In this document: positions 1 to 60,166 of the stretch, piece by piece | How the letters are laid out: each line of letters opens with the position of its first letter | Position numbering within the stretch: position 1 is the stretch's first letter | Assembly: GCA_001516055.1 (NCBI GenBank) | Contig: LOEZ01000083.1 | Span: 1-60,166, forward strand | Reading direction: 5' to 3' | DNA: 60,166 nucleotides | Source: Gracilibacter sp. BRH_c7a | GTDB lineage: Bacteria; Bacillota; Desulfitobacteriia; Desulfitobacteriales; Syntrophobotulaceae | Notes under the pieces: generated by a model | Seen by the model: the letters and a program-made list of their open reading frames with translations, nothing else | Told to the model about the DNA's origin: nothing | The model's database searches: none | Program-made: the position numbers and the translations under genes

Positions 1-1337
1 AGTTCAGCTAAGCTTGGACTGCAATTCATACCGCCTACTGCACCGTCGAAAATTATAAGCTTATCCGTTTTCGTTACTTTATAGGCATAAGCCATTGCCG
101 AATCTAAGTCGCCGGCAATCACCGCATGCTTCATATAGTCTAAATTTTGTGGGTCCCGGTCCATCAAGTCAGCTTGTTCCCTGCCTACAACAACAGTAGG
201 TACATGTTCAGAGAAGAAAGCACTGGGATATCCTCCCCAGGCGTAATTGTGTACAACCATTTTGATAGCCGGATTAACAGGAGGAACATTATCTATTAAT
301 GGCCGTCCCGATTTACCATAAAATGCTTCTGTATACCAGGTATAGGGAGGCAACGAAGCCTCTAAATCAAAGAGATCAACATTGGCACCTGTAAAGTTAG
401 CATAAATTACCCCTGCAGCAAAAACGTAAGGAACCGGGCACGGGAAATCCATCCCAACGATACATTCATCAATTTCTCCCATCAGCGTCATAATTTTTCC
501 GTAATAACGACAACCATCGACAGTGAGTTGCTCGTTAATAGCCAAAAGGTCATTATCTGCTACGATGGAAACTACCCCAACAGGAGACATATTCATGAAC
601 GTGGCAAATGCAAATTTGCTTTGGACGAAGTCGGAAGCAAATATTGAACGAGCTGTGAAATTAGCCCCCCGGGGACCAAGGTTTTGATGGTACGTCGATC
701 TTGTCTCAATACGCGCATAAGACATTCCGAAAGGTTTAACCGCACGGTCAACTTGACGGTGAAAATGCACCTCGCGTACATCGCTGTTATGAACATGCAC
801 AATCCAATCCGCATCATAGATAGCTGCAATTCCATAAAGGGTTCCAATTTCAGTTTCAATCGGTATCCCACGATCGACCGGAGCCACTCCTTTGGCTTTA
901 CCTTTAAATGCAATATCTAAACCAAAAGCCTTAATGTATTCTTCCGTCTCCCGGAAACGAAGTCCAACACCGGAGCGCAATCTGATATTATCGGTACCGG
1001 TTTTGGCTGCAATAACTTCACGGACAGTTTTTAACACTTCAGCATAGGGCTCGCCGCCTAATAAGGTGAATCCATGATGAGAAGAAAGCACATTAACGGA
1101 GTCTCCAGGTTTTATCATACTCATATCTACACCAGCTAAGGCTTTCTCAACGTTTTCGCGGATAGCACTAAGCCCATCTTCACTAGGATAAATGACATCA
1201 GGAGTATCCGGAAATAAATCACGAAGCATAACACTGGTCATTTCAGGATATTCAGATATCCTCTTTGTTACTAATTTAGGATCAACTCCATATTGAGAAA
1301 CCCTCGGTTTAATGGGAGCAATTATTTTATTCGCCAT
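1..1337 (-). CDS. Partial large protein of unknown function, possibly LarA/DUF2088-like fold
   Basis: This reading frame is open for 445 codons from ATG 1337 and runs off the left edge, so the C-terminus is missing. The start lies directly after the TAA of the ferredoxin gene, with GGAGGA inside that gene's end, so the two genes are one operon. The protein is not confidently recognised. Residues about 75-140 (KPGDSVNVLSSHHG, then a helix and IRLRSGVGLRFRETEEYI) loosely recall the N-terminal half of LarA/DUF2088 nickel-pincer racemase-type proteins. A His-rich stretch follows (DWIVHVHNSDVREVHFHRQV). No signal peptide or membrane segment is seen. Pairing with an Fe-S protein suggests a redox or metal-dependent enzyme, which is inference. 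The short frames at 593-920 are shadows of this gene. Confidence 0.6.
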   Translation of the reverse strand, partial: MANKIIAPIKPRVSQYGVDPKLVTKRISEYPEMTSVMLRDLFPDTPDVIYPSEDGLSAIRENVEKALAGVDMSMIKPGDSVNVLSSHHGFTLLGGEPYAEVLKTVREVIAAKTGTDNIRLRSGVGLRFRETEEYIKAFGLDIAFKGKAKGVAPVDRGIPIETEIGTLYGIAAIYDADWIVHVHNSDVREVHFHRQVDRAVKPFGMSYARIETRSTYHQNLGPRGANFTARSIFASDFVQSKFAFATFMNMSPVGVVSIVADNDLLAINEQLTVDGCRYYGKIMTLMGEIDECIVGMDFPCPVPYVFAAGVIYANFTGANVDLFDLEASLPPYTWYTEAFYGKSGRPLIDNVPPVNPAIKMVVHNYAWGGYPSAFFSEHVPTVVVGREQADLMDRDPQNLDYMKHAVIAGDLDSAMAYAYKVTKTDKLIIFDGAVGGMNCSPSLAE

Positions 1338-1955
1338 TTATTTTTCCTCCTTTCCTTTAGTTTTTGCTTCTGCAACCTGGTTAAGTAGTTTGATATCTTC
1401 TTCAAAGTAGAAACCTTTACTGGAATACTTCTTTTTTACTTCTTCTGGGATATCCCAAATTGTAGGGGTACGGCCATACCATTGGTACCCATCTGGACGT
1501 TCAGGCTCAATGCCTGCTGCTTCTAAAAGTCTCAAAACCGGTTGAATGCATTCCACTTTACAACCAGTTCGTATCCCGGTTTGCAAGGAAATCTCTTCTG
1601 GAGATTTTGCTCCTTTGAGAATAGCTGCAGCAACTTCTTCTGCTCTCGTAGTTGTACAATAACAAATAATTTGCTCAGGGTTTAACCGTGCTTTCGCACA
1701 CAAAGCTTTTAATTGTGTAGCGTCTACAGTTGTTGGGTCGACATAGATTGTGAACGGAACTTCCCTCTTGACCATTTTCATTGCATATTGTGGACATCGT
1801 TGTTCACAGTTTGCACAACCCCTGCACATTTCAGAATCCACGACAGCTTTTTTTTCAACAATCTTGATGGCTAACACAGGACAAATTTTTGCACAGGTTT
1901 GACAACCATTGCATTTCTCTGTGTCAACTTTGGCGAGTTGATTTACAACTCTCAT
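1338..1955 (-). CDS. Two [4Fe-4S] ferredoxin with BFD-like [2Fe-2S] domain
   Basis: This is a 205-residue electron-transfer protein. Two classical [4Fe-4S] motifs use Cys15/18/21/25 and Cys44/47/50/54. A short beta segment follows, then a BFD-like [2Fe-2S] domain with CYC at 98-100 and GCKVEC at 131-136. The tail is charged and ends in Lys/Glu repeats. It looks cytoplasmic, with no signal sequence. It is the first gene of an operon with the large protein that begins one base after its stop, so it is probably that protein's electron donor or acceptor (inference). Promoter control may come from the downstream-facing IclR gene, because a 20-bp box upstream of this gene recurs upstream of iclR. 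The cofactor motifs are clear; the substrate system is unknown. Confidence 0.85.
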   Translation of the reverse strand: MRVVNQLAKVDTEKCNGCQTCAKICPVLAIKIVEKKAVVDSEMCRGCANCEQRCPQYAMKMVKREVPFTIYVDPTTVDATQLKALCAKARLNPEQIICYCTTTRAEEVAAAILKGAKSPEEISLQTGIRTGCKVECIQPVLRLLEAAGIEPERPDGYQWYGRTPTIWDIPEEVKKKYSSKGFYFEEDIKLLNQVAEAKTKGKEEK

Positions 1956-2080
1956 AAAATCCCTCCTTAACCTTTTACTTCTTTCAAGACTTCATCTGTT
2001 TTTACAGAACAGACATTTAATTTTTCTTCTTTTTCCAACCCCCTCTTTATCAAAATCTATACATATCATACACATGTGCG

Positions 2081-2100
2081 ATAATGTCGTACGTCGTTTT
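2081..2100. promoter_or_regulatory. Candidate IclR operator, copy 1 (ferredoxin operon)
   Basis: The 20-mer ATAATGTCGTACGTCGTTTT matches the box at 2981-3000 at 16 of 20 positions. It is an imperfect dyad centred on CGTACG. It lies about 125 bp upstream of the ferredoxin start, inside the 216-bp gap between the ferredoxin and iclR genes. Binding by the adjacent IclR protein is inferred from the duplication and the position. Confidence 0.55.
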
Positions 2101-2171
2101 GGTAAACTAAAACAAAAAAATTCATTTTTGTATTGTATTAATATTGACTTAAATTTATAGTGACAAATTAT

Positions 2172-2951
2172 TTAGCTTAATGGACTGTAACCTATACGTT
2201 GAGATATTTTAAAGGCAGTTTCTTTAACAGGAACGATAAGATTTTGCATCTGTTCATCTGTCATTCGCATTGAAGGGCCTGCAATACTTATTGCCGCAAT
2301 CACTTTACTGTTGTTATCCATAATAGGAGCAGCAACACAGCGTAGTCCAATTTCAATCTCTTCATTATCAAAGCTATATCCTTCTCGTCGAATAATGCTT
2401 AATTCTTCATGAAGCCTTCGCGAATCCGTGATGGTGTTTGGAGAAAAGGGTTGGAGCCCCTTCGTACGAATTACTGTATCGATGTCTTGCTTCGACCGAA
2501 AAGCCAAAATTGCTTTTCCTACCCCTGTGCAATGCATCGGGGCACGATGTCCGACTTGAGAATACATACGAATCGTACTCGGACCCTCCGCTTTTTCAAT
2601 ATAGACAACTTCTCCACGGTCATGAACAACTAAATGGACCGTTTCTCTATAACGTTCAACAAGATCCTGCAGAAAAGGTAACGCTAAGCCCCGCAGATCA
2701 AAACCTTCTATTACCCGGTTTCCTAATTCAAATAGTTTAAGGCCTAGGCGATATTTACCCGTTGTTTGGTTTTGTTCAACACATCCCCAGTATTCAAGGG
2801 TTCTAAGCAAACCAAAAACAGTACTTTTATGCAATCCTAAACGATTTGCTATCTCTGTAACTCCAAGTTCTTTTTCTTTAAGGTTAAATACGTCTAGGAT
2901 TTTAAATGCACGATCAACAGATTGAATAATATTATCGTTATTCTCCAGCAT
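2172..2951 (-). CDS. IclR-family transcriptional regulator
   Basis: This 259-residue protein has normal length for the family. The N-terminal winged helix covers about residues 12-75, with the recognition region GLHKSTVFGLLRTLEYWG. The C-terminal ligand-binding (GAF-like) domain covers about 80-255 and contains HRAPMHCTGVGKAIL and the late GLRCVAAPI segment typical of IclR proteins. It sits upstream of the ferredoxin operon in the same direction. It has a 20-bp box 30 bp before its own start that recurs upstream of the ferredoxin gene, so it probably controls both. Its effector is unknown; in this family effectors are usually small aromatic or organic acids. Confidence 0.92.
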   Translation of the reverse strand: MLENNDNIIQSVDRAFKILDVFNLKEKELGVTEIANRLGLHKSTVFGLLRTLEYWGCVEQNQTTGKYRLGLKLFELGNRVIEGFDLRGLALPFLQDLVERYRETVHLVVHDRGEVVYIEKAEGPSTIRMYSQVGHRAPMHCTGVGKAILAFRSKQDIDTVIRTKGLQPFSPNTITDSRRLHEELSIIRREGYSFDNEEIEIGLRCVAAPIMDNNSKVIAAISIAGPSMRMTDEQMQNLIVPVKETAFKISQRIGYSPLS

Positions 2952-2980
2952 TAAATCTACCCTTTCTCGACTTCTGTTCT

Positions 2981-3000
2981 ATAATGTCAAACAGCGTTTT
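2981..3000. promoter_or_regulatory. Candidate IclR operator, copy 2 (iclR promoter)
   Basis: The 20-mer ATAATGTCAAACAGCGTTTT is the partner of the box at 2081-2100, in the same orientation on the plus strand. It is 30-49 bp upstream of the iclR start, an autoregulatory position. The whole gene-free stretch 2952-3293 (342 bp) holds this box, AT-rich promoter-like DNA to about 3075, an unexplained GC-richer patch at about 3095-3165, and the terminator of the ParM operon. Confidence 0.55.
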
Positions 3001-3171
3001 TGTTTTTTAGATAATATAATTTATTCGGCATAACTTTATGTATTCCTGCCTATGCAAAAATTTTTTATTAAAACGTTTGATCTTACTTCTTTCAAATGGA
3101 ACTGCGCGCTCCTACTCGGCTTCAGTTGCTACCCTACTAGTAAACTCATCACGTCTGACGCACAATAAGAA

Positions 3172-3198
3172 AAACGCCTAGATAGAAATCTGGCGTTT
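3172..3198 (-). terminator. Rho-independent terminator of the ParM-like operon
   Basis: AAACGCC at 3172-3178 pairs with GGCGTTT at 3192-3198, and the inner arms AGAT/ATCT extend the stem. Read on the minus strand, the 3' arm is followed by TTCTT. It lies about 95 bp past the stop of the 144-residue gene. Confidence 0.7.
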
Positions 3199-3293
3199 GT
3201 TGCGACATATCTTTTGAGCTATTTTACTACTCAATTTAAATAACAGTGTATTAGCATCAGACAAGTCCCTGTCCTGCAGTTTATCCCTGTGGG

Positions 3294-3728
3294 TTATTCG
3301 TCTTCATCGTCCTCAGTCATCCTGTTCTTGATAAATTCAATAACCATTTCATCATCTTCTTCACCAATAACGTTGTTAAGAAGAAAATCCAAACCTGGTA
3401 TAGTACTGTCATCTCTACGTTCAGGGGATAGAAATAATTCATCAAATTGAAGCTGATCATCTTCTTCGTCTACCTCTTGAGTAGCTGCAGCTTGATAACT
3501 GAATTGCTGAACATTGACGGGTGTATCGAATTTTTTATTTTCTGTACTCTGAATATTATTGATCCTTGTATTATTAGAACTTCTGGGAACATTACTAATA
3601 AGAGCTCTCTTTAAAGCACTTTTAACAAAAGCAGTCCGCTCTTCGGGAGATATCTGAGTAAGAACTTTCCATAATTCAAAGTCTTCGTTTTCAGAGATGT
3701 AAAGAATCAAATGACCTGAAGTTTTCAT
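3294..3728 (-). CDS. Small acidic partner protein of the ParM-like actin
   Basis: This 144-residue protein is not recognised by family. The N-terminal 60 residues look folded (HLILYISENEDFELWKVLTQ, then helix EERTAFVKSALKRALIS). A low-complexity middle rich in Asn/Thr/Gln follows, and the tail is very acidic with runs of Glu/Asp up to the final TEDDEDE. Its ATG overlaps the stop of the parM-like gene by 4 bp (ATGA), which implies translational coupling. Plasmid parM/stbA genes are followed by a small DNA-binding or adaptor protein (ParR/StbB), and this gene sits in that place. The N-terminus (LILYISENEDFELW) could be such an adaptor fold, but this is inference. An adaptor role fits better than an enzyme role. 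Confidence 0.75.
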   Translation of the reverse strand: MKTSGHLILYISENEDFELWKVLTQISPEERTAFVKSALKRALISNVPRSSNNTRINNIQSTENKKFDTPVNVQQFSYQAAATQEVDEEDDQLQFDELFLSPERRDDSTIPGLDFLLNNVIGEEDDEMVIEFIKNRMTEDDEDE

Positions 3729-4834
3729 TGATCAACATTTACTTTCCTAGTTAAATTATTGACAAGATTAGCCGCCATAATTCTAAATCCTGATGCATTT
3801 CCGAATTGAGGATCATCTATAATAACCTTGTTATCAAGGCTAAGATACTCAAATACCATCTCTCCAACTTTTCCTGCTACTAAAATGGTATGAATCCTAC
3901 CAGACATAGGCTTTAAAGTTTTCATAACTTCTCGGGAAATATCAGCAGCTAATTGAGCAAGCATTTTCTTCATAACTGGATTAAGATCAATAGCCCCATT
4001 GTTCCAAGGATATAAACCTTTATTAACCCTGAAAATTTTATCCAACTCTTTGTCGTCGGTCTCAATCGGGCTGGCATGATTGGATGTCATCTCTTTTAGC
4101 CTTTCCGCAACACCCATATATGCCCATTGTAAACCTTTTTCAATACTAAAAGAGTTAGGTGGATCAAGCATTATGCCATCATAAAAAGCTGCTACGTCTG
4201 TTGTCCTAAATCCTGGATCGATAACTACTACATACCCTCCCAGAAGTTTAGGATTGGTCGGAGCTCCACCTTCAGTTATTGTTTCTTTTATATACACACC
4301 ATAGCTTTGGGGTAGAACTCTTGATCTGAGTATGTTCATGCTCCGGGTCTGTCCTTTAAAAGGTCCGGAAAGAAATGTAACTGAGAAAGAACCTTTAAGC
4401 TCTGCCTCATATTTATCTTTGAGTGAGGCGTAAAATTTAACAGGCACCCCAGTTCCGAGATAGATATTCGTTTTAGGATAAGGTTGAGCAAGTGCAAGTC
4501 CAACAATCAATAAAGACATAGCTTCTTCATCAGTCGATTTATCCTCGTCCCAACAATAGTGGGCTTCTTTTGGATTTAAACTTTCAGCAAGACTCCCCAT
4601 GAAATAATGTCTTTCTACTCCACTAGAATTGTTTTTAACTATAACATCGAGAGATGCAACCTGCTTATCAAGATCAGATCCCTGTTCCAATTCGTGTCTT
4701 CCTAAGGTGGAGAAAACTCTTTCATTACCATTACATATTACTGCAGGAAATAGAATCTTTGTATCTCCAATATCAAGCTTGATAGCACCGAAACCAGGAT
4801 CGGCACCGGCAACAAGAATATCGTTTTCGAACAC
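3725..4834 (-). CDS. ParM/StbA-like actin-family ATPase
   Basis: This 369-residue protein has the actin-fold nucleotide-binding motifs. The first phosphate loop is AGADPGFGAIKLDIG (Asp12), the second is VVVIDPGFRTTDVAAF (Asp206), and the adenosine motif is ILVAGKVGE near 318-324. The start is GTG 4834, set by AGGAGG seven bases upstream; an ATG in the same leader is out of frame. Relatives push plasmid copies apart by forming filaments. Here the gene sits among housekeeping genes with no plasmid replication gene in view, so it is either a chromosomal cytoskeletal protein or a remnant of an integrated element. It is translationally coupled to the acidic partner gene. Confidence 0.85.
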   Translation of the reverse strand: MFENDILVAGADPGFGAIKLDIGDTKILFPAVICNGNERVFSTLGRHELEQGSDLDKQVASLDVIVKNNSSGVERHYFMGSLAESLNPKEAHYCWDEDKSTDEEAMSLLIVGLALAQPYPKTNIYLGTGVPVKFYASLKDKYEAELKGSFSVTFLSGPFKGQTRSMNILRSRVLPQSYGVYIKETITEGGAPTNPKLLGGYVVVIDPGFRTTDVAAFYDGIMLDPPNSFSIEKGLQWAYMGVAERLKEMTSNHASPIETDDKELDKIFRVNKGLYPWNNGAIDLNPVMKKMLAQLAADISREVMKTLKPMSGRIHTILVAGKVGEMVFEYLSLDNKVIIDDPQFGNASGFRIMAANLVNNLTRKVNVDQ

Positions 4835-5018
4835 GCATTTTCCTCCTTATTCCACAAAAAATTTTATATTAATAAATAATTCTCTTATTTAAACCATTGT
4901 ATACCATAATATTGTTCTTGGGAAGATTCTTAGCTCTTCTTGTTCTTTAATTTAAAGAATAATCTACAAGCTCAAGGAAAAAATAAGCAGAGTATTACTT
5001 GAAAAAGGGGTTGTTTGA

Positions 5019-5693
5019 TTGCTAGTTGGTATTATCCGTACTATTTTTCTATATCTCATAATTGTTCTAGTGCTTCGGTTGATGGGGAAAAGACAGATAG
5101 GCCAGCTTCAACCATTTGAACTTGTTATCATTCTGATGATTTCTGAATTAGCAGCTATACCCACTCAAGATTTAGGAGTTCCATTGATTGAAGGTTTATT
5201 CCCTGTAATGGTGCTTCTTTTATTAGGATTAACAATCTCACAGATGTCTTTGAAAAGTGAGAAAGCTCGAGCGATAATCTGTGGTACGCCAACAATCCTT
5301 ATAAATAAAGGGGTGATCCTTGAAGATGAACTTCGCAAACTCCGTTACAATCTAAGTGACTTACTCGAACAGCTCCGTGTAAAGGATATTCCCAATATCA
5401 GTGATGTTGAGTATGCTATCTTGGAAACAAACGGTCAACTAAGCGTAATCCCAAAAGCGAGCAAGCGTCCGGTTAATCCGGAAGACTTAAATATCAGCCC
5501 ACCCTACGAAGGATTACCAATAACATTAATTATGGATGGTATTCTGCAGCAACATAATTTGGAAAAAGCTAGTGTTAATTATGCCTGGCTGGAAAATGAG
5601 CTTAACAAAGCCAATATTGATGATTTAACCCAAGTGCTGATAGCCAGTGTAGATGCTCAAGGGATACTTTTCCTTCAGCGAAAGATACAATAG
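5019..5693 (+). CDS. DUF421/YetF-like membrane protein
   Basis: This 224-residue protein matches the DUF421 (YetF/YdfR/YrbG) family. It has three N-terminal membrane helices over about residues 5-80, with the signature RLMGKRQIGQLQPFELVIILMIS. A cytoplasmic domain with two related halves covers about 85-220. The start is TTG 5019, preceded by an AAAGGGG-type site. The gene opens a plus-strand cluster with DUF4363 and BrkB proteins and is divergent from the parM-like gene across 184 bp. In Bacillus such proteins are linked to the cell envelope and spores, but the biochemical role is not established. Confidence 0.88.
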   Translation: MLVGIIRTIFLYLIIVLVLRLMGKRQIGQLQPFELVIILMISELAAIPTQDLGVPLIEGLFPVMVLLLLGLTISQMSLKSEKARAIICGTPTILINKGVILEDELRKLRYNLSDLLEQLRVKDIPNISDVEYAILETNGQLSVIPKASKRPVNPEDLNISPPYEGLPITLIMDGILQQHNLEKASVNYAWLENELNKANIDDLTQVLIASVDAQGILFLQRKIQ

Positions 5694-5710
5694 GCGGAGG
5701 TGGACTTTCT

Positions 5711-6091
5711 TTGCGTCCTGTAATAGTTATAATCCTTGGTTTTTCTATCCTTATTGCCGTATCTATTACAACTTCTCATTATATTAATAATGCCTCAGAG
5801 GTTCTTCAAGTCGAGCTTATGGCAACTGAAGAGCTTATTCTTTCAGAACAGTGGGAGCAAGCCCTCCTGAGAATTGAAGAGATGCAAAAAAAGTGGCCGG
5901 AATATCATGATTGGTGGGCAGTTTTTTTAAACCATTCAATTTTAAACACAATTGAGATATCTTTAAGTAAGCTTCAACAATTTACTATAGCTGAAGACCA
6001 AGCTCTGTCTTTAGCAGAGCTTCATTCTTTATTATCACATTTTAGGGGTATTTCTGATTCAGCCTTAGTAAAACTATACAATATCTTTTAG
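5711..6091 (+). CDS. DUF4363 family protein
   Basis: This 126-residue protein has one N-terminal membrane segment (RPVIVIILGFSILIAVSI), followed by an extracytoplasmic helical domain with the family's Trp-rich centre (KKWPEYHDWWAVFLNH). It starts at TTG 5711 after GGAGGTGG and follows the DUF421 gene by 17 bp. Together with DUF421 it forms a recurrent Firmicute pair. Its function is unknown. About 90 bp of AT-rich DNA separates it from the BrkB gene. Confidence 0.82.
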   Translation: MRPVIVIILGFSILIAVSITTSHYINNASEVLQVELMATEELILSEQWEQALLRIEEMQKKWPEYHDWWAVFLNHSILNTIEISLSKLQQFTIAEDQALSLAELHSLLSHFRGISDSALVKLYNIF

Positions 6092-6184
6092 AAAATTTTT
6101 CATAAATCTAGTATAATAAAATTTATTTAATTCAAATAGTATTACGGCATTTTTTAGCGAATCAATTTCTAGGAGTGAGCTATA

Positions 6185-7006
6185 CTGGCACTACGTCGAT
6201 TTATTCATAGATTCTGGGAAATTATCACTAAAAATGAACTAATGGCAGTTGGAGGACAAGTTGCATACTATATAATCTTGTCCTTTTTTCCTTTGCTTAT
6301 CTTCCTCTTAACTCTAGCTGCCTATTTCAATCTTACTATTCATCAATTGTTTAAAGACCTACCCTATCTTATTCCTGCCCAGAGTTATTCTATAATCGAT
6401 AAAGTGTTAACAGAAGTTTTAAGCTCTCGTAGCCCTACTTTACTATCTCTTTCGATGTTCGGTGCTTTTTGGGCTTCTCTAAATGGCATAAATGCATTAA
6501 TGAGAGGGATAGGTAAGGCCTATCAAATTAAAGAGACTCGTTCGTTCATTCGGTTTAAACTAACGGCTATCTTGTTTTTAATTATTCTGTTCCTGGCAAT
6601 GATACTTTCTTTTACAATCTTAGTATTTGGAGAAAAATTAGGCAATTTGCTCTTTCAGTTTTTCGAAGCAGGCAGTCTGTTTCCATACATATGGCAGAAA
6701 CTTCGCCTCTTGATACAGTTTTGTTTTTTGGTATTAACCTTTTTAATACTTAACCAAATGGCTACCCGGGCTAAATATTCCACCTGGCTGATGTTTCCAG
6801 GTTCATTGATAGCTGCCACGGGTTGGGTTGTAATCTCTTTAGCCTTTTCTTTTTATGTCAGGCATTTCAATAATTATTCTGTTACCTATGGCAGTATCGG
6901 GGGAATAATAATTCTCATCCTTTGGATTTACTGGAGCAGCGCAATATTTCTACTTAGTTGTGCCTTCAATGCAGTTCTAATAGAGAACAAGAAAAAAAGG
7001 CGATAG
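6185..7006 (+). CDS. YihY/BrkB-family membrane protein, probable CTG start
   Basis: This is a six-helix YihY/BrkB-family inner-membrane protein. Helices cover most of the chain, and the family core GGQVAYYIILSFFPLLIFLL comes early. The first in-frame ATG is 6242, but it lacks a ribosome site and would begin the protein inside the conserved N-terminal helix. The frame stays open to 6179, and AGGAGTGAG at 6171-6179 lies nine bases before CTG 6185. Starting there adds 19 residues (LALRRFIHRFWEIITKNEL), which match the usual basic pre-helix of the family. The protein is then 273 residues. Older names call it ribonuclease BN or virulence factor; a transport role is often assumed but unproven. Confidence 0.8.
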   Translation: MALRRFIHRFWEIITKNELMAVGGQVAYYIILSFFPLLIFLLTLAAYFNLTIHQLFKDLPYLIPAQSYSIIDKVLTEVLSSRSPTLLSLSMFGAFWASLNGINALMRGIGKAYQIKETRSFIRFKLTAILFLIILFLAMILSFTILVFGEKLGNLLFQFFEAGSLFPYIWQKLRLLIQFCFLVLTFLILNQMATRAKYSTWLMFPGSLIAATGWVVISLAFSFYVRHFNNYSVTYGSIGGIIILILWIYWSSAIFLLSCAFNAVLIENKKKRR

Positions 7007-7036
7007 CTATTAGCTATCGCCCAGTTTCTTTTAAAT
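6999..7036 (+). terminator. Terminator of the DUF421-DUF4363-BrkB cluster
   Basis: GGCGATAGCTA at 6999-7009 pairs with TAGCTATCGCC at 7011-7021, followed by a T-rich tail. The 5' arm contains the stop codon of the BrkB gene (7004-7006). The tail is only moderately T-rich. Confidence 0.6.
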
Positions 7037-7076
7037 TTGTTATAACAGCTCTCACCATAAGGAGCGATAAACATTA

Positions 7077-8330
7077 TTAAATAACATCAAAATCTAAAGT
7101 AGCAAAATAGTCATCTATTGTTTCTGCCCTGCGGATTACCTGTATACTGCCATCAGACTTTAAAAGGAGTTCTGCAGGTCTTAATTTGCCATTATAATTA
7201 AAGCCCATAGCATGTCCATGTGCACCGGTATCATGAATAACAATTAGATCTCCAATATCTATTTTGGGGAGCATCCTATCAATAGCAAATTTATCGTTAT
7301 TCTCGCAGAGACTGCCTGTCACATCATACTTAAAGTCAGCAGGCATATTTTCTTTGCCTACCACAGTAATATGGTGATAAGCACCATAAAGACCAGGTCT
7401 CATTAAGTCTGCCATACAAGAATCTAAGCCGACATAATTCTTATAGATTTCTTTCTTATGCAGTACTCTTGATACCAAGTATCCATAAGGACCCGTAATC
7501 ACCCTCCCGCATTCTAAGGCAATCTTCAAAGGATCAAGACCATTAGGAACTATGATTTCTTCGTATACTTTTTTGATCTCTGCCCCTATGTATTCCAGAT
7601 CGACCGGTTCTTGATCGGGACGATAAGGAATACCTATCCCGCCACCTAGGTTTACGATTTCAATCCTGATACCCAGAGTCTTTTTCAATTCTACAATAAG
7701 TTCGAACATCATTCTGGCAGTTTCCACAAAATAGTTGGGATCAAGTTCATTTGATATCACCATGGTGTGAATCCCAAATCTTTTGGCACCTAGTTCCTGA
7801 ACCTTAGGGTAAGCTTCAAATAATTGTTCCTTTGTTACACCATATTTAGCTTCTTCAGGGTTACCAATTATGGAATTACCACCTTGACGCATTGGGCCTG
7901 GATTATATCTAAAAGAAATAAATTCTGGAATCCCTGCTACTTTATCGAGAAATTCAATGTGACTGCTATCATCAAGATTTATTATTACTTCTAATTCTTT
8001 TGCTTTAACATATTCGCTACTGGGAGTATCGTTAGAAGTGAAGACGATATCTTCCCCTTTAAGTCCTACCCTTTCCGCTAACATTAGCTCAGGCAGTGAA
8101 CTGCAGTCGGCACCTACTCCTTCTTGAGCAAGAAATTTCATAATATGTGGATTAGGGGTTGCTTTAACAGCAAAATATTCTTGAAAATCAGGAGCCCAGG
8201 CAAAAGCAGACTGAAGTCTGCGAACATTATCTCTGATCGCCTTTTCATCATAGATATGAAAAGGTGTGCCATATTTTTGGGCAATTGCTTCAATCTGTTC
8301 GTTAGAAAATGGTAGTGTTTTTTGTGTCAC
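7077..8330 (-). CDS. lysA: Diaminopimelate decarboxylase-like PLP enzyme
   Basis: This is a group III PLP decarboxylase that converts meso-diaminopimelate to lysine, the last step of lysine synthesis. The start is GTG 8330, set by AAGGAGG, and gives 417 residues; a longer frame to 8402 would run through the leader terminator. Lys56 in EYFAVKATPNP is the Schiff-base lysine, and VNLGGGIGIPY binds the phosphate. Two motifs differ from the common form: ECGR replaces EPGR, and CENND replaces the usual CES-D motif. A divergent decarboxylase is therefore possible, but the lysine riboswitch in the leader supports the lysine assignment. It is transcribed alone. Confidence 0.85.
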   Translation of the reverse strand: MTQKTLPFSNEQIEAIAQKYGTPFHIYDEKAIRDNVRRLQSAFAWAPDFQEYFAVKATPNPHIMKFLAQEGVGADCSSLPELMLAERVGLKGEDIVFTSNDTPSSEYVKAKELEVIINLDDSSHIEFLDKVAGIPEFISFRYNPGPMRQGGNSIIGNPEEAKYGVTKEQLFEAYPKVQELGAKRFGIHTMVISNELDPNYFVETARMMFELIVELKKTLGIRIEIVNLGGGIGIPYRPDQEPVDLEYIGAEIKKVYEEIIVPNGLDPLKIALECGRVITGPYGYLVSRVLHKKEIYKNYVGLDSCMADLMRPGLYGAYHHITVVGKENMPADFKYDVTGSLCENNDKFAIDRMLPKIDIGDLIVIHDTGAHGHAMGFNYNGKLRPAELLLKSDGSIQVIRRAETIDDYFATLDFDVI

Positions 8331-8360
8331 TATAAAATCCTCCTTGTGATTGTTATTTAA

Positions 8361-8390
8361 TAAAAAAAGTTTACGGAAATACCCGTAAAC
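8361..8390 (-). terminator. Leader terminator of the lysine riboswitch
   Basis: On the minus strand GTTTACGG (8390-8383) pairs with CCGTAAAC (8376-8369) and a run of seven T follows. It ends about 30 bases before the lysA start, inside the leader. The 5' arm GGTTTACGG can instead pair with CCGAAACC just after the riboswitch P1 stem (about 8443-8450), which gives a plausible antiterminator. Confidence 0.85.
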
Positions 8391-8448
8391 CACGAAAATC
8401 AAAATTATACTCTTTAACCAATCTTAACAGTTAAATCTTCAAGGTTTC

Positions 8449-8614
8449 GGATAGCTCTTCATCTCGTCTAGGAAATGACAGTCTTGCACTTTTTTCAGTA
8501 CAAGCCCAGCAAAAGAACTTGGCAAAGAACTCTGCTTCGGCAGTTATTCCTTTCAGTATTCGTCATTGATTAGCCTTCTCTGAATACTTACTTTTAATAC
8601 CTGCGCCTCTATCC
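8449..8614 (-). ncRNA. Lysine riboswitch (L box)
   Basis: The minus-strand leader of lysA carries the L-box landmarks in order: GGATAGAGGCGCAG at the 5' end, AAGTA, GCCGAAG, TGCTGGGCTTGTACTG, AAGACTGTCATT and the closing GAGCTATCC. The P1 stem pairs GGATAG with CTATCC. A terminator with a T run follows at 8361-8390. Excess lysine is expected to favour termination and reduce lysA expression. The gene-free stretch 8331-8679 consists of this element, its terminator and the upstream promoter region. Confidence 0.93.
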
Positions 8615-8625
8615 AAGCTTATTAA

Positions 8626-8650
8626 ATTATACCGTTATATGATATCATAT
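8626..8650 (-). promoter_or_regulatory. Promoter -10 and 14-bp palindrome upstream of the lysine leader
   Basis: A TATAAT box on the minus strand (8631-8626) lies 12 bp before the riboswitch. Directly upstream is the perfect 14-bp palindrome ATATGATATCATAT (8637-8650), which falls in the spacer and -35 area, where no good -35 hexamer is seen. It may be an operator or just AT-rich promoter DNA. Confidence 0.4.
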
Positions 8651-8679
8651 CGGAATGGAGAACACAAATAAGATTCATA

Positions 8680-9207
8680 TCAGGATTCTTCATCTTCATT
8701 AATCTCTAATTCAGGTAACTCGTTGAGTGATTTAAGTCCGAAGTGAAGAAGAAAAACATCAGTTGTACCATAAAGGATTGGTCTGCCTGGACTGTCTTTA
8801 CGTCCTACCTCTTTGACCAACCCCTTTTCTACCAGGGTGGCTAAAGCTGTATCCGAATGCACTCCTCTAATAAAATCAATCTCTCCTCGAGTAAGAGGTT
8901 GTTTATAGGCTACAATAGAAAGCACCTCTAAAGCAGCATTAGAAAGTGTCTGGGTTGGCTGTTTATACAAGATTTCTATATATCTAGCCAAGGAAGGTTT
9001 GGTACCTATCTTATAACCATTATCTAATTCGATAAGAATAAGCCCGCTTAAGGGATCTTCATAACGTTCTTGGAGTGTGTCCACAAGTTCCTGAACATTC
9101 TCTTCAGATATCTCCATTATTTCTGCAATCTTAACTGCACTTAATGGATCTTTAGCTACAAATAATAATGCTTCCAGTGCAGCAACTTCTGCTTCCCGAA
9201 ACAACAA
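8680..9207 (-). CDS. scpB: Segregation and condensation protein B
   Basis: ScpB binds ScpA and the Smc ATPase heads to form the chromosome condensation complex. The 175-residue protein has two winged-helix domains. The first covers about residues 1-80 (AALEALLFVAKDPLSAVKIAEIM). The second covers about 85-160 (LEVLSIVAYKQPLTRGEIDFIRG), followed by the family motif GRPILYGTT. The start is TTG 9207 after GAGGAG. It follows scpA after a 114-bp gap that holds a hairpin. Confidence 0.95.
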   Translation of the reverse strand: MLFREAEVAALEALLFVAKDPLSAVKIAEIMEISEENVQELVDTLQERYEDPLSGLILIELDNGYKIGTKPSLARYIEILYKQPTQTLSNAALEVLSIVAYKQPLTRGEIDFIRGVHSDTALATLVEKGLVKEVGRKDSPGRPILYGTTDVFLLHFGLKSLNELPELEINEDEES

Positions 9208-9278
9208 TTATATCGACTCCTCATCAATAAAGTGAACCTTGTCAACTTGTTGGCTTAGGTGAACCAATCAGGAAGTTA

Positions 9279-9321
9279 GCGACCGTTATCACCGCTATTG
9301 ATATAGGTGATCTACGGACGC
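9279..9321 (-). other. Imperfect hairpin between scpA and scpB
   Basis: Immediately after the scpA stop, GCG-CCGT-ATCACC on one arm pairs with GGTGAT-ACGG-CGC on the other, with one mismatch and a small internal loop. The loop is 12 bases. No T run follows, so it is not a standard terminator. It may be an mRNA processing or stability element. Confidence 0.35.
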
Positions 9322-10086
9322 TTACTCCGTGACAAAATCCCAAGCTTTAGCGGTTGGAACCAAGAAAATTTCATTCGTCATCGAGCTTTGCTCAGCTCTT
9401 ATCCTGCCGTCTTTTAATAATTCCAGCAGGGCGACAAAAGCTACTACTATTTCAACTCTGGTTCTATACCTTAGAATTTGACTGAACTTCATTCCTGCAG
9501 GATAAAGAATCAATCTTCTCATTATATCATCTAACATCATCTCAACAGGAATTTCTTCTGTCTGGATATATTGAGTAATTTCTCCTTTTTCTACCCTTGA
9601 CAGAATAGACTGAAATGCCTGAAAGAGATGATCAAGGTCTATTCCGGTTAAAGGATTTGGTTGTTTCATCTTAGAGATCACTTCGTAAGGGTCTATTTCT
9701 CTAAAATATTTACTCCCTGACGCTACTTCTTTAGAATTAAGGAACAATGCTATTTTCTTAAAAGCACTGTAAGTAACAAGCCTTTCAACTAAATCTTGCT
9801 TCAAATCTTCTTCAAGTTCGATTTCTTCTTGCGTCTTTTGAGGACGCGGAAGCAAAGAACGTGATTTAAGGTAGAGAAGATTAGCTGCAAGTACGAGGAA
9901 TTCGGAAGTAACATCTAAATCGAATGCTTCCATCTGTCGGACCGTAGCGATAAACTGATCGGCAATTAAGACTATTGGTATATCATAAATATCGACTTTA
10001 TGCTGTTGGATAAGATGTAGTAGTAAATCAAGAGGTCCTTGAAAGACAGGCAACTCCACATAATGTCCTTTTTTTGTAGTTTCCAT
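9322..10086 (-). CDS. scpA: Segregation and condensation protein A (kleisin)
   Basis: ScpA is the kleisin that bridges the Smc heads and recruits ScpB. The 254 residues match family length. The N-terminal Smc-binding helix region is FQGPLDLLLHLIQQHKVDIYD (start of the conserved block), followed by DLDVTSEFLVLAANLLYLKS. The C-terminal winged helix is VAFVALLELLKDGRIRAEQ. Its ATG overlaps the trpS stop by one base (TAATG), so it is probably translated by coupling. The order trpS-scpA-scpB matches many clostridia. Confidence 0.96.
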   Translation of the reverse strand: METTKKGHYVELPVFQGPLDLLLHLIQQHKVDIYDIPIVLIADQFIATVRQMEAFDLDVTSEFLVLAANLLYLKSRSLLPRPQKTQEEIELEEDLKQDLVERLVTYSAFKKIALFLNSKEVASGSKYFREIDPYEVISKMKQPNPLTGIDLDHLFQAFQSILSRVEKGEITQYIQTEEIPVEMMLDDIMRRLILYPAGMKFSQILRYRTRVEIVVAFVALLELLKDGRIRAEQSSMTNEIFLVPTAKAWDFVTE

Positions 10087-11060
10087 TAAAAGTACATAGC
10101 CTTTCGAACATCTTCCATGGTCTTGGAAGCAGTTGTCCGGGCCTTTTCTGCACCTTCGAGCAGGACTCTCTCGACCTTCCCATCTTCTTCCCAGGCTTTC
10201 CTTCTCTCTCTGTACGGGGCTAATACTCGATCGATATTCTCAGCTAAGTACTTTTTGCAGGCAACACAGCCGAACTTTCCGCCCTTACATTCTTCCTCGA
10301 TTCTACCAACATCAGATGTATAGATAGCATGGAATTTATGCACTACACATACCTCAGGATGACCAGGGTCATCTTTGCGGATTCTTTGAGGATCTGTTAT
10401 CATCTGCCTTACTCTATATCCGATCTCATCCGTCGAAGCTGTTAGAGAGATTGTGTTATTATAGCTTTTACTCATTTTCCGTCCATCTACTCCAGGTAAA
10501 AGCGGCACCTTTCCTATCAAGGCCTGTGGTTCTGGGAAAACGGCATCATAAAGATGATTAAACCTACGAGCTACTTCTCGTGATAGTTCTATATGCGGAA
10601 CTTGATCCTCTCCAACAGGAACTGCGTTAGCTTTATAAATAAGAATATCTGCAGCCTGTAGTAATGGATAACCTAAGAATCCGTAGGTATGAAGGTCTTT
10701 GCCCTCTCCCCCCAGTTGCTGAAGCTGATCCTTATATGTCGGGACTCTTTCTAACCAAGAAATAGGTGTAAACATCGAAAATAGCAAATGAAGCTCAGCG
10801 TGTTCTTTAACCTGAGACTGAATGAAAATAGAACTAATGTCAGGATCTATACCAACGCTTAACCAGTCCAGAGCAATCTCTTTACTCAATTCTCCTAAAG
10901 AAATCTTATCTTCATAAGCAGTCGTTAAAGCGTGCCAATCAACAATCGCAAAATAGCATTCATATTCTTTTTGTAACTCAACCCAATTCTGAAGTACACT
11001 TAAATGACCAATATGTAGGGAACCGGTTGGTCGCATACCACTTAAAATCCTCTTTTTCAT
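10086..11060 (-). CDS. trpS: Tryptophanyl-tRNA synthetase
   Basis: This class I synthetase charges tRNA-Trp with tryptophan. It has 324 residues, normal for the family. HIGH appears as HIGHL at residues 16-20 and KMSKS as GRKMSKSYN near 197. A cysteine cluster in the C-terminal third (CKGGKFGCVACKKY) resembles TrpS forms that carry a metal site. It follows the CCA nucleotidyltransferase gene after 62 bp, too short a gap for a T-box leader, so it is probably cotranscribed. Confidence 0.97.
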   Translation of the reverse strand: MKKRILSGMRPTGSLHIGHLSVLQNWVELQKEYECYFAIVDWHALTTAYEDKISLGELSKEIALDWLSVGIDPDISSIFIQSQVKEHAELHLLFSMFTPISWLERVPTYKDQLQQLGGEGKDLHTYGFLGYPLLQAADILIYKANAVPVGEDQVPHIELSREVARRFNHLYDAVFPEPQALIGKVPLLPGVDGRKMSKSYNNTISLTASTDEIGYRVRQMITDPQRIRKDDPGHPEVCVVHKFHAIYTSDVGRIEEECKGGKFGCVACKKYLAENIDRVLAPYRERRKAWEEDGKVERVLLEGAEKARTTASKTMEDVRKAMYF

Positions 11061-11122
11061 CTGAAGTTACTCCCTTCTGATCTGATGTTTTGCAAACTAT
11101 TCTTAGTAGAGTTAATTATGAT

Positions 11123-13684
11123 TTAAATATTTTCTTCTTTATTGTCTTTTAAATACCTCTCCAGGAAATCTTTTTCTTCAGAAACTGTTTTGATATTACC
11201 CATAAGCCATTGATTCCTAATCTCTTTCAATATCCTTCCTATTTCTGGTCCTTGTTTAACTCCTAAACCAATTAGTTTCTTTCCGGTAGATTCCATCTGA
11301 ATATTATTTTGAAGTTTTCGGTAGTCATCAATACAAGCGAAGTACTCTTGTTGCTTTGATAACGTATCAAGAATTACGTCAGGAACATCGGAGAGAGCTC
11401 CGTATACTTTAATCCTATCACCATTATCACACAAAAGGTCTTGGCGTAACCGTATATATTCCAAGGTTATTCTGGTAAGATGCTTGTTAAGTCTTAATTT
11501 CCCCAGAATACCGCTAATATCACTCTCATCAATATCTTTAAGGCTAATTAACCAACGTTTCTCTAAATTCCAGCTCTTTACCTCTTCAGATTCAAGAAAA
11601 TTCCAAGGATAATCTTTTCCAAACCAAGATTTGAAAACACCATATTCGATTAATTCGTTACCCATTGCTTGATAGTTTTGTTCTTCATAAATATACAATA
11701 ATTCTTCAGTGAACCTTTCAGGACTAATCAACTCTAAGACTTTTGTTTCTAAAGCAGTAAAGATTGCATCCCTCGTTATCTTGGCCACCTTAAAATTATA
11801 ACGTCCAGCAAATCGAATAGCTCTAATAATTCTAGTCGGATCATCGATGAAGCTTAGGTTATGCAGAAATCGTATCTCCCTTTGCTCTAAGTCCCTTAAG
11901 CCCCCATAGTAATCGATTACTTCTCCAAAGCAACTACTGTTCAAACAAAGGGCCATAGCATTAATAGTAAAATCTCTTCTGAATAAATCATCTTTTAACG
12001 TAGATCCTTCGACAATAGGGAGGGCTCCTGGAAAGTCATAATCTTCTCTTCTGGAACTAGCAATATCCAGATGGATTTCTTCATTGATTACTATCCGGGC
12101 TGTACCAAAATTTTTATGCAAATATAAATTATTTGTTTCTTGCAATTTATAGTTTAATTGTTGGGCAAATAACAATCCATCCCCTTCCACAACCACATCA
12201 AGATCTTTTGTAGGAACGTCTAATAATAAATCTCTTACGAAACCGCCTACAAGATAAGCCATATAATTCATATCCTTAGCGACTTCACCTATGGTTTGCA
12301 TCAATATTTGCAAATCCTTAGAGAGCTGTTTTATCAGGTTAAGGATATCACTACGTTTGGCTTCACTTCTTTCTTTGACAAGCCCGCTTGTAGTTGGAAT
12401 CACACTACCATATATTAAGCGTAAGACATCGGATCTCGATACTATACCAACCAGCTCTCCGTTGTTAATTACCGGAAGTCTGCCAATATCATGCTGGACC
12501 ATAAGTTTTTGTACTTCTTCCCAGCTAAGATCTGAATCTACAGTAATGACATCTTGGGTCATAAAACCTTTTACTGGCGCATGTTTCAAGCCATGCTTAA
12601 GAGCTTTATCCACGTCTCTTCTAGAAATAACTCCAACAAGTTTATTATCCTCCACGACAGGAACGCCCGTATGTCCGTACTTCAAAAGAATTTGTCCGAC
12701 TTCTTTCATTTTTGTATTAGGATCTACAGTTTTTACAGGATAACTCATAATATCTTTTACTAGATGCGGACTTCTTATCATCTTATTAATTTCAACTTTA
12801 ATTTTGGTTATTACTCCATTGAGATCATTGTCTTTAATTACAGCAGACGCAGCTTTCTCATGGCCTCCGCCTCCGAAGACATCTACAATCTTATTAACAG
12901 GTAATCCATTTGCTTTAGACCTAGCAACAATATAAATCCTGTTCTCCATTAATACCACTATAAACCAAACCACTGCAGATTCGATTTCACCTAGTCTTTG
13001 GGCAAGTACAGCTAAACCTTCAATATATTCATCAGTTTGCCCATAAGAGATGAAAACAGGTAATCCTTGAAACTTCTCGGTAATTCCGTTATCCAATAAT
13101 AACTGAAATAGCTCCACTTGTTCCGTAGTCAATGGTTTCTGCAGATATTCTGATACGACCCCTAACTGCGCACCCTGTTCCAGCAAAAATGCGACCGCTA
13201 AAACATCTCGGGATGTGGTGTTATCGAATAGTAAACTACCGGTATCGTCATAGATACCTAGGGCCATTAGTGTTGCCTCGAATTTGCTAAGCTTCAAGTT
13301 ATTATTAATTATCTTTTCTACAAGAATAGTCGTACAGGCGCCTACCATATCAATATTCATATTATTATCGATAGATTTGTAGTATGGATGATGATCAATT
13401 ATTTCAAGTTGAATGGTCTTAAGTATTTCCAGATCACTTTTATTGCTAACAGCACGTTTAATATCATTCGTATCAACAAGAAAAACCTTATCAACTTCTG
13501 CTAAGTCAATATCTCTCAGCTTGAAATAAGGTAACTGCTCTTTGACTAAAGCAAGAAAATCTTGAACATAAGGTCCGAGTTTTCCGTCAATAACCAATTT
13601 GGCATCGGGATAAAGTTTTTGGACACCAACCATTGATGCCAAGCCATCAAAATCTATATTTCGATGAGTTAGAATAATTATCAT
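11123..13684 (-). CDS. DHH-CBS-CCA fusion tRNA nucleotidyltransferase
   Basis: This is a large fusion of 853 residues from ATG 13684, where GGTGAGG lies just upstream; a TTG 30 bases earlier lacks a well-spaced site. Residues about 1-300 are a DHH/DHHA1 phosphoesterase (THRNIDFDG, IIDHHPY, GGGGHEKAAS). Residues about 310-435 are two CBS domains (VKDIMSYPVKTV, VKGFMTQDVITV). From about 465 comes a poly(A) polymerase/CCA head (VGGFVRDLLL then DLDVV), followed by the RNA-binding region. Such proteins add A or CC to tRNA 3' ends in bacteria that split the CCA activities; the exact specificity cannot be read here. The DHH part may act on oligonucleotides, as in NrnA. Confidence 0.88.
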   Translation of the reverse strand: MIIILTHRNIDFDGLASMVGVQKLYPDAKLVIDGKLGPYVQDFLALVKEQLPYFKLRDIDLAEVDKVFLVDTNDIKRAVSNKSDLEILKTIQLEIIDHHPYYKSIDNNMNIDMVGACTTILVEKIINNNLKLSKFEATLMALGIYDDTGSLLFDNTTSRDVLAVAFLLEQGAQLGVVSEYLQKPLTTEQVELFQLLLDNGITEKFQGLPVFISYGQTDEYIEGLAVLAQRLGEIESAVVWFIVVLMENRIYIVARSKANGLPVNKIVDVFGGGGHEKAASAVIKDNDLNGVITKIKVEINKMIRSPHLVKDIMSYPVKTVDPNTKMKEVGQILLKYGHTGVPVVEDNKLVGVISRRDVDKALKHGLKHAPVKGFMTQDVITVDSDLSWEEVQKLMVQHDIGRLPVINNGELVGIVSRSDVLRLIYGSVIPTTSGLVKERSEAKRSDILNLIKQLSKDLQILMQTIGEVAKDMNYMAYLVGGFVRDLLLDVPTKDLDVVVEGDGLLFAQQLNYKLQETNNLYLHKNFGTARIVINEEIHLDIASSRREDYDFPGALPIVEGSTLKDDLFRRDFTINAMALCLNSSCFGEVIDYYGGLRDLEQREIRFLHNLSFIDDPTRIIRAIRFAGRYNFKVAKITRDAIFTALETKVLELISPERFTEELLYIYEEQNYQAMGNELIEYGVFKSWFGKDYPWNFLESEEVKSWNLEKRWLISLKDIDESDISGILGKLRLNKHLTRITLEYIRLRQDLLCDNGDRIKVYGALSDVPDVILDTLSKQQEYFACIDDYRKLQNNIQMESTGKKLIGLGVKQGPEIGRILKEIRNQWLMGNIKTVSEEKDFLERYLKDNKEENI

Positions 13685-13759
13685 AGTCCTCACCAAGGGT
13701 TCACACTTTTTCAATCTACCTAATCTAATAATAACTGAACAATAATAGAAAGTACAGTA

Positions 13760-13777
13760 AGCCCGGGTTTCCGGGCT
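13760..13777 (-). terminator. GC-rich hairpin after the 113-residue gene
   Basis: AGCCCGG at 13760-13766 pairs with CCGGGCT at 13771-13777. The T run is missing on both strands, so it is only a possible terminator between the 113-residue gene and the CCA gene. Confidence 0.4.
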
Positions 13778-13802
13778 ACTAATAACTTGACAGCGATAAC
13801 AG

Positions 13803-14144
13803 TTACATATTGTTATTAAATTCGTTCATTGCTAATTCTATGGCTCCCTGTGTTAGGCCATCTTTTTTCAGTCTATGATCGATTGCTTCCATCCAGAAAC
13901 TACATTTCGCAGCCATCTTTTTAAATGCTTTGCCGTTGGCCTTATTACGGTGGGCTCGGGCTTCTCCATTTGATTTTACTATACTGCATATAAAACGTGC
14001 CTGAAGGCAAGTTGCCTGATCCATTTCGTTAAACTCTGAGTTTAAGGAATCGATCAAACCCGCATAGTATTCTTTGAATTCTTCAAATGATATTTCTGTT
14101 TCCATTTGTAGGTACTCTTTTAGTTTGTTCAGTTTCTCTTCCAA
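13803..14144 (-). CDS. Hypothetical 113-residue protein
   Basis: This protein is not recognised. It starts at TTG 14144 with AGGAGG eight bases upstream. It is predicted to be mostly helical, soluble and cytoplasmic. A charged N-terminus (KLNKLKEYLQMETEISFEEF) is followed by a basic middle (ARAHRNKANGKAFKKMAAKC) and an amphipathic C-terminus. Three Cys residues and a small cluster of basic residues are present, with no metal motif. It stands alone between the CCA gene and nhaA. The ribosome site and normal codon use support it as real. Confidence 0.65.
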   Translation of the reverse strand: MEEKLNKLKEYLQMETEISFEEFKEYYAGLIDSLNSEFNEMDQATCLQARFICSIVKSNGEARAHRNKANGKAFKKMAAKCSFWMEAIDHRLKKDGLTQGAIELAMNEFNNNM

Positions 14145-14256
14145 CGATATATCCTCCTAGTTCAAACATATTGCTTAACTTAATACATTATAATAAGAAT
14201 ATGGAAATTTGGAAACCTGTTTTAGTAATAAGTTTAACAGAGCCTATTAATAAGCA

Positions 14257-14288
14257 ATAAAAGACAGAACCCCCTTGAAGGTTCTGTC
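14257..14288 (-). terminator. Terminator of nhaA
   Basis: GACAGAACC at 14263-14271 pairs with GGTTCTGTC at 14280-14288. On the minus strand the stem is followed by TTTTATTG. It lies about 40 bp past the nhaA stop. Confidence 0.88.
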
Positions 14289-14328
14289 AAATTATTAAAG
14301 TTATAAAATTATATAATACTATAGCTAG

Positions 14329-15483
14329 TTAGCTAACATCTCTAACCTTTTCTGTATCATCTATTTTTTTGACACCTAATACTCTACCAAGTACGATAGC
14401 CAAAATAGCAACAAAGGCAGTGAATAACGCTCCCATCTTAGCTGCACCTTGGAGAGCTACATCGATATAAGCTACTCCAGCGACGAATAAAGCTACAGTG
14501 AGTCCCAAAGCAGCTATTACACCTGCCAAAAAGAGCTCCTTTTTCCCCATATTATCCGGTAATGGAAACCCTAACATTCTGGAAATACTCCCCATTATAA
14601 AAACTCCAAATGTTTTTCCAACTAAGAGAGCAAAGAACACTATCCAAGTTAGGTTCGATATTCCTGAAAACACAACACCAGCATTGGAAATACCAAACAT
14701 AATTAAACCAAAATCTACAAAAGGTTTAAATTGATGCTCAAAATGATCCAGAGATGAATGACCCGTTAATTCTCCATTAGAGGAAACCGGGTGTATTAAA
14801 AATGGCACAATAAAGACTAATGATAACGCAGGATGCAGATGAGCATTATGCATCCCTATCCAAGCTAAAACCCCGCTACCGAAAATATAAGGCCAATAAC
14901 TCTGGACTTTCATCTTTCTCATTATAAAGGCTAAAGCCATCGCTGCTGCTACTAATAAAAGCCAGGTTGGCTCTGTGGGCATTGTCGGATCGGGATAAAA
15001 GATTGCGATTATCCCTAAGCCGATAGCATCATCGGCGATTGCTAATAAAAGTAAAAAGGACACCGCACTATGTCCACCACCAAATACAATTCTAGCTACT
15101 AACCAGGCTAAGGCAATATCAGTAGCTGTAGGAATCCCCCAGCCTCTGATAAAATCAGGTGATCCAATGAAAGAATTAAGAATTAAAAAGACAGCTACAG
15201 GTCCTAAAACTCCTCCTGCAGTAGCCATTAAAGGGGTAACCGCTTTTTTGATTGGGTTTAAAGCTCCCCCCGGTAATAGACTTTTTGTAATCTCTACTGC
15301 AGCCATGGCAAAGAAAAATACCATAAATAAATCGTTTACAAAAAAATGAAAATTAATTCCTAATAGAATCTCATGATGTAAAAATGAATGATAACCTTCT
15401 GGCGATATATTAGCCCACGCAAGAGCAATAATAACACCTAGAATTAAAGGAATAGAATACTCTCTAATTTTTGCAATATCCAC
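14329..15483 (-). CDS. nhaA: NhaA-type Na+/H+ antiporter
   Basis: NhaA exports Na+ (or Li+) in exchange for protons across the cytoplasmic membrane. The 384 residues contain about 11-12 membrane helices. Motifs include ATDIALAWL (the pore Asp region) and AIADDAIGLG (the paired Asp of the transport site). The C-terminus is short and charged. It is transcribed as a single gene with its own terminator. The nearest gene upstream is a small membrane protein 140 bp away. The family assignment is secure; ion preference is not visible from the sequence. Confidence 0.95.
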   Translation of the reverse strand: MDIAKIREYSIPLILGVIIALAWANISPEGYHSFLHHEILLGINFHFFVNDLFMVFFFAMAAVEITKSLLPGGALNPIKKAVTPLMATAGGVLGPVAVFLILNSFIGSPDFIRGWGIPTATDIALAWLVARIVFGGGHSAVSFLLLLAIADDAIGLGIIAIFYPDPTMPTEPTWLLLVAAAMALAFIMRKMKVQSYWPYIFGSGVLAWIGMHNAHLHPALSLVFIVPFLIHPVSSNGELTGHSSLDHFEHQFKPFVDFGLIMFGISNAGVVFSGISNLTWIVFFALLVGKTFGVFIMGSISRMLGFPLPDNMGKKELFLAGVIAALGLTVALFVAGVAYIDVALQGAAKMGALFTAFVAILAIVLGRVLGVKKIDDTEKVRDVS

Positions 15484-15623
15484 TTGGTCGCCCCCTATTT
15501 TTTATGTTTCACTTCAATAACTTTTTCAATTATTCTAAGAATTACTTCGTAAAATAACAACTACCCTCCTCTGGACGAGCTATATAAGGTCAAAACTTGT
15601 GACAAAAATCACCAAATCTATAC

Positions 15624-15893
15624 TTAAAAATATCTATTATGCGTCTCTTCGTCTATTCTATCTTCAATTTCTTTATCTGATAAATCATATTCATTCATCA
15701 TTTCATAGGCTTTATCTCTTTGTTGGTAGTAAAAACTTCTCCTCTTCTCCTTAAAGTCCTCGGAGTTATCCGAAAATGAGGAGCTTTGGATAGACTTCTT
15801 AATAGTCCTAAAAATAGTGTAAGAAATAAATGCTGTGGTAAAAAGCATCAGAAGAGCTACCAGAGGGCTCCCAAATCCAATTCCAATAATCAT
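15624..15893 (-). CDS. Small single-span membrane protein, unknown
   Basis: This 89-residue protein is not recognised. One hydrophobic helix at about residues 8-32 (SPLVALLMLFTTAFISYTIF) is followed by a charged cytoplasmic tail rich in Arg, Glu and Tyr (KEKRRSFYYQQRDKAYEMMN). It starts at ATG 15893 after AGAGGTGATG. It is divergent from the Tyr-rich small protein gene at 16072 across 178 bp. Its proximity to spoVA suggests a possible sporulation role, which is weak inference. Confidence 0.6.
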   Translation of the reverse strand: MIIGIGFGSPLVALLMLFTTAFISYTIFRTIKKSIQSSSFSDNSEDFKEKRRSFYYQQRDKAYEMMNEYDLSDKEIEDRIDEETHNRYF

Positions 15894-16071
15894 AATAAAA
15901 CATCACCTCTCTAATTTTATAAAAAATTCCAACAAATTAAAAGGTTTTGAATAAAATAATTTAATTTATTTTTTCCCTAAGCAACTAAAAATTACCAAGT
16001 TTGTATCGTTTTGCCTGAATATTAAATATAATAACCTAGGAAATATACAAAAAAAGGGAGGATAATGTTAT

Positions 16072-16383
16072 TTGAACAATTTATTATTTTCAGGATACTC
16101 TCATTCTTATCTACCAGTTAAAAGTAATCCCTTAAAGGCAATTACGCCCATTAATAATAATTGTTATCCATTATCCTCGCCTATTTTCTATCCCTATAGG
16201 AGAGTGTATACTCCGTATCCTTTATATTCATCAAACTATTATCCGGTAAATTATATTAATAATCCTTACGCCACAAATACTCAAGATAATAACTATTGGA
16301 GAGTTAATTTATTACTCATTGCTATTCTTATCCTTACTTCTTTGGATCTTATCTTTGTCAGGCCGCTCAAGAAGAATAATTAA
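16072..16383 (+). CDS. Tyr/Pro/Asn-rich small protein with C-terminal membrane anchor
   Basis: This 103-residue protein is not recognised. Residues 1-80 are low complexity and rich in Tyr, Pro, Asn and Ser (e.g. YPYRRVYTPYPLYSSNYYPV), which resembles spore coat or cell-surface proteins. A C-terminal hydrophobic helix (LLLIAILILTSLDLIFV) precedes a basic tail. It starts at TTG 16072, ten bases after GGGAGG; the nearer ATG at 16065 is out of frame. It converges on spoVAF and their stop codons overlap by 4 bp. A spore-surface role is a guess based on composition and location. Confidence 0.65.
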   Translation: MNNLLFSGYSHSYLPVKSNPLKAITPINNNCYPLSSPIFYPYRRVYTPYPLYSSNYYPVNYINNPYATNTQDNNYWRVNLLLIAILILTSLDLIFVRPLKKNN

Positions 16384-17879
16384 GACTTAGAATTCTTTCT
16401 TTCTTGAGGTTGCCTAATCCTGTCTTGAGGTTTAAAAATACTTGGCCTCAGATTGGCAATAGGAACAGGACTCCTGACAATAATTGTTTGTAAAGCCTTA
16501 TAGTCCCAAGGAATTAACGGCCATAAATATGGTACTCCGAAAGAGTTGGTCCGCCACAGCAAGAAGAATAGAAGTAATACGCCAACACCCAGACCCCAAA
16601 AGTTAAATAAGCCTGCGGAAATCACAAGGAATACCCTTGCAAGTTTATTGGCCTGAGCAAACTCGTAACTGGGAGTGGCAAATGATCCAACCGCAGCTAT
16701 AGCTAAATACAAAATAACTTCAGGAGTAAATATACCTACTTGGATAGCTATATCACCAATCATCAAGACAGCAATTAAACCAAGAGCTGTAGCTAGAGGT
16801 GAAGGGGTATGAATTGCAGCCATGCGTAACATTTCGATGGCAATTTCCCCTAATAGAACTTGAAACAATAAGCCGATCTTGGCCGGTTCAGCTACCCCAA
16901 TGAACTGAATACTCTCAGGTAAAAGATGTGGATTAAGAGCGGCAGCTAACCATAAAGGCAAAACAAAGATTGAAGCAAGAATAGCAATAAATCTTACCCA
17001 ACGCAGATAAGCACCAACAATTGGTTCTTGACGATACTCCTCAGCATGCTGTACATGATGCCAAAAAGTAACGGGTGCTATTATAACACTGGGAGAAGTA
17101 TCAACTAAAAGTATTATATTTCCTTCAAGCAGATGAATAGCTGCGACATCCGGCCTCTCTGTGTATCTAACTCGAGGGTAGGGATTCCAAAACTTGCTGC
17201 CTAGGATGAATTCTTCTACAGCTTTTTCTGCCATAGGTATACCATCTATACTAATATTCTTAATTTCTTTTTCAAAGTATTCAACCATTTTAGGATTGGT
17301 TATATCTTCGATATAGGCTAAACAAACATCAGTTTTGGAACGACTACCGACTTTCATAAGCTTCATTCTCAATCCAGGATCACGTATACGCCGACGTATA
17401 AGTATGGTGTTGAAAATAAGTGTTTCCGTAAAGCCATCGCGAGAACCTCTTGTTACCCTTTCTATATCGGGTTCTTCGGGCATACGTCCAGGGTAACTTC
17501 TGACATCAACTATTATAGATTCAATTCTTCCTTCTACTATAATAGCCAAGGCACCTGATAAAATGAAATAGATTACTTCATCCATGGATTCTACTTCGGA
17601 AACCTGTAAATCATTGATTTTCGATTTGACCATCTTATCGATGGCGTTTACTCCAAGGTCAGCTCTTTCTAACTCCAGTAACTCTTCAATGATTAAATTA
17701 GATGCTGGTCTTCCAACCATTCCATTTACTGAATAAATAGCTACTTTTTTGCCGCCTACAGTTATCTCACGTACAACAATATCGAAGCTCTCTTCTACCC
17801 CTAGTTTAGTATTTAGAAAATCCACATTTTCTTGATAGTTTTTAGAAATCTTAATATTTGTTTCAGCAGTCTTAGACAT
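16380..17879 (-). CDS. spoVAF: Stage V sporulation protein AF
   Basis: SpoVAF is a GerA-like membrane protein of the SpoVA complex in the spore inner membrane. It has 499 residues, normal length. The N-terminal soluble region covers about 1-290 (with SYPGRMPEEPDIERVTRGSR near 150). About five membrane helices follow from about 300, with a basic C-terminal tail (KPQDRIRQPQERKN). It follows spoVAE by 7 bp as the last gene of the spoVACDEF operon, which is expressed in the forespore in known species. It is related to germinant-receptor A subunits, but linkage to spoVA identifies it. Confidence 0.95.
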   Translation of the reverse strand: MSKTAETNIKISKNYQENVDFLNTKLGVEESFDIVVREITVGGKKVAIYSVNGMVGRPASNLIIEELLELERADLGVNAIDKMVKSKINDLQVSEVESMDEVIYFILSGALAIIVEGRIESIIVDVRSYPGRMPEEPDIERVTRGSRDGFTETLIFNTILIRRRIRDPGLRMKLMKVGSRSKTDVCLAYIEDITNPKMVEYFEKEIKNISIDGIPMAEKAVEEFILGSKFWNPYPRVRYTERPDVAAIHLLEGNIILLVDTSPSVIIAPVTFWHHVQHAEEYRQEPIVGAYLRWVRFIAILASIFVLPLWLAAALNPHLLPESIQFIGVAEPAKIGLLFQVLLGEIAIEMLRMAAIHTPSPLATALGLIAVLMIGDIAIQVGIFTPEVILYLAIAAVGSFATPSYEFAQANKLARVFLVISAGLFNFWGLGVGVLLLFFLLWRTNSFGVPYLWPLIPWDYKALQTIIVRSPVPIANLRPSIFKPQDRIRQPQERKNSKS

Positions 17880-17886
17880 CTTAAAA

Positions 17887-18252
17887 TCAACCTTTCGGAT
17901 TAAATACTACTGCTACTAGATAACCAAATAGTACAGCAACACCAATTCCTACTGCCGCCGCCTCCGTACCTCCGAAAACTCCCAAGAACCCATTTTCTTC
18001 AACCCCTTCTATTGCTCCTTTAGCAAGTACATATCCAAAACCAGATAAAGGAATTGTTGCCCCGGCTCCCCCCAACTCTACAAGAGGTTTATAAAGACCT
18101 AAAGCGCCAAGTATAACTCCGCCTGTTACGTAAGTAACCAGTACATGCGCGGGAGTTAAACTTGCCTTTGTCAAATCCATCATTAGTTGTCCGATAACAC
18201 AGATTAGCCCCCCCACTATAAATGCCGGTATTAACATTTCTAACACTTTCAC
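17887..18252 (-). CDS. spoVAE: Stage V sporulation protein AE
   Basis: This 121-residue protein is a very hydrophobic membrane subunit of the dipicolinic acid channel (SpoVAEb type). Four helices span most of the chain, with the family pattern PAFIVGGLICVIGQ near the start and GAGATIPLSGFG in the middle. It lies 10 bp after spoVAD and 7 bp before spoVAF. SpoVAC and SpoVAE share the GAGAxIPxxGF motif, and both copies are present here. Confidence 0.96.
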   Translation of the reverse strand: MKVLEMLIPAFIVGGLICVIGQLMMDLTKASLTPAHVLVTYVTGGVILGALGLYKPLVELGGAGATIPLSGFGYVLAKGAIEGVEENGFLGVFGGTEAAAVGIGVAVLFGYLVAVVFNPKG

Positions 18253-18261
18253 TACACTCCC

Positions 18262-19272
18262 TTATACTTCGATGGAGACAGCATGCCCAATGGCTGGGAT
18301 AGTTTCTCCTTGTAAAGAAGATGTCGGACTATGAAGACTCCCACTTCCTATGAATAATACTTTTTTGAATTTTCCTTGATATATCTCTTTTAAAATATGA
18401 CCTGCCATAACCAATGCGGAACAGCCGCAGCCACTCCCCCCTGCATGAGTATCTTGCTCGGTATTATAAATCATAACTCCACAATCGTTAAAATTATCAG
18501 CCACTTTAACATTATTCTTTACCAGTAATTTTACGAGTAATTGAAGGCCTACACTGCCTAAATCACCGGTAACTATTAGATCATAATAATCAGGCTGCCT
18601 TTTTAGATCATTTAAATGATTGATAATAGTATCTGCAATAGCTGGAGCCATTGCGGCTCCCATATTATTGACGTCAGTCTCTCCATAGTCGATTACCCTG
18701 CCGATTGTCGCTGTTGTTACTCTGGGGCCTGTTCCAGAATCAGATAATAAAACACTACCAGCACCGGTTACAGTCCACTGAGCATACATAGCTCTCTGGT
18801 TCCCTTGTTCTGTCGGAAGTCTATACTGTCTTTCTGCAGTTTCATGGTGACTTGAGGCACTACATATAACTTTGGAACCGAAGCCCCCATCAATCAGCAT
18901 ACTTCCCACAGCCATAGATAAGGCCATACTCGAACATGCTCCATACAACCCTATAAATGGTACACCAATTTGACGGGCTGCAAAGTTGGAAGAAATGATT
19001 TGATTGAGCAAATCACCAGCTAAGATATAATCAACGGAATCTAGCAGAATATCAGCTTTTTTGACTACTTCTCTCATAGCATTTTCCAGCATTTTGGATT
19101 CAGTTTTCTCCCAGCTCATTTCACCGTCATATGTATCTTTGAGAATAGTATCGAAACTAGCAGCTAAAGGCCCTTGACCTTCCATAGGTCCAGCAATAGT
19201 ATGTCCCGAGATAATAAAAGGTCCATTCTCAAAAACGATTGTCTGATTGCCTACTTTTTTTGGGGAAACCAT
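18262..19272 (-). CDS. spoVAD: Stage V sporulation protein AD
   Basis: SpoVAD is the cytosolic subunit that binds dipicolinic acid and sits on the SpoVAC/SpoVAE channel. Its fold is thiolase-like. It has 336 residues, with GLYGACSSMALSMAVGSMLI at the pseudo-active-site Cys region and GGSGCGCSALV in the C-terminal half. It starts at ATG 19272 after an ACGGAGTGAAAG site. It is the second gene of spoVACDEF. Confidence 0.97.
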   Translation of the reverse strand: MVSPKKVGNQTIVFENGPFIISGHTIAGPMEGQGPLAASFDTILKDTYDGEMSWEKTESKMLENAMREVVKKADILLDSVDYILAGDLLNQIISSNFAARQIGVPFIGLYGACSSMALSMAVGSMLIDGGFGSKVICSASSHHETAERQYRLPTEQGNQRAMYAQWTVTGAGSVLLSDSGTGPRVTTATIGRVIDYGETDVNNMGAAMAPAIADTIINHLNDLKRQPDYYDLIVTGDLGSVGLQLLVKLLVKNNVKVADNFNDCGVMIYNTEQDTHAGGSGCGCSALVMAGHILKEIYQGKFKKVLFIGSGSLHSPTSSLQGETIPAIGHAVSIEV

Positions 19273-19298
19273 ACTTTCACTCCGTTCCCTTACGTAAT

Positions 19299-19778
19299 CT
19301 ATCTTAAGAGGTCAAGTAGATAATAGATAAGGCCTACAAAAATTGACGAGCTTATTCCGTAAACTAACACCGGACCAGCTATACTAAATAGTTTGGCTCC
19401 GATTCCAAAAACATAACCTTCTTTTTTATACTCGAGTGCTGGTGATACCATGGAGTTCGCAAATCCCGTGACTGGAATAATTGCTCCAGCCCCTCCAACT
19501 TTGACTATGTCATCATATATCCCGATTCCCGTGAGGGTGGCTCCTATAACGATAAGAGTTGCTGTACCTGCCGTGGAAGCTGCCAACTTTGGTAATCCTC
19601 CATAGATTATATAGAAATTTATAAAGATCTGGCCTATGCTACAGATAAGCCCCCCAATTAAGAAAGCTAGGACTACATTCTTAATAAGTGTTGGTCTTGG
19701 AGAGATTTGGGCAGTCATTTTTTTGTATTCTTCAGGTGTTACGTTTAGAGTTGGAGGACGCAAATTTTTGTTTACCAT
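19299..19778 (-). CDS. spoVAC: Stage V sporulation protein AC
   Basis: SpoVAC is a membrane channel subunit for dipicolinic acid, mechanosensitive in known species. Its 159 residues carry a soluble N-terminus (TPEEYKKMTAQISPRPTLI) and about four helices, with the shared motif GAGAIIPVTGFANS. It starts at ATG 19778 after AGGTGATAAGAAA. It is the first gene of the spoVA operon and is divergent from spoIIAA, 138 bp away, so the two operons share one regulatory gap. Confidence 0.97.
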   Translation of the reverse strand: MVNKNLRPPTLNVTPEEYKKMTAQISPRPTLIKNVVLAFLIGGLICSIGQIFINFYIIYGGLPKLAASTAGTATLIVIGATLTGIGIYDDIVKVGGAGAIIPVTGFANSMVSPALEYKKEGYVFGIGAKLFSIAGPVLVYGISSSIFVGLIYYLLDLLR

Positions 19779-19862
19779 TTTCTTATCACCTCTTTTTTTA
19801 TTTTATAATCCCCGATTTCTCCCTCAGAGATACTATTTAAAGTGTATATAGTTTAAAATATT

Positions 19863-19887
19863 GGATATTTCGAAATAATAACCGAAT
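19863..19887 (+). promoter_or_regulatory. Candidate sigma-H promoter of the spoIIA operon
   Basis: GGATAT (19863-19868) and GAAT (19884-19887) are 15 bp apart, which fits the sigma-H pattern RnAGGAwwT-N11/12-RnnGAAT. A near-0A box (TTTCGAA, 19868-19874; consensus TGnCGAA) lies between them. The -10 is about 30 bp before the spoIIAA ATG. The known dependence of spoIIA on sigma-H and Spo0A supports this. Confidence 0.55.
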
Positions 19888-19916
19888 ATTTGAATGAAGC
19901 CTGACAAAGGAAAATT

Positions 19917-20294
19917 ATGGGTGACGTCGAAGATATTTTTAACAACTATGTTTTAGATAGGAGCGTGTCACAAAAAATGAGAAAGAGACTTGAACGCCAT
20001 ACTCTTCACCTGTATGTCGATGGTGAGTTGGATATGAAAACCGCATCCCAGCTCAAAAATATGATCGATATAGATATAGATAGAAAAGGAATTCGAACAG
20101 TTATCCTACACATGGACAATCTTCACTTCATTGATAGCTCAGGTTTGGGGGTAATACTAGGCCGATACAAGAAACTACTTCCACTAGGAGGGCAAATCAG
20201 GCTTACCAATGTACCGCCTCATCTTTACAGAATAATGGAGCTATCTGGTCTCCCCAAAATTATTGAATTTACACAAGAAGAAACTGCACTTTAA
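19917..20294 (+). CDS. spoIIAA: Anti-sigma F factor antagonist
   Basis: SpoIIAA is a STAS-domain protein. When dephosphorylated it binds SpoIIAB and frees sigma-F in the forespore. It has 125 residues with the phosphorylation motif FIDSSGLGVILGRYK; Ser74 is the expected target. It starts at ATG 19917 after AAAGGA. The N-terminus is about 20 residues longer than in Bacillus (GDVEDIFNNYVLDRSVSQKM), and an internal ATG at 19977 is an alternative start. It is the first gene of spoIIAA-AB-sigF. Confidence 0.95.
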   Translation: MGDVEDIFNNYVLDRSVSQKMRKRLERHTLHLYVDGELDMKTASQLKNMIDIDIDRKGIRTVILHMDNLHFIDSSGLGVILGRYKKLLPLGGQIRLTNVPPHLYRIMELSGLPKIIEFTQEETAL

Positions 20295-20326
20295 AAATGC
20301 TTTATTAGGGAAAGGAGAACATTTTA

Positions 20327-20764
20327 ATGAAATCCAATCGAATAAGCTTAACTTTTTCCAGTCTGCCTCAGAATGTTACAATAGCTAGAATGCTTGCCTC
20401 CACCATGGGGGCCCAGCTAGACTTACCTGTTAACGAATTAGAAGAAATCAAAGTAGCTGTTTCCGAAGCCGTGTCGAATTCCATAATTCATGGGTACGGT
20501 AACAGTACAGATAAGATAGTTACCTTAGAACTGGAAGTATCGGAAGATAACTTAACTATCCAGGTTATTGATAGTGGGTGTGGAATTAAAGATATTAAAC
20601 AAGCGATGCAGGCTTCTTTTTCCACTGATCCTGAAAGAATGGGGCTTGGTTTTATATTCATGCAATCTTTTATGGATGATCTCCAGGTAGAATCTTCTTT
20701 AGGCAGTGGGACTAAGGTAACGATGGTAAAACGTATTAATCGCCAACATCCTTCCTCTCATTGA
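20327..20764 (+). CDS. spoIIAB: Anti-sigma F factor (serine kinase)
   Basis: SpoIIAB holds sigma-F inactive and phosphorylates SpoIIAA with ATP. It has 145 residues of the GHKL fold: N-box EAVSNSIIHGYG, G1 box DSGCGI, G2 box MGLGF. It starts at ATG 20327 after GGAGAA, 33 bp after spoIIAA, and ends 14 bp before sigF, so all three are coexpressed. Confidence 0.97.
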   Translation: MKSNRISLTFSSLPQNVTIARMLASTMGAQLDLPVNELEEIKVAVSEAVSNSIIHGYGNSTDKIVTLELEVSEDNLTIQVIDSGCGIKDIKQAMQASFSTDPERMGLGFIFMQSFMDDLQVESSLGSGTKVTMVKRINRQHPSSH

Positions 20765-20777
20765 GAGGGGGTGCAAA

Positions 20778-21572
20778 ATGATTCAAAGACTTTCAGACAT
20801 GAATCTACCGCGATTTCCATTGCTTTCTGAAGAAGAACTTATGGAACTGCTTAGAAAAGCGCAAAAAGGTGATAATCAAGCACGTGAACGTCTCATTAAT
20901 TGCAATCTAAAACTAATATTTAATCTAATTCAACGCTTCGCCCACAGGGGTTATGAGCTAGAAGATCTTTTTCAAATCGGATCTATCGGGTTGATTAAGG
21001 CAATCGATAAATTTGACTTTTCTTATGGGGTAAAATTTTCGACCTATGCTGTTCCCATGATTATTGGAGAGATACGAAGATTCTTACGTGATGATCATCC
21101 CATAAAAGTACCGCGTTCCTACAAAGAACTTGTCTATAAAATAAACCGCTCCAGAGAGAAACTCTCCATAGAGCTAAGACGAGATCCTACTATCAATGAG
21201 ATTGCAACTGATATAGGAGTTGATAGTGAGAATGTCATCTCAGCTATAGAAGCAGTCCAAACTCCTACCTCTATCCACGACACCCTTTATCAGGATGATT
21301 CAGATCCCATCTATATTTTAGATCAACTTCCCATTGAGAAAGATGGAAATGCTGGGTGGTTCGAAAAGATAGCACTCAATGAAGTATTGGACAAGCTCCC
21401 TGAAAGAGAGCGTAATGTTCTTCTCATGCGATTCTTTGAAGATAAGACTCAAAGTGAAATCGCCAAATTGATGAGTCTTTCTCAAGTGCAAATATCAAGA
21501 ATAGAACGAGCTGCTTTGCACCGCCTAAGACAGATATTAGATGATGATACTGAAGGAAATGTCAATTACTAA
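20778..21572 (+). CDS. sigF: RNA polymerase sigma-F factor
   Basis: Sigma-F is the first compartment-specific sigma factor and acts in the forespore. It has 264 residues. Region 2 carries EDLFQIGSIGLIKAIDKFD and FSTYAVPMIIGEIRRFLRDD. Region 3 is short. Region 4 carries LPERERNVLLMRFFEDKTQSE and the HTH SQVQISRIERAALHRLR. It starts at ATG 20778 after GAGGGGG. Its last four bases overlap the end of dacF, which comes from the other strand. Confidence 0.97.
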   Translation: MIQRLSDMNLPRFPLLSEEELMELLRKAQKGDNQARERLINCNLKLIFNLIQRFAHRGYELEDLFQIGSIGLIKAIDKFDFSYGVKFSTYAVPMIIGEIRRFLRDDHPIKVPRSYKELVYKINRSREKLSIELRRDPTINEIATDIGVDSENVISAIEAVQTPTSIHDTLYQDDSDPIYILDQLPIEKDGNAGWFEKIALNEVLDKLPERERNVLLMRFFEDKTQSEIAKLMSLSQVQISRIERAALHRLRQILDDDTEGNVNY

Positions 21573-22735
21573 GTAAAAATCGATGGAGCCATTTTATACG
21601 ATTCATTGATAGTTCTCTTAATCATCTCCCAAAGATTTGCCTTCTTAACGGTTTCTGTGGCAATCAACTTTATTCTATTCATTTCTTCGTTATCACAATA
21701 AATAATTATTTCCCCTAAAACCTGACCTTTTTCTACAGGGGCACTTATACTAGTTTCAAGTTTAGTTTCAATCCTGCAACTATCTTCTTTTCCTTTTTCA
21801 ATACTTGATCCAACCGCTCGTTCAGCTATTAGATCAACAGTTGGTATGGTTCCTTTGTGAACTATTATCTCCCCCTGTTTCGAGCCGGCAGGGGCAAATT
21901 CCTTATAAGTATATTTTGCAAAACCATAATTATAGATCTTCATAGACTCTTGAAAATGACCTCTTACTTCCGGAACACCCATCACAACGGCAATCAATCT
22001 TAAACCATTTCTTTCAACAGTTGAAGCTAAACAATACTTTGCTTCTTGAGTCCAACCTGTTTTAAATCCATCTGTCCCCTCATACCACCATAACAATTTG
22101 TTAGTGTTCCAAAGTTTGAATTCTCCATTACGTAAGTCATGTTCCTGGATTGAAGTGAATTTTCTTATGAGTGGGTATTTTAAAGCTTCCCTGCCTATTA
22201 CTGCTAGGTCATAGGCACTTGTATAATGCCCTTGGGCAGGAAGTCCGTATGAATTAATGAAATTGGTATTAGCTAGCTTAAGTTCTTTAGCTTTCTTATT
22301 CATCATATCCACAAACTCTTCATGAGTTCCATAGATATGTTCCGCTACAGCAACACAAGCGTCGTTAGCTGACCCCACAGCAATGGCTATTAGCATTTCT
22401 TCCAGAGTGAACTGTTCTCCGGGCTCCAAGTAGATTTGTGACCCTCCTAGGGAACTAGCCCTATCACTACAGGTGACAATATCTGTAAGTTTTACTATAC
22501 CTTGTTCGATGGCTTCAACTGCAACCAAAAGGGTCATAATCTTGGTTACACTAGCCGGAGGTAGTTCCTTATGAGCTTCTTTCTCATAAAGGATTTTTCC
22601 AGACACTGCATCAATCAGAATGGCACTCTCTGCTGAAGTTTCAATGTTCGCTGCCTTTACCGGTAAAGAATTACCTACTAGAAAAAATGTAAGGAAAAAG
22701 CATACCATAATTATTCTAAGTGTATTTTTCGGCAT
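21569..22735 (-). CDS. dacF: D-alanyl-D-alanine carboxypeptidase DacF
   Basis: This penicillin-binding DD-carboxypeptidase trims peptidoglycan stem peptides; DacF acts on spore cortex crosslinking in relatives. It has 388 residues with a signal peptide at about 1-28. The active-site motifs are SVTK (Ser62-Lys65), SAN (122-124) and KTG (225-227). The C-terminal domain covers about 280-360, ending with an amphipathic helix (KANLWEMIKRTINESYKM) that may anchor it to the membrane. It converges on sigF with a 4-bp overlap. The start codon lies in one arm of a perfect inverted repeat (22731-22778). Confidence 0.93.
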   Translation of the reverse strand: MPKNTLRIIMVCFFLTFFLVGNSLPVKAANIETSAESAILIDAVSGKILYEKEAHKELPPASVTKIMTLLVAVEAIEQGIVKLTDIVTCSDRASSLGGSQIYLEPGEQFTLEEMLIAIAVGSANDACVAVAEHIYGTHEEFVDMMNKKAKELKLANTNFINSYGLPAQGHYTSAYDLAVIGREALKYPLIRKFTSIQEHDLRNGEFKLWNTNKLLWWYEGTDGFKTGWTQEAKYCLASTVERNGLRLIAVVMGVPEVRGHFQESMKIYNYGFAKYTYKEFAPAGSKQGEIIVHKGTIPTVDLIAERAVGSSIEKGKEDSCRIETKLETSISAPVEKGQVLGEIIIYCDNEEMNRIKLIATETVKKANLWEMIKRTINESYKMAPSIFT

Positions 22736-22778
22736 ACTAAAAACCCTCCCAATATATTATTAGCTGTTTTAGTATGCC
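22731..22778 (-). promoter_or_regulatory. 12-bp inverted repeat enclosing the dacF start region
   Basis: GGCATACTAAAA (22731-22742) and TTTTAGTATGCC (22767-22778) are perfect complements, 24 bp apart. In the dacF mRNA the 3' arm contains the start codon ATG (22735-22733) and the loop holds the ribosome site GGGAGGG. The stem would hide the start codon, so it is a candidate translational switch. At the DNA level it could also be an operator. Confidence 0.6.
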
Positions 22779-22849
22779 CTGCAAAAAATTAAATTATATA
22801 ATTCAGTCGCTGTTAATCTTATTGATATAAAAAGTAACTGGACCTTGTA

Positions 22850-23329
22850 CTAAATTCTTTCGTATTTGCTTGGAACTTTGTTTTCTTTCCAACCATGCCA
22901 GTAACATGGATTAAAAAGAGCCAAGGGTTTTTTATAATGCTTGTGTTTTAAAACACACCCTCGAATAACTCCTATCTTCTTTTCTTTACATTGCACATCG
23001 AATTCTGGAGTCCAATTCTGTTCTTGAAACCATATATATTTAGCTTCTATTTGATCTGCTGTCTGTACGATATCATTTATCATGGGAGGCCTTAAACACG
23101 GAATAATAACATCAACTTTTCCTTTAAGTGTTGCCCAATCGGAATAGACCTTGCTACCTTCAAACACGCTCATGTCAGGGGCTACAACATATACTTTACA
23201 ACCAAAATCTCTTAGCGTTCTCCATACTTTCCAAGCATGTTTGTGTCTCACCATCCGATCAGGATTAGTATAAACAGCATAGCTCATACTGGTATCAAGC
23301 TCTCCCGTTATTATGTATTTCTTTTTCAC
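22850..23329 (-). CDS. CoA-binding (YneT/YccU-like) domain protein
   Basis: This 159-residue protein resembles the CoA_binding_2 family. A Rossmann-like fold begins with YIITGELDTSMSYAVYTNP. The pattern CKVYVVAPDMSVFEGSKVY follows, then VDVIIPCLRPPMINDIV, and IWFQEQNWTPEFDVQCKEKK with VIRGCVLKHKHYK replacing the common DRCLKIEH. The tail (NPCYWHGWKENKVPSKYERI) has extra Trp/Cys residues. The glycine-rich first loop is weak, so nucleotide binding is uncertain. It stands alone between dacF and pdp. The family's function is unknown. Confidence 0.7.
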   Translation of the reverse strand: MKKKYIITGELDTSMSYAVYTNPDRMVRHKHAWKVWRTLRDFGCKVYVVAPDMSVFEGSKVYSDWATLKGKVDVIIPCLRPPMINDIVQTADQIEAKYIWFQEQNWTPEFDVQCKEKKIGVIRGCVLKHKHYKKPLALFNPCYWHGWKENKVPSKYERI

Positions 23330-23417
23330 TTTATCTCACTCTCCTAGTTTATCTAGTCTCCTTAAATCTATATTTCTATTTTATGACTATACTGCTGGAT
23401 ACTTGCCATCTGCCCAT

Positions 23418-23459
23418 AAATAAGGACGTAGCAAAAGTAAATTCGCTACGCCCTTATTT
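23418..23459 (-). terminator. Terminator after pdp
   Basis: AAATAAGGACGTAGC (23418-23432) pairs with GCTACGCCCTTATTT (23445-23459) with one mismatch. It lies about 80 bp past the pdp stop and ends the nucleoside salvage run. The stem ends in A/T on both sides, so it may work in both directions. Confidence 0.75.
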
Positions 23460-23537
23460 AGCTTACCCTTAAAAAAATACTTCCTTCAAATGAAATGGTT
23501 TCTGTCCATGGATCGACTACTGCCGCGGTGCCATGGG

Positions 23538-24839
23538 TCACTTAACCACTGTGGATACTATCTCAGAAGAAGATACTTCATGATCTCCAATAGTTATACC
23601 ATCGGCTATCATCACCTTAGCCGCCATTATCTTATCTTCAGATGAGGAATAAAGTTTCATTATCGGTTCACCTGCCTGTACGAAATCTCCTGTTTTTTTC
23701 AGAAGGTAGACACCAGCACCGTAATCGATTTCAGACTCTTTTGTTTCTCTTCCCGCTCCCAGCGTCATTGCAGCTAAACCAATTTTCTTAGCATCAATGT
23801 TTTGGATAATTCCTGCTTTCTCAGCTTGATAAACAGTTTGGATGGGAGATAGATACAATTGTGACTTTATTACACTTTCTCGGTCCCCACCTTGAGCTGC
23901 CACAAAATCCAAAAACTTTTCCCAAGCCGAACCGCTTTGCAGAGATTCTTCCAAAATTCCTCTTGCATCTTGGGTATCCTCTGCTTTTTTCCCAAGGACA
24001 AGCATCCAACTAGCTAACTCCAAACATACTTCCAACAAGTCCTGGGGTCCCGAACCTTTTAATATCTCTATAGCTTCAAGCACTTCCAGACTATTTCCGA
24101 TTGCTCTCCCTAAAGGTTGATCCATCTTACTTAAGATAGCAACCGTTTCTCTGTTAAGACTTTTTCCTATCGCAACCATAGTGTTAGCAAGTTCTTTAGC
24201 ATCTTCTAACGAAGACATAAAAGCTCCAGAACCATACTTAACATCCAGCACAATAGCCTGGGCACCAGCAGCTATCTTTTTGCTCATTATTGAAGATGCA
24301 ATTAATGGGATAGAGTCAACTGTCGCAGTCACATCACGCAGGGCGTATAGTTTCTTGTCAGCCGGTACCATGTTTCCGGTCTGAGAGATAACAGAAATTC
24401 CTATTTTCTGTATCTGCTTCAGAAATTCCTCTTCTTTCATCTCTACTCGAAAACCGGGAATAGCTAATAGTTTATCTATTGTCCCTCCGGTATGTCCCAA
24501 ACCGCGTCCCGACATTTTGGCAACCGGAACACCACAAGCAGCAACTAGTGGAGCAATGATTAATGTAGTCTTGTCTCCCACCCCACCTGAGCTGTGTTTA
24601 TCTACAAAAACCTTTCCAAGTGATGACAGATCCAGTTTACTCCCGCTCTCAGCCATAGCTAAAGTCAGGTTTGATGTTTCCTCGGCAGTCATTCCGTTAA
24701 AGTATACAGCCATTGCCCAAGCAGAAATCTGGTAGTCAGGTATGCTCCCATCAACATATCCTTTAATCAAAGATTGTATTTCCTCTTTTGTTATAACATG
24801 TCCATCCCGTTTTTTCTCGATAATGCGTACCATATTCAT
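23538..24839 (-). CDS. pdp: Pyrimidine-nucleoside phosphorylase
   Basis: This enzyme splits uridine or thymidine with phosphate to release the base and (deoxy)ribose-1-phosphate. The start is ATG 24839 with TTGAGG upstream; a TTG 15 bases earlier would place that site inside the gene. It has 433 residues, with the signature VDKHSSGGVGDKTTL and the phosphate-binding SGRGLGHTGGTIDKL. It ends a run with pnp and deoB, which together feed ribose-phosphates to central metabolism and salvage bases. Confidence 0.96.
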   Translation of the reverse strand: MNMVRIIEKKRDGHVITKEEIQSLIKGYVDGSIPDYQISAWAMAVYFNGMTAEETSNLTLAMAESGSKLDLSSLGKVFVDKHSSGGVGDKTTLIIAPLVAACGVPVAKMSGRGLGHTGGTIDKLLAIPGFRVEMKEEEFLKQIQKIGISVISQTGNMVPADKKLYALRDVTATVDSIPLIASSIMSKKIAAGAQAIVLDVKYGSGAFMSSLEDAKELANTMVAIGKSLNRETVAILSKMDQPLGRAIGNSLEVLEAIEILKGSGPQDLLEVCLELASWMLVLGKKAEDTQDARGILEESLQSGSAWEKFLDFVAAQGGDRESVIKSQLYLSPIQTVYQAEKAGIIQNIDAKKIGLAAMTLGAGRETKESEIDYGAGVYLLKKTGDFVQAGEPIMKLYSSSEDKIMAAKVMIADGITIGDHEVSSSEIVSTVVK

Positions 24840-24890
24840 CGTATAAAACCTCAAGTATCTTTTATATTAATAAACAAATATATATATTCC

Positions 24891-25724
24891 CTATTCTAAA
24901 ACACTTACCAACGACTTAACAAAAGTCACAAACTGTTGCTCAATCTTTTGGGTTGTAGCTATTACTTCATGATGACTTAGTTTTTCCGGCAATACTCCTG
25001 CGGCCATATTCGTGACACAGGATATTCCCAGAACTTTCATTCCTCCATGGTTAGCAACTATTACTTCCGGTGCGGTAGACATTCCTACTAAATCAGCACC
25101 AATAGCCCTCAAATATCTAATCTCAGCAGGAGTCTCATAACTTGGTCCACTTACAGCTGCATAAATTCCTTGTTTCGGCGTAAGATTCATCTTAGGCATT
25201 AAGTTTAATGCAATATCTCTCCATTCCTGGTTATAAGCTTCACTAAGATCAGGAAACCTTGGTCCCAAATCGGATAGGTTAGAACCTCTTAGCGGATTGG
25301 TACCCATGAGATTAATGTGATCCTCGATTAATACGAGATCTCCTGCATTGTATTCTTTATTAACTCCCCCTGCAGCATTCGTAACAACCAGGTTCTTAAT
25401 CCCTAAAACTTGCATGACACGAACCGGAAAAGTAACTTCATTCATCTCATAACCTTCGTAATAATGAAAACGTCCTTGAAGCATCATGACATTCTTAGAA
25501 GAAATCTTACCAATTATTAATTTTCCCGAATGACCGGCAACGGTTGAGAGTGGGAAATGCGGAATATCTTCATATTTTATAACGAGGCTATCCTCTGCCA
25601 TATCCGCTAGCTTTCCAAGACCAGACCCTAGTATTATCCCAAACTCTGGTATCTCATCTATCTTACTGCTCAAATATGTTTTAGCTTCCTCAATCTTCTT
25701 ACTAAGCTCTTGCTCTGAAACCAT
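24891..25724 (-). CDS. punA: Purine-nucleoside phosphorylase
   Basis: This enzyme cleaves guanosine, inosine and their deoxy forms with phosphate. The start is ATG 25724, with GGGAGG before it; an in-frame upstream ATG at 25754 would put that site inside the gene. It has 277 residues, normal for the trimeric family. Motifs include GIILGSGLGKLAD, STVAGHSGKL, GRFHYYEGY, NAAGGVN and the specificity loop GISCVTNMAAG. It follows deoB. Confidence 0.95.
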   Translation of the reverse strand: MVSEQELSKKIEEAKTYLSSKIDEIPEFGIILGSGLGKLADMAEDSLVIKYEDIPHFPLSTVAGHSGKLIIGKISSKNVMMLQGRFHYYEGYEMNEVTFPVRVMQVLGIKNLVVTNAAGGVNKEYNAGDLVLIEDHINLMGTNPLRGSNLSDLGPRFPDLSEAYNQEWRDIALNLMPKMNLTPKQGIYAAVSGPSYETPAEIRYLRAIGADLVGMSTAPEVIVANHGGMKVLGISCVTNMAAGVLPEKLSHHEVIATTQKIEQQFVTFVKSLVSVLE

Positions 25725-25758
25725 ATTTTGATTCCTCCCTTTATTGTCCCCCATAATC

Positions 25759-26931
25759 TTACTTAATGATATCCTTTAAGAAACTCTCCCCATGGAGCTC
25801 AACTTCAATATCCAGGTAATTAGCTATAGATGCTCCAATATCGGCAAGGGTTGATCTTAACCCTAAATTTACCCCTTGTTTCAGCATTGATCCATACACC
25901 AGGAGCGGAACATATTCCCGAGAGTGATCTGTGCTTGCAGTTGTAGGATCACAGCCATGGTCAGCTGCAAGAATTAAAACATCCTTCTCTTTTAGAGTCG
26001 AAAGCAATTCCGGTATTCTTTCATCAAACTCTTCTAAAGCTTGAGCATAGCCTTCGACATTGTTACGATGACCATATGCCATATCGAAATCTACTAAGTT
26101 CGTAAATATAAGTGAAGTCTCGTCTTGTTTGATACACTCCAAGGTTTTAGTGACAGCTTCGAAATTACCCTTTGTCGAGAAGCTTTCACTAATCCCTTGA
26201 TTGGCAAAAATATCTTTGATTTTACCAATTGCTGTAACTTTTTTATTACTTTCAACCATATAGTCAAGTAGTGTTTTGGAAACAGGGTTAATTGAGAAAT
26301 CATGTCTATTCTTTGTTCTCGTATAGTTCCCCGCTTGGCCGATAAAAGGTCTAGCTATTACTCTAGCCACCAATAAATCATCTTTGAGCATTTCTCTAGC
26401 TATCTCGCATATTTTCATCAACTCATCTACAGGAATTATTTCTTCATGGGCGGCAATTTGAAAAACCGAATCTGCCGAAGTATAGACTATTGGCTTTCCA
26501 GTTTTTTCATGCTCTGGACCGAAACGTTCAGTAATCTCTGTTCCTGAAGCTGCTTCATTCCCTAACACAGAACGCCCAATTCTTTTTTCGAAATCCTTTA
26601 TAAAATCCGCAGGGAATCCCTCAGGAAAAGTAGGAAAGCCTTTATCCAAAATAATTCCTGTCATTTCCCAGTGACCGGTTGTCGTATCTTTCCCTTTAGA
26701 TTTGATAGCCATCTTGCCGTAATTAGCTGAAGGATTAATCGCTGGTTCAATAAAGGGAATCGGAGTGATACTACCGATACCTAAGTTTATTAGATTAGGT
26801 ATCTTCAATCCTCCGACTTTATTAGAAATATTGCCCAGAGTGTTACTTCCTTGATCCCCATATTCCGAAGCATCGGGCATTTCACCTATCCCAACGCTAT
26901 CCATAACTATAAGTATAACCCTCTTATCCAT
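25759..26931 (-). CDS. deoB: Phosphopentomutase
   Basis: DeoB interconverts ribose-1-phosphate and ribose-5-phosphate (and the deoxy forms), joining the phosphorylases to the pentose pathway. It has 390 residues of the alkaline-phosphatase fold. Metal motifs include [12 protein letters not shown], the Thr nucleophile in [13 protein letters not shown], and the late [18 protein letters not shown]. It starts at ATG 26931 after GGGGGTAGG and leads the deoB-pnp-pdp run. Confidence 0.97.
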
Positions 26932-27034
26932 TAAACCTACCCCCTTTTTTCGATATACTCGATACTCGATGTCAAATTCTACATTTTGATAATTTAAAGC
27001 GTAGTGCAGTAAAAGCTCTCACTTCACCAAAAAC

Positions 27035-27961
27035 TTATTTAGCTCGAGGATGAGCCTTTCGAAATACTTCCAATAATCTTTTCTTGCTTAAATGGGTGTA
27101 AATTTGCGTCGTGGAGATATCAGCATGTCCCAGCATCTCCTGAACACTACGTAAATCCGCACCGTTTTCCAGTAAATGAGTAGCGAAACTATGTCTTAGA
27201 AGATGAGGGTAGACATTATTGCCTAAGCCTTGTTTCTTGGCCCATTTTTTCAAGATTTGCCATATGGCTTGTCTTGATAGAGGCCGTCCTTTAGAGTTTA
27301 GGAAAAGCGTATTCCTATCTTCGGCTCTAGGTTTTTTATTCTGTGCTAATATCATCTGCCTAGATCGGTTAATATATTCCCCTAGTACCGCCAGAGCAAG
27401 TTCACCAACAGGAACTATCCTCTCTTTATCTCCTTTTCCTTTGCACCGAAGATATCCTAAATCGAAGGATATATCATTCAAACTAATCTTTATAACTTCG
27501 GAAACTCGAAGTCCACAACTATATAGAATCTCTACTATAGCTTTATCCCTGATATCTAAATGATTCTGGTCAGCACTTCCAATCATAGCTTTGTTAAGTA
27601 TATTTTCAGCTAGAACATCGGGAAGACTTTGTTCCATTTTGGGAGCATTCAAATATATCGTAGGGTCATCTGACCGTTTGTCTTCTTGCACTAAATAATT
27701 ATAAAAACCTCTTAATGCAGCAGTATAGCGGGCTATACTTTTTGCTGAATGACCTAATTCTTTGTAGCAAATAACAAAATCCAATAACACCGAAGTATTA
27801 CAGGTAAGAATGTTCTTATTGTTTTGCTCGACATATTCTAAAAACTTATGTAAATCACGGCGATAACTTCGACAAGTATTCACCGATAACCCTCGTTCTA
27901 TCCGTAAATAATTGAAATATTCTTCTATGAGTTGTTCATTTTCCCTTGAAGCTTTCTGCAT
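27035..27961 (-). CDS. xerD: Tyrosine recombinase XerD-like
   Basis: XerD helps resolve chromosome dimers at dif. It has 308 residues. The N-terminal core-binding domain covers about 1-110 (IEEYFNYLRIERGLSVNTC). The catalytic domain carries the RHRY set: SCGLRVSEVIKI, HLLRHSFATHLLENG, LGHADISTTQIYTHL (the Tyr nucleophile is in the last). It is chromosomal and located by deoB and spoIIM as in many clostridia. No mobile-element features surround it, so it is a housekeeping recombinase. Confidence 0.94.
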   Translation of the reverse strand: MQKASRENEQLIEEYFNYLRIERGLSVNTCRSYRRDLHKFLEYVEQNNKNILTCNTSVLLDFVICYKELGHSAKSIARYTAALRGFYNYLVQEDKRSDDPTIYLNAPKMEQSLPDVLAENILNKAMIGSADQNHLDIRDKAIVEILYSCGLRVSEVIKISLNDISFDLGYLRCKGKGDKERIVPVGELALAVLGEYINRSRQMILAQNKKPRAEDRNTLFLNSKGRPLSRQAIWQILKKWAKKQGLGNNVYPHLLRHSFATHLLENGADLRSVQEMLGHADISTTQIYTHLSKKRLLEVFRKAHPRAK

Positions 27962-28080
27962 TTTAACCTCCTCATGCTTTAGTAGTTTTTTCTACACAAG
28001 GAAGTCATTTCCTTTATTAATCTAACTCCAAGATAAATTTAAATTTAGAAAAAGTAACTATTGCAACAGAGAATGACTAT

Positions 28081-28680
28081 TTAATACCCAAAGAATCTTA
28101 TACCAACAATGGAAAAATAACCCTGAAGCACTCCAGCTGCTACAGCTCCTATACTTATACAAAGCGATGCCGCACTGTAATAGAGAAAGTCCTTTCTGAG
28201 GATTTCACCATTGTTTTTTCCTTGCAAAAGTAAAAAGGAAAAGATTGTAGCAAGTCCTGCACCAAGGAGAAGGCAAGGGATGGCAATAAAAGATGGGAAA
28301 AGGATTGAAAAAAGCACTAGGCCTAAACCTATTAACTTTTTTAGATGGATAATGAAGGCAATAGTAAAACCTAATATAAATCCTCTGCTAAAAACTATTA
28401 GATATACTAAGGGCGTACCTATAACAGTCATGCCAAGTATCCATATTCCGACCATCATTATAAAACTATCTTTTGCTAAATGCTGTAAGAAAACTGTATC
28501 AAGATTTTTTGGTTGATCTACCAGAAGATTATTAAAAAATATTCCGAGCTCACTAGACTTTTCCGCCCCTAAAGCACTTACCCCCACAGCACCGAATACC
28601 CCTCCAGCAACATACACACAACAGAGGGTCAAATATATTACCCAATACTGCCTAACATGTTCGAACAGTATCCTCTTCAT
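28081..28680 (-). CDS. spoIIM: Stage II sporulation protein M
   Basis: SpoIIM is a membrane protein of the SpoIIDMP engulfment machine. It has 199 residues and about five helices. Features are the N-terminal HVRQYWVIYLTLCCVYVAGG, a soluble loop with the short KSSELGIFFNNLLVD, and VFSRGFILGFTIAFII later. It is expressed from sigma-E in known species. Its neighbours are the NUDIX gene upstream and xerD downstream. Confidence 0.95.
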   Translation of the reverse strand: MKRILFEHVRQYWVIYLTLCCVYVAGGVFGAVGVSALGAEKSSELGIFFNNLLVDQPKNLDTVFLQHLAKDSFIMMVGIWILGMTVIGTPLVYLIVFSRGFILGFTIAFIIHLKKLIGLGLVLFSILFPSFIAIPCLLLGAGLATIFSFLLLQGKNNGEILRKDFLYYSAASLCISIGAVAAGVLQGYFSIVGIRFFGY

Positions 28681-28745
28681 AGAAATTAACCTCCCTGCAA
28701 GACTTGTCCTCAGGGAATTAATATTCCAGAAATTAGTAAACTATG

Positions 28746-29288
28746 TCAATTACTTTTTTTATTTCTATCGGCCAATAGAATTCCCAAAGCAGTCTTAGCA
28801 TCTTGAAATTCGCCTTTATATACCATCTCAACCGCCTTGTCTAAGGGTATAGCCTTTATTCCTATGAACTCATCTTCATCAGGTTTTAACGGAGCCCAAA
28901 CAAGATTTGTTGCTAGATATATATGTATTACCTCATCTGCAAAACCTGGTGAGGTATTAAACCTGCCCAGAAACTTCAACTCACCCTGATACCCGGTTTC
29001 TTCCCTTAGTTCTCGAATTGCACAAGCCTGAGGCTCTTCACCAGGATCAATTTTCCCTGCAGGAATCTCTAGCGTTTCTTTGCCTAAGGCATAACGATAT
29101 TGTCTGACCATTATCAGTTCATCATCTTTTAACGCTGCTACTGCTACAGCTCCAGGATGATGAACAACTTCTCTTGTGCTTTCTTGGCCATTTGGCAATA
29201 ATACAGTATCTTTCTGTACACGGATTACTTTCCCTTCAAAAACAACTTCTTGAGTTAAGCATACTTCAGTAAAGTTTTTGTTTTTCAT
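28746..29288 (-). CDS. NUDIX hydrolase, ADP-ribose pyrophosphatase type
   Basis: This enzyme hydrolyses ADP-ribose and related nucleoside diphosphates. The start is ATG 29288 after AAGGAGAT; a longer frame to 29321 starts before that site. It has 180 residues. The Nudix box GKIDPGEEPQACAIRELREE begins at about residue 82 and continues to TGYQGEL. EIPAGKIDPGEE and the SPGFADEVIHIYLA loop are typical of the NudF/YqkG group. It lies beside spoIIM, and its start region is divergent from the hypothetical gene at 29345. Confidence 0.93.
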   Translation of the reverse strand: MKNKNFTEVCLTQEVVFEGKVIRVQKDTVLLPNGQESTREVVHHPGAVAVAALKDDELIMVRQYRYALGKETLEIPAGKIDPGEEPQACAIRELREETGYQGELKFLGRFNTSPGFADEVIHIYLATNLVWAPLKPDEDEFIGIKAIPLDKAVEMVYKGEFQDAKTALGILLADRNKKSN

Positions 29289-29344
29289 ACTATTATCTCC
29301 TTGTGAATATATTAAAATCAATTAGAAGTTATGGAGGTTTTTTG

Positions 29345-29908
29345 ATGTCAGCTCCCAACAGCAGATCCACTTCCGATATTATCATCACCATAACTACTTT
29401 GATATTTGCTATTACTTCGATGGTAACTGTCTATATATCTCTTTCTGCCTGGAACAATGAACGTGAATCTGTAAGACCGTATCTCACCTTTTATAATTCT
29501 CCGGAAGTATATCTGGAAAATAATTATCTAAACTTTTCATTTGCATTTTATAATGTTGGGTTTCATCCGGCCGCATCTTTTCATAGCCAAACTCTGATAG
29601 TTGATTACTGCTTGGATGATCAACCCTTACATAATGATCAATTCACTTTAGTTAACTATATTCCCCAAAAAACTTCAACAGATTTAATGATTAAGATTGA
29701 CCTTGAGCCAACAAAAATAGACTATGATAATATTAATCCTCATTTCATAATAATAAATTTGAAATACACGGATCCAATTCTAGAGAAAAACCATGAACAG
29801 ATTATCTTTTTAAGATGGGAAGGAATAACTAATAAAAATCTTCAACCAATATTCCATTGTTCCAAAGAAGAAAAAAACCTTATTCTTGATTATATTAAAA
29901 AATTTTAA
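29345..29908 (+). CDS. Hypothetical protein with one N-terminal membrane helix
   Basis: This 187-residue protein is not recognised. Its start is ATG 29345 after ATGGAGG; an upstream frame to 29303 is unlikely. One membrane helix at about 9-32 (DIIITITTLIFAITSMVTVY) is followed by a beta-rich domain (RPYLTFYNSPEVYLENNYLN, and FAFYNVGFHPAASFHSQTL). This suggests an anchored immunoglobulin-like or sensor domain. It is transcribed against its neighbours with its own terminator, and low GC is noticeable. No function is proposed. Confidence 0.7.
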   Translation: MSAPNSRSTSDIIITITTLIFAITSMVTVYISLSAWNNERESVRPYLTFYNSPEVYLENNYLNFSFAFYNVGFHPAASFHSQTLIVDYCLDDQPLHNDQFTLVNYIPQKTSTDLMIKIDLEPTKIDYDNINPHFIIINLKYTDPILEKNHEQIIFLRWEGITNKNLQPIFHCSKEEKNLILDYIKKF

Positions 29909-29937
29909 ACCTTCATTCATATTTTGAATAAAGGTTT
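29907..29937 (+). terminator. Terminator of the 187-residue membrane protein gene
   Basis: AAACCTT (29907-29913) pairs with AAGGTTT (29931-29937), with inner pairs ATTCA/TTGAAT. The stem starts inside the stop codon. It also faces the end of spo0A and may act in both directions. Confidence 0.65.
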
Positions 29938-29987
29938 ATATTTATAGTGTTATACCATGTGAATTATTATAACATAGAAGAACATAA

Positions 29988-30809
29988 CTAAATGTTATCG
30001 GAGATTCTAAGCTTATCTGCCACCATAGCAATAAATTCTGAGTTAGTCGGTTTACCCCTATCAACATTGATAGTATAGCCAAAGAACTTATTCATAAATT
30101 CAATGTTGCCTCTGTCCCAAGCAAGCTCAATAGCGTGCCTGATAGCCCTCTCAACTCGACTCGGAGTTGTGTTATACTTTTTCGCTATCATTGGATATAG
30201 TTCTTTTGTGACTGCACCAAGAAGTGAAACTTCTTTAATAACAGATACTATCGCATCTCTAAGATACTGATAACCTTTAACGTGGGCAGGCACTCCCATT
30301 TGTTGAATCATTTTGGTAACTTCAACCTCAACCGATTTTGAAGTTTTTAAACCAGTGTTCTCAGAAGAACTCAATGATTCACTTGGAGTAATAAAACTTC
30401 TTGAAGAAGACGAGTTATAGCTTGAAGTTACTTCGCTAGTGCCCACTAGCTGTCTTATTCGTTTACCAAGAGTATCTAAATCAAATGGTTTAAGAATATA
30501 ATAATCAGCACCTAATTGAACTGCCCTTTGGGTCATATTTTCTTGACCGAAAGATGTTAAAATTATTACTCTTGGCCTTTTCGTAACATTATCTATCTTT
30601 TCCATGACTCCTAGACCATCAAGGTGCGGCATAATGATATCCAATACTACCACATCTGGTTCTTCTTTTTTTATTATTTCCAAAGCATCATTACCATTAT
30701 AAGCTACACCGGTTAGTATCATGTCATCTTGAGAACTGATATATTCTCTTAAGATTTCGACAAAATCTCTATTATCATCAGCAAGAACCACCCGTATCAA
30801 TTGTGACAT
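29988..30809 (-). CDS. spo0A: Sporulation master response regulator Spo0A
   Basis: Spo0A starts sporulation. It has 273 residues. The receiver domain covers about 1-125, with acidic Asp11/12, the phospho-acceptor Asp57 ([13 protein letters not shown]) and Lys near 107 (YYILKPFD). A Ser-rich linker follows ([17 protein letters not shown]), then the DNA-binding domain (about 155-273; [20 protein letters not shown]-type HTH and [14 protein letters not shown]). It starts at ATG 30809 after AGGAG. A sigma-H promoter with a 0A box lies upstream. It follows spoIVB as in Bacillus and clostridia. Confidence 0.98.
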
Positions 30810-30863
30810 TGTCTACTCCTCCTAAATCTGGCCGGTAATATGTAAATTATCTAACAAGGAACT

Positions 30864-30890
30864 GTTCGACAATAGTTTTTTAATTCCTTC
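30864..30890 (-). promoter_or_regulatory. Sigma-H promoter of spo0A with overlapping 0A box
   Basis: On the minus strand GAAGGAATT (30890-30882), an 11-bp spacer and GTCGAAC (30870-30864) fit the sigma-H pattern RnAGGAwwT-N11-RnnGAAt, with only the last base off. The -10 overlaps a perfect 0A box TGTCGAA (30871-30865). It is about 55 bp upstream of the spo0A start. Spo0A binding here is inferred from the consensus. Confidence 0.7.
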
Positions 30891-30988
30891 CATAAAATGC
30901 ATTTTTATTTATGAGATACTATTATATTATACTACAAAATATCTAAAACAAAATTATTATTTCAATTATATTTGAATTTTCTTAATAA

Positions 30989-32194
30989 TTAAAAAAAACC
31001 GCCGGTTAAGGCGGTTGCAACTTTTGTTAAGATTCCTGAGTCTTCTAACATATTTTCGATGAACACTCCATACCCTCTGGTTGCATCATTGACAAATACA
31101 TGTGTGATTGCTCCAATAATTTTACCATTTTGAATTATAGGGCTTCCGCTCATTCCTTGAACAATTCCACCAGTTTTTTCTATCAATTTTTGATCGGTCA
31201 CTCTAATAATCATATTTTTATTGTCATTTCGATACGGCATAACCTTTTCAATATTTATCTCGAATTCTTCAATAGTATTATCTTGGAGAACAGTATAAAT
31301 CTTGGCTGGTCCATTTTGTATTTCTGATTTCCAAGCAACAGGTACAGCTCTCTGAAAGAGTGAATTATCTACAAGATTGACTTTCTCATCGCAAACTCCA
31401 AAAATTCCACTGTTTGTATTTTTTTCAATTTTTCCTGTAAAATTTGACTCTAACATAAAAGAACCGATTTTTTCTCCTGGGTCTCCTCTAGTGCCTTTTT
31501 CTATTGCATAAATAGTAGATTCAATAATTTTACCTTCCCGTAGTTCAATTTGATCGTTAGTATCAATATCAGATATTACATGGCCTAAAGCACCAAATGT
31601 TTGAGTCTTAGGATCTACGAAAGTCAAGGTTCCTACTCCTGCTGCTTCATCTCTAATATAGAGGCCTATTCTATATCTTTGAGTCTCTGAACAATAAAGT
31701 GGGTCAATAGTTTTTGTAATAACTTTACCTCTGTGCTTAATCGATAAAGTAATTCTTTCCTGATCTTTGCATTTGTTATCAATAATTCTTGCTACTTGAA
31801 AGTCATTTAAGGCCTTTTCTCCGTTTACTTCCAGGATAGTATCCCCGACTACCATACCCGCATCTTTAGCGGGAAACTGCTCCTTACCTTGTTCATTAAC
31901 AATAGCCGCAAATCCAACTACTAATACTCCTTTTGTCTGTAAAGTTACTCCAATTGAATGTCCACCGGGAATTAATTCTACATTTGGTTTAATTTCTTTT
32001 TTTGTAAATAATCCCAAGAAACCATTTACTGGATTATAATCATTTGCTTGGATATTATTTACTGGATTGATATTACGTGGAATCTGGAGATTAAGATGAT
32101 AATTATTTGCTGTTTGTTGAACACTAAGGAAAAAAGCAAAGAATAAACTGATAACAATGAATAATCTTGACCGCGTTGTTTGCCAATTTTTCAT
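30989..32194 (-). CDS. spoIVB: SpoIVB serine peptidase
   Basis: SpoIVB is secreted from the forespore and cleaves SpoIVFA to activate pro-sigma-K in known species. The start is ATG 32194 after GGAGGG, giving 401 residues. A signal/anchor helix comes early (LFIVISLFFAFFLSV). A PDZ domain follows near 110-185 (AAIVNEQGKEQFPAKDAGM). The S55 peptidase domain includes GMSGSPIIQNGKIIGAITHV, where Ser of GSP is the nucleophile. The last codons lie inside the terminator hairpin that follows. It is next to spo0A and recN. Confidence 0.95.
   Translation of the reverse strand: MKNWQTTRSRLFIVISLFFAFFLSVQQTANNYHLNLQIPRNINPVNNIQANDYNPVNGFLGLFTKKEIKPNVELIPGGHSIGVTLQTKGVLVVGFAAIVNEQGKEQFPAKDAGMVVGDTILEVNGEKALNDFQVARIIDNKCKDQERITLSIKHRGKVITKTIDPLYCSETQRYRIGLYIRDEAAGVGTLTFVDPKTQTFGALGHVISDIDTNDQIELREGKIIESTIYAIEKGTRGDPGEKIGSFMLESNFTGKIEKNTNSGIFGVCDEKVNLVDNSLFQRAVPVAWKSEIQNGPAKIYTVLQDNTIEEFEINIEKVMPYRNDNKNMIIRVTDQKLIEKTGGIVQGMSGSPIIQNGKIIGAITHVFVNDATRGYGVFIENMLEDSGILTKVATALTGGFF
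30991..31015 (-). terminator. Terminator overlapping the spoIVB C-terminus
   Basis: On the minus strand ACCGCC (31015-31010) pairs with GGCGGT (31003-30998), then a run of eight T to the stop codon. The stem and T run encode the last residues of SpoIVB (TALTGGFF). The terminator is therefore part of the coding sequence. Confidence 0.85.
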
Positions 32195-32361
32195 GCTGTC
32201 CCTCCAGCTTTCAACCTCCTCATACAACTAAGCCATAAAACCCTGCAGGGACAATAAAATATTTTTATTAAAATAAATTATTGTATTATTAACTTCTCCA
32301 TATCAAGCTCGTTTCATCCTGTGAAATCTTTTCTAGGATATTTAATAAATTGATAAAATCA

Positions 32362-32387
32362 TAAAAAAACAGCCTTTTCAGACTGTT
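32362..32387 (-). terminator. Terminator of recN and the block upstream
   Basis: AACAGTC pairs with GGCTGTT (one G-U pair) on the minus strand (32387-32381 with 32374-32368), followed by a T run to about 32362. It lies about 54 bp past the recN stop. Confidence 0.85.
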
Positions 32388-32440
32388 ATACATTAAAACA
32401 CAATTTAACTCAAATTTATTATTTTTAATCTATTTTCGAT

Positions 32441-34111
32441 CTAGCTACGTGCCTGTCGCCAGAGTTCCTCTGCCAAACCTGTTGCCATGCTTTCACCGCC
32501 AAGCATTCTAGCTAGTTCTTGGATTCTTTCACTTTCCTCAAGCAGCTTAACCTTTGTTAAAGTTCTATCACCAATAACTTCTTTGGATATTCCAAAGTGT
32601 TTGTGTCCATGGGCGGCAACCGGAGCAGAATGTGTAATACATAAGACCTGTTTGTTTAAAGCTATTCGCTCTAATTTTTCCGCAACCTTGGTAATAGTTC
32701 TTCCGCCTACACCACTATCTACTTCATCAAATATGAATGTATCAACAGTTTCTGCCATAGAAAGAAGACTCTTAAAAGCCAGCATCAGCCTGGCCATTTC
32801 ACCACCTGAAGCTACTTTAGCGAGAGGTTTTGGTGGTTCGCCAACATTGGCAGAAAAGTAAAACTCTATTTGTTCAGCACCATCCTGAGAAGGTTCGGTT
32901 ACTGGAGTAAAGATTATCTCAACCCTGGCATCATGTAAGCCCAAATCTTGTAGTTCCAGAGCTAGCCCTTTTTCTATTTTATCGGCTTGAATACCTCTGT
33001 TCAAGCTTAGTTCTTCTGCGAGATCATTATAGCTTGTCAAAGCTTCTTTCTTTTCTCTTTTTATGTTTTCTTTTTCATCATTAAGGTGGGCAATTTCATG
33101 TAGTTCTTTTTCCATTTCTTCCTTTTTAGTCAATACCGCTTCTATTTCGTAGCCATACTTGCGAAGTTTTTGCAGCTCAACAAGCCGTGCTTCAATCTCA
33201 TTTAGTCTCCCGGGTTGGAACTCCAAGTTCTCCTTATACGTTCTTATTTGTTCTATACAATCTTCTAAAGAATAATATATCGCTTGAAGATTTTTACTAA
33301 TATCTTCACATGCTGAATCCAAATTACTAAGCTCATCCATATTCCTGGTAGATGCCCCAATAAGGTCAAACGCAGACATAGAAATCCCGTCAGCTCCATG
33401 ATATAACTCTTCATATGCTTCTGTTACTAAGTTTACAATCTTCTCTGAATTAAGGAGAAGCTTCTTTTCCTTCTCTAAATTAGCTTCTTCTCCTGGAATT
33501 GGGTCAATTTTTTCTATCTCATTTATTTGATAACGTAGTATCTCTTCCCTTTTCTCTCTATCTCTTTCAGAACGTAAAAGCTCTCTTTCTCTCGTTGTAA
33601 CGTTCCTATACCAAATAGCCGAATCTTTAACTTCTTTTAATAATTTAAGATGTGATTCTCCGCCAAAGGTATCTAGCAAATCTCTATGGGTATCGGTAAT
33701 AAGCAGGGATTGATGTTCCATCTGTCCGTGTATATCGACTAACCCTTCACAAAATGTCCTATAAAGAGAAAGAGGTACGGTTCTCCCTTGAACACGACAA
33801 ATATTTCTCCCGGAATCATTTATCTCACGATAAAGAAAAAGCAAATCATCTTCTAAAGGATATCCTTCATCTTTTAAATAATTAACGGTTTTGGTCGGTA
33901 AATTTGTGAAAACACCTTCGATACATGCCTTATCTTTGCCATGGCGTATGAGTTCGTTGCTAGCACGCCCTCCAAGTAATAGCCCTAAAGCATCAATGAG
34001 CATAGATTTCCCTGCACCGGTCTCTCCGGTGAAAACAGTTAATCCCGAATCTAAGACTATCTGAACATCCTCCATAAGCGCGAAATCCTCAATATGTAGT
34101 TCAACCAACAT
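32441..34111 (-). CDS. recN: DNA repair protein RecN
   Basis: RecN is an SMC-like ATPase that gathers at double-strand breaks. It has 556 residues. Walker A (GETGAGKSMLIDALG, Lys35) is near the N-terminus. A long coiled coil runs about 160-380, and the signature VASGGEMARLMLAFK and Walker B TFIFDEVDSGVGG lie in the C-terminal head. It follows argR by 25 bp. The group nadK-MTase-argR-recN-spoIVB-spo0A is common in clostridia. Confidence 0.97.
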   Translation of the reverse strand: MLVELHIEDFALMEDVQIVLDSGLTVFTGETGAGKSMLIDALGLLLGGRASNELIRHGKDKACIEGVFTNLPTKTVNYLKDEGYPLEDDLLFLYREINDSGRNICRVQGRTVPLSLYRTFCEGLVDIHGQMEHQSLLITDTHRDLLDTFGGESHLKLLKEVKDSAIWYRNVTTRERELLRSERDREKREEILRYQINEIEKIDPIPGEEANLEKEKKLLLNSEKIVNLVTEAYEELYHGADGISMSAFDLIGASTRNMDELSNLDSACEDISKNLQAIYYSLEDCIEQIRTYKENLEFQPGRLNEIEARLVELQKLRKYGYEIEAVLTKKEEMEKELHEIAHLNDEKENIKREKKEALTSYNDLAEELSLNRGIQADKIEKGLALELQDLGLHDARVEIIFTPVTEPSQDGAEQIEFYFSANVGEPPKPLAKVASGGEMARLMLAFKSLLSMAETVDTFIFDEVDSGVGGRTITKVAEKLERIALNKQVLCITHSAPVAAHGHKHFGISKEVIGDRTLTKVKLLEESERIQELARMLGGESMATGLAEELWRQARS

Positions 34112-34136
34112 ATCTTTCTTCCCCCCCGATATAATC

Positions 34137-34586
34137 TCAGACGAGTGCAGTCATTCTATGAATAATCTTAGCTACATCATTCTTAGGCTTAACCAAGAGA
34201 AATATCGTATCATCCCCAGCCACAGAACCAATAACTTCTTTCCAACTTGTATTATCCAGCAATAAAGCCAGTGCTTGAGCATTACCCGGTATAGTTCTAA
34301 TTACAACTATATTCTCGCTGCTGTCAAAGGAAATAACTACCTCTTTAAACATTCGTCTTAATCTTTCCTGATAATCCATGGGATGGGATTCTCCCCGAAG
34401 TGCATAACGGTATTCATCATCGACCCCTGGCACCTTAATTAGTCCCATCTCTTTAATATCTCGAGAAATGGTAGCTTGAGTCACATCGTATCCTTCTTCC
34501 AAAAGTCGTTGAGCTAGTTCTTGTTGAGTTCTAATAAGCTCGTTAGTTATCAACTCCTGGATTTTCATATGGCGGCGAGTTTTCAT
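34137..34586 (-). CDS. argR: Arginine repressor
   Basis: ArgR binds arginine and represses arginine synthesis genes. It has 149 residues. The winged helix is at about 7-70 (EGYDVTQATISRDIKEMGL is the recognition region). The arginine-binding domain is at about 78-149 (VVIRTIPGNAQALALLLDN, EVIGSVAGDDTIFLLVK). It overlaps the methyltransferase gene by 4 bp (ATGA), so it is translationally coupled. Confidence 0.97.
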   Translation of the reverse strand: MKTRRHMKIQELITNELIRTQQELAQRLLEEGYDVTQATISRDIKEMGLIKVPGVDDEYRYALRGESHPMDYQERLRRMFKEVVISFDSSENIVVIRTIPGNAQALALLLDNTSWKEVIGSVAGDDTIFLLVKPKNDVAKIIHRMTALV

Positions 34587-35164
34587 TCAATGTCCTCCCT
34601 ATTTTTTTGGATAATAATCCAATAAGGGGATAACTCTCCCTGGTTAATATATCTTCCTTGAAATACGCTAAAATCCTTCTTCGAAAAGGCAGAAAAATGA
34701 TTAATTAAAGTTTGAGATTCTTCCATACCATCATCATGTCCTCTATATACTGTGAGACAAATTATTCCTTTAGGTTTGAGTATCTTTATTACTGAGTTAA
34801 GCGCTTTCATGGTTGATGAAGCTTTAGTAGTAATCTGATGGTCGCTTCCTGGTAAATACCCTAAATTAAAAACAACCGCTTTGACTCCGTTTGGCACGTA
34901 TGTCAATAGTTCTGTATGACTTGCTAGTATTAACTCTACCCTAGGGTCTAACCCTTGTTTAACCAGTAAGGATCTAGTAGCATTTAATGCTTCTTCTTGG
35001 ATATCAAAAGCGTATACTCTCCCGCAAGGCCCTACACAATCTGCAAGGAAAACAGTATCTCTACCTAGACCGGCAGTAGCATCAACTACTATGTCTCCGG
35101 GCTGAATCAGAGTCTGTAGATATACTCTCTGAATAGTTTGGATGTCTTGAATTCCTCTCTCCAT
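34583..35164 (-). CDS. Class I SAM-dependent methyltransferase, YtqB-like
   Basis: This 193-residue enzyme resembles the YtqB/rRNA methyltransferase family (PF06962). The SAM site is DIVVDATAGLGRDTVFLAD, with YAFDIQEEALNATR after it, and NLGYLPGSDH is the catalytic loop. The likely substrate is RNA (a tRNA wobble target is known for YtqB relatives), but this cannot be read here. It follows nadK by 2 bp and overlaps argR, within the tlyA-nadK-argR-recN operon. Confidence 0.88.
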   Translation of the reverse strand: MERGIQDIQTIQRVYLQTLIQPGDIVVDATAGLGRDTVFLADCVGPCGRVYAFDIQEEALNATRSLLVKQGLDPRVELILASHTELLTYVPNGVKAVVFNLGYLPGSDHQITTKASSTMKALNSVIKILKPKGIICLTVYRGHDDGMEESQTLINHFSAFSKKDFSVFQGRYINQGELSPYWIIIQKNREDIE

Positions 35165-35166
35165 TG

Positions 35167-35982
35167 CTATTCATGCCACCTGTCCCTAAGTTTTTCTCTG
35201 ACTATTCTAGGGAAGCTTCGACCACCAAGTCTGATAAACCTTGCCTTAATAGAGGAAGAAACAACTCTCACACTATCTCCAGGCTCCAGAGTATGGGTAT
35301 GTCTGCCATCAAAAGTAACTCTACATCCATTGCCCCTGGTAAGTATAATATCAATCCGTTCTTTATTTGATACAATCATCGGTCTGGATGAAAGGGCATG
35401 TGCAGCTAGAGGGGTAATCAAGATTGCTTCTACATCAGGGCTGACGATAGAACCGCCTGCTGATAAGGAGTAGGCAGTTGAACCGGTAGGTGTAGCAATT
35501 ATCAATCCATCGGAGGGAGGGCTGGAAATAGGTTCACCTGACAGTTTCACCTGAAGAGTCACAAGTGAATCGACACAATCCCTCAAGAATACTGCATCAT
35601 TCAACACTGTATATTCTTTCTTCTCTCCTGCTTTGATTAAAGAAGCAGTCAACATTAGTCTTTCCTCGATGTTGTATTCTTTTTTTAATACTTTCTTAAG
35701 AGCTGAATATACTTCATCCCGCTCTACATCACATAGGAATCCTAATTTACCATAATTAACACCCAGAACAGGAACATTATGAGCAGCCGCTTCTCTTGCA
35801 GCTTGGATAACAGTACCGTCACCACCGAGTGAAATCACAAAATCAACATCATCCAGACCCTGTTCCTGCCATTCAGTGACTGTTTCCCACCCCTGCCCAT
35901 TGAACCAATTAACAAGCTGAGGAATTAAGCTCTCTGTATCAATTTTAGAACGATTCACCCAGAGGCCTACTCGCTTTTTCAT
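35167..35982 (-). CDS. nadK: NAD kinase
   Basis: This enzyme phosphorylates NAD to NADP. The start is ATG 35982 after CGGAGTGA; a longer frame to 36066 would run back into tlyA. It has 271 residues. Motifs are SLGGDGTVIQAAREA (the GGDG kinase motif), VNYGKLGFL, and TPTGSTAYSLSAGGSIV for NAD binding. It lies five bases after tlyA. Confidence 0.96.
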   Translation of the reverse strand: MKKRVGLWVNRSKIDTESLIPQLVNWFNGQGWETVTEWQEQGLDDVDFVISLGGDGTVIQAAREAAAHNVPVLGVNYGKLGFLCDVERDEVYSALKKVLKKEYNIEERLMLTASLIKAGEKKEYTVLNDAVFLRDCVDSLVTLQVKLSGEPISSPPSDGLIIATPTGSTAYSLSAGGSIVSPDVEAILITPLAAHALSSRPMIVSNKERIDIILTRGNGCRVTFDGRHTHTLEPGDSVRVVSSSIKARFIRLGGRSFPRIVREKLRDRWHE

Positions 35983-35986
35983 CTTT

Positions 35987-36802
35987 TCACTCCGTTCCTT
36001 TTTGAGCATCTTGGACAATCTCGGTGAGGTTCGAGAGCCAATCAAATTTGTTACCATCTTTATCATCTTTAGTTAACCAGGCTAAAAACTCAATGTTTCC
36101 TTCCGGTCCCCTAATAGGAGAATAGCTAAGACCTTGTACAGAAAGCCCTTGGTTCTCACCTGCTGTCAAAACTTTTTCTATCACAGTCCGATGAATAGCC
36201 TTATCTTTCACTACTCCATTTTTGCCAACATTCTCAGGTCCCGCTTCAAATTGCGGTTTTATCAGGATTAAAATCTGTCCATTTTCTTTAAGTATGTTAA
36301 GCATAGCTGGAAATATCTTGATGATAGAGATAAAGGATACATCACATACCACCCAGTCAACTTGTTCTGGTATACTGTTTGATTCAAGGTGACGAGCATT
36401 GGTTCTCTCTAGAACTATTACCCTTGGGTCACTACGAAGTTTCCAGTCTAATTGTCCATACCCGACATCTATAGCGTATACTCTGGCGGCCCCGTTTTGC
36501 AAGGCGCAATCGGTAAATCCTCCCGTCGAAGCTCCAATATCGGCTACTACCATATTCGTAAATTCATATTTGAATATTTCAATGGCTTTGGCTAACTTTA
36601 ATCCTCCCCGGGAGACATAGGGGTGTAGTTCGCCTTTAATAATTAGTTCGGTATGATCCTCTATCATCATCCCGGGCTTATCCAAACGGATATTGGCACT
36701 ATAGACTTTCCCCGCCATTATGAGAGCTTTTGCCTTTTCTCTACTCTCTACCAATCCTTTTTGAACTAGAAGAACATCCAATCTTGATTTGGATTTAGCC
36801 AC
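35987..36802 (-). CDS. tlyA: TlyA-type rRNA 2'-O-methyltransferase
   Basis: TlyA methylates ribose 2'-OH groups of rRNA; Mycobacterium relatives act on 16S C1409 and 23S C1920. It has 271 residues. The N-terminal S4 RNA-binding domain is at about 7-65 (LVQKGLVESREKAKALIMAG), and the FtsJ-like SAM domain follows (VADIGASTGGFTDCALQNGA). GTG 36802 with GGAAGG upstream is the start. It sits between dxs and nadK, the typical clostridial order. Confidence 0.95.
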   Translation of the reverse strand: MAKSKSRLDVLLVQKGLVESREKAKALIMAGKVYSANIRLDKPGMMIEDHTELIIKGELHPYVSRGGLKLAKAIEIFKYEFTNMVVADIGASTGGFTDCALQNGAARVYAIDVGYGQLDWKLRSDPRVIVLERTNARHLESNSIPEQVDWVVCDVSFISIIKIFPAMLNILKENGQILILIKPQFEAGPENVGKNGVVKDKAIHRTVIEKVLTAGENQGLSVQGLSYSPIRGPEGNIEFLAWLTKDDKDGNKFDWLSNLTEIVQDAQKGTE

Positions 36803-36814
36803 TATATACCTTCC

Positions 36815-38686
36815 TTACTTTTCATTTACCAATTTTTCAGCTGTCTTTACTATGTTATCTACACTAAGGCCATAAGCCTTATGCAGCAAAGGAATCGGAC
36901 CATGTTCTACAAAATCATTGTAACCTATCCTTTGGACTGTAACATCATTAATATTCTCTAATTCTAATAGTTCGAGGATAGCACTTCCCATACCACCCGC
37001 TAGAATATGATCTTCCACTGTTACAATTTTCTTAGAAATGGTTGCCTGCTTAATTAAAGTATCTCGATCAAGAGGGTTGATAAACCTCAGATTAACTACC
37101 CCGGCTTCTATACCTCTTGCTTGTAAATTACCTGCAGCCTCTAAACACATATAAACTAATGGTCCAAATCCAATTAAAGTGATATCTTTACCTTCTCGAA
37201 GTATCTCTGCTTTACCCTTTTCCAAGACTTGGAGTTCATCATCAAGTTTAACACCATAGCCATTGGAACGAGGATAACGTACAGCTACAGGATGATCATA
37301 AGTAAAGGCTGTATTAATCATATGGCGTAATTCATTTTCATCTTTAGGAGCCATAATGGTAAGATTCGGGATTGCTCTAAAGAAAGAAATATCAAAAACT
37401 CCATGGTGAGTTGGTCCATCTTCCCCTACCACTCCTGCCCGGTCTATAGCTAAGACTACCGGAGCATTTTGCAGACAGATATCATGTAAAACCTGATCAT
37501 ATGCTCTTTGATAAAAAGTAGAATACATCGATACAATCGGTTTGAGACCGGTCAGGGCTAGTGCTGCAGCGAAGGTTACTGCATGTTGTTCCGCGATGCC
37601 CACATCATGGAAGCGTTTCGGATATAGTTTACCAAAATCACTTAGACCCGTACCACTACCCATAGCCGCAGTGACGGCAACGATACGTTCATCTTTTTCA
37701 GCCAATTCACAAACAGTCTTGCCGAAGACTTGGGTATATGTTGGAGGAGCCAGTTTCTTCAGAAGCTCTCCCGTTTCTTTAGAGAATGGACCAACTCCGT
37801 GAAATATGTCAGGATTTTTCTTAGCAGGTTCATATCCCTGTCCTTTACAAGTGACTACATGGACTAACACCGGTCCCTTTTTCAGTTTAGCCTGACCTAA
37901 AACTCTCTCCAACGCACAGATGTCATGCCCATTAATTGGCCCAAGATAAGTGAGTCCCATTTCCTCAAATAAAAGCCCCGGAACCAGAAAATATTTGATT
38001 CCATCCTTGGCTTTCCCTGCAGCTTTAACCATCGTAGATCCAATAGCCGGTATATTACGAATCAATTTTTCAAGATCCTTTTTCTTCTTATCATACAGAG
38101 GAGCAGTTCTGATTTTATTGAGATAGGATGACATAGCTCCCACGTTTTGAGAGATAAACATTTCATTATCATTTAGGACTATAGTTAAATTTGTATCACA
38201 ATTGCCGGCATGATTGAGAGCTTCATAAGCCATACCGCCACTCATGGAACCGTCACCGATAACGGCAACGACATCATAATCTTCTCCTGTTACTTTTCTC
38301 GCCTTTGCAAATCCCAAGGCTGCAGAAATAGATGTACTGGAATGTCCAGTATCAAAAGTGTCATATTCGCTTTCTTCTCTCTTGGGGAAACCAGCTAAAC
38401 CTTGATGTTTACGAATACCTTTAAATTCATTCTTTCTACCAGTTAGCAACTTGTGAACATAAGTCTGATGACCCACATCCCAGACTAATTTATCTTTAGG
38501 GGTGTCAAAAACCCTGTGAAGTGCAATGGTAAGTTCTACAACCCCAAGATTAGGAGCTACATGCCCGCCTCTCACGGAAGTAACATCTATAATCTCCTGT
38601 CGGATTTCTTCTGCTAATTGTTCTAACTCATCTTGTTTCAATTTTCTAAGATCTTGAGGACTATCAATTCTGTCGAGGAACCTCAA
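36815..38686 (-). CDS. dxs: 1-deoxy-D-xylulose-5-phosphate synthase
   Basis: Dxs condenses pyruvate and glyceraldehyde-3-phosphate with thiamine diphosphate, the first step of the MEP isoprenoid route. It has 623 residues. Motifs are GHQTYVHKLLTGR, the ThDP site VAVIGDGSMSGGMAYEALNH, HDVGIAEQHAVTFAAALA (the catalytic Glu region) and the C-terminal domain VTVEDHILAGGMGSA. The start is TTG 38686; its site GGAGGAA overlaps the end of the upstream gene. It probably supplies ispA, which lies upstream in the same run. Confidence 0.97.
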   Translation of the reverse strand: MRFLDRIDSPQDLRKLKQDELEQLAEEIRQEIIDVTSVRGGHVAPNLGVVELTIALHRVFDTPKDKLVWDVGHQTYVHKLLTGRKNEFKGIRKHQGLAGFPKREESEYDTFDTGHSSTSISAALGFAKARKVTGEDYDVVAVIGDGSMSGGMAYEALNHAGNCDTNLTIVLNDNEMFISQNVGAMSSYLNKIRTAPLYDKKKKDLEKLIRNIPAIGSTMVKAAGKAKDGIKYFLVPGLLFEEMGLTYLGPINGHDICALERVLGQAKLKKGPVLVHVVTCKGQGYEPAKKNPDIFHGVGPFSKETGELLKKLAPPTYTQVFGKTVCELAEKDERIVAVTAAMGSGTGLSDFGKLYPKRFHDVGIAEQHAVTFAAALALTGLKPIVSMYSTFYQRAYDQVLHDICLQNAPVVLAIDRAGVVGEDGPTHHGVFDISFFRAIPNLTIMAPKDENELRHMINTAFTYDHPVAVRYPRSNGYGVKLDDELQVLEKGKAEILREGKDITLIGFGPLVYMCLEAAGNLQARGIEAGVVNLRFINPLDRDTLIKQATISKKIVTVEDHILAGGMGSAILELLELENINDVTVQRIGYNDFVEHGPIPLLHKAYGLSVDNIVKTAEKLVNEK

Positions 38687-38687
38687 A

Positions 38688-39272
38688 TCATCTTCCTCCT
38701 CTATTATTTGTTTTAGTAAGATCTAAGCCCGTGAATTTCTCAAATGTAGCTATGACTCTTCCCGTTATATCAATTATGTTGTTTGCTTCGTTAATAGCGA
38801 GAGTTTTTCCCCATGCTTTTCCTGTAACAGTCAAGGAGGCTATCAAAGCAAGCATCAGAACATTGAGGATAACCTTCCAACTCCCTAAATATGAATACTT
38901 AGTAGTAACTAAAATAATTATAGCAGCTCCCATCGCTCCACTTACTGTACCTGTAATATCTCCAACGATATCATTCGCAAAGTTTGCTACCTTGTCAGCC
39001 CGTCTGATCAAATAGATAGATTGTTTGGCACCAAATACTTTTTTTGCTGCTCGAGCATGATGGGGTGCTTCATCTGCAGCTGCTACAGCTATACCTATTA
39101 CATCAAAAACTACTCCAATCGTTATCACAATTATCAGTAGAATCCAAGTCATAGTAATTGGAAAAACTCGCAAGAAAGCTTCAGTACCGCTACTTAGAAT
39201 AGCAGCAAGGAAAAAAGTCAGGATGAAAACAGTCAAAAGAAATTTGATGCTTCTTTTCTTTCTAATAGCCAA
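38688..39272 (-). CDS. DUF21/CNNM-like membrane protein
   Basis: This 194-residue protein has an N-terminal helix, then about three further helices and a loop (AAADEAPHHARAAKKVFGAK, ADKVANFANDIVGDI) that resembles the membrane domain of CNNM/CorC-type Mg2+ exporters. The CBS and CorC domains of that family are absent. It might therefore be a solo DUF21-like protein; annotations of relatives mention CorB, and this assignment is moderate. It lies between the PAP2-like gene and dxs, two bases from the dxs start. Confidence 0.6.
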   Translation of the reverse strand: MAIRKKRSIKFLLTVFILTFFLAAILSSGTEAFLRVFPITMTWILLIIVITIGVVFDVIGIAVAAADEAPHHARAAKKVFGAKQSIYLIRRADKVANFANDIVGDITGTVSGAMGAAIIILVTTKYSYLGSWKVILNVLMLALIASLTVTGKAWGKTLAINEANNIIDITGRVIATFEKFTGLDLTKTNNRGGR

Positions 39273-39321
39273 GACCCTTTCTCCCTCCGAATAATCTGTT
39301 ACGTTAAACGTTAAAAGCTAT

Positions 39322-39780
39322 TTAGAAAATTAGTCCTATAACACAGCCTAATATAGCCCCGCCAAACACCTCAAAAGGAGTATGCCCAATGAGTTCTTTT
39401 AATCTTTCCTGTTGAAGATTACTTGCTAAGCGATCGGCTTGATGTTGCCTCATCCACTCTACCAAATAATTAATTACCCTAGCATGATTACCTGCTGCTC
39501 TGCGTACTCCAGCTGCGTCGTACATTACAATGACTGCTAAGGCTACAGATATGGCAAACAGTGATGAATCCCACCCTTCATACTTACCAATACTAATAGC
39601 TAAGGCACTAACAATAGCGGTATGTGAGCTGGGAAATCCACCTGAGCTTACAAGAAGCTTAAAATCCCATTCCTTCTCCAGCAAGAAATTTATTATAATC
39701 TTGGCAGCTTGGGCCAAAACCCAAGCAAGTAGAGATACCCACATTATTTTATTATTCATTATCACAGAGATATGATTCAT
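39322..39780 (-). CDS. Divergent PAP2-family (YuiD/DUF212) membrane protein
   Basis: This 152-residue integral membrane protein has four or five helices. It carries the divergent PAP2 motifs KEWDFKLLVSSGGFPSSHTA, where SGGFPSSHTA is the family's signature, and DAAGVRRAAGNHARVIN. The charged RQHQADRLASNLQQERL segment is typical of YuiD-like proteins. Its phosphatase activity is not proven in this subgroup. Polyprenyl-phosphate handling fits its neighbours ispA and dxs, which is inference. Confidence 0.88.
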   Translation of the reverse strand: MNHISVIMNNKIMWVSLLAWVLAQAAKIIINFLLEKEWDFKLLVSSGGFPSSHTAIVSALAISIGKYEGWDSSLFAISVALAVIVMYDAAGVRRAAGNHARVINYLVEWMRQHQADRLASNLQQERLKELIGHTPFEVFGGAILGCVIGLIF

Positions 39781-39842
39781 AAATGTACATCCCCTCAGGA
39801 AGAAATAATTCGGGAAAATTCAATACATTCTTGTATTAATAA

Positions 39843-40712
39843 CTAGCTATGACGATTCGCAACATAATCAGCAAGTTGAAGTAAAAAAGAATTCTTATCA
39901 CCAAATGGCTCAATAGAATCTTTAGCTTTTGTTATGGTTTTATTTAAATGGGTTTGAGCTCCTTCTAAGCCCAAAAGTACTGGATAGGTTGCTTTTTGTT
40001 GTTTTTCATCACTACCTACAGGTTTTCCTATTATTTCTTTATCCCCTATAACATCTAGAATATCATCCTTGATTTGAAAAGCTAAGCCCAGAAGAGATGC
40101 ATATTGGGTTAGAATACTAATTTCTTTTTCTGTTCCTCCACCCAAAATAGCACCTAAACGGGCTGACGCTATAAGTAGAGCACCGGTTTTCAAGTTGTGT
40201 ACTCGCTGAATTCCATCTAAATCGCAATCAAGGGCATCTCCGAGAGTATCAAGAGCCTGTCCCCCTACCATCCCCTTGAATCCTGCGGCCTGGGCTGTTT
40301 CTCTGATAATACGCAGTTGTCTCTCGGGAGATACGGAAGGAAGTGATTGAGCAAGCAGTTCAAAAGAATAGGTCAGAAGTGCATCTCCAGCTAGGATAGC
40401 AGTTGCTTCTCCAAACTTTTTATGATTGGAAGGTTTTCCTCGACGGAAATCATCATCGTCCATAGCCGGTAAATCATCATGTATAAGAGAATAGGTATGA
40501 ATAAGTTCAATAGCGGATGCTTCTCTAACAAAATCAGTTGGCTGACCTCCAACAATTTCAATACTAGCTAAAGCAAGAACAGGTCTAACTCTTTTTCCTG
40601 CTCCAACCAAAGAATAATTCATACTATCCCCTAGGGAGTTTTCTTCAGTAATGAGGCTATTTAGATATTGTTCCACAAGGTTAAAGTAATAATCGTACTG
40701 TGTTTTAAACAT
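39843..40712 (-). CDS. ispA: Polyprenyl diphosphate synthase (IspA-type)
   Basis: This enzyme condenses IPP with DMAPP/GPP to make farnesyl diphosphate. It has 289 residues. The first Asp-rich motif is DDLPAMDDDDFRRGKPSNHK and the second is FQIKDDILDVIGD. The product length is inferred from family size. It overlaps xseB by one base (TAATG), so it is coupled to it. In the same direction it leads to the PAP2-like protein and dxs. Confidence 0.96.
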   Translation of the reverse strand: MFKTQYDYYFNLVEQYLNSLITEENSLGDSMNYSLVGAGKRVRPVLALASIEIVGGQPTDFVREASAIELIHTYSLIHDDLPAMDDDDFRRGKPSNHKKFGEATAILAGDALLTYSFELLAQSLPSVSPERQLRIIRETAQAAGFKGMVGGQALDTLGDALDCDLDGIQRVHNLKTGALLIASARLGAILGGGTEKEISILTQYASLLGLAFQIKDDILDVIGDKEIIGKPVGSDEKQQKATYPVLLGLEGAQTHLNKTITKAKDSIEPFGDKNSFLLQLADYVANRHS

Positions 40713-40957
40713 TATTGGCCTTCTCCTGAGATAATAAATTTATCTGTACTAAACTCGCCATTCGCATCTTCCAATAAAACTTTAACTTTCTCTTCAGCTG
40801 AATCGAGAAGGCAGTTACAGTGTTTAACCAAGACAATACCTTCATTAAACAACTGCAAAGCTTGATCCAAAGGGACATCATTCTTATCCAAATCACTTAT
40901 AATCTGTTCCAGCTTTTCAATACCCTGCTCAAAACTAATAGGATTCTTATTATCCAT
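40712..40957 (-). CDS. xseB: Exodeoxyribonuclease VII small subunit
   Basis: XseB joins several copies to XseA to form exonuclease VII, which degrades single-stranded DNA. It has 81 residues from ATG 40957; a GTG nine bases earlier would be only three or four bases from the GGGGA site. The family motif is FEQGIEKLEQIISDLDKNDV, then QALQLFNEGIVLVKHC. It lies between xseA and ispA. Confidence 0.94.
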   Translation of the reverse strand: MDNKNPISFEQGIEKLEQIISDLDKNDVPLDQALQLFNEGIVLVKHCNCLLDSAEEKVKVLLEDANGEFSTDKFIISGEGQ

Positions 40958-41019
40958 TTTCTTCACTTATCCCCATTAAATTAATATATTTACAATTTCA
41001 TTAGATGGTTGTCTGCTTG

Positions 41020-42225
41020 TTAGTCTGTACTGACATTACGGACTTCACATTCAACAGTACCATCTCGGATTCTCAGTCGTAATTCTTCTTTCTTTTTAAC
41101 TTGTCCCACTGATCTGATTACTTTCCCCTGAGAGTCATAAGCGAGTGAGTATCCTCTGCTCAATGTTTGAAGAGGACTGAGTAAATCAAGCTTGGCACTT
41201 GCTAATTTAAGTATACCACTTCTATCATTTATAAATCCAGTTATCCCTTCCTGCAAACGCCCCGATACCGAATCTAGTTCTTGCCTGGACTGTTCAAGTC
41301 GCCAAGTAGGTCTAGCTAAAACAGAACTTGACCTGAGTTCTTCTACTTTTCTTTTCTTTTTTTCAAGAATAGTTCTAATCTGGAGACTTAACCTATCTTC
41401 TAAATAATGAACCCCTGCTTTTAAATCAGCAAGTATCGGTATAACTAGTTCTGCCGCTGCCGAAGGAGTTGGCGCTCTCAGATCAGCAACAAGATCTGAG
41501 ATCGTGTAATCAATTTCATGACCGACTGCGGACACTACGGGTATATTAGAACTCGCTATGGCTCTGGCCACTTCCTCAGTATTAAAAGCCCATAACTCTT
41601 CTAAAGACCCTCCCCCTCGACCCACAATGATCAAATCAATATTTCCATACCTATTAGCCATAACAATTCCTTGAGCAATTTCCTTTGGGGCAGCTTCTCC
41701 TTGAACAGCAGAGGGAATGACTATTAAGGAAACGCAAGGGTTACGTCTTTGAGCAACATTCAAAATATCCTTAAGAGCTGCACCTGTAGGACTAGTGACT
41801 ATGGCCACCCTAGCAGGATATTTAGGAATAGGCCTTTTTTTCTCAGGTAAGAATAATCCTTCTTGAGCTAAACTTTGTTTTAATTGTTCAAACGCTAGAT
41901 AGAGAGCTCCAAGCCCGCTAGGGTGTATCTCCTCTGCGTAAATTTGGATACTGCCGTCTTTCTGATACAAGCGGATACTGCCTCGGACAATTACCTTCAT
42001 CCCATTCTGAGGTTTAAAGGCCACATTAACAGTTTGTGTCCTAAACATAACGCCTCTCAGTGCTGCATTCTGATCTTTTAATGTAAAATACCAGTGCCCA
42101 GATGGAATATGGTTTTTATAATTGGAGATTTCTCCCGTTATCCAGCAATTTAATAAATTTGGTTTCTTTAAGGCATTACTGATTTCGCTATTGATTTCGG
42201 AAACAGTAAACACTTTAGGTGGCAT
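41020..42225 (-). CDS. xseA: Exodeoxyribonuclease VII large subunit
   Basis: XseA carries the catalytic domain of exonuclease VII. The start is ATG 42225 after GGAGGATAACGTT; the frame open to 42297 lacks a site. It has 401 residues. The OB-fold is at about 1-100 (ITGEISNYKNHIPSGHWYFT). The core includes IVTSPTGAALKDILNVAQRR and LIIVGRGGGSLEELWAFN, and a long coiled coil follows. It leads the xseA-xseB-ispA run. Confidence 0.96.
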   Translation of the reverse strand: MPPKVFTVSEINSEISNALKKPNLLNCWITGEISNYKNHIPSGHWYFTLKDQNAALRGVMFRTQTVNVAFKPQNGMKVIVRGSIRLYQKDGSIQIYAEEIHPSGLGALYLAFEQLKQSLAQEGLFLPEKKRPIPKYPARVAIVTSPTGAALKDILNVAQRRNPCVSLIVIPSAVQGEAAPKEIAQGIVMANRYGNIDLIIVGRGGGSLEELWAFNTEEVARAIASSNIPVVSAVGHEIDYTISDLVADLRAPTPSAAAELVIPILADLKAGVHYLEDRLSLQIRTILEKKKRKVEELRSSSVLARPTWRLEQSRQELDSVSGRLQEGITGFINDRSGILKLASAKLDLLSPLQTLSRGYSLAYDSQGKVIRSVGQVKKKEELRLRIRDGTVECEVRNVSTD

Positions 42226-42377
42226 AAACGTTATCCTCCATACCAGACCCTTAAAAAGTCTATCTCCTATTATATACTCGAATAAAATTCTCTTCAATTA
42301 AAAACCCTGTCAATTAATCAAACATAATATTTATAATTATGCATACTTAGCGAGGTCATTTGGCAAAGACGTATAAT

Positions 42378-42419
42378 ATAAAAAAAGCTGCCAAATCATA
42401 ATTATACAATTGGCAGCTT
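42378..42419 (-). terminator. Terminator of nfnAB
   Basis: AAGCTGCCAA (42385-42394) pairs perfectly with TTGGCAGCTT (42410-42419), and the minus strand ends in a run of seven T. It lies about 50 bp past the end of the large-subunit gene. Confidence 0.92.
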
Positions 42420-42467
42420 ATAATATAAGTTATTATAATTTTAATAGTTAAATGTATTGCGTGTTAT

Positions 42468-43856
42468 CTACTTTGTCTTGAGGTATTCATTTATTGAAGC
42501 AGCTGCTGTTTTTCCAGCTCCCATGGCGAGAATAACAGTTGCAGCACCGGTGACAATATCGCCACCCGCGTATACACCAGGGATAGAAGTGGCCATTGTC
42601 TGTTCATCAGCTACGATATTACCCCATTTATTAAGTTCCAAGCCTGGAGTAGTAGTAGTTACCAGAGGGTTAGGACCCTGACCGATTGATACGACTACTG
42701 TTTGAACCGGAAGCTCGAATTCAGAACCTTCGATTGGAACAGGACGACGACGTCCGGAAGCATCCGGTTCTCCTAATTCATATTTAAGACAGGTCATGCT
42801 CTTAACATTACCGTTCTCATCGCCATTAATCGCAATCGGATTAGTTAGAATTTTGAATTGAATTCCTTCTTCTTCAGCATGATGAACCTCTTCAGCACGT
42901 GCCGGTAATTCATTCATAGAACGACGATAAACAATATATACATCCTTGGCTCCGAGTCTGTATGCTGTTCTGGCAGCATCCATAGCCACGTTACCTCCAC
43001 CGAGTACCGCCACTTGATCACCCACTTTAACCGGAGTAGCGTTATTCGGGAAGTCATATGCTTTCATCAGATTGGATCTGGTAAGGAATTCATTAGCAGA
43101 GTAAACACCATTTAAGTTCTCTCCAGGAATATTCATAAAGTAAGGAAGCCCAGCACCTGTTCCGAGGAATACCGCATCATATCCGTTTTCCAGCAGCTCC
43201 TGAACGGAGGTTACTTTCCCTACAACCTGATTAACAAGGATTTCTACACCCATCTCTTTCAGATTATTAATCTCTTGCTGTACGATGCTCTTAGGTAAAC
43301 GGAATTCAGGAATTCCATACATGAGAACACCGCCCGGAACATGGAGAGCTTCAAAGACAGTTACAGCATGACCTGCACGAGCCAATTCAGCAGCACAAGA
43401 AAGTCCGGCTGGGCCTGCTCCAATAATAGCTACTCTTTTGCCTGTTGAAGCTGTCTTCTCATATTTACTATTTCCATTGGCCATCTCATAATCAGCGGCA
43501 AAACGCTCCAGACGACCGATAGCAACTGGTTCCCCTTTGACACCTAGGATACATTTTGATTCACATTGACTTTCCTGAGGGCATACACGTCCGCAGATTG
43601 CGGGAAGGGTGTTGGTTTCTTTCAAGATTTTAGCCGATTCTGAGAAGTTACCCTCAGCTATTTGTTTTACGAATTTGGGGATTGCAATTCCTACAGGGCA
43701 ACCCTCAATACATTTTGCATTTTTACATTGAATGCAGCGATTCGCTTCTTCAATTGCTGTTTCTGCAGAATATCCTAAAGCAACTTCATTAAAGTTCTTG
43801 GCTCTTACTTCAGCTTCCTGACAGGGCATTTCATGACGTGGTGCTTTTGAAGCCAT
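42468..43856 (-). CDS. gltA: NfnB / GltA-type NADPH oxidoreductase large subunit
   Basis: This 462-residue protein is a homologue of the glutamate synthase small subunit and of the NfnB subunit of NADH-dependent reduced ferredoxin:NADP+ oxidoreductase. An N-terminal double [4Fe-4S] region (CIQCKNAKCIEGCPVG, ICGRVCPQESQCESKC) is followed by an FAD site (AIIGAGPAGLSCAAELARAG) and an NADP site (VAVLGGGNVAMDAARTAYR). No glutamate synthase large subunit is in view. Its pairing with the small subunit one base before its start makes NfnAB most likely, giving bifurcation between NADH, ferredoxin and NADP. Confidence 0.9.
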   Translation of the reverse strand: MASKAPRHEMPCQEAEVRAKNFNEVALGYSAETAIEEANRCIQCKNAKCIEGCPVGIAIPKFVKQIAEGNFSESAKILKETNTLPAICGRVCPQESQCESKCILGVKGEPVAIGRLERFAADYEMANGNSKYEKTASTGKRVAIIGAGPAGLSCAAELARAGHAVTVFEALHVPGGVLMYGIPEFRLPKSIVQQEINNLKEMGVEILVNQVVGKVTSVQELLENGYDAVFLGTGAGLPYFMNIPGENLNGVYSANEFLTRSNLMKAYDFPNNATPVKVGDQVAVLGGGNVAMDAARTAYRLGAKDVYIVYRRSMNELPARAEEVHHAEEEGIQFKILTNPIAINGDENGNVKSMTCLKYELGEPDASGRRRPVPIEGSEFELPVQTVVVSIGQGPNPLVTTTTPGLELNKWGNIVADEQTMATSIPGVYAGGDIVTGAATVILAMGAGKTAAASINEYLKTK

Positions 43857-43857
43857 G

Positions 43858-44703
43858 TTATTTGCCCTCCTTTCCTGACTGACAACACTTTATCTTATCA
43901 TAAGCGACAGCTTCTTCATTACGGAAGAAGGCGGAACGTTTCATAGCAAGATCAAAATCTACTTTATGACCATCGAATTCCGGTCCATCGACACAAGCGA
44001 ACTTAGTTTGTCCATCAACTTCCAGTCTGCAAGCTCCACACATCCCGGTTCCATCTACCATAATAGTATTCATACTGACTATGGTCTTAATCCCCAGCGG
44101 TTTTGTAAAATTAGCAACTGACTTCATCATGATTGCAGGACCGATAGCCCAGATACAATCTATTTTTACATCTTTATCTAAGATGGATTGGATTCCATGG
44201 GTTACAAATCCTTTAATCCCATACGAACCATCATCAGTAGCGATAACAACTTCATCACTGGCAGCTCTCATTTCCTCTTCCAGGATCAGTAAATCTTTGG
44301 ATCTTGCACCCAAAACGGAAATAACTTTATTACCTGCTTCTTTTAGAGCTCTAGCGATTGGATGAACTGGAGCAATTCCTACCCCACCTCCTACGCAGAG
44401 TACTGTTCCATAGTTCTCGATTTCTGTAGCTATCCCAAGAGGACCGACAAAATCAACAAATGAGTCTCCCTCTTGCATACGCGTAATCAGGGCAGATGAA
44501 TACCCGACCTCTTGAATAACAATCGTGATTGTTCCTTTTTCTGGATTGAAATCCATGATAGTTAGAGGAATTCGCTCAGAATCATCGTTTTGACGGACGA
44601 TAACAAACTCTCCTGGTTGTGCTTTTTTAGCTACAGCCGGTGCTTCCACTTCCAGCAAAACAATTGCCTCAGCTAGTTCTCTTCTTTTGACTACTCTGTA
44701 CAC
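43858..44703 (-). CDS. nfnA: NfnA / dihydroorotate dehydrogenase-type electron transfer subunit
   Basis: This 281-residue FAD/[2Fe-2S] protein has an N-terminal FAD domain (about 1-95; PGEFVIVRQND, RIPLTIMDFN), an NAD domain (about 100-220; VLCVGGGVGIAPVHPIARAL), and four Cys in CGACRLEVDGQTKFACVDG that bind the 2Fe-2S cluster. GTG 44703 has a spaced GGAGGAG; GTG 44709 is too close to the site. It is the first gene of nfnAB. In the SudB/NfnA family this subunit takes electrons from NADH. Confidence 0.9.
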   Translation of the reverse strand: MYRVVKRRELAEAIVLLEVEAPAVAKKAQPGEFVIVRQNDDSERIPLTIMDFNPEKGTITIVIQEVGYSSALITRMQEGDSFVDFVGPLGIATEIENYGTVLCVGGGVGIAPVHPIARALKEAGNKVISVLGARSKDLLILEEEMRAASDEVVIATDDGSYGIKGFVTHGIQSILDKDVKIDCIWAIGPAIMMKSVANFTKPLGIKTIVSMNTIMVDGTGMCGACRLEVDGQTKFACVDGPEFDGHKVDFDLAMKRSAFFRNEEAVAYDKIKCCQSGKEGK

Positions 44704-44748
44704 TTTCACTCCTCCTCCGAATTTACTAGTATTATTGCTAATTTCGCC

Positions 44749-44779
44749 ACAAATTATTGTTACGTTTGCAATAATTTGT
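44749..44779. promoter_or_regulatory. Operator-like pair in the nfnAB leader
   Basis: ACAAATTATTGT (44749-44760, plus strand) and ACAAATTATTGC (44779-44768, minus strand) form an inverted pair, with arms CACAAATTATTG and CAATAATTTGTG nine bases apart. Each half is itself an ACAA-ATTA-TTGT dyad. The pair lies downstream of the nfnAB promoter and would form a 12-bp RNA stem in the leader. A third copy is at 44862-44873. Confidence 0.6.
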
Positions 44780-44803
44780 GTTTCTATCCAAACCCCATTT
44801 TAA

Positions 44804-44833
44804 ATATTACAAATTAGTAGTTAAATCTGTCAA
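44804..44833 (-). promoter_or_regulatory. Strong sigma-A-type promoter of nfnAB
   Basis: On the minus strand a perfect -35 TTGACA (44833-44828), an 18-bp spacer and a -10 TAATAT (44809-44804) point at nfnAB. The start of transcription would be near 44797. The gene-free stretch 44704-44962 contains this promoter and three operator copies. Confidence 0.8.
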
Positions 44834-44861
44834 GTGAAAAAATTCATAATAAAAGTTTGCT

Positions 44862-44873
44862 ACAATAATTTGT
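44862..44873. promoter_or_regulatory. Third copy of the nfnAB operator
   Basis: ACAAATTATTGT on the minus strand (44873-44862), in the wider dyad TTACAA-ATTA-TTGTAG. It is about 70 bp upstream of the predicted start. Centres of the copies are about 94 and 113 bp from the downstream pair, close to whole helical turns. Confidence 0.55.
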
Positions 44874-44962
44874 AACAAATTGTCAAAATATTTAAATATT
44901 TTAATTACTTTTCTACAATTCTATATGATACCACTAGTTAACTGAAAAGTTAATACTGAAAT

Positions 44963-45910
44963 TCATGGTAAGTACAATAGTTCCCTGGCAATCAAGGCTA
45001 CTCCTATGGAGTTATCAGTACTCCACTGAGCTTTAGCCCAGTGTAAATGTGCGTGGCTGCGAAGTTTTCTCTCTAACTCACTTCTAATATATCTATTTGA
45101 AGCCACTCCACCAACAACTAAAATTTGGTCCAAACCTGTCTCAGCTACCGCTTTTTCCAAAACCTTAGATAATGTCCTCACTATGCATCCTTCGACTGCC
45201 CTAGCAAGATCTGCCGGTTTTCTCTTATCTTCAATCATACGTTGAACTGCTGACTCTACACCGGAAAAGCTCATTTCATAACCTTTTACCGAGGATGGAA
45301 GCAGGGAAGCAGAACCAGGTGATGCTTTTAAGGCCATCTTCTCAAGTTCACTGCCCGCAGGGAAAGTAAGTCCCAGACGAGTTCCCACCCTATCAATAAA
45401 TTGCCCTGCATGAAGATCAGTACTGCCACCAAGTATTGTAATCGTATATCTACCTGGAATATCTTTACGGATATGTAAGATCTCTGTCGTACCGCCAGAA
45501 AGATGAACTCCGAGGAACTCTGAAGCATCCAATTCAGTCGCGGATTCCAGACCCGCCGCTAGATGCCCCTCTTGATGACTGGTTGTGATAAGGTCTACCT
45601 TTAAAGCACTGGCTAAAGATAAGGCAATAGCTTTGCCTGCAGTAAAGACAGGCATATACGAACCCTCAATATTTCTAGGAGTAGTGCTTACTCCGATACC
45701 CTTGATGTCCCCCCATATATCAGCAGGAACCTGAGCAATAATCTCCGGAAGAATTTGTATATGCTTAAAAAGAGCCTCAGATTGTGCAAGGCCCTTCTCT
45801 CCTAAAGGTACTTGGAGAACACGCCTGTTCTCCCAAATAACCTGTTTATTATCATCAACAACAGCCACAGATGATGTATATGCACTTGTATCAATCCCCA
45901 AATACATCAT
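44963..45910 (-). CDS. TsaD/Kae1 paralogue
   Basis: This 315-residue protein belongs to the TsaD/Kae1 (M22 glycoprotease) superfamily. It keeps the two metal-binding His (SHQEGH: His112 and His116) and the late Asp (TDNSIGVALIA), as well as GGVASNRYIR. It differs from ordinary TsaD in the nucleotide loop: STTPRNIEGSY replaces the usual TxGPGL pattern. The N-terminus YLGIDTSAYTSSVAVVD is near standard. A true tsaD should exist elsewhere, so this is a second member of unknown job. It lies alone between nfnAB and nusB. Confidence 0.8.
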   Translation of the reverse strand: MMYLGIDTSAYTSSVAVVDDNKQVIWENRRVLQVPLGEKGLAQSEALFKHIQILPEIIAQVPADIWGDIKGIGVSTTPRNIEGSYMPVFTAGKAIALSLASALKVDLITTSHQEGHLAAGLESATELDASEFLGVHLSGGTTEILHIRKDIPGRYTITILGGSTDLHAGQFIDRVGTRLGLTFPAGSELEKMALKASPGSASLLPSSVKGYEMSFSGVESAVQRMIEDKRKPADLARAVEGCIVRTLSKVLEKAVAETGLDQILVVGGVASNRYIRSELERKLRSHAHLHWAKAQWSTDNSIGVALIARELLYLP

Positions 45911-46013
45911 GCTTTCCTTCTCCTTAGCCCCTCAAAGTTCTTAACATCCTTAACCCTAAATTATAGCTCTATTATACTTAATGTCTTTAATTGTAATGTT
46001 TGTGTATTACTTA

Positions 46014-46160
46014 GTGAACCTTAGAGCAGAGAAGCGTCGAGAGCGTAGCTGATGAAGCGTTAAGATGTGCCATGGTTAACATCGGGTATTACCCTGAGGT
46101 TTGGCACATTAGCGGAGTCAGTAAGTGAACAGCTTCGGCGCGTGGTGAACGGGTAATGCA
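46014..46160. repeat. Structured GC-rich intergenic element
   Basis: This stretch in the 293-bp gap is richer in G+C than its surroundings. A stem of ATGTGCCA (46065-46072) and TGGCACAT (46102-46109) encloses a second hairpin GGGTA/TACCC (46084-46094). GTGAAC occurs three times (46014, 46125 and 46145). It has no open frame with a ribosome site. It may be an interspersed repeat or a small RNA. The remaining gap (45911-46013, 46161-46203) shows only AT-rich DNA. Confidence 0.45.
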
Positions 46161-46203
46161 CAAACATGCACTTTCAAACATTCAAATCATAATAGAGACA
46201 TAA

Positions 46204-46614
46204 TTACTTCTCATCACTATCCATCAACTTATCCAGTATCCCATTGATAAACTTAGCTGACTCGGCACTGCCGAATTTCTTAGCAATCTCTATCGCTTCA
46301 TTAAGAGTTACTCTCTGCGGAGTGTCCGCATAATATAACATCTCATAAATAGCAAGTCTCATCAAATTTCGGTCTACCCCATTCATCCTATCCAAAGCCC
46401 ACTCATGGGCAGTCTTAGAAATCATTTTGTCTATTTCCTCTTTATGATGGAGTGTACCTTCGACTAATTCTATTGTAAAATTTTTATATTTTTCTGAGAC
46501 AACGAATTCTTCGGTCCAGTGTTCAATAACCTTTTCTAAGGATTCATTTTCTCCTGTGACATCAAGTTGAAATAATACTTGCAGGGCTGTTTCCCGTGCT
46601 AGTCTTCTACTCAT
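46204..46614 (-). CDS. nusB: Transcription antitermination factor NusB
   Basis: NusB works with NusE (S10) at boxA sites of rRNA operons. It has 136 residues, a helical protein of normal length. Motifs include SRRLARETALQVLFQLDVTG at the start, DRMNGVDRNLMRLAIYEML in the middle and LNEAIEIAKKFGSAESAKFI near the end. It follows the DUF2273 gene by about 110 bp. Confidence 0.97.
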   Translation of the reverse strand: MSRRLARETALQVLFQLDVTGENESLEKVIEHWTEEFVVSEKYKNFTIELVEGTLHHKEEIDKMISKTAHEWALDRMNGVDRNLMRLAIYEMLYYADTPQRVTLNEAIEIAKKFGSAESAKFINGILDKLMDSDEK

Positions 46615-46726
46615 TGACAGCCTCCGATATTTATTTTTTAGTGCAATATACGCTTATCTAATTTTTGCAAAAGAAAAAAACAGATTTACCCAACGACAAC
46701 ATACAGAATCGGAGTGATACTGTGCT

Positions 46727-47023
46727 TTAATACCTATCTTTACCTCGAAAAGATATTCTATGTACAATTTTATTTAGCCATGGAGGTAATCTACCGTCAT
46801 CCCAGCACTTTCCTAGATAATATCCCGTACATGATAAAGCTATTAAAAGGACTGTCTGCAAGAAACCAAAAATAATCAACAACAAAGCCAGCAAAAACCC
46901 GCTTAATAAACCCAAAGATTTACCTGGATGGTTCTCGATGCTCCACTCGCTGATTTCCGTGATTCTCTCCCCTAGACTCCTCCAAAAGCTGCTCATCTTC
47001 TTAATGCTGTATGCCTCAGACAT
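46727..47023 (-). CDS. DUF2273 small membrane protein
   Basis: This 98-residue protein is of the DUF2273 family. Two close membrane helices (GLLSGFLLALLLIIFGFLQT, VLLIALSCTGYYLGK) are followed by a short charged tail. A later in-frame ATG (M10) is an alternative start. Genes of this family usually accompany asp23 genes. It lies between asp23 and nusB and is probably an envelope partner of the Asp23 protein. Confidence 0.88.
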   Translation of the reverse strand: MSEAYSIKKMSSFWRSLGERITEISEWSIENHPGKSLGLLSGFLLALLLIIFGFLQTVLLIALSCTGYYLGKCWDDGRLPPWLNKIVHRISFRGKDRY

Positions 47024-47083
47024 AATGTCTGCACCAGCACCTCACCTCTTTAACTGAAATCCGAAAACTATTGGCCAATATGT

Positions 47084-47473
47084 TTAGCCTTCTTTAAGCT
47101 CTTTAATCTCTGTTACCTGTTTGAATGCTATCCCTTGGATATGAACATTAATCTCCAATACTTTTAACCCTGTCATACCTTCAATAGCTTCTTTAACAGC
47201 TTCCTGAACTTTTTGCGCTACTTCAGGGATGGACACTCCATATTCTACTGCTAAGAATAGATCTACCGATGCTTCTTTTTCCCCTACTTCGACTTTAATG
47301 CCTTTGGAAGCATTCTTTCCTCTTGTCAGCATATTAGCAATATCGCCAACAAAGCCTCCACTCATTTCAGCAACTCCTTTTACTTCAGAAGCTGCCATTC
47401 CAGCGATGACTTCGACAACCTCGTCAGCAATCCGCACCGAACCAATTGAGTTATTTAGCATTGCATTATCCAT
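47084..47473 (-). CDS. Asp23/Gls24 family envelope protein
   Basis: This 129-residue Asp23/YloU-type protein is cytoplasmic. It has GSVRIADEVVEVIAGMAASE at the start, VSIPEVAQKVQEAVKEAIEG after the middle, and VLEINVHIQGI at the end. In staphylococci the family is membrane-associated and linked to cell-wall stress. It is followed by the DUF2273 protein and is preceded by spoIIIAH. It may be constitutively expressed rather than sporulation-specific. Confidence 0.92.
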   Translation of the reverse strand: MDNAMLNNSIGSVRIADEVVEVIAGMAASEVKGVAEMSGGFVGDIANMLTRGKNASKGIKVEVGEKEASVDLFLAVEYGVSIPEVAQKVQEAVKEAIEGMTGLKVLEINVHIQGIAFKQVTEIKELKEG

Positions 47474-47576
47474 CTAATCCACCTCATTTTATTTCCAACT
47501 TTAGCCTGTATTAGTATTATAACAGAATACACACCTACAGCAAGTCCCCATACCGGAGCAGGTTTGCTATACAATG

Positions 47577-48113
47577 TCAGAATCTAGTTAGCACTTGGAT
47601 TTTTCCCTGGGTCAATCCTGTCACCCTCGACCCAACTTTTTTTATTGTGCTGTTTTCTTGTTGGGTTATAGTCTCACTCAAAACTGTGATATTAACCTTA
47701 TCCCCATTAACATCAGAGACAACATCTCGAAATCCTTGCATTTTTAAGATATTCTCTATCTCTCCTTCTTTAGCTATCTTATCACTTAACTCCAACCAAC
47801 GTTTTTGGGCTTGTTCACGTGTATCGGTGATATCTGATTGTAGAAGATGCCAAAGCATTTCTTTATTTTCCTGTCTCATCTGTTCTCTTTTGATTCGATA
47901 GTTAACAAAATAGTTTTGTCCTTCATCATTGGTTAAATCAACAATTTCCGAAGAGAAATTTATTTTATTCTCAGGAAAGACATACTCTGCTAATGTCATG
48001 TTTTTATTCTGAGCATATATTGCCTTCTCCGCCTCATTAGTATCCTGAACTAAAAAAAATGAGGAGATAGCCAATGACACTGCAAATACAGAAATATAGA
48101 TTTTCTTAGACAC
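47577..48113 (-). CDS. spoIIIAH: Stage III sporulation protein AH
   Basis: SpoIIIAH is the mother-cell partner of forespore SpoIIQ in the channel joining the two cells. It has 178 residues: an N-terminal membrane segment (ISVFAVSLAISSFFLVQ) and an extracytoplasmic domain of the YscJ/FliF type with VVSDVNGDKVNITVLSETIT near the end. Its ATG overlaps the end of spoIIIAG by 8 bp. It is the last gene of spoIIIAA-AH. Confidence 0.95.
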   Translation of the reverse strand: MSKKIYISVFAVSLAISSFFLVQDTNEAEKAIYAQNKNMTLAEYVFPENKINFSSEIVDLTNDEGQNYFVNYRIKREQMRQENKEMLWHLLQSDITDTREQAQKRWLELSDKIAKEGEIENILKMQGFRDVVSDVNGDKVNITVLSETITQQENSTIKKVGSRVTGLTQGKIQVLTRF

Positions 48114-48675
48114 CTAAAATCCCTCCCATAGGAGCAACACTAATTTTTGATGCTGGGATATCTAGAAGGGTTCTCACTGCCTCGAATATCTGCTCCTTCA
48201 CTTTGGGATCACTTGCTCCCTCAGCTATAATAAGAACGCCTGAGACCTGAGGGCGCTGTTCAACTATAATAAGCGCTCCAGTATTGCCGACTAGAACAGG
48301 ACGATTACTTTCTGTTTCTTCCACTGTCTCCCTGGTTCCGCCTTCTTTATCGGTTTCTTTTGATGTCTTCTTGGTGACACTCTCATCCTTGGCAAATTCT
48401 TTTCGAAGAGTAGCGTTATACGTTACAAGCACCTTAACTTTGCCTACCCCTTTCATTTTCTCGAGGTTAATCGCAATCTTTTCTTCTAAACTCTTTTCTA
48501 ATGCGGCAATACCTTCTAGTTCTTCGGCAATAGCAACAGTTGGTTCGGTTTGCGGATTAATAGTTGGTAATGGTTCTTTCCCCTGGCTTGAAAATATAAA
48601 TATAACTGCCACGATCACCAACATAACTACACCCATAATAATTTTTTCTGTGGAACCCTCCTTAAAAATACCCAT
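48106..48675 (-). CDS. spoIIIAG: Stage III sporulation protein AG
   Basis: SpoIIIAG forms a large ring in the intermembrane space of the engulfed forespore. It has 189 residues: one helix (IIMGVVMLVIVAVIFIF) and a ring-building domain with KMKGVGKVKVLVTYNATLRK and ISGVLIIAEGASDP-like text. It follows spoIIIAF by 13 bp and overlaps spoIIIAH. Starts at ATG 48675 after GGGGAGG. Confidence 0.95.
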   Translation of the reverse strand: MGIFKEGSTEKIIMGVVMLVIVAVIFIFSSQGKEPLPTINPQTEPTVAIAEELEGIAALEKSLEEKIAINLEKMKGVGKVKVLVTYNATLRKEFAKDESVTKKTSKETDKEGGTRETVEETESNRPVLVGNTGALIIVEQRPQVSGVLIIAEGASDPKVKEQIFEAVRTLLDIPASKISVAPMGGILGV

Positions 48676-48688
48676 ATATATCCTCCCC

Positions 48689-49279
48689 TTACATTCGTTC
48701 TCGAACCACTACAATCTCTCTTGGTATCTGCATAAAGGCTGAAACCAATCCTTGGATTTCCAACGCCTTAGAAGTTTCTTGATTATCTTGTTCTTCATCA
48801 CTACTCTCCCCAATTATTACAGGTTCGATTGGCTTAACCCCGCTCTGGGATTGACTAAAAACTATCTCTACTTTAAGAATTTGGGGGTAATCTGCAAACC
48901 CTCCAGCATTTTCCTCTAATTCCACTCCTATATCAGTGTCTTCTATGCCTTCCAGTGCTGACACAAAGATATTCATCTGATTAATTAGGATTCTCTTGTA
49001 CTGTTCTCGGACAGCTGACTTTCCCGTATCTTCTAATTCGCTTTCCCCCGCCAGAACAGGCATATCTCCGGGCGCGGCGACGACCCAAGCGGGTACTTCA
49101 TCTGAAAAATCAAGCTTCAGAAAATCAGTTAGCGGACTTAAGATGGCTGCTATTACAAACAGGCCCATTACAAGTTGAACGAATCCTCTCATGGATTTAT
49201 TAGGAAGCAGCATCTCCAGGAAAGTAGCCAACAGAAGAATAAAGGCTAGATTCCGTATTAAAATCTTTAGTCCTTCCAT
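48689..49279 (-). CDS. spoIIIAF: Stage III sporulation protein AF
   Basis: SpoIIIAF is a membrane protein of the SpoIIIA channel complex. The start is ATG 49279 after TTGAGG; a GTG nine bases earlier is also in frame. It has 196 residues: two N-terminal helices (LAFILLLATFLEMLLPN, GFVQLVMGLFVIAAILSPL) and an extracellular ring-type domain (QILKVEIVFSQSQ). It follows spoIIIAE. Confidence 0.94.
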   Translation of the reverse strand: MEGLKILIRNLAFILLLATFLEMLLPNKSMRGFVQLVMGLFVIAAILSPLTDFLKLDFSDEVPAWVVAAPGDMPVLAGESELEDTGKSAVREQYKRILINQMNIFVSALEGIEDTDIGVELEENAGGFADYPQILKVEIVFSQSQSGVKPIEPVIIGESSDEEQDNQETSKALEIQGLVSAFMQIPREIVVVRERM

Positions 49280-49306
49280 GTCGTACACCTCAAAATTATT
49301 GGTAGA

Positions 49307-50497
49307 TCAGCGCAGCATCACAGCTAGATTTCCTGCCCCGATAATAATGGTTATTGTCAAGAAAAACATCATCCCAACACTTGCTACTGCTGCAAATATA
49401 TATAACAGTCCTTTGGACATATCCTGCAAACTATCAGCAAGATCTTTTTCTCCTAGAGGCTCCACTAAAGCTGCAGCTATCTTGAAAGTGAACATCATCG
49501 CAATAATCTTAATCACCGGTGCCAGGATAATCAGGATTATCGCCAGCATAGCTACAACACCTAAAGCATTCTTCAACAGTAAACCTGAACCGATTACAAT
49601 CTCCACAGCATCTTTAAAAAACTTGCCTACTACAGGAATTAAGTCTACAGAGTACTTTGCTGTTCTAAGTGTTACACCGTCCGCCACCCCTCCTGTAACC
49701 CCTTGCATGGTCATAATACCCATAAATACTGTCAGGACTATCCCGATACTCAACTTACCTCCAAACTCCAAGAGATTAGCGAATTTGGAAAGTTTAAAAT
49801 GAGGAGATATATTATTAAAGAGGCGGAGAACAACACTTAAGAAGAATAATGGCAGGACTACGTTCTTCATGACTGTTGCTAAGAAAACCAAACTGCCCAT
49901 AATAACAGGTTTAAATAAAGCGGCACTCGTTATATTGCCCATAGCTATAAGTATGGTGAACATCACGGGAAGAATGGCTTGCATGAAAGACACCATTTTA
50001 TCTATAGCATTATTACCGATTTCCACAGCCATACTGAAAGAAGTGATAACCAATCCCAGTAATACAAGGTATACTAACATTTGCGCAAATCTACTCACAT
50101 TTCCGATAAATGCTAATTGCAGTTGATTAATAATGGCGCAAATCACAGCTAACACCAGTAGTTTAGCTATCAAGGGGCCATTAACCACAACTTCCTTGAG
50201 AATTGCTTTCAGGATACTAAGGCCGATATCATCCGGCATCAAGCTCAATTCGCCATTCCGTAAATCTTCAAAGATTTTACTCAGAGAAAAATCAGGCAGT
50301 GATTCCTGAACATCTTGATCGAGTTGATTAAGCAAATCTTTCACTTGAGCTAAATCTATTTCCTCAGCCAGATCCACCATCTCAGTATCAATCCCTATTT
50401 GCTCCTGCCCTATTTCCACTTCTGCTTGGACAGGGAGGGATAGAATGAGATTGCAAAAGATTACGATACTTAAGAGCATGATTATTCTTCTGAACAA
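49307..50497 (-). CDS. spoIIIAE: Stage III sporulation protein AE
   Basis: SpoIIIAE is the large polytopic membrane subunit of the channel. It has 396 residues: a signal-like first helix (IIMLLSIVIFCNLILS), an acidic N-terminal segment, and about six to eight helices. The family block is MGIMTMQGVTGGVADGVTL, then KYSVDLIPVVGKFFKDAVE. It starts at TTG 50497 after GGGGAG. It lies between AD and AF. Confidence 0.96.
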   Translation of the reverse strand: MFRRIIMLLSIVIFCNLILSLPVQAEVEIGQEQIGIDTEMVDLAEEIDLAQVKDLLNQLDQDVQESLPDFSLSKIFEDLRNGELSLMPDDIGLSILKAILKEVVVNGPLIAKLLVLAVICAIINQLQLAFIGNVSRFAQMLVYLVLLGLVITSFSMAVEIGNNAIDKMVSFMQAILPVMFTILIAMGNITSAALFKPVIMGSLVFLATVMKNVVLPLFFLSVVLRLFNNISPHFKLSKFANLLEFGGKLSIGIVLTVFMGIMTMQGVTGGVADGVTLRTAKYSVDLIPVVGKFFKDAVEIVIGSGLLLKNALGVVAMLAIILIILAPVIKIIAMMFTFKIAAALVEPLGEKDLADSLQDMSKGLLYIFAAVASVGMMFFLTITIIIGAGNLAVMLR

Positions 50498-50509
50498 CTT
50501 TCTCTCCCC

Positions 50510-50896
50510 TTACGCCAATAACTTCATCACAGATTCCATAATTGCTACGATTATGGGTATGGCCAAGATGACTACAAATATTTTCGCTGCAATCTCCACT
50601 TTAGTTGCTAAAGCATTCTCTCCTGCATCCTTACATATCTGACAACCAAATTCCGCTAAATAAGCTACCCCAACCACCTTAAGAATAATAAATAAATAGT
50701 AAGAGCTGATATTAGCCTGATCAGCAAGTTTCTGCATCAAATCAATAATAATTCTGATTTTATCCATGATTAACAGAAAAATAGCTACTCCGGCAAGTAT
50801 GCTTAACTGAATAGCCATCTCAGGTTTGATTTGTCTAAGTACTGTTCCGATTACTGTTACAACAATAGCCAAACCTATGACTTGTACTATCTCCAC
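50510..50896 (-). CDS. spoIIIAD: Stage III sporulation protein AD
   Basis: SpoIIIAD is a small membrane protein with similarity to type III secretion FliQ/EscS-type proteins in the channel. It has 128 residues and four helices (IGLAIVVTVIGTVLRQIKPE, LSILAGVAIFLLIMDKIRII, YLFIILKVVGVAYLAEFG). The start is GTG 50896 after AGGGGG. It is next to the related AC. Confidence 0.95.
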   Translation of the reverse strand: MEIVQVIGLAIVVTVIGTVLRQIKPEMAIQLSILAGVAIFLLIMDKIRIIIDLMQKLADQANISSYYLFIILKVVGVAYLAEFGCQICKDAGENALATKVEIAAKIFVVILAIPIIVAIMESVMKLLA

Positions 50897-50907
50897 ACTT
50901 AAGCCCC

Positions 50908-51105
50908 CTAATACAAGTTGAAGACACTCTTAACCAAGACAAATAAATCTGATAACCCTTGAATTACGATATACAAAACTACGATAACCCCTGTAATCGT
51001 AACCATCTGAGCCTGCTCTTTTTTGCCGGCCTCAGTTAGGATTATGGCAAGTATCGCCACCAATAACCCAATCCCCGCAACTTTAATAATAAGATCAAAG
51101 CCCAT
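50908..51105 (-). CDS. spoIIIAC: Stage III sporulation protein AC
   Basis: SpoIIIAC is a short membrane protein with two helices (IKVAGIGLLVAILAIILTE and MVTITGVIVVLYIVIQGL). The start is ATG 51105, after GGAAGG, giving the usual 65 residues; the longer frame to 51180 overlaps spoIIIAB and is unlikely. It is expected to work with AD and AE in the channel. Confidence 0.95.
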   Translation of the reverse strand: MGFDLIIKVAGIGLLVAILAIILTEAGKKEQAQMVTITGVIVVLYIVIQGLSDLFVLVKSVFNLY

Positions 51106-51125
51106 CCTCTTTTGCCTTCCTTTCC

Positions 51126-51635
51126 TTACATGATGAAGATGACGATTGCCATACCGCTTAAGAAGCCAAGGTATGACCACATCTTTGCTTTGCTTTCAGC
51201 ATTATCCCTAGCTCTTTCTGCTACCGAATTCAGATGTTTTTGAACCAGTTCTAATTGCTTATGCTGTTCATTACGGTCTGACCTTCCCAGCCCTTTCCCT
51301 AGACTGCTGATTATTCTCCAATCATCCTCCAGAAGAGAAAATTTCTTCCTTTGACTATAAATAGCACTTTCCCAAGCAGAAGCTGCATTAGCCCCATCTC
51401 TTAACCTTGTTTCTAATTCTGAGAAAAAGTTTTTCCAGGGAAAATCTACTCTTTCTTTGAGAAAAGCAAAAGCTTCCGGCAAAGGTGTCGAACCCCAAAA
51501 TATCTCAGTATCCAATAAAGCCAAAGCATTAATCATCTCTCGGATTTCTAGCGGCCGTCTTTTTATTTGCCTGGCTTTAAGTAAACCTAAGCAACCAAAT
51601 CCAATTATTAATCCCAAATACCCAGCTATGAGCAT
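51126..51635 (-). CDS. spoIIIAB: Stage III sporulation protein AB
   Basis: SpoIIIAB resembles type II secretion GspF proteins and is thought to join the SpoIIIAA ATPase to the channel. It has 169 residues. An N-terminal helix (LIAGYLGLIIGFGCLGLL) and a C-terminal helix (MWSYLGFLSGMAIVIFIM) flank a helical cytoplasmic domain (LGKGLGRSDRNEQHKQLEL). It follows spoIIIAA by 28 bp. Confidence 0.95.
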   Translation of the reverse strand: MLIAGYLGLIIGFGCLGLLKARQIKRRPLEIREMINALALLDTEIFWGSTPLPEAFAFLKERVDFPWKNFFSELETRLRDGANAASAWESAIYSQRKKFSLLEDDWRIISSLGKGLGRSDRNEQHKQLELVQKHLNSVAERARDNAESKAKMWSYLGFLSGMAIVIFIM

Positions 51636-51663
51636 AAGCTATCCTCTCTTTTTCTTAGACTTA

Positions 51664-52692
51664 TCAAGCTTTCGTTCTTATATTTATCTTGTTGTTGCTT
51701 GGCCAGAGGTCTGAACCTGTATTCCCATCATGAATGGATTCTAAGGTGCCTGGACCTTTTGATCTACTCAAAATGACAATTCTCTCAAAATTATTATCCC
51801 TGATTAAATCTTTCATATAGGCTCTTTGGGTTAATTCTGAAACGGATTCGGCATGAGCTGTTGCCAGGATTCGAACCCCACAGCGCACAGCATCTCTTAT
51901 CGCTGAAGCATCGTCTGGACTGCCTAATTCATCTACAGCTATGACCGATGGTGACATAGACCTGATTAGCATGGATATCCCTTGAGCTTTGGGACACCTG
52001 TCAAGAATATCCGTCCTACACCCCAAATCAAAGGACGGGATACCTTGCCACATCCCTGCTATTTCACTTCTTTCATCAACTACACCCACTGTCTGCCCTG
52101 CTAGACTGATCTCAGCTACCCCATCACTCAAACTTTTTACCAACTGTCTGAGTAAAGTCGTTTTTCCTGCCCGGGGCGGAGAAACCAGGAGCGTATGATA
52201 AAGCCTTTTCTGCCTATCCAAGAGTAACGGAAGAAAGCTTATCAGACTCGTATTTTGTTCATTGGCTATCCGGATATTCAGGGCGGAGATATTGCGCAGA
52301 GTTCTGATTGTTCCGTGCTCTACCAGAGTTTCCCCGGTGATTCCCACTCGATGTCCCCCAGGTAAGGTAAGGAATCCATTTCTTAATTCTTCTTCAGCAG
52401 CATACAAAGAGCTATTGGTCATTCTTTCTAATGCTTCAATTAGATCATCCCTTTTAACGATATATAAGTTTTCTTGTAATCCCTTTTGTCCTGAAGAAGA
52501 TAAGAAATATTCATTCTTCCCTGTTCTGATCAACAAAGGTTGATTAATTCTGAGACGAATCTCCTCTACCTCATTCAATCCACCCATCCAAGAAAAAGAT
52601 TTCCGGAGTACAGTACCTACACGTTCTCCAAACCAACGGATGATTTTCTCTTCTCTAAACCCAATACCTGGCGTGACTCCCTTGACATTCAT
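51664..52692 (-). CDS. spoIIIAA: Stage III sporulation protein AA (ATPase)
   Basis: SpoIIIAA is a secretion-type ATPase that powers the channel. It has 342 residues. The N-terminal domain has EIRLRINQPLLIRT. Walker A is SPPRAGKTTLLRQL (about 171-184), and the Walker B-like VIAVDELGSPDDASAI follows, then ATAHAESVSELTQRA. The start is ATG 52692 after GGAGG. It is the first gene of the spoIIIA operon. In its leader CATACCTT resembles a sigma-E -10, but no -35 at the right distance is clear. The operon is under sigma-E in relatives. Confidence 0.96.
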   Translation of the reverse strand: MNVKGVTPGIGFREEKIIRWFGERVGTVLRKSFSWMGGLNEVEEIRLRINQPLLIRTGKNEYFLSSSGQKGLQENLYIVKRDDLIEALERMTNSSLYAAEEELRNGFLTLPGGHRVGITGETLVEHGTIRTLRNISALNIRIANEQNTSLISFLPLLLDRQKRLYHTLLVSPPRAGKTTLLRQLVKSLSDGVAEISLAGQTVGVVDERSEIAGMWQGIPSFDLGCRTDILDRCPKAQGISMLIRSMSPSVIAVDELGSPDDASAIRDAVRCGVRILATAHAESVSELTQRAYMKDLIRDNNFERIVILSRSKGPGTLESIHDGNTGSDLWPSNNKINIRTKA

Positions 52693-52759
52693 ATCGAATC
52701 CTCCGTATTAGAAGGTATGTCCTTTTCTATCCGTTTAGAATTATTTCCTCAAAAACAAA

Positions 52760-52781
52760 AAACGACCAAAATTGGTCGTTT
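52760..52781 (-). terminator. Terminator of efp
   Basis: AAACGACCAA (52760-52769) pairs perfectly with TTGGTCGTTT (52772-52781), and T-rich DNA follows on the minus strand. It separates efp from spoIIIAA. The rest of the 228-bp gap holds the spoIIIA leader on the left and weak AT-rich DNA on the right. Confidence 0.9.
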
Positions 52782-52920
52782 AAAAATTATTATGCTATAC
52801 CTAATTATATTTTATGTAGTTTTTCAACTATACAAGACATTAATTCCTTACCAATCGATTCGTTAAGAGAAAAAATTACTCGATCCTCAGGTATTCTTAT
52901 ACGGGCAAGGTTTAGTAAGC

Positions 52921-53478
52921 TTACGCTCTGGAAACATACGAACCGGTTCTGGTATCGATAACAAGCTCATCATCAACGTTGATAAAGAAAGGAACTTGGA
53001 CAGTAGCTCCAGTTTCGACCACAGCAGCTTTGGTGCCACCTTGGGCAGTATCACCACGAACTCCTGGATCTGTTTCAGTTACTCTTAAGACTACAGTATT
53101 CGGCAGGTCTACACCAATTACCTCATTATTGTAAATCAGAATACCGAGATTCATATTCTCTTTCAGCCATTTAACCTCATCTCCGATTTGGGACTCAGTT
53201 AGCATTATCTGCTCATAACTTTCATTATCCATGACTACAAATTGGTCTCCATCTTTGTACAGATATTGCATCTCACGACGGTCAAGACGGGCTTTGGCAA
53301 ACTTTTCGCCGGCATTAAACTTTTTCTCCACGATGGATCCTGTTTTAACATTCTTAACCTTAGTTCTGACGAAAGCCGAACCTTTCCCCGGTTTGACGTG
53401 TTGGAAATCGACTATTTGGTAGATATCACCATCAATTTCTATTGTCAGACCTGTTTTAAAATCATTTGATGAAATCAT
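52921..53478 (-). CDS. efp: Translation elongation factor P
   Basis: EF-P rescues ribosomes stalled at polyproline stretches. It has 185 residues in three beta domains. The modification loop is [14 protein letters not shown] near residue 27-40. The final domain includes [20 protein letters not shown] and [18 protein letters not shown]. It lies about 45 bp after pepP, as in Bacillus. Confidence 0.97.
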
Positions 53479-53524
53479 GTTCCGATCCTCCTGATGTAAT
53501 GTTAAAAATAATTAAATTAATTCT

Positions 53525-54580
53525 CTAATCAATAATAATGAACTGCTTTGGGGCCTGTGTCAAGACTTCTACACCATTATCATTTACAAGTATCACATCT
53601 TCGATTCTTACTCCACCCCAACCGGGGATATAGATTCCGGGTTCTACAGTGATAACCATCCCTGGCTGAAGAATTTGGGTCTCTCTGGTATTCAAGCGAG
53701 GGGTCTCATGGACTTCTATACCCAAAGCATGACCGAGACCATGTCCAAAGTACTCACCATAACCGGCCTTGGTCATTACTTGTCTGGCAACAGCATCTGC
53801 TTCCTGTCCAGTAATCCCTGGCTTTAGAGCTTCTATTCCAGCCTGTTGAGCTTCAAGGACGATATTATATATTTCTCTTTGTTTGGAATCCGGTTGACCC
53901 AGGAAAACTGTTCTTGTCAGGTCTGAACAATACCCTTTATATTTTCCTCCGTAGTCAAGGGTGAGGGACTCATTCTTCTCCAGCTTCTTTTCGGTTGCCA
54001 CCCCGTGCGGTAAAGAAGATCTTAGGCCTGATGCCACGATATAATCAAAAGATCGGTCAGTGGCTCCCATCTTCCGTAAAGAGAACTCCAATTCCAAAGA
54101 GATTTCTACTTCAGTCATTCCAGGCTGAATCATCTTCGCAATCTGCAAGAACGCCTGGTCTGTCATGCTTATTATCTGACGAAGAATATGTATTTCGGAT
54201 TCATCTTTAATCTGTCGTATCTTGGTTAATATATTTGATGAATCTACCAACTGGCATGAATGAAGTGCCGTTTGAAATTTCCGGTAATCGATTAAGGATA
54301 GTTCTTCTTCTTCGACACCGATTCTTGTGTAGTCTTGAGCTAGGCCAGCGATAGTATCCGGATAACTGTCGATCCGAACTATCTCAAAATCCTGAGTTTC
54401 TTCCTCGGCCTGTTCAGTATAGCGAAAATCGGTTAACAGAATACTGTTTTCAGCTGTAATAAAAAGAAGAGCACTTGATCCCGTAAACCCACTCAGATAA
54501 AAAATATTGGACCAAGAACTAACAAGCAGAGCATCAAGATTATGTTCCTCAAGCTTAGATCGAACCGTTTGCAGTCTCAG
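53525..54580 (-). CDS. pepP: Xaa-Pro aminopeptidase family protein, probable CTG start
   Basis: This M24 metallopeptidase removes N-terminal residues before proline. The C-terminal pita-bread domain has the metal set in LTLDYGGKYKGYCSDLTRT, EYFGHGLGHALGIEVHE, ITVEPGIYIPGWGG and GVRIEDVIL. From TTG 54250 only the catalytic domain would be made (241 residues). The open frame goes on to CTG 54580, which has GAGGTG seven bases upstream and adds RLQTVRSKLEEHNLDALLVS and the creatinase-like N-domain, giving 351 residues. No ATG, GTG or TTG gives the full domain. It overlaps the end of aroQ by 26 bp. Confidence 0.85.
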   Translation of the reverse strand: MRLQTVRSKLEEHNLDALLVSSWSNIFYLSGFTGSSALLFITAENSILLTDFRYTEQAEEETQDFEIVRIDSYPDTIAGLAQDYTRIGVEEEELSLIDYRKFQTALHSCQLVDSSNILTKIRQIKDESEIHILRQIISMTDQAFLQIAKMIQPGMTEVEISLELEFSLRKMGATDRSFDYIVASGLRSSLPHGVATEKKLEKNESLTLDYGGKYKGYCSDLTRTVFLGQPDSKQREIYNIVLEAQQAGIEALKPGITGQEADAVARQVMTKAGYGEYFGHGLGHALGIEVHETPRLNTRETQILQPGMVITVEPGIYIPGWGGVRIEDVILVNDNGVEVLTQAPKQFIIID

Positions 54581-55037
54581 TGGTATTCACCTCTTCACTT
54601 TGTCTATGTTTTTGGAACTCTATCGCATAAGCCATAGCCAATAAATAGCTATCCGTACCTAAGCCAGATATCTGTCCTAAACAAGCACCCGTAATTAATG
54701 AATTAGAACGAAAGCTCTCCCGAGCATGGATATTCGATAGATGAACTTCTAAAGTAGGAATTTGCACTCCTTTAAGGGCGTCAAAGATCGCATAACTCGA
54801 ATGAGTCCACGCTGCAGGATTCAAAATTAAAAAATCCGTTGGCTTCAAACTTGTTATCCAATCAATCATTTCCCCTTCATGGTTAGTCTGACGACACTCG
54901 ACTTGGGCTCCATTCTCCTCACCCATGGAAGTCAGCTTCTTATCCAGCTCTTCTAAGCTCGTCCTGCCATAGATATCAGGCTCTCTTACTCCCAGAAGAT
55001 GAAGATTTACTCCGTGGAATACATAAATCTTACTCAT
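54555..55037 (-). CDS. aroQ: Type II 3-dehydroquinate dehydratase
   Basis: AroQ makes 3-dehydroshikimate in the shikimate pathway. It has 160 residues. Signature segments are VFHGVNLHLLGVREPDIYGR (usually NGPNLNLLG), QTNHEGEMIDWI, NPAAWTHSSYAI and EVHLSNIHARE. The unusual HGVN replaces the standard NGPN. The C-terminal 20 residues overlap the pepP start, so the two are coupled. A minus-strand TATAAT at 55073-55068, about 30 bp before the start, is a possible -10. Confidence 0.93.
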   Translation of the reverse strand: MSKIYVFHGVNLHLLGVREPDIYGRTSLEELDKKLTSMGEENGAQVECRQTNHEGEMIDWITSLKPTDFLILNPAAWTHSSYAIFDALKGVQIPTLEVHLSNIHARESFRSNSLITGACLGQISGLGTDSYLLAMAYAIEFQKHRQSEEVNTTETANGSI

Positions 55038-55136
55038 AACTCTCTCCCTCTTACTTATTTTACCTAGATTATATCATTAGAATTCCTTAAAGCATATTTT
55101 TTGTTAATTTGTTTACGGTTGATTAAATCTGAATAC

Positions 55137-55172
55137 AATACCCGCTCATTATGGTAATAACGAGCGGGTATT
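55137..55172 (-). terminator. Hairpin after the RCC1-CWB2 gene
   Basis: AATACCCGCTC (55137-55147) pairs perfectly with GAGCGGGTATT (55162-55172). No clear T run follows on either strand, so the terminator role is likely but not proven. It lies between aroQ and the large surface gene. Confidence 0.65.
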
Positions 55173-55214
55173 CATAACATAAAACTATTTATTTCAATTC
55201 AACTTATGATAACC

Positions 55215-57317
55215 TTATGATTTATATTCCTGCCAATCATACCATTCGGCAGAAGCCGAAAAGTAAACCCCATCCATGGATGCAACTAGACTGTCTGGTA
55301 TTACTCCGGTACCACCCAGGATGTAGATATTTCTTGTTTTTTGGTTCAGAAGGGAGTCGTAAGTTTCTTTATCAGGAGGATTATTTCCGTTCACGAGGAT
55401 AATTGGACTATTGGTCCAGGCTGCAAAAACAGAACCTGCTAAAGCGTCGGGAAAGTTTTCTCCACTGGCTAGAAAAATCGTTCCGGTATCTGCGTTCATA
55501 CCGCGAGCAACCGCCAAAGAAGTTTCATAACGGTTTTTGCCGCTATACCGAACAGCACTAGGCAGCTTCTGCTTCACTGTTTCACTGACCACCCCTGTTC
55601 CTCCAATAACGACCGAGCTTTCAATCCCGAGCTCGCTTAATGCCGCCTGGGTAGCAGCGGGCAAGACGTTCGTATCCGTTAACAAGATTGGAAGCTTCTG
55701 ATAAGCTGCGAGTGAAGATACGGCTAGAGCATCCGGAAAATTCATTCCATTGGCAACTACCGCTTTCCCTTCCTGAATCAATTGGTTCTCGTGCAAGAAC
55801 CGAGCAATTTCTCGAGAAGTCTCAAACCTATTTTTCCCGCCTAAGCGGATGACTGTCCTATATTTAGCAACCAGTTGATCAGAGATTTCTTTACTGATTG
55901 CTCCTTCTCCACCTAAAATAATGATATTTTCAGGCTGCAGTCTAGCGATTTCTTCAGCCGTTTCCGGTGAAATCACCTTGCTATCGGTCAACAGAATCGG
56001 CGCTGCAAGAGCACTGGCAAGCGTAGTTCCTGAAAGTGCATCCGGGAAGTCATCTGCCCTTGCGAGAACCACAGTGGCTGCCTCCGCATAGGGCCATCCG
56101 TTCTGGGTTATAGCCACCGCAGTTTTTATCCGGTTTTGACCAGACAAACGCTGCACAACCGAAGAATCCAGATCAGTCAAACTATAACTACCTAAATTGC
56201 CGTGAAGCATAGAGGCGTTGCCAAGCTGACCCGAGGTGTTATACCCCCATACCAGAGGGCTGGAACTGTTTTCTTCAAGGACTACGGTATGCGCAGACCC
56301 CGCCGCTACAGCCAAAACCCTATCTTCATTATAGACTAATTTAGGATCTAAATAGTCTATTTGATTCGTATTGTCCAACTGATTAAAAGCATTGTTTCCC
56401 CAACCCCAGACCTTACCGTCAGAACCAAGGGCTACCATATGCATCTGGCCGGCATCAATATCGCTCATAGGGGTTTCCAGATTCACAAGAGCAGGAACGA
56501 GAGAATTCACCTTACTATTCAGACCCAACTGACCGAAATCATTTTGACCCCAGGTATAAACTCTACCCTCTCCGTCAAGTCCAGCACTATAATCCCAACC
56601 GCCAACTATTTTCTTAATACCGGTAATCCCTGTTACTTTTACAGGAGTTGTCTGGGGAATTGAACCGGAAGTTCCTATTCCCAGCTGTCCTGCAGAATTA
56701 TCCCCCCAAGCCCAGACATCACCGTTTCCATCCACAGCTAGGCCATGTCTGTAACCGGCAGAGATTGTGGTTATACCGCTTAAATCGCCTACTCTTACCG
56801 GAACCGCCTTATCCTCTATAGTCCCGTCTCCAAGCTGGCCAAATTCATTCACACCCCAAGTCCAAACCGTTCCATCTGTCTTCAAAGCAATGTTAAAGAC
56901 AGTTCCACTAATAGCTTCTTTAACATTGTCTAGGATCTTAACCGGAGTATTACTGATCTCATTAATCCCTAGACCGACATTAGCACCGAACCCCCAAAGA
57001 GTTCCGTCTTCGCCCAATACCAAGCTGTTGAACCCGCCTGCAGATACGGACTGAATCTTACCTTCATCTACTTTACTGGCTATAGGGTACAAACGGGTGA
57101 TGTTGGTTCCATCTCCCAGTTCTCCAAAATAATTATCTCCCCAAGCAAGTAGATTGCCATCTTTCACATAAAGTGTATGCAGCATACCAGCATCCAAAAG
57201 CACCGGTTCTGTCGCTGCTTTCACCTCTTCGGCATATACCATTTGGTTAGGGAAGAATGCAAACAACATGAAAATGAAAAGAACTGTTTTTACTCTTAGC
57301 TTTTTTATAGTGTTCAT
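55215..57317 (-). CDS. Secreted RCC1-repeat protein with three CWB2 cell-wall domains
   Basis: This 700-residue protein has a signal peptide at about 1-29. Seven RCC1-type repeats follow (GDNYFGELGDG near 60, then WGVNEFGQLGDG, WGDNSAGQLG, WGQNDFGQLG, WGNNAFNQL and WGYNTSGQLG), enough for a seven-bladed propeller. Three CWB2 (PF04122) repeats at about 392-483, 490-580 and 592-690 carry the FPDALS/FPDALA and ILGGEGAIS patterns. CWB2 repeats bind cell-wall polymers, so this should be an anchored surface protein. Its ligand is unknown. It is a single gene. Confidence 0.9.
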   Translation of the reverse strand: MNTIKKLRVKTVLFIFMLFAFFPNQMVYAEEVKAATEPVLLDAGMLHTLYVKDGNLLAWGDNYFGELGDGTNITRLYPIASKVDEGKIQSVSAGGFNSLVLGEDGTLWGFGANVGLGINEISNTPVKILDNVKEAISGTVFNIALKTDGTVWTWGVNEFGQLGDGTIEDKAVPVRVGDLSGITTISAGYRHGLAVDGNGDVWAWGDNSAGQLGIGTSGSIPQTTPVKVTGITGIKKIVGGWDYSAGLDGEGRVYTWGQNDFGQLGLNSKVNSLVPALVNLETPMSDIDAGQMHMVALGSDGKVWGWGNNAFNQLDNTNQIDYLDPKLVYNEDRVLAVAAGSAHTVVLEENSSSPLVWGYNTSGQLGNASMLHGNLGSYSLTDLDSSVVQRLSGQNRIKTAVAITQNGWPYAEAATVVLARADDFPDALSGTTLASALAAPILLTDSKVISPETAEEIARLQPENIIILGGEGAISKEISDQLVAKYRTVIRLGGKNRFETSREIARFLHENQLIQEGKAVVANGMNFPDALAVSSLAAYQKLPILLTDTNVLPAATQAALSELGIESSVVIGGTGVVSETVKQKLPSAVRYSGKNRYETSLAVARGMNADTGTIFLASGENFPDALAGSVFAAWTNSPIILVNGNNPPDKETYDSLLNQKTRNIYILGGTGVIPDSLVASMDGVYFSASAEWYDWQEYKS

Positions 57318-57488
57318 TTTTTTCCTCCCTTTAAAAATTATGAATTAATTATAAGTGCTACCGTATAATAGCTTAATGGAAAGAAATATGCACTAGTGAT
57401 TTACTGGATTAATTTCCAACTGATATATAACGGTGGATAACAGTAATAAAAATAGAGGGCTGCAGCTGCATAACCCTCCTGGAAAATC

Positions 57489-57515
57489 AAAAGACCCCTG
57501 CTAGAGAGGCCTTTT
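57489..57515 (-). terminator. Terminator after the two-TM gene
   Basis: On the minus strand AAAAGGCCTC pairs with GGGGTCTTTT across a TCTAGCA loop (57515-57489), then GATTTTC. It lies about 100 bp past the gene at 57615. A smaller hairpin GAGGG/CCCTC lies at about 57457-57478. The gap 57318-57614 shows nothing else clear apart from the RCC1 gene leader. Confidence 0.7.
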
Positions 57516-57614
57516 ATTAGTATTTATAGTTGCTAATATTATTATCCACCAGTTTCATCTCTAAACAATGTTTACAACTCCTTCATTAGTTTCAATAATA
57601 TTTTGCCCTGTATT

Positions 57615-58649
57615 TTATTCATTTATACGACGTAATGATACCACATAGCCTGTCCCAGGTAAACACCAATTGTTAAAAATTACCTCCCCGCTCTTGTTAG
57701 TATGAACATCGACTTTAAACTTTTCACTAATATTTGAACCTGGGAAATATAATGGAGCGAATCCATTAATAGCAAAAGTCCAATTATTATCATACTTCCC
57801 ATCAATAAAAACTTTATGGCAAAATTCTTTGCAAGGTAAAATGCTTTTAAAGGTTTGGGTAAAATCAGTCATAGGGGAACTATATTGATATTCGATAAAT
57901 ACAGTAACTTTTTTGTTTCCATCTAATTGTTTTTCCACAGTTAATATATGCGTATAAGGACTGCGATCATCTTCTGGCAACTTCTCAACTTTAATCATAC
58001 GTTGTATCTCTTCTTTTAAATCTTGCGGATCACCACTTGTATCATTATAGACTTTAAATTCTTTAAAACTTAACCAATTAATATAATCTGTATCATCTTC
58101 TTCTCTAACCAGTTTAAGTGTCATTTTGAAAATATTATTATCGCTATACTTATTACTAATTATCAGTTTCCTTTTAAACCGTTTGTTAAATATTTTTTCT
58201 TCGTCATCTGGCTCAATCCAACAAAAGGTCTCATCTAATTCGTAATAGCGATTTGTAATTAGTGTATTAATATTATCTTCTAAGGCATATATAGAGTTTT
58301 CTAATTCTTGCTCTGAGAATTTTTTGTTGTGTTCAGCTATAATTACCCGTTTTTTTATGGAATGTAGTTTTTCAATGGAATAACTATCTAACTTATAGTC
58401 TCCGTCAAGTATTGTATTTAATACAGAAAGGATTATGGATTTTATAGTTTTAACTTCCAATAACAAACCAATAAACCCCGAAGAAATCGCAACACTGCAT
58501 AATACTTTACCGATCTCAATTAGAAAATTCGGATCGCTATCAGTACTGTAATTAAATAAAAAGAAATATATTAATCCTCCTAGTCCTATCAACAAAAAAC
58601 CAAGTGGTACCGGCTTTAACCAAAAACCGGGACTATCTTCATTTCTCAC
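57615..58649 (-). CDS. Hypothetical two-TM protein with a soluble C-terminal domain
   Basis: This protein is not recognised. GTG 58649 has GGAGG seven bases upstream; GTG 58655 is too close to the site. It has 344 residues: two N-terminal helices (VPLGFLLIGLGGLIYFFLF, KVLCSVAISSGFIGLLLEV), a helical linker (EQELENSIYALEDNINTLIT) and a mixed beta domain with acidic patches and Trp, ending near PLYFPGSNIS and WCLPGTGYVVSLRR. This architecture recalls membrane-anchored sensor or effector proteins, but no family signature is seen. It is AT-rich and sits next to the TetR/ABC operon. Confidence 0.6.
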   Translation of the reverse strand: MRNEDSPGFWLKPVPLGFLLIGLGGLIYFFLFNYSTDSDPNFLIEIGKVLCSVAISSGFIGLLLEVKTIKSIILSVLNTILDGDYKLDSYSIEKLHSIKKRVIIAEHNKKFSEQELENSIYALEDNINTLITNRYYELDETFCWIEPDDEEKIFNKRFKRKLIISNKYSDNNIFKMTLKLVREEDDTDYINWLSFKEFKVYNDTSGDPQDLKEEIQRMIKVEKLPEDDRSPYTHILTVEKQLDGNKKVTVFIEYQYSSPMTDFTQTFKSILPCKEFCHKVFIDGKYDNNWTFAINGFAPLYFPGSNISEKFKVDVHTNKSGEVIFNNWCLPGTGYVVSLRRINE

Positions 58650-58737
58650 CGTCACCCCTCCTATCTATTTACATAATTAAACAGATAGAAGAATACTCCT
58701 GCTAAAATATGGAAATATTTAAATTCACACAAACGGA

Positions 58738-58796
58738 TTGACCTATTAGATAAATGGATCTATAATGATTGTGTTGACCTAACAGGTAAATTGAAC
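58738..58796 (+). promoter_or_regulatory. Near-consensus promoter with tandem TetR-type operator
   Basis: TTGACC (58738-58743), a 17-bp spacer and TATAAT (58761-58766) form a near-consensus sigma-A promoter for the tetR operon. Two 23-bp direct repeats (58738-58760 and 58774-58796, 18 of 23 identical) overlap it. The second contains the dyad TTGACCTAACAGGTAAA (ACCT-N3-AGGT). Autorepression by TetR is inferred. Confidence 0.75.
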
Positions 58797-58830
58797 TGAT
58801 GATAATAAAGACTATAAGAAGGTGATTGCC

Positions 58831-59454
58831 ATGTTCTCAAAATTTTTAAGTTTAGAGCCTGAAAGACGGAATGCAATTTTGAATGCGGCGCTCAGGGAGT
58901 TTGCCAGTAAAGGTTTTGACGATGCCTCGACCAATGTGATTGCCAAAGAATCCGGCATCTCAAAGCCGCTGATGTTCCACTACGTCAACAATAAAAAAGA
59001 TTTCTTTCTCTTTCTTTACGACTATTGTCTGGATATTTTGAACCGAGAGTATTTTGACCAAATCGATGTGCACGAGAAGGATATTTTTGAACGGCTGAGG
59101 CAGACTTGCCTGCTCAAAATTCAGGTGCTGCAAAAATACCCCTGGATTTTTAATTTTGTGAAAGTAGCTGTTCTTACAGATTCTCAAGCGGTAAAGGATA
59201 ATTTGGAAAAAAGGCGCAAGATGGTGGAAGCCAGCAGCTTTGAACGGTTTTATGGAGATATTGATACCTCATGCTTCAAAAGCGAACTGGATGTGGACAA
59301 AGCCAAACAACTGATCTTCTGGGCAGTAGGCGGATATGCGGGTGAAATACTGGAGCAGCTTAAGAGCACGGATGTACCGGAGTTTGATTTTGAAAAAATC
59401 CGTACTGGGTTTGACGGCTATCTTAACGAGCTGCGAAAAGCTTATTATCAATAA
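58831..59454 (+). CDS. TetR-family transcriptional regulator
   Basis: This 207-residue TetR protein has an N-terminal HTH (EFASKGFDDASTNVIAKESG, then ISKPLMFHYVNNKKDFF). The C-terminal ligand domain is helical. The start is ATG 58831, with GGTGA upstream; a GTG nine bases earlier is in frame but unlikely. It is cotranscribed with the ABC ATPase 15 bp downstream and probably represses the operon through two 23-bp repeats at its promoter. By eye the base composition is more GC-rich than its neighbours, so transfer is possible. Confidence 0.93.
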   Translation: MFSKFLSLEPERRNAILNAALREFASKGFDDASTNVIAKESGISKPLMFHYVNNKKDFFLFLYDYCLDILNREYFDQIDVHEKDIFERLRQTCLLKIQVLQKYPWIFNFVKVAVLTDSQAVKDNLEKRRKMVEASSFERFYGDIDTSCFKSELDVDKAKQLIFWAVGGYAGEILEQLKSTDVPEFDFEKIRTGFDGYLNELRKAYYQ

Positions 59455-59469
59455 TTGGAGGGGATTGTG

Positions 59470-60166
59470 ATGAATATAATTGAAACAAGGGGACTTACCA
59501 AGTCCTATGGGAAGCAGGAGGCTTTGCGTGGTGTAGATTTGACTGTAAATCAAGGAGAGGTGTACGGCTTTATCGGCCCCAATGGTTCAGGAAAATCTAC
59601 AACTATTCGTATTCTTCTGGGGATGCTCCGTAAGAATGGCGGAGAAGCAAAGCTACTGGGCGGCGACCCTTGGCAGGATGCTGTTGCTCTTCATCAGAGG
59701 CTTGTCTATGTGCCGGGAGATGTGACCTTATGGCCCAACTTAACCGGCGGTGAGGTGATTGATTTCTTAGGCCGCTTGCACGGTAAAATCAATCCCTCCC
59801 GCCGCAGGGAACTGCTGGACAGGTTTCAGCTTGACCCCAGAAAAAAATGCCGTAGCTATTCCAAAGGGAACCGGCAGAAAGTAGCACTGGTATCTGCTTT
59901 TCTCTCCGATGCGGAACTACTGATTTTAGATGAGCCTACCAGCGGCCTTGATCCGTTAATGGAGCAGGTTTTTCAGGAATGTATCTTCGAAGTAAAGAAA
60001 CAGGGAAAAACCGTTTTTCTCTCCAGCCATATTCTTGCGGAGGTCGAAGCACTTTGCGACCGGGTTGGAATAATCCGACAGGGAAAAATCGTTGAATCCG
60101 GCACCCTTGAAGAACTGCGGCATTTAACACGCACAACCGTCACCGTGGAGCTTGCCAAGCCTACAA
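59470..60166 (+). CDS. ABC transporter ATP-binding protein, partial
   Basis: This open frame of about 232 codons is cut by the right edge. It has Walker [13 protein letters not shown], the signature region [16 protein letters not shown], Walker [14 protein letters not shown] and the switch His in [13 protein letters not shown]. It is of the ABC-2 type (drug, peptide or lantibiotic export, e.g. the BcrA group). It starts at ATG 59470 after GGAGGGG, and a permease is expected next. The C-terminal part is missing. Confidence 0.95.

Follow-up and report, generated by a model that had tools for sequence, protein, structure and literature searches.

In the window, by which we mean the whole stretch of 60,166 nucleotides analysed here, nfnA and nfnB form an operon on the minus strand, preceded by an intergenic region of 253 bp with 24% G+C. 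In many anaerobes, the enzyme encoded by this operon governs exchange among NADH, NADPH and ferredoxin. The predicted nfnA promoter on the minus strand comprises TTGACA (44833-44828), an 18-bp spacer and TAATAT (44809-44804); its -35 box is perfect and its -10 box matches at only 4/6 positions. The nfnAB control region is best explained as being read from one such sigma-A-type promoter.

We gathered nfnA homologues from 60 related genomes and compared their upstream regions. The nfnA promoter could be aligned in six relatives, namely the sister genome from the same genus (G001), two genomes from a neighbouring genus (G012 and G002), and G010, G009 and G006. The features of the locus are listed below with their positions in the window.

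42468-43856, minus strand: nfnB, GltD/GltA-like NADPH subunit (NCBIfam TIGR01316 above cut-off)
43858-44709, minus strand: nfnA, FAD/NAD-binding subunit of NADH-dependent ferredoxin:NADP+ oxidoreductase, GTG start (NCBIfam PRK06222 above cut-off)
44741-44755, minus strand: imperfect leader palindrome AATTTGTGGCGAAAT with 2 mismatches; in G012 and G002 this position holds the perfect AATTCGTGACGAATT
44749-44760, plus strand: copy 1, right arm of the leader inverted repeat, exact match ACAAATTATTGT, minus-strand reading ACAATAATTTGT; AATTYGT kept in G001, G012 and G002
44768-44779, minus strand: copy 2, left arm of the leader inverted repeat, exact match ACAAATTATTGC; ACRAATT kept in G001 and G012, ACGAATA in G002
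44804-44815, minus strand: AATTTG and -10 hexamer TAATAT, invariant in six genomes
44828-44833, minus strand: -35 hexamer TTGACA, kept together with an 18-bp spacer in seven genomes, TTAACA in G001
44834-44846, minus strand: block TGAATTTTTTCAC with a Crp/Fnr-like TGA-N6-TCA core, centred at about -43, directly upstream of the -35 hexamer
44862-44873, minus strand: copy 3, exact match ACAAATTATTGT, lying about 65-76 bp before the predicted start of transcription
44867-44881, minus strand: perfect 15-bp palindrome AATTTGTTACAAATT, centred at about -77 and overlapping copy 3; this genome has two exact AATTYGTNACRAATT sites, of which this is one

Further upstream than copy 3, the intergenic region begins with 80 bp (44882-44962) that share 94% identity with the sister genome. 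They contain another promoter-like pair, TTAACT-N17-TATCAT (44953-44925), and nfnAB may have two promoters. Elsewhere in the window, a lysine riboswitch lies at 8444-8619 on the minus strand (Rfam RF00168, 124 bits).

Repeats around the nfnA promoter

Three exact copies of ACAAATTATTG(T/C), also written ACAAATTATTGY, bracket the nfnA promoter. An earlier note on this DNA had described three copies around a perfect -35 promoter at distances of about 19, 94 and 113 bp; all three are present as exact copies, TTGACA was confirmed, and the start-to-start distances are 19, 94 and 113 bp. The clustering of the three copies is beyond chance. Among 5000 dinucleotide shuffles of the 253-bp intergenic region none contained any 11-mer three times, and one copy of the particular 11-mer occurred in 0.24% of the shuffles of the same region. 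The exact 12-mer is present four times in the genome (4.1 Mb), three times before nfnA, and forms one inverted pair. The observation on the 12-mer therefore stands on the exact copies, their spacings, the shuffle result and the location of three of the four genomic copies. The inverted pair in the leader is its stronger half; copy 3 is locally unusual without being conserved.

A genome-wide search for the 12-mer and its gene set, as suggested in the earlier note, revealed no regulon: the fourth exact copy lies inside a coding gene, beside a ParA-like gene. Copies 1 and 3 each fall together with a palindrome of the type AATTYGT-N-ACRAATT, and the AATTTGT before the -10 box is also a half-site of this palindrome. 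Allowing up to 2 mismatches, the palindrome was found at 82 sites in this genome and its reversed control at 136, which is no enrichment, and in related genomes nearly all sites with 1 mismatch fall within genes. An exact search for AATTYGTNACRAATT in 100 genomes yielded 6 sites. Three precede nfnA; of the remainder, one lies at the convergent 3' ends of two genes, one within a gene and one before 2-oxoacid:ferredoxin oxidoreductase genes. The last of these, a perfect AATTTGTAACAAATT in G068 (L148, 1501-1515; also L162), has a sigma-54-like promoter, TTGGCACAAATGTTGCA, about 200 bp downstream of it; it is suggestive, but as a single case it was set aside. A covariance model of the leader (R1) gave E values below 1e-10 only at four nfnA leaders, with two further matches at E values of 0.6 and 1, and the leader was rejected as an element reused elsewhere, strong matches being confined to nfnA.

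Conservation of the region falls into three layers. The most widely kept layer is TGAATTWTTTCAC directly before TTGACAG, followed by the 18-bp spacer and by AATTTG directly before TAATAT. The second layer is the leader pair, which is kept in four genomes (the window, G001, G012 and G002) with half-sites ACRAATT/AATTYGT that change symmetrically, A to G in one and T to C in the other; G012 and G002 do not preserve the ATTG tail of the 12-mer. In the sister genome the right leader arm is the best-kept leader segment (11/12 bases). The third layer, the upstream copy, is kept in none of the aligned relatives: the sister genome has a degenerate form of it and the others lack it. In that genome copy 3 retains 9/12 bases and the palindrome AATTTGTTACAAATT 10/15, both less than the average of 82% for the whole intergenic region. 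Comparison of upstream regions in relatives thus bore out the leader pair of the earlier note and did not bear out its upstream copy, and the three copies are not conserved as a unit.

The palindrome itself recurs in relatives. In G012 and G002 the right arm together with the following bases forms the perfect 15-bp AATTCGTGACGAATT, or 19 bp in its extended form AAAATTCGTGACGAATTTT. G006 carries AATTTGAAACAATTT with 2 mismatches at 42 bp from the -35 box, compared with 41 bp in the window; a match this good would turn up by chance somewhere in the G006 upstream region with a probability of 2.5 to 3%. The palindromes of G012 and G002 count as one event because the two genomes are close relatives. 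Since the consensus was formed partly after the sites had been seen and these two palindromes share descent, the palindrome evidence is good, not overwhelming. In the nfnA leaders of genus g3 (L012-L016), a conserved GATGTATATACTTGTATAG was observed which is unrelated to the repeats of the window and is possibly another operator.

Alternative explanations of the conserved elements

The inverted pair could itself act as an RNA hairpin close to the 5' end of the nfnAB mRNA, where it would shield the transcript or adjust its translation; the upstream copy would then be a coincidence. The predicted hairpin has a 12-bp stem and a 9-base loop just after the predicted start, its z value in the window is -2.2 to -2.5, and one stem pair is compensatory (A-U / G-U / G-C). 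However, RNA folds differ among the four leaders (z against shuffles -2.5, -0.5, -1.1 and -1.1), only the leader of the window being clearly more stable than its shuffles, and in G012 and G002 other folds are preferred over the stem. Its inner five pairs are not kept, stem covariation did not exceed the shuffled control (235/500), and no Rfam family matched at the nfnA leader. The spacing of the arms is near constant, with 17-18 bp between 8-bp arms, and the sequence between them varies among the four genomes. Since the folds differ, covariation and an Rfam match were not found and the arm spacing is nearly constant, a DNA operator is likelier than an RNA switch, a comparison of four sequences that falls short of proof. 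We therefore consider the hairpin unlikely to be what the repeat is for. A terminator function of the hairpin was also set aside, as a terminator scan flagged the opposite strand only, with 3 G-C pairs.

The earlier note missed the best-conserved element, TGAATTWTTTCAC before the -35 box. The block at -43 occupies the same place in the window's sister genome, G012 and G009, is shifted by 9 bp in G010 and is degenerate in G002 and G006; the sister genome keeps 12/13 of its bases. A search with TGAATTWTTTCACTTGACAG in 31 genomes, allowing up to 3 mismatches, detected five sites that deviate at no more than one position, of which four lie at nfnA. In G025 (L096, 1501-1520), TGAATTATTTCACTTGATAG, one mismatch from the nfnA promoter block, stands before the gene of a membrane Fe-S (HdrD/EtfD-like) oxidoreductase. 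The block is a candidate activator site separate from the operator. It might even be the real control of nfnAB, bound by a Crp/Fnr-family activator in a class II position, with the 12-mer copies secondary or neutral: block and promoter are the most widely kept feature, and core and position suit such a site, for which a centre at about -41.5 is expected. Yet the Crp/Fnr-type box TATGAATTTTTTCACT, conserved in position, has 2 mismatches to TGTGA-N6-TCACA, a match that about 10% of the shuffles reach, and its TGA half is absent from G002. Crp/Fnr boxes between genes were not enriched in 0.85 Mb of this genome, and a crude motif scan of the same part, about a fifth of the genome, found no Crp/Fnr gene. 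Control by this block in place of the repeats seems to us rather doubtful, though worth keeping in view.

Upstream regions of nfnA in the Desulfitobacteriaceae, whose genera include Desulfosporosinus, offer a different origin for part of the repeat. Scoring against the sigma-H consensus RNAGGAWWW-N11/12-RNNGAATWW as quoted in PMC8510167, which covered the nfnA upstream regions except the last seven sequences, revealed near-consensus sigma-H promoters 65-90 bp before nfnA (L022, L024, L026, L029-L035, L187 and L188). The P values per sequence were 0 to 0.04 in most, and one example, GAAGGATAT-N12-ATCGAATAA, matches at 15/15 scored positions. These promoters suggest early-stationary or sporulation-linked control of nfnAB in this family. 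In G012 and G002 a degenerate form can be aligned with the leader, the left arm CACGAATT included; its P values of 0.7-0.9 are not significant. The left half-site is possibly a relic of a sigma-H -10 element. On these grounds all copies could be neutral, products of AT-rich sequence and inheritance, the left arm being a decayed sigma-H -10 (ATCGAATWA before nfnA in Desulfitobacteriaceae) and the other likeness accidental, and the poor conservation of the upstream copy would fit. Against this, three 11-mers occurred in no shuffle, sigma-H offers no explanation for the well-kept right arm, and two palindromes of one consensus stand at different places. A neutral origin of the whole set is, in our judgement, quite improbable.

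Known regulators were considered as well. Rex controls an operon including nfn in Clostridium kluyveri (PMC6405883), and the literature searched contained little on control of nfn expression outside Rex in that species. Both rex (PF06971 match at C91) and a CodY gene are encoded in this genome, and either protein might control nfnAB through degenerate sites. The best Rex match, TTATTGCAAACGTAACAA, has 2 mismatches to TTGTTA-N6-TAACAA and overlaps the leader repeat, but its P value of 0.145 is at chance level and it is not kept in relatives; the Rex pattern is at background level genome-wide. The claim that the site is not the Rex consensus is borne out, no standard Rex site in the window exceeding chance. 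For CodY, the best match to the box AATTTTCWGAAAATT in the window has 3 mismatches (P 0.155), again not above chance and not kept in relatives, and the changes to CG in G012 and G002 take the palindrome further from CodY. Matches to Fur, PerR, TnrA and OhrR boxes in the window were at chance level, and none was kept in place in relatives. Control of nfnAB by Rex or CodY would thus be very unlikely. G012 has a different Rex-like match at -198 (P 0.01). A perfect TTGTTAAAACTTTAACAA (L113, 1501-1518), the only exact Rex-like site in the genome, sits immediately before an HD-domain gene, which itself comes after two fumarate hydratase-like genes.

A proposed lineage-specific operator region and its relation to known systems

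The locus is most simply read as a small, lineage-specific operator region of an ordinary and already known type. We favour, at a probability of about 0.5, an nfnAB operator region with the half-sites ACRAATT/AATTYGT and a putative dimeric repressor at the leader sites. Perfect palindromes of one consensus argue for it, in the leader in G012 and G002 and at another place of the same region in the window. Against it stand the lack of genome-wide enrichment of the palindrome, which is odd for a regulator not encoded nearby, and the leader element itself, which is missing in G009 and different in G010 while the promoter is kept in both. The leader pair is probably functional, judged from its conservation. 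Of the operator claim in the earlier note, operator-like sites around the nfnA promoter remain, with the leader pair present in four genomes; the upstream copy, which is not kept, does not.

Under the operator reading, this genome would have an imperfect operator in its leader, where the inverted pair is joined by another half-site, as well as the perfect palindrome that lies about 77 bp before the transcription start. The leader sites would most likely be bound by a dimeric, sequence-specific regulator whose gene lies elsewhere and which would repress nfnAB by blocking transcription. The upstream palindrome may be an auxiliary site in this species only, and looping between the palindromes, if it occurs, would be an additional putative step. 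Looping is geometrically possible, as the centres of the palindromes in the window are 126 bp apart, or 12.0 turns at 10.5 bp. Since the sister genome does not retain the upstream site, looping lacks comparative support, and paired operators around the promoter were found in none of the relatives. A redox regulator of nfnAB would be suggested by the function of the enzyme. The earlier note's claims of a three-copy unit, of looping and of a redox regulator exceed the evidence.

A more far-reaching version is that a dedicated nfnAB regulator reads AATTYGT-N-ACRAATT, and that an ancestral sigma-H promoter was replaced by a sigma-A promoter with its own operators; we give it little credence. If it were true, a metabolite or redox signal would have taken over the balancing of ferredoxin and NADPH from stationary-phase control. 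The contrast with the sigma-H promoters of the Desulfitobacteriaceae suggests in any case that nfnAB control changes quickly between families. The conserved promoter and the two candidate operators are short fragments suitable for binding tests.

The predicted arrangement resembles several known systems in part. As in lac/gal-type looping repression with two operators, two palindromes bracket one promoter, with centres 126 bp apart, but here the pair is found in this genome only and is known from sequence. Rex operators are likewise palindromic and AT-rich, lie at a redox enzyme operon including nfn and have half-sites with TTGT/ACAA; however, TTGT and ACAA are ten bases apart in Rex sites and one apart here (TTGT-N-ACAA). 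The palindrome shares with the CodY box a length of 15 bp, a 7-1-7 layout and AATT ends, and the CodY gene is present, whereas its centre reads YGT-N-ACR instead of TTC-N-GAA, with 4 to 6 mismatches. The sigma-H promoters of the related Desulfitobacteriaceae also lie upstream of nfnA, and the left leader arm may retain their -10 element; the version in the window has lost AGGA and GAAT and has a sigma-A promoter instead.
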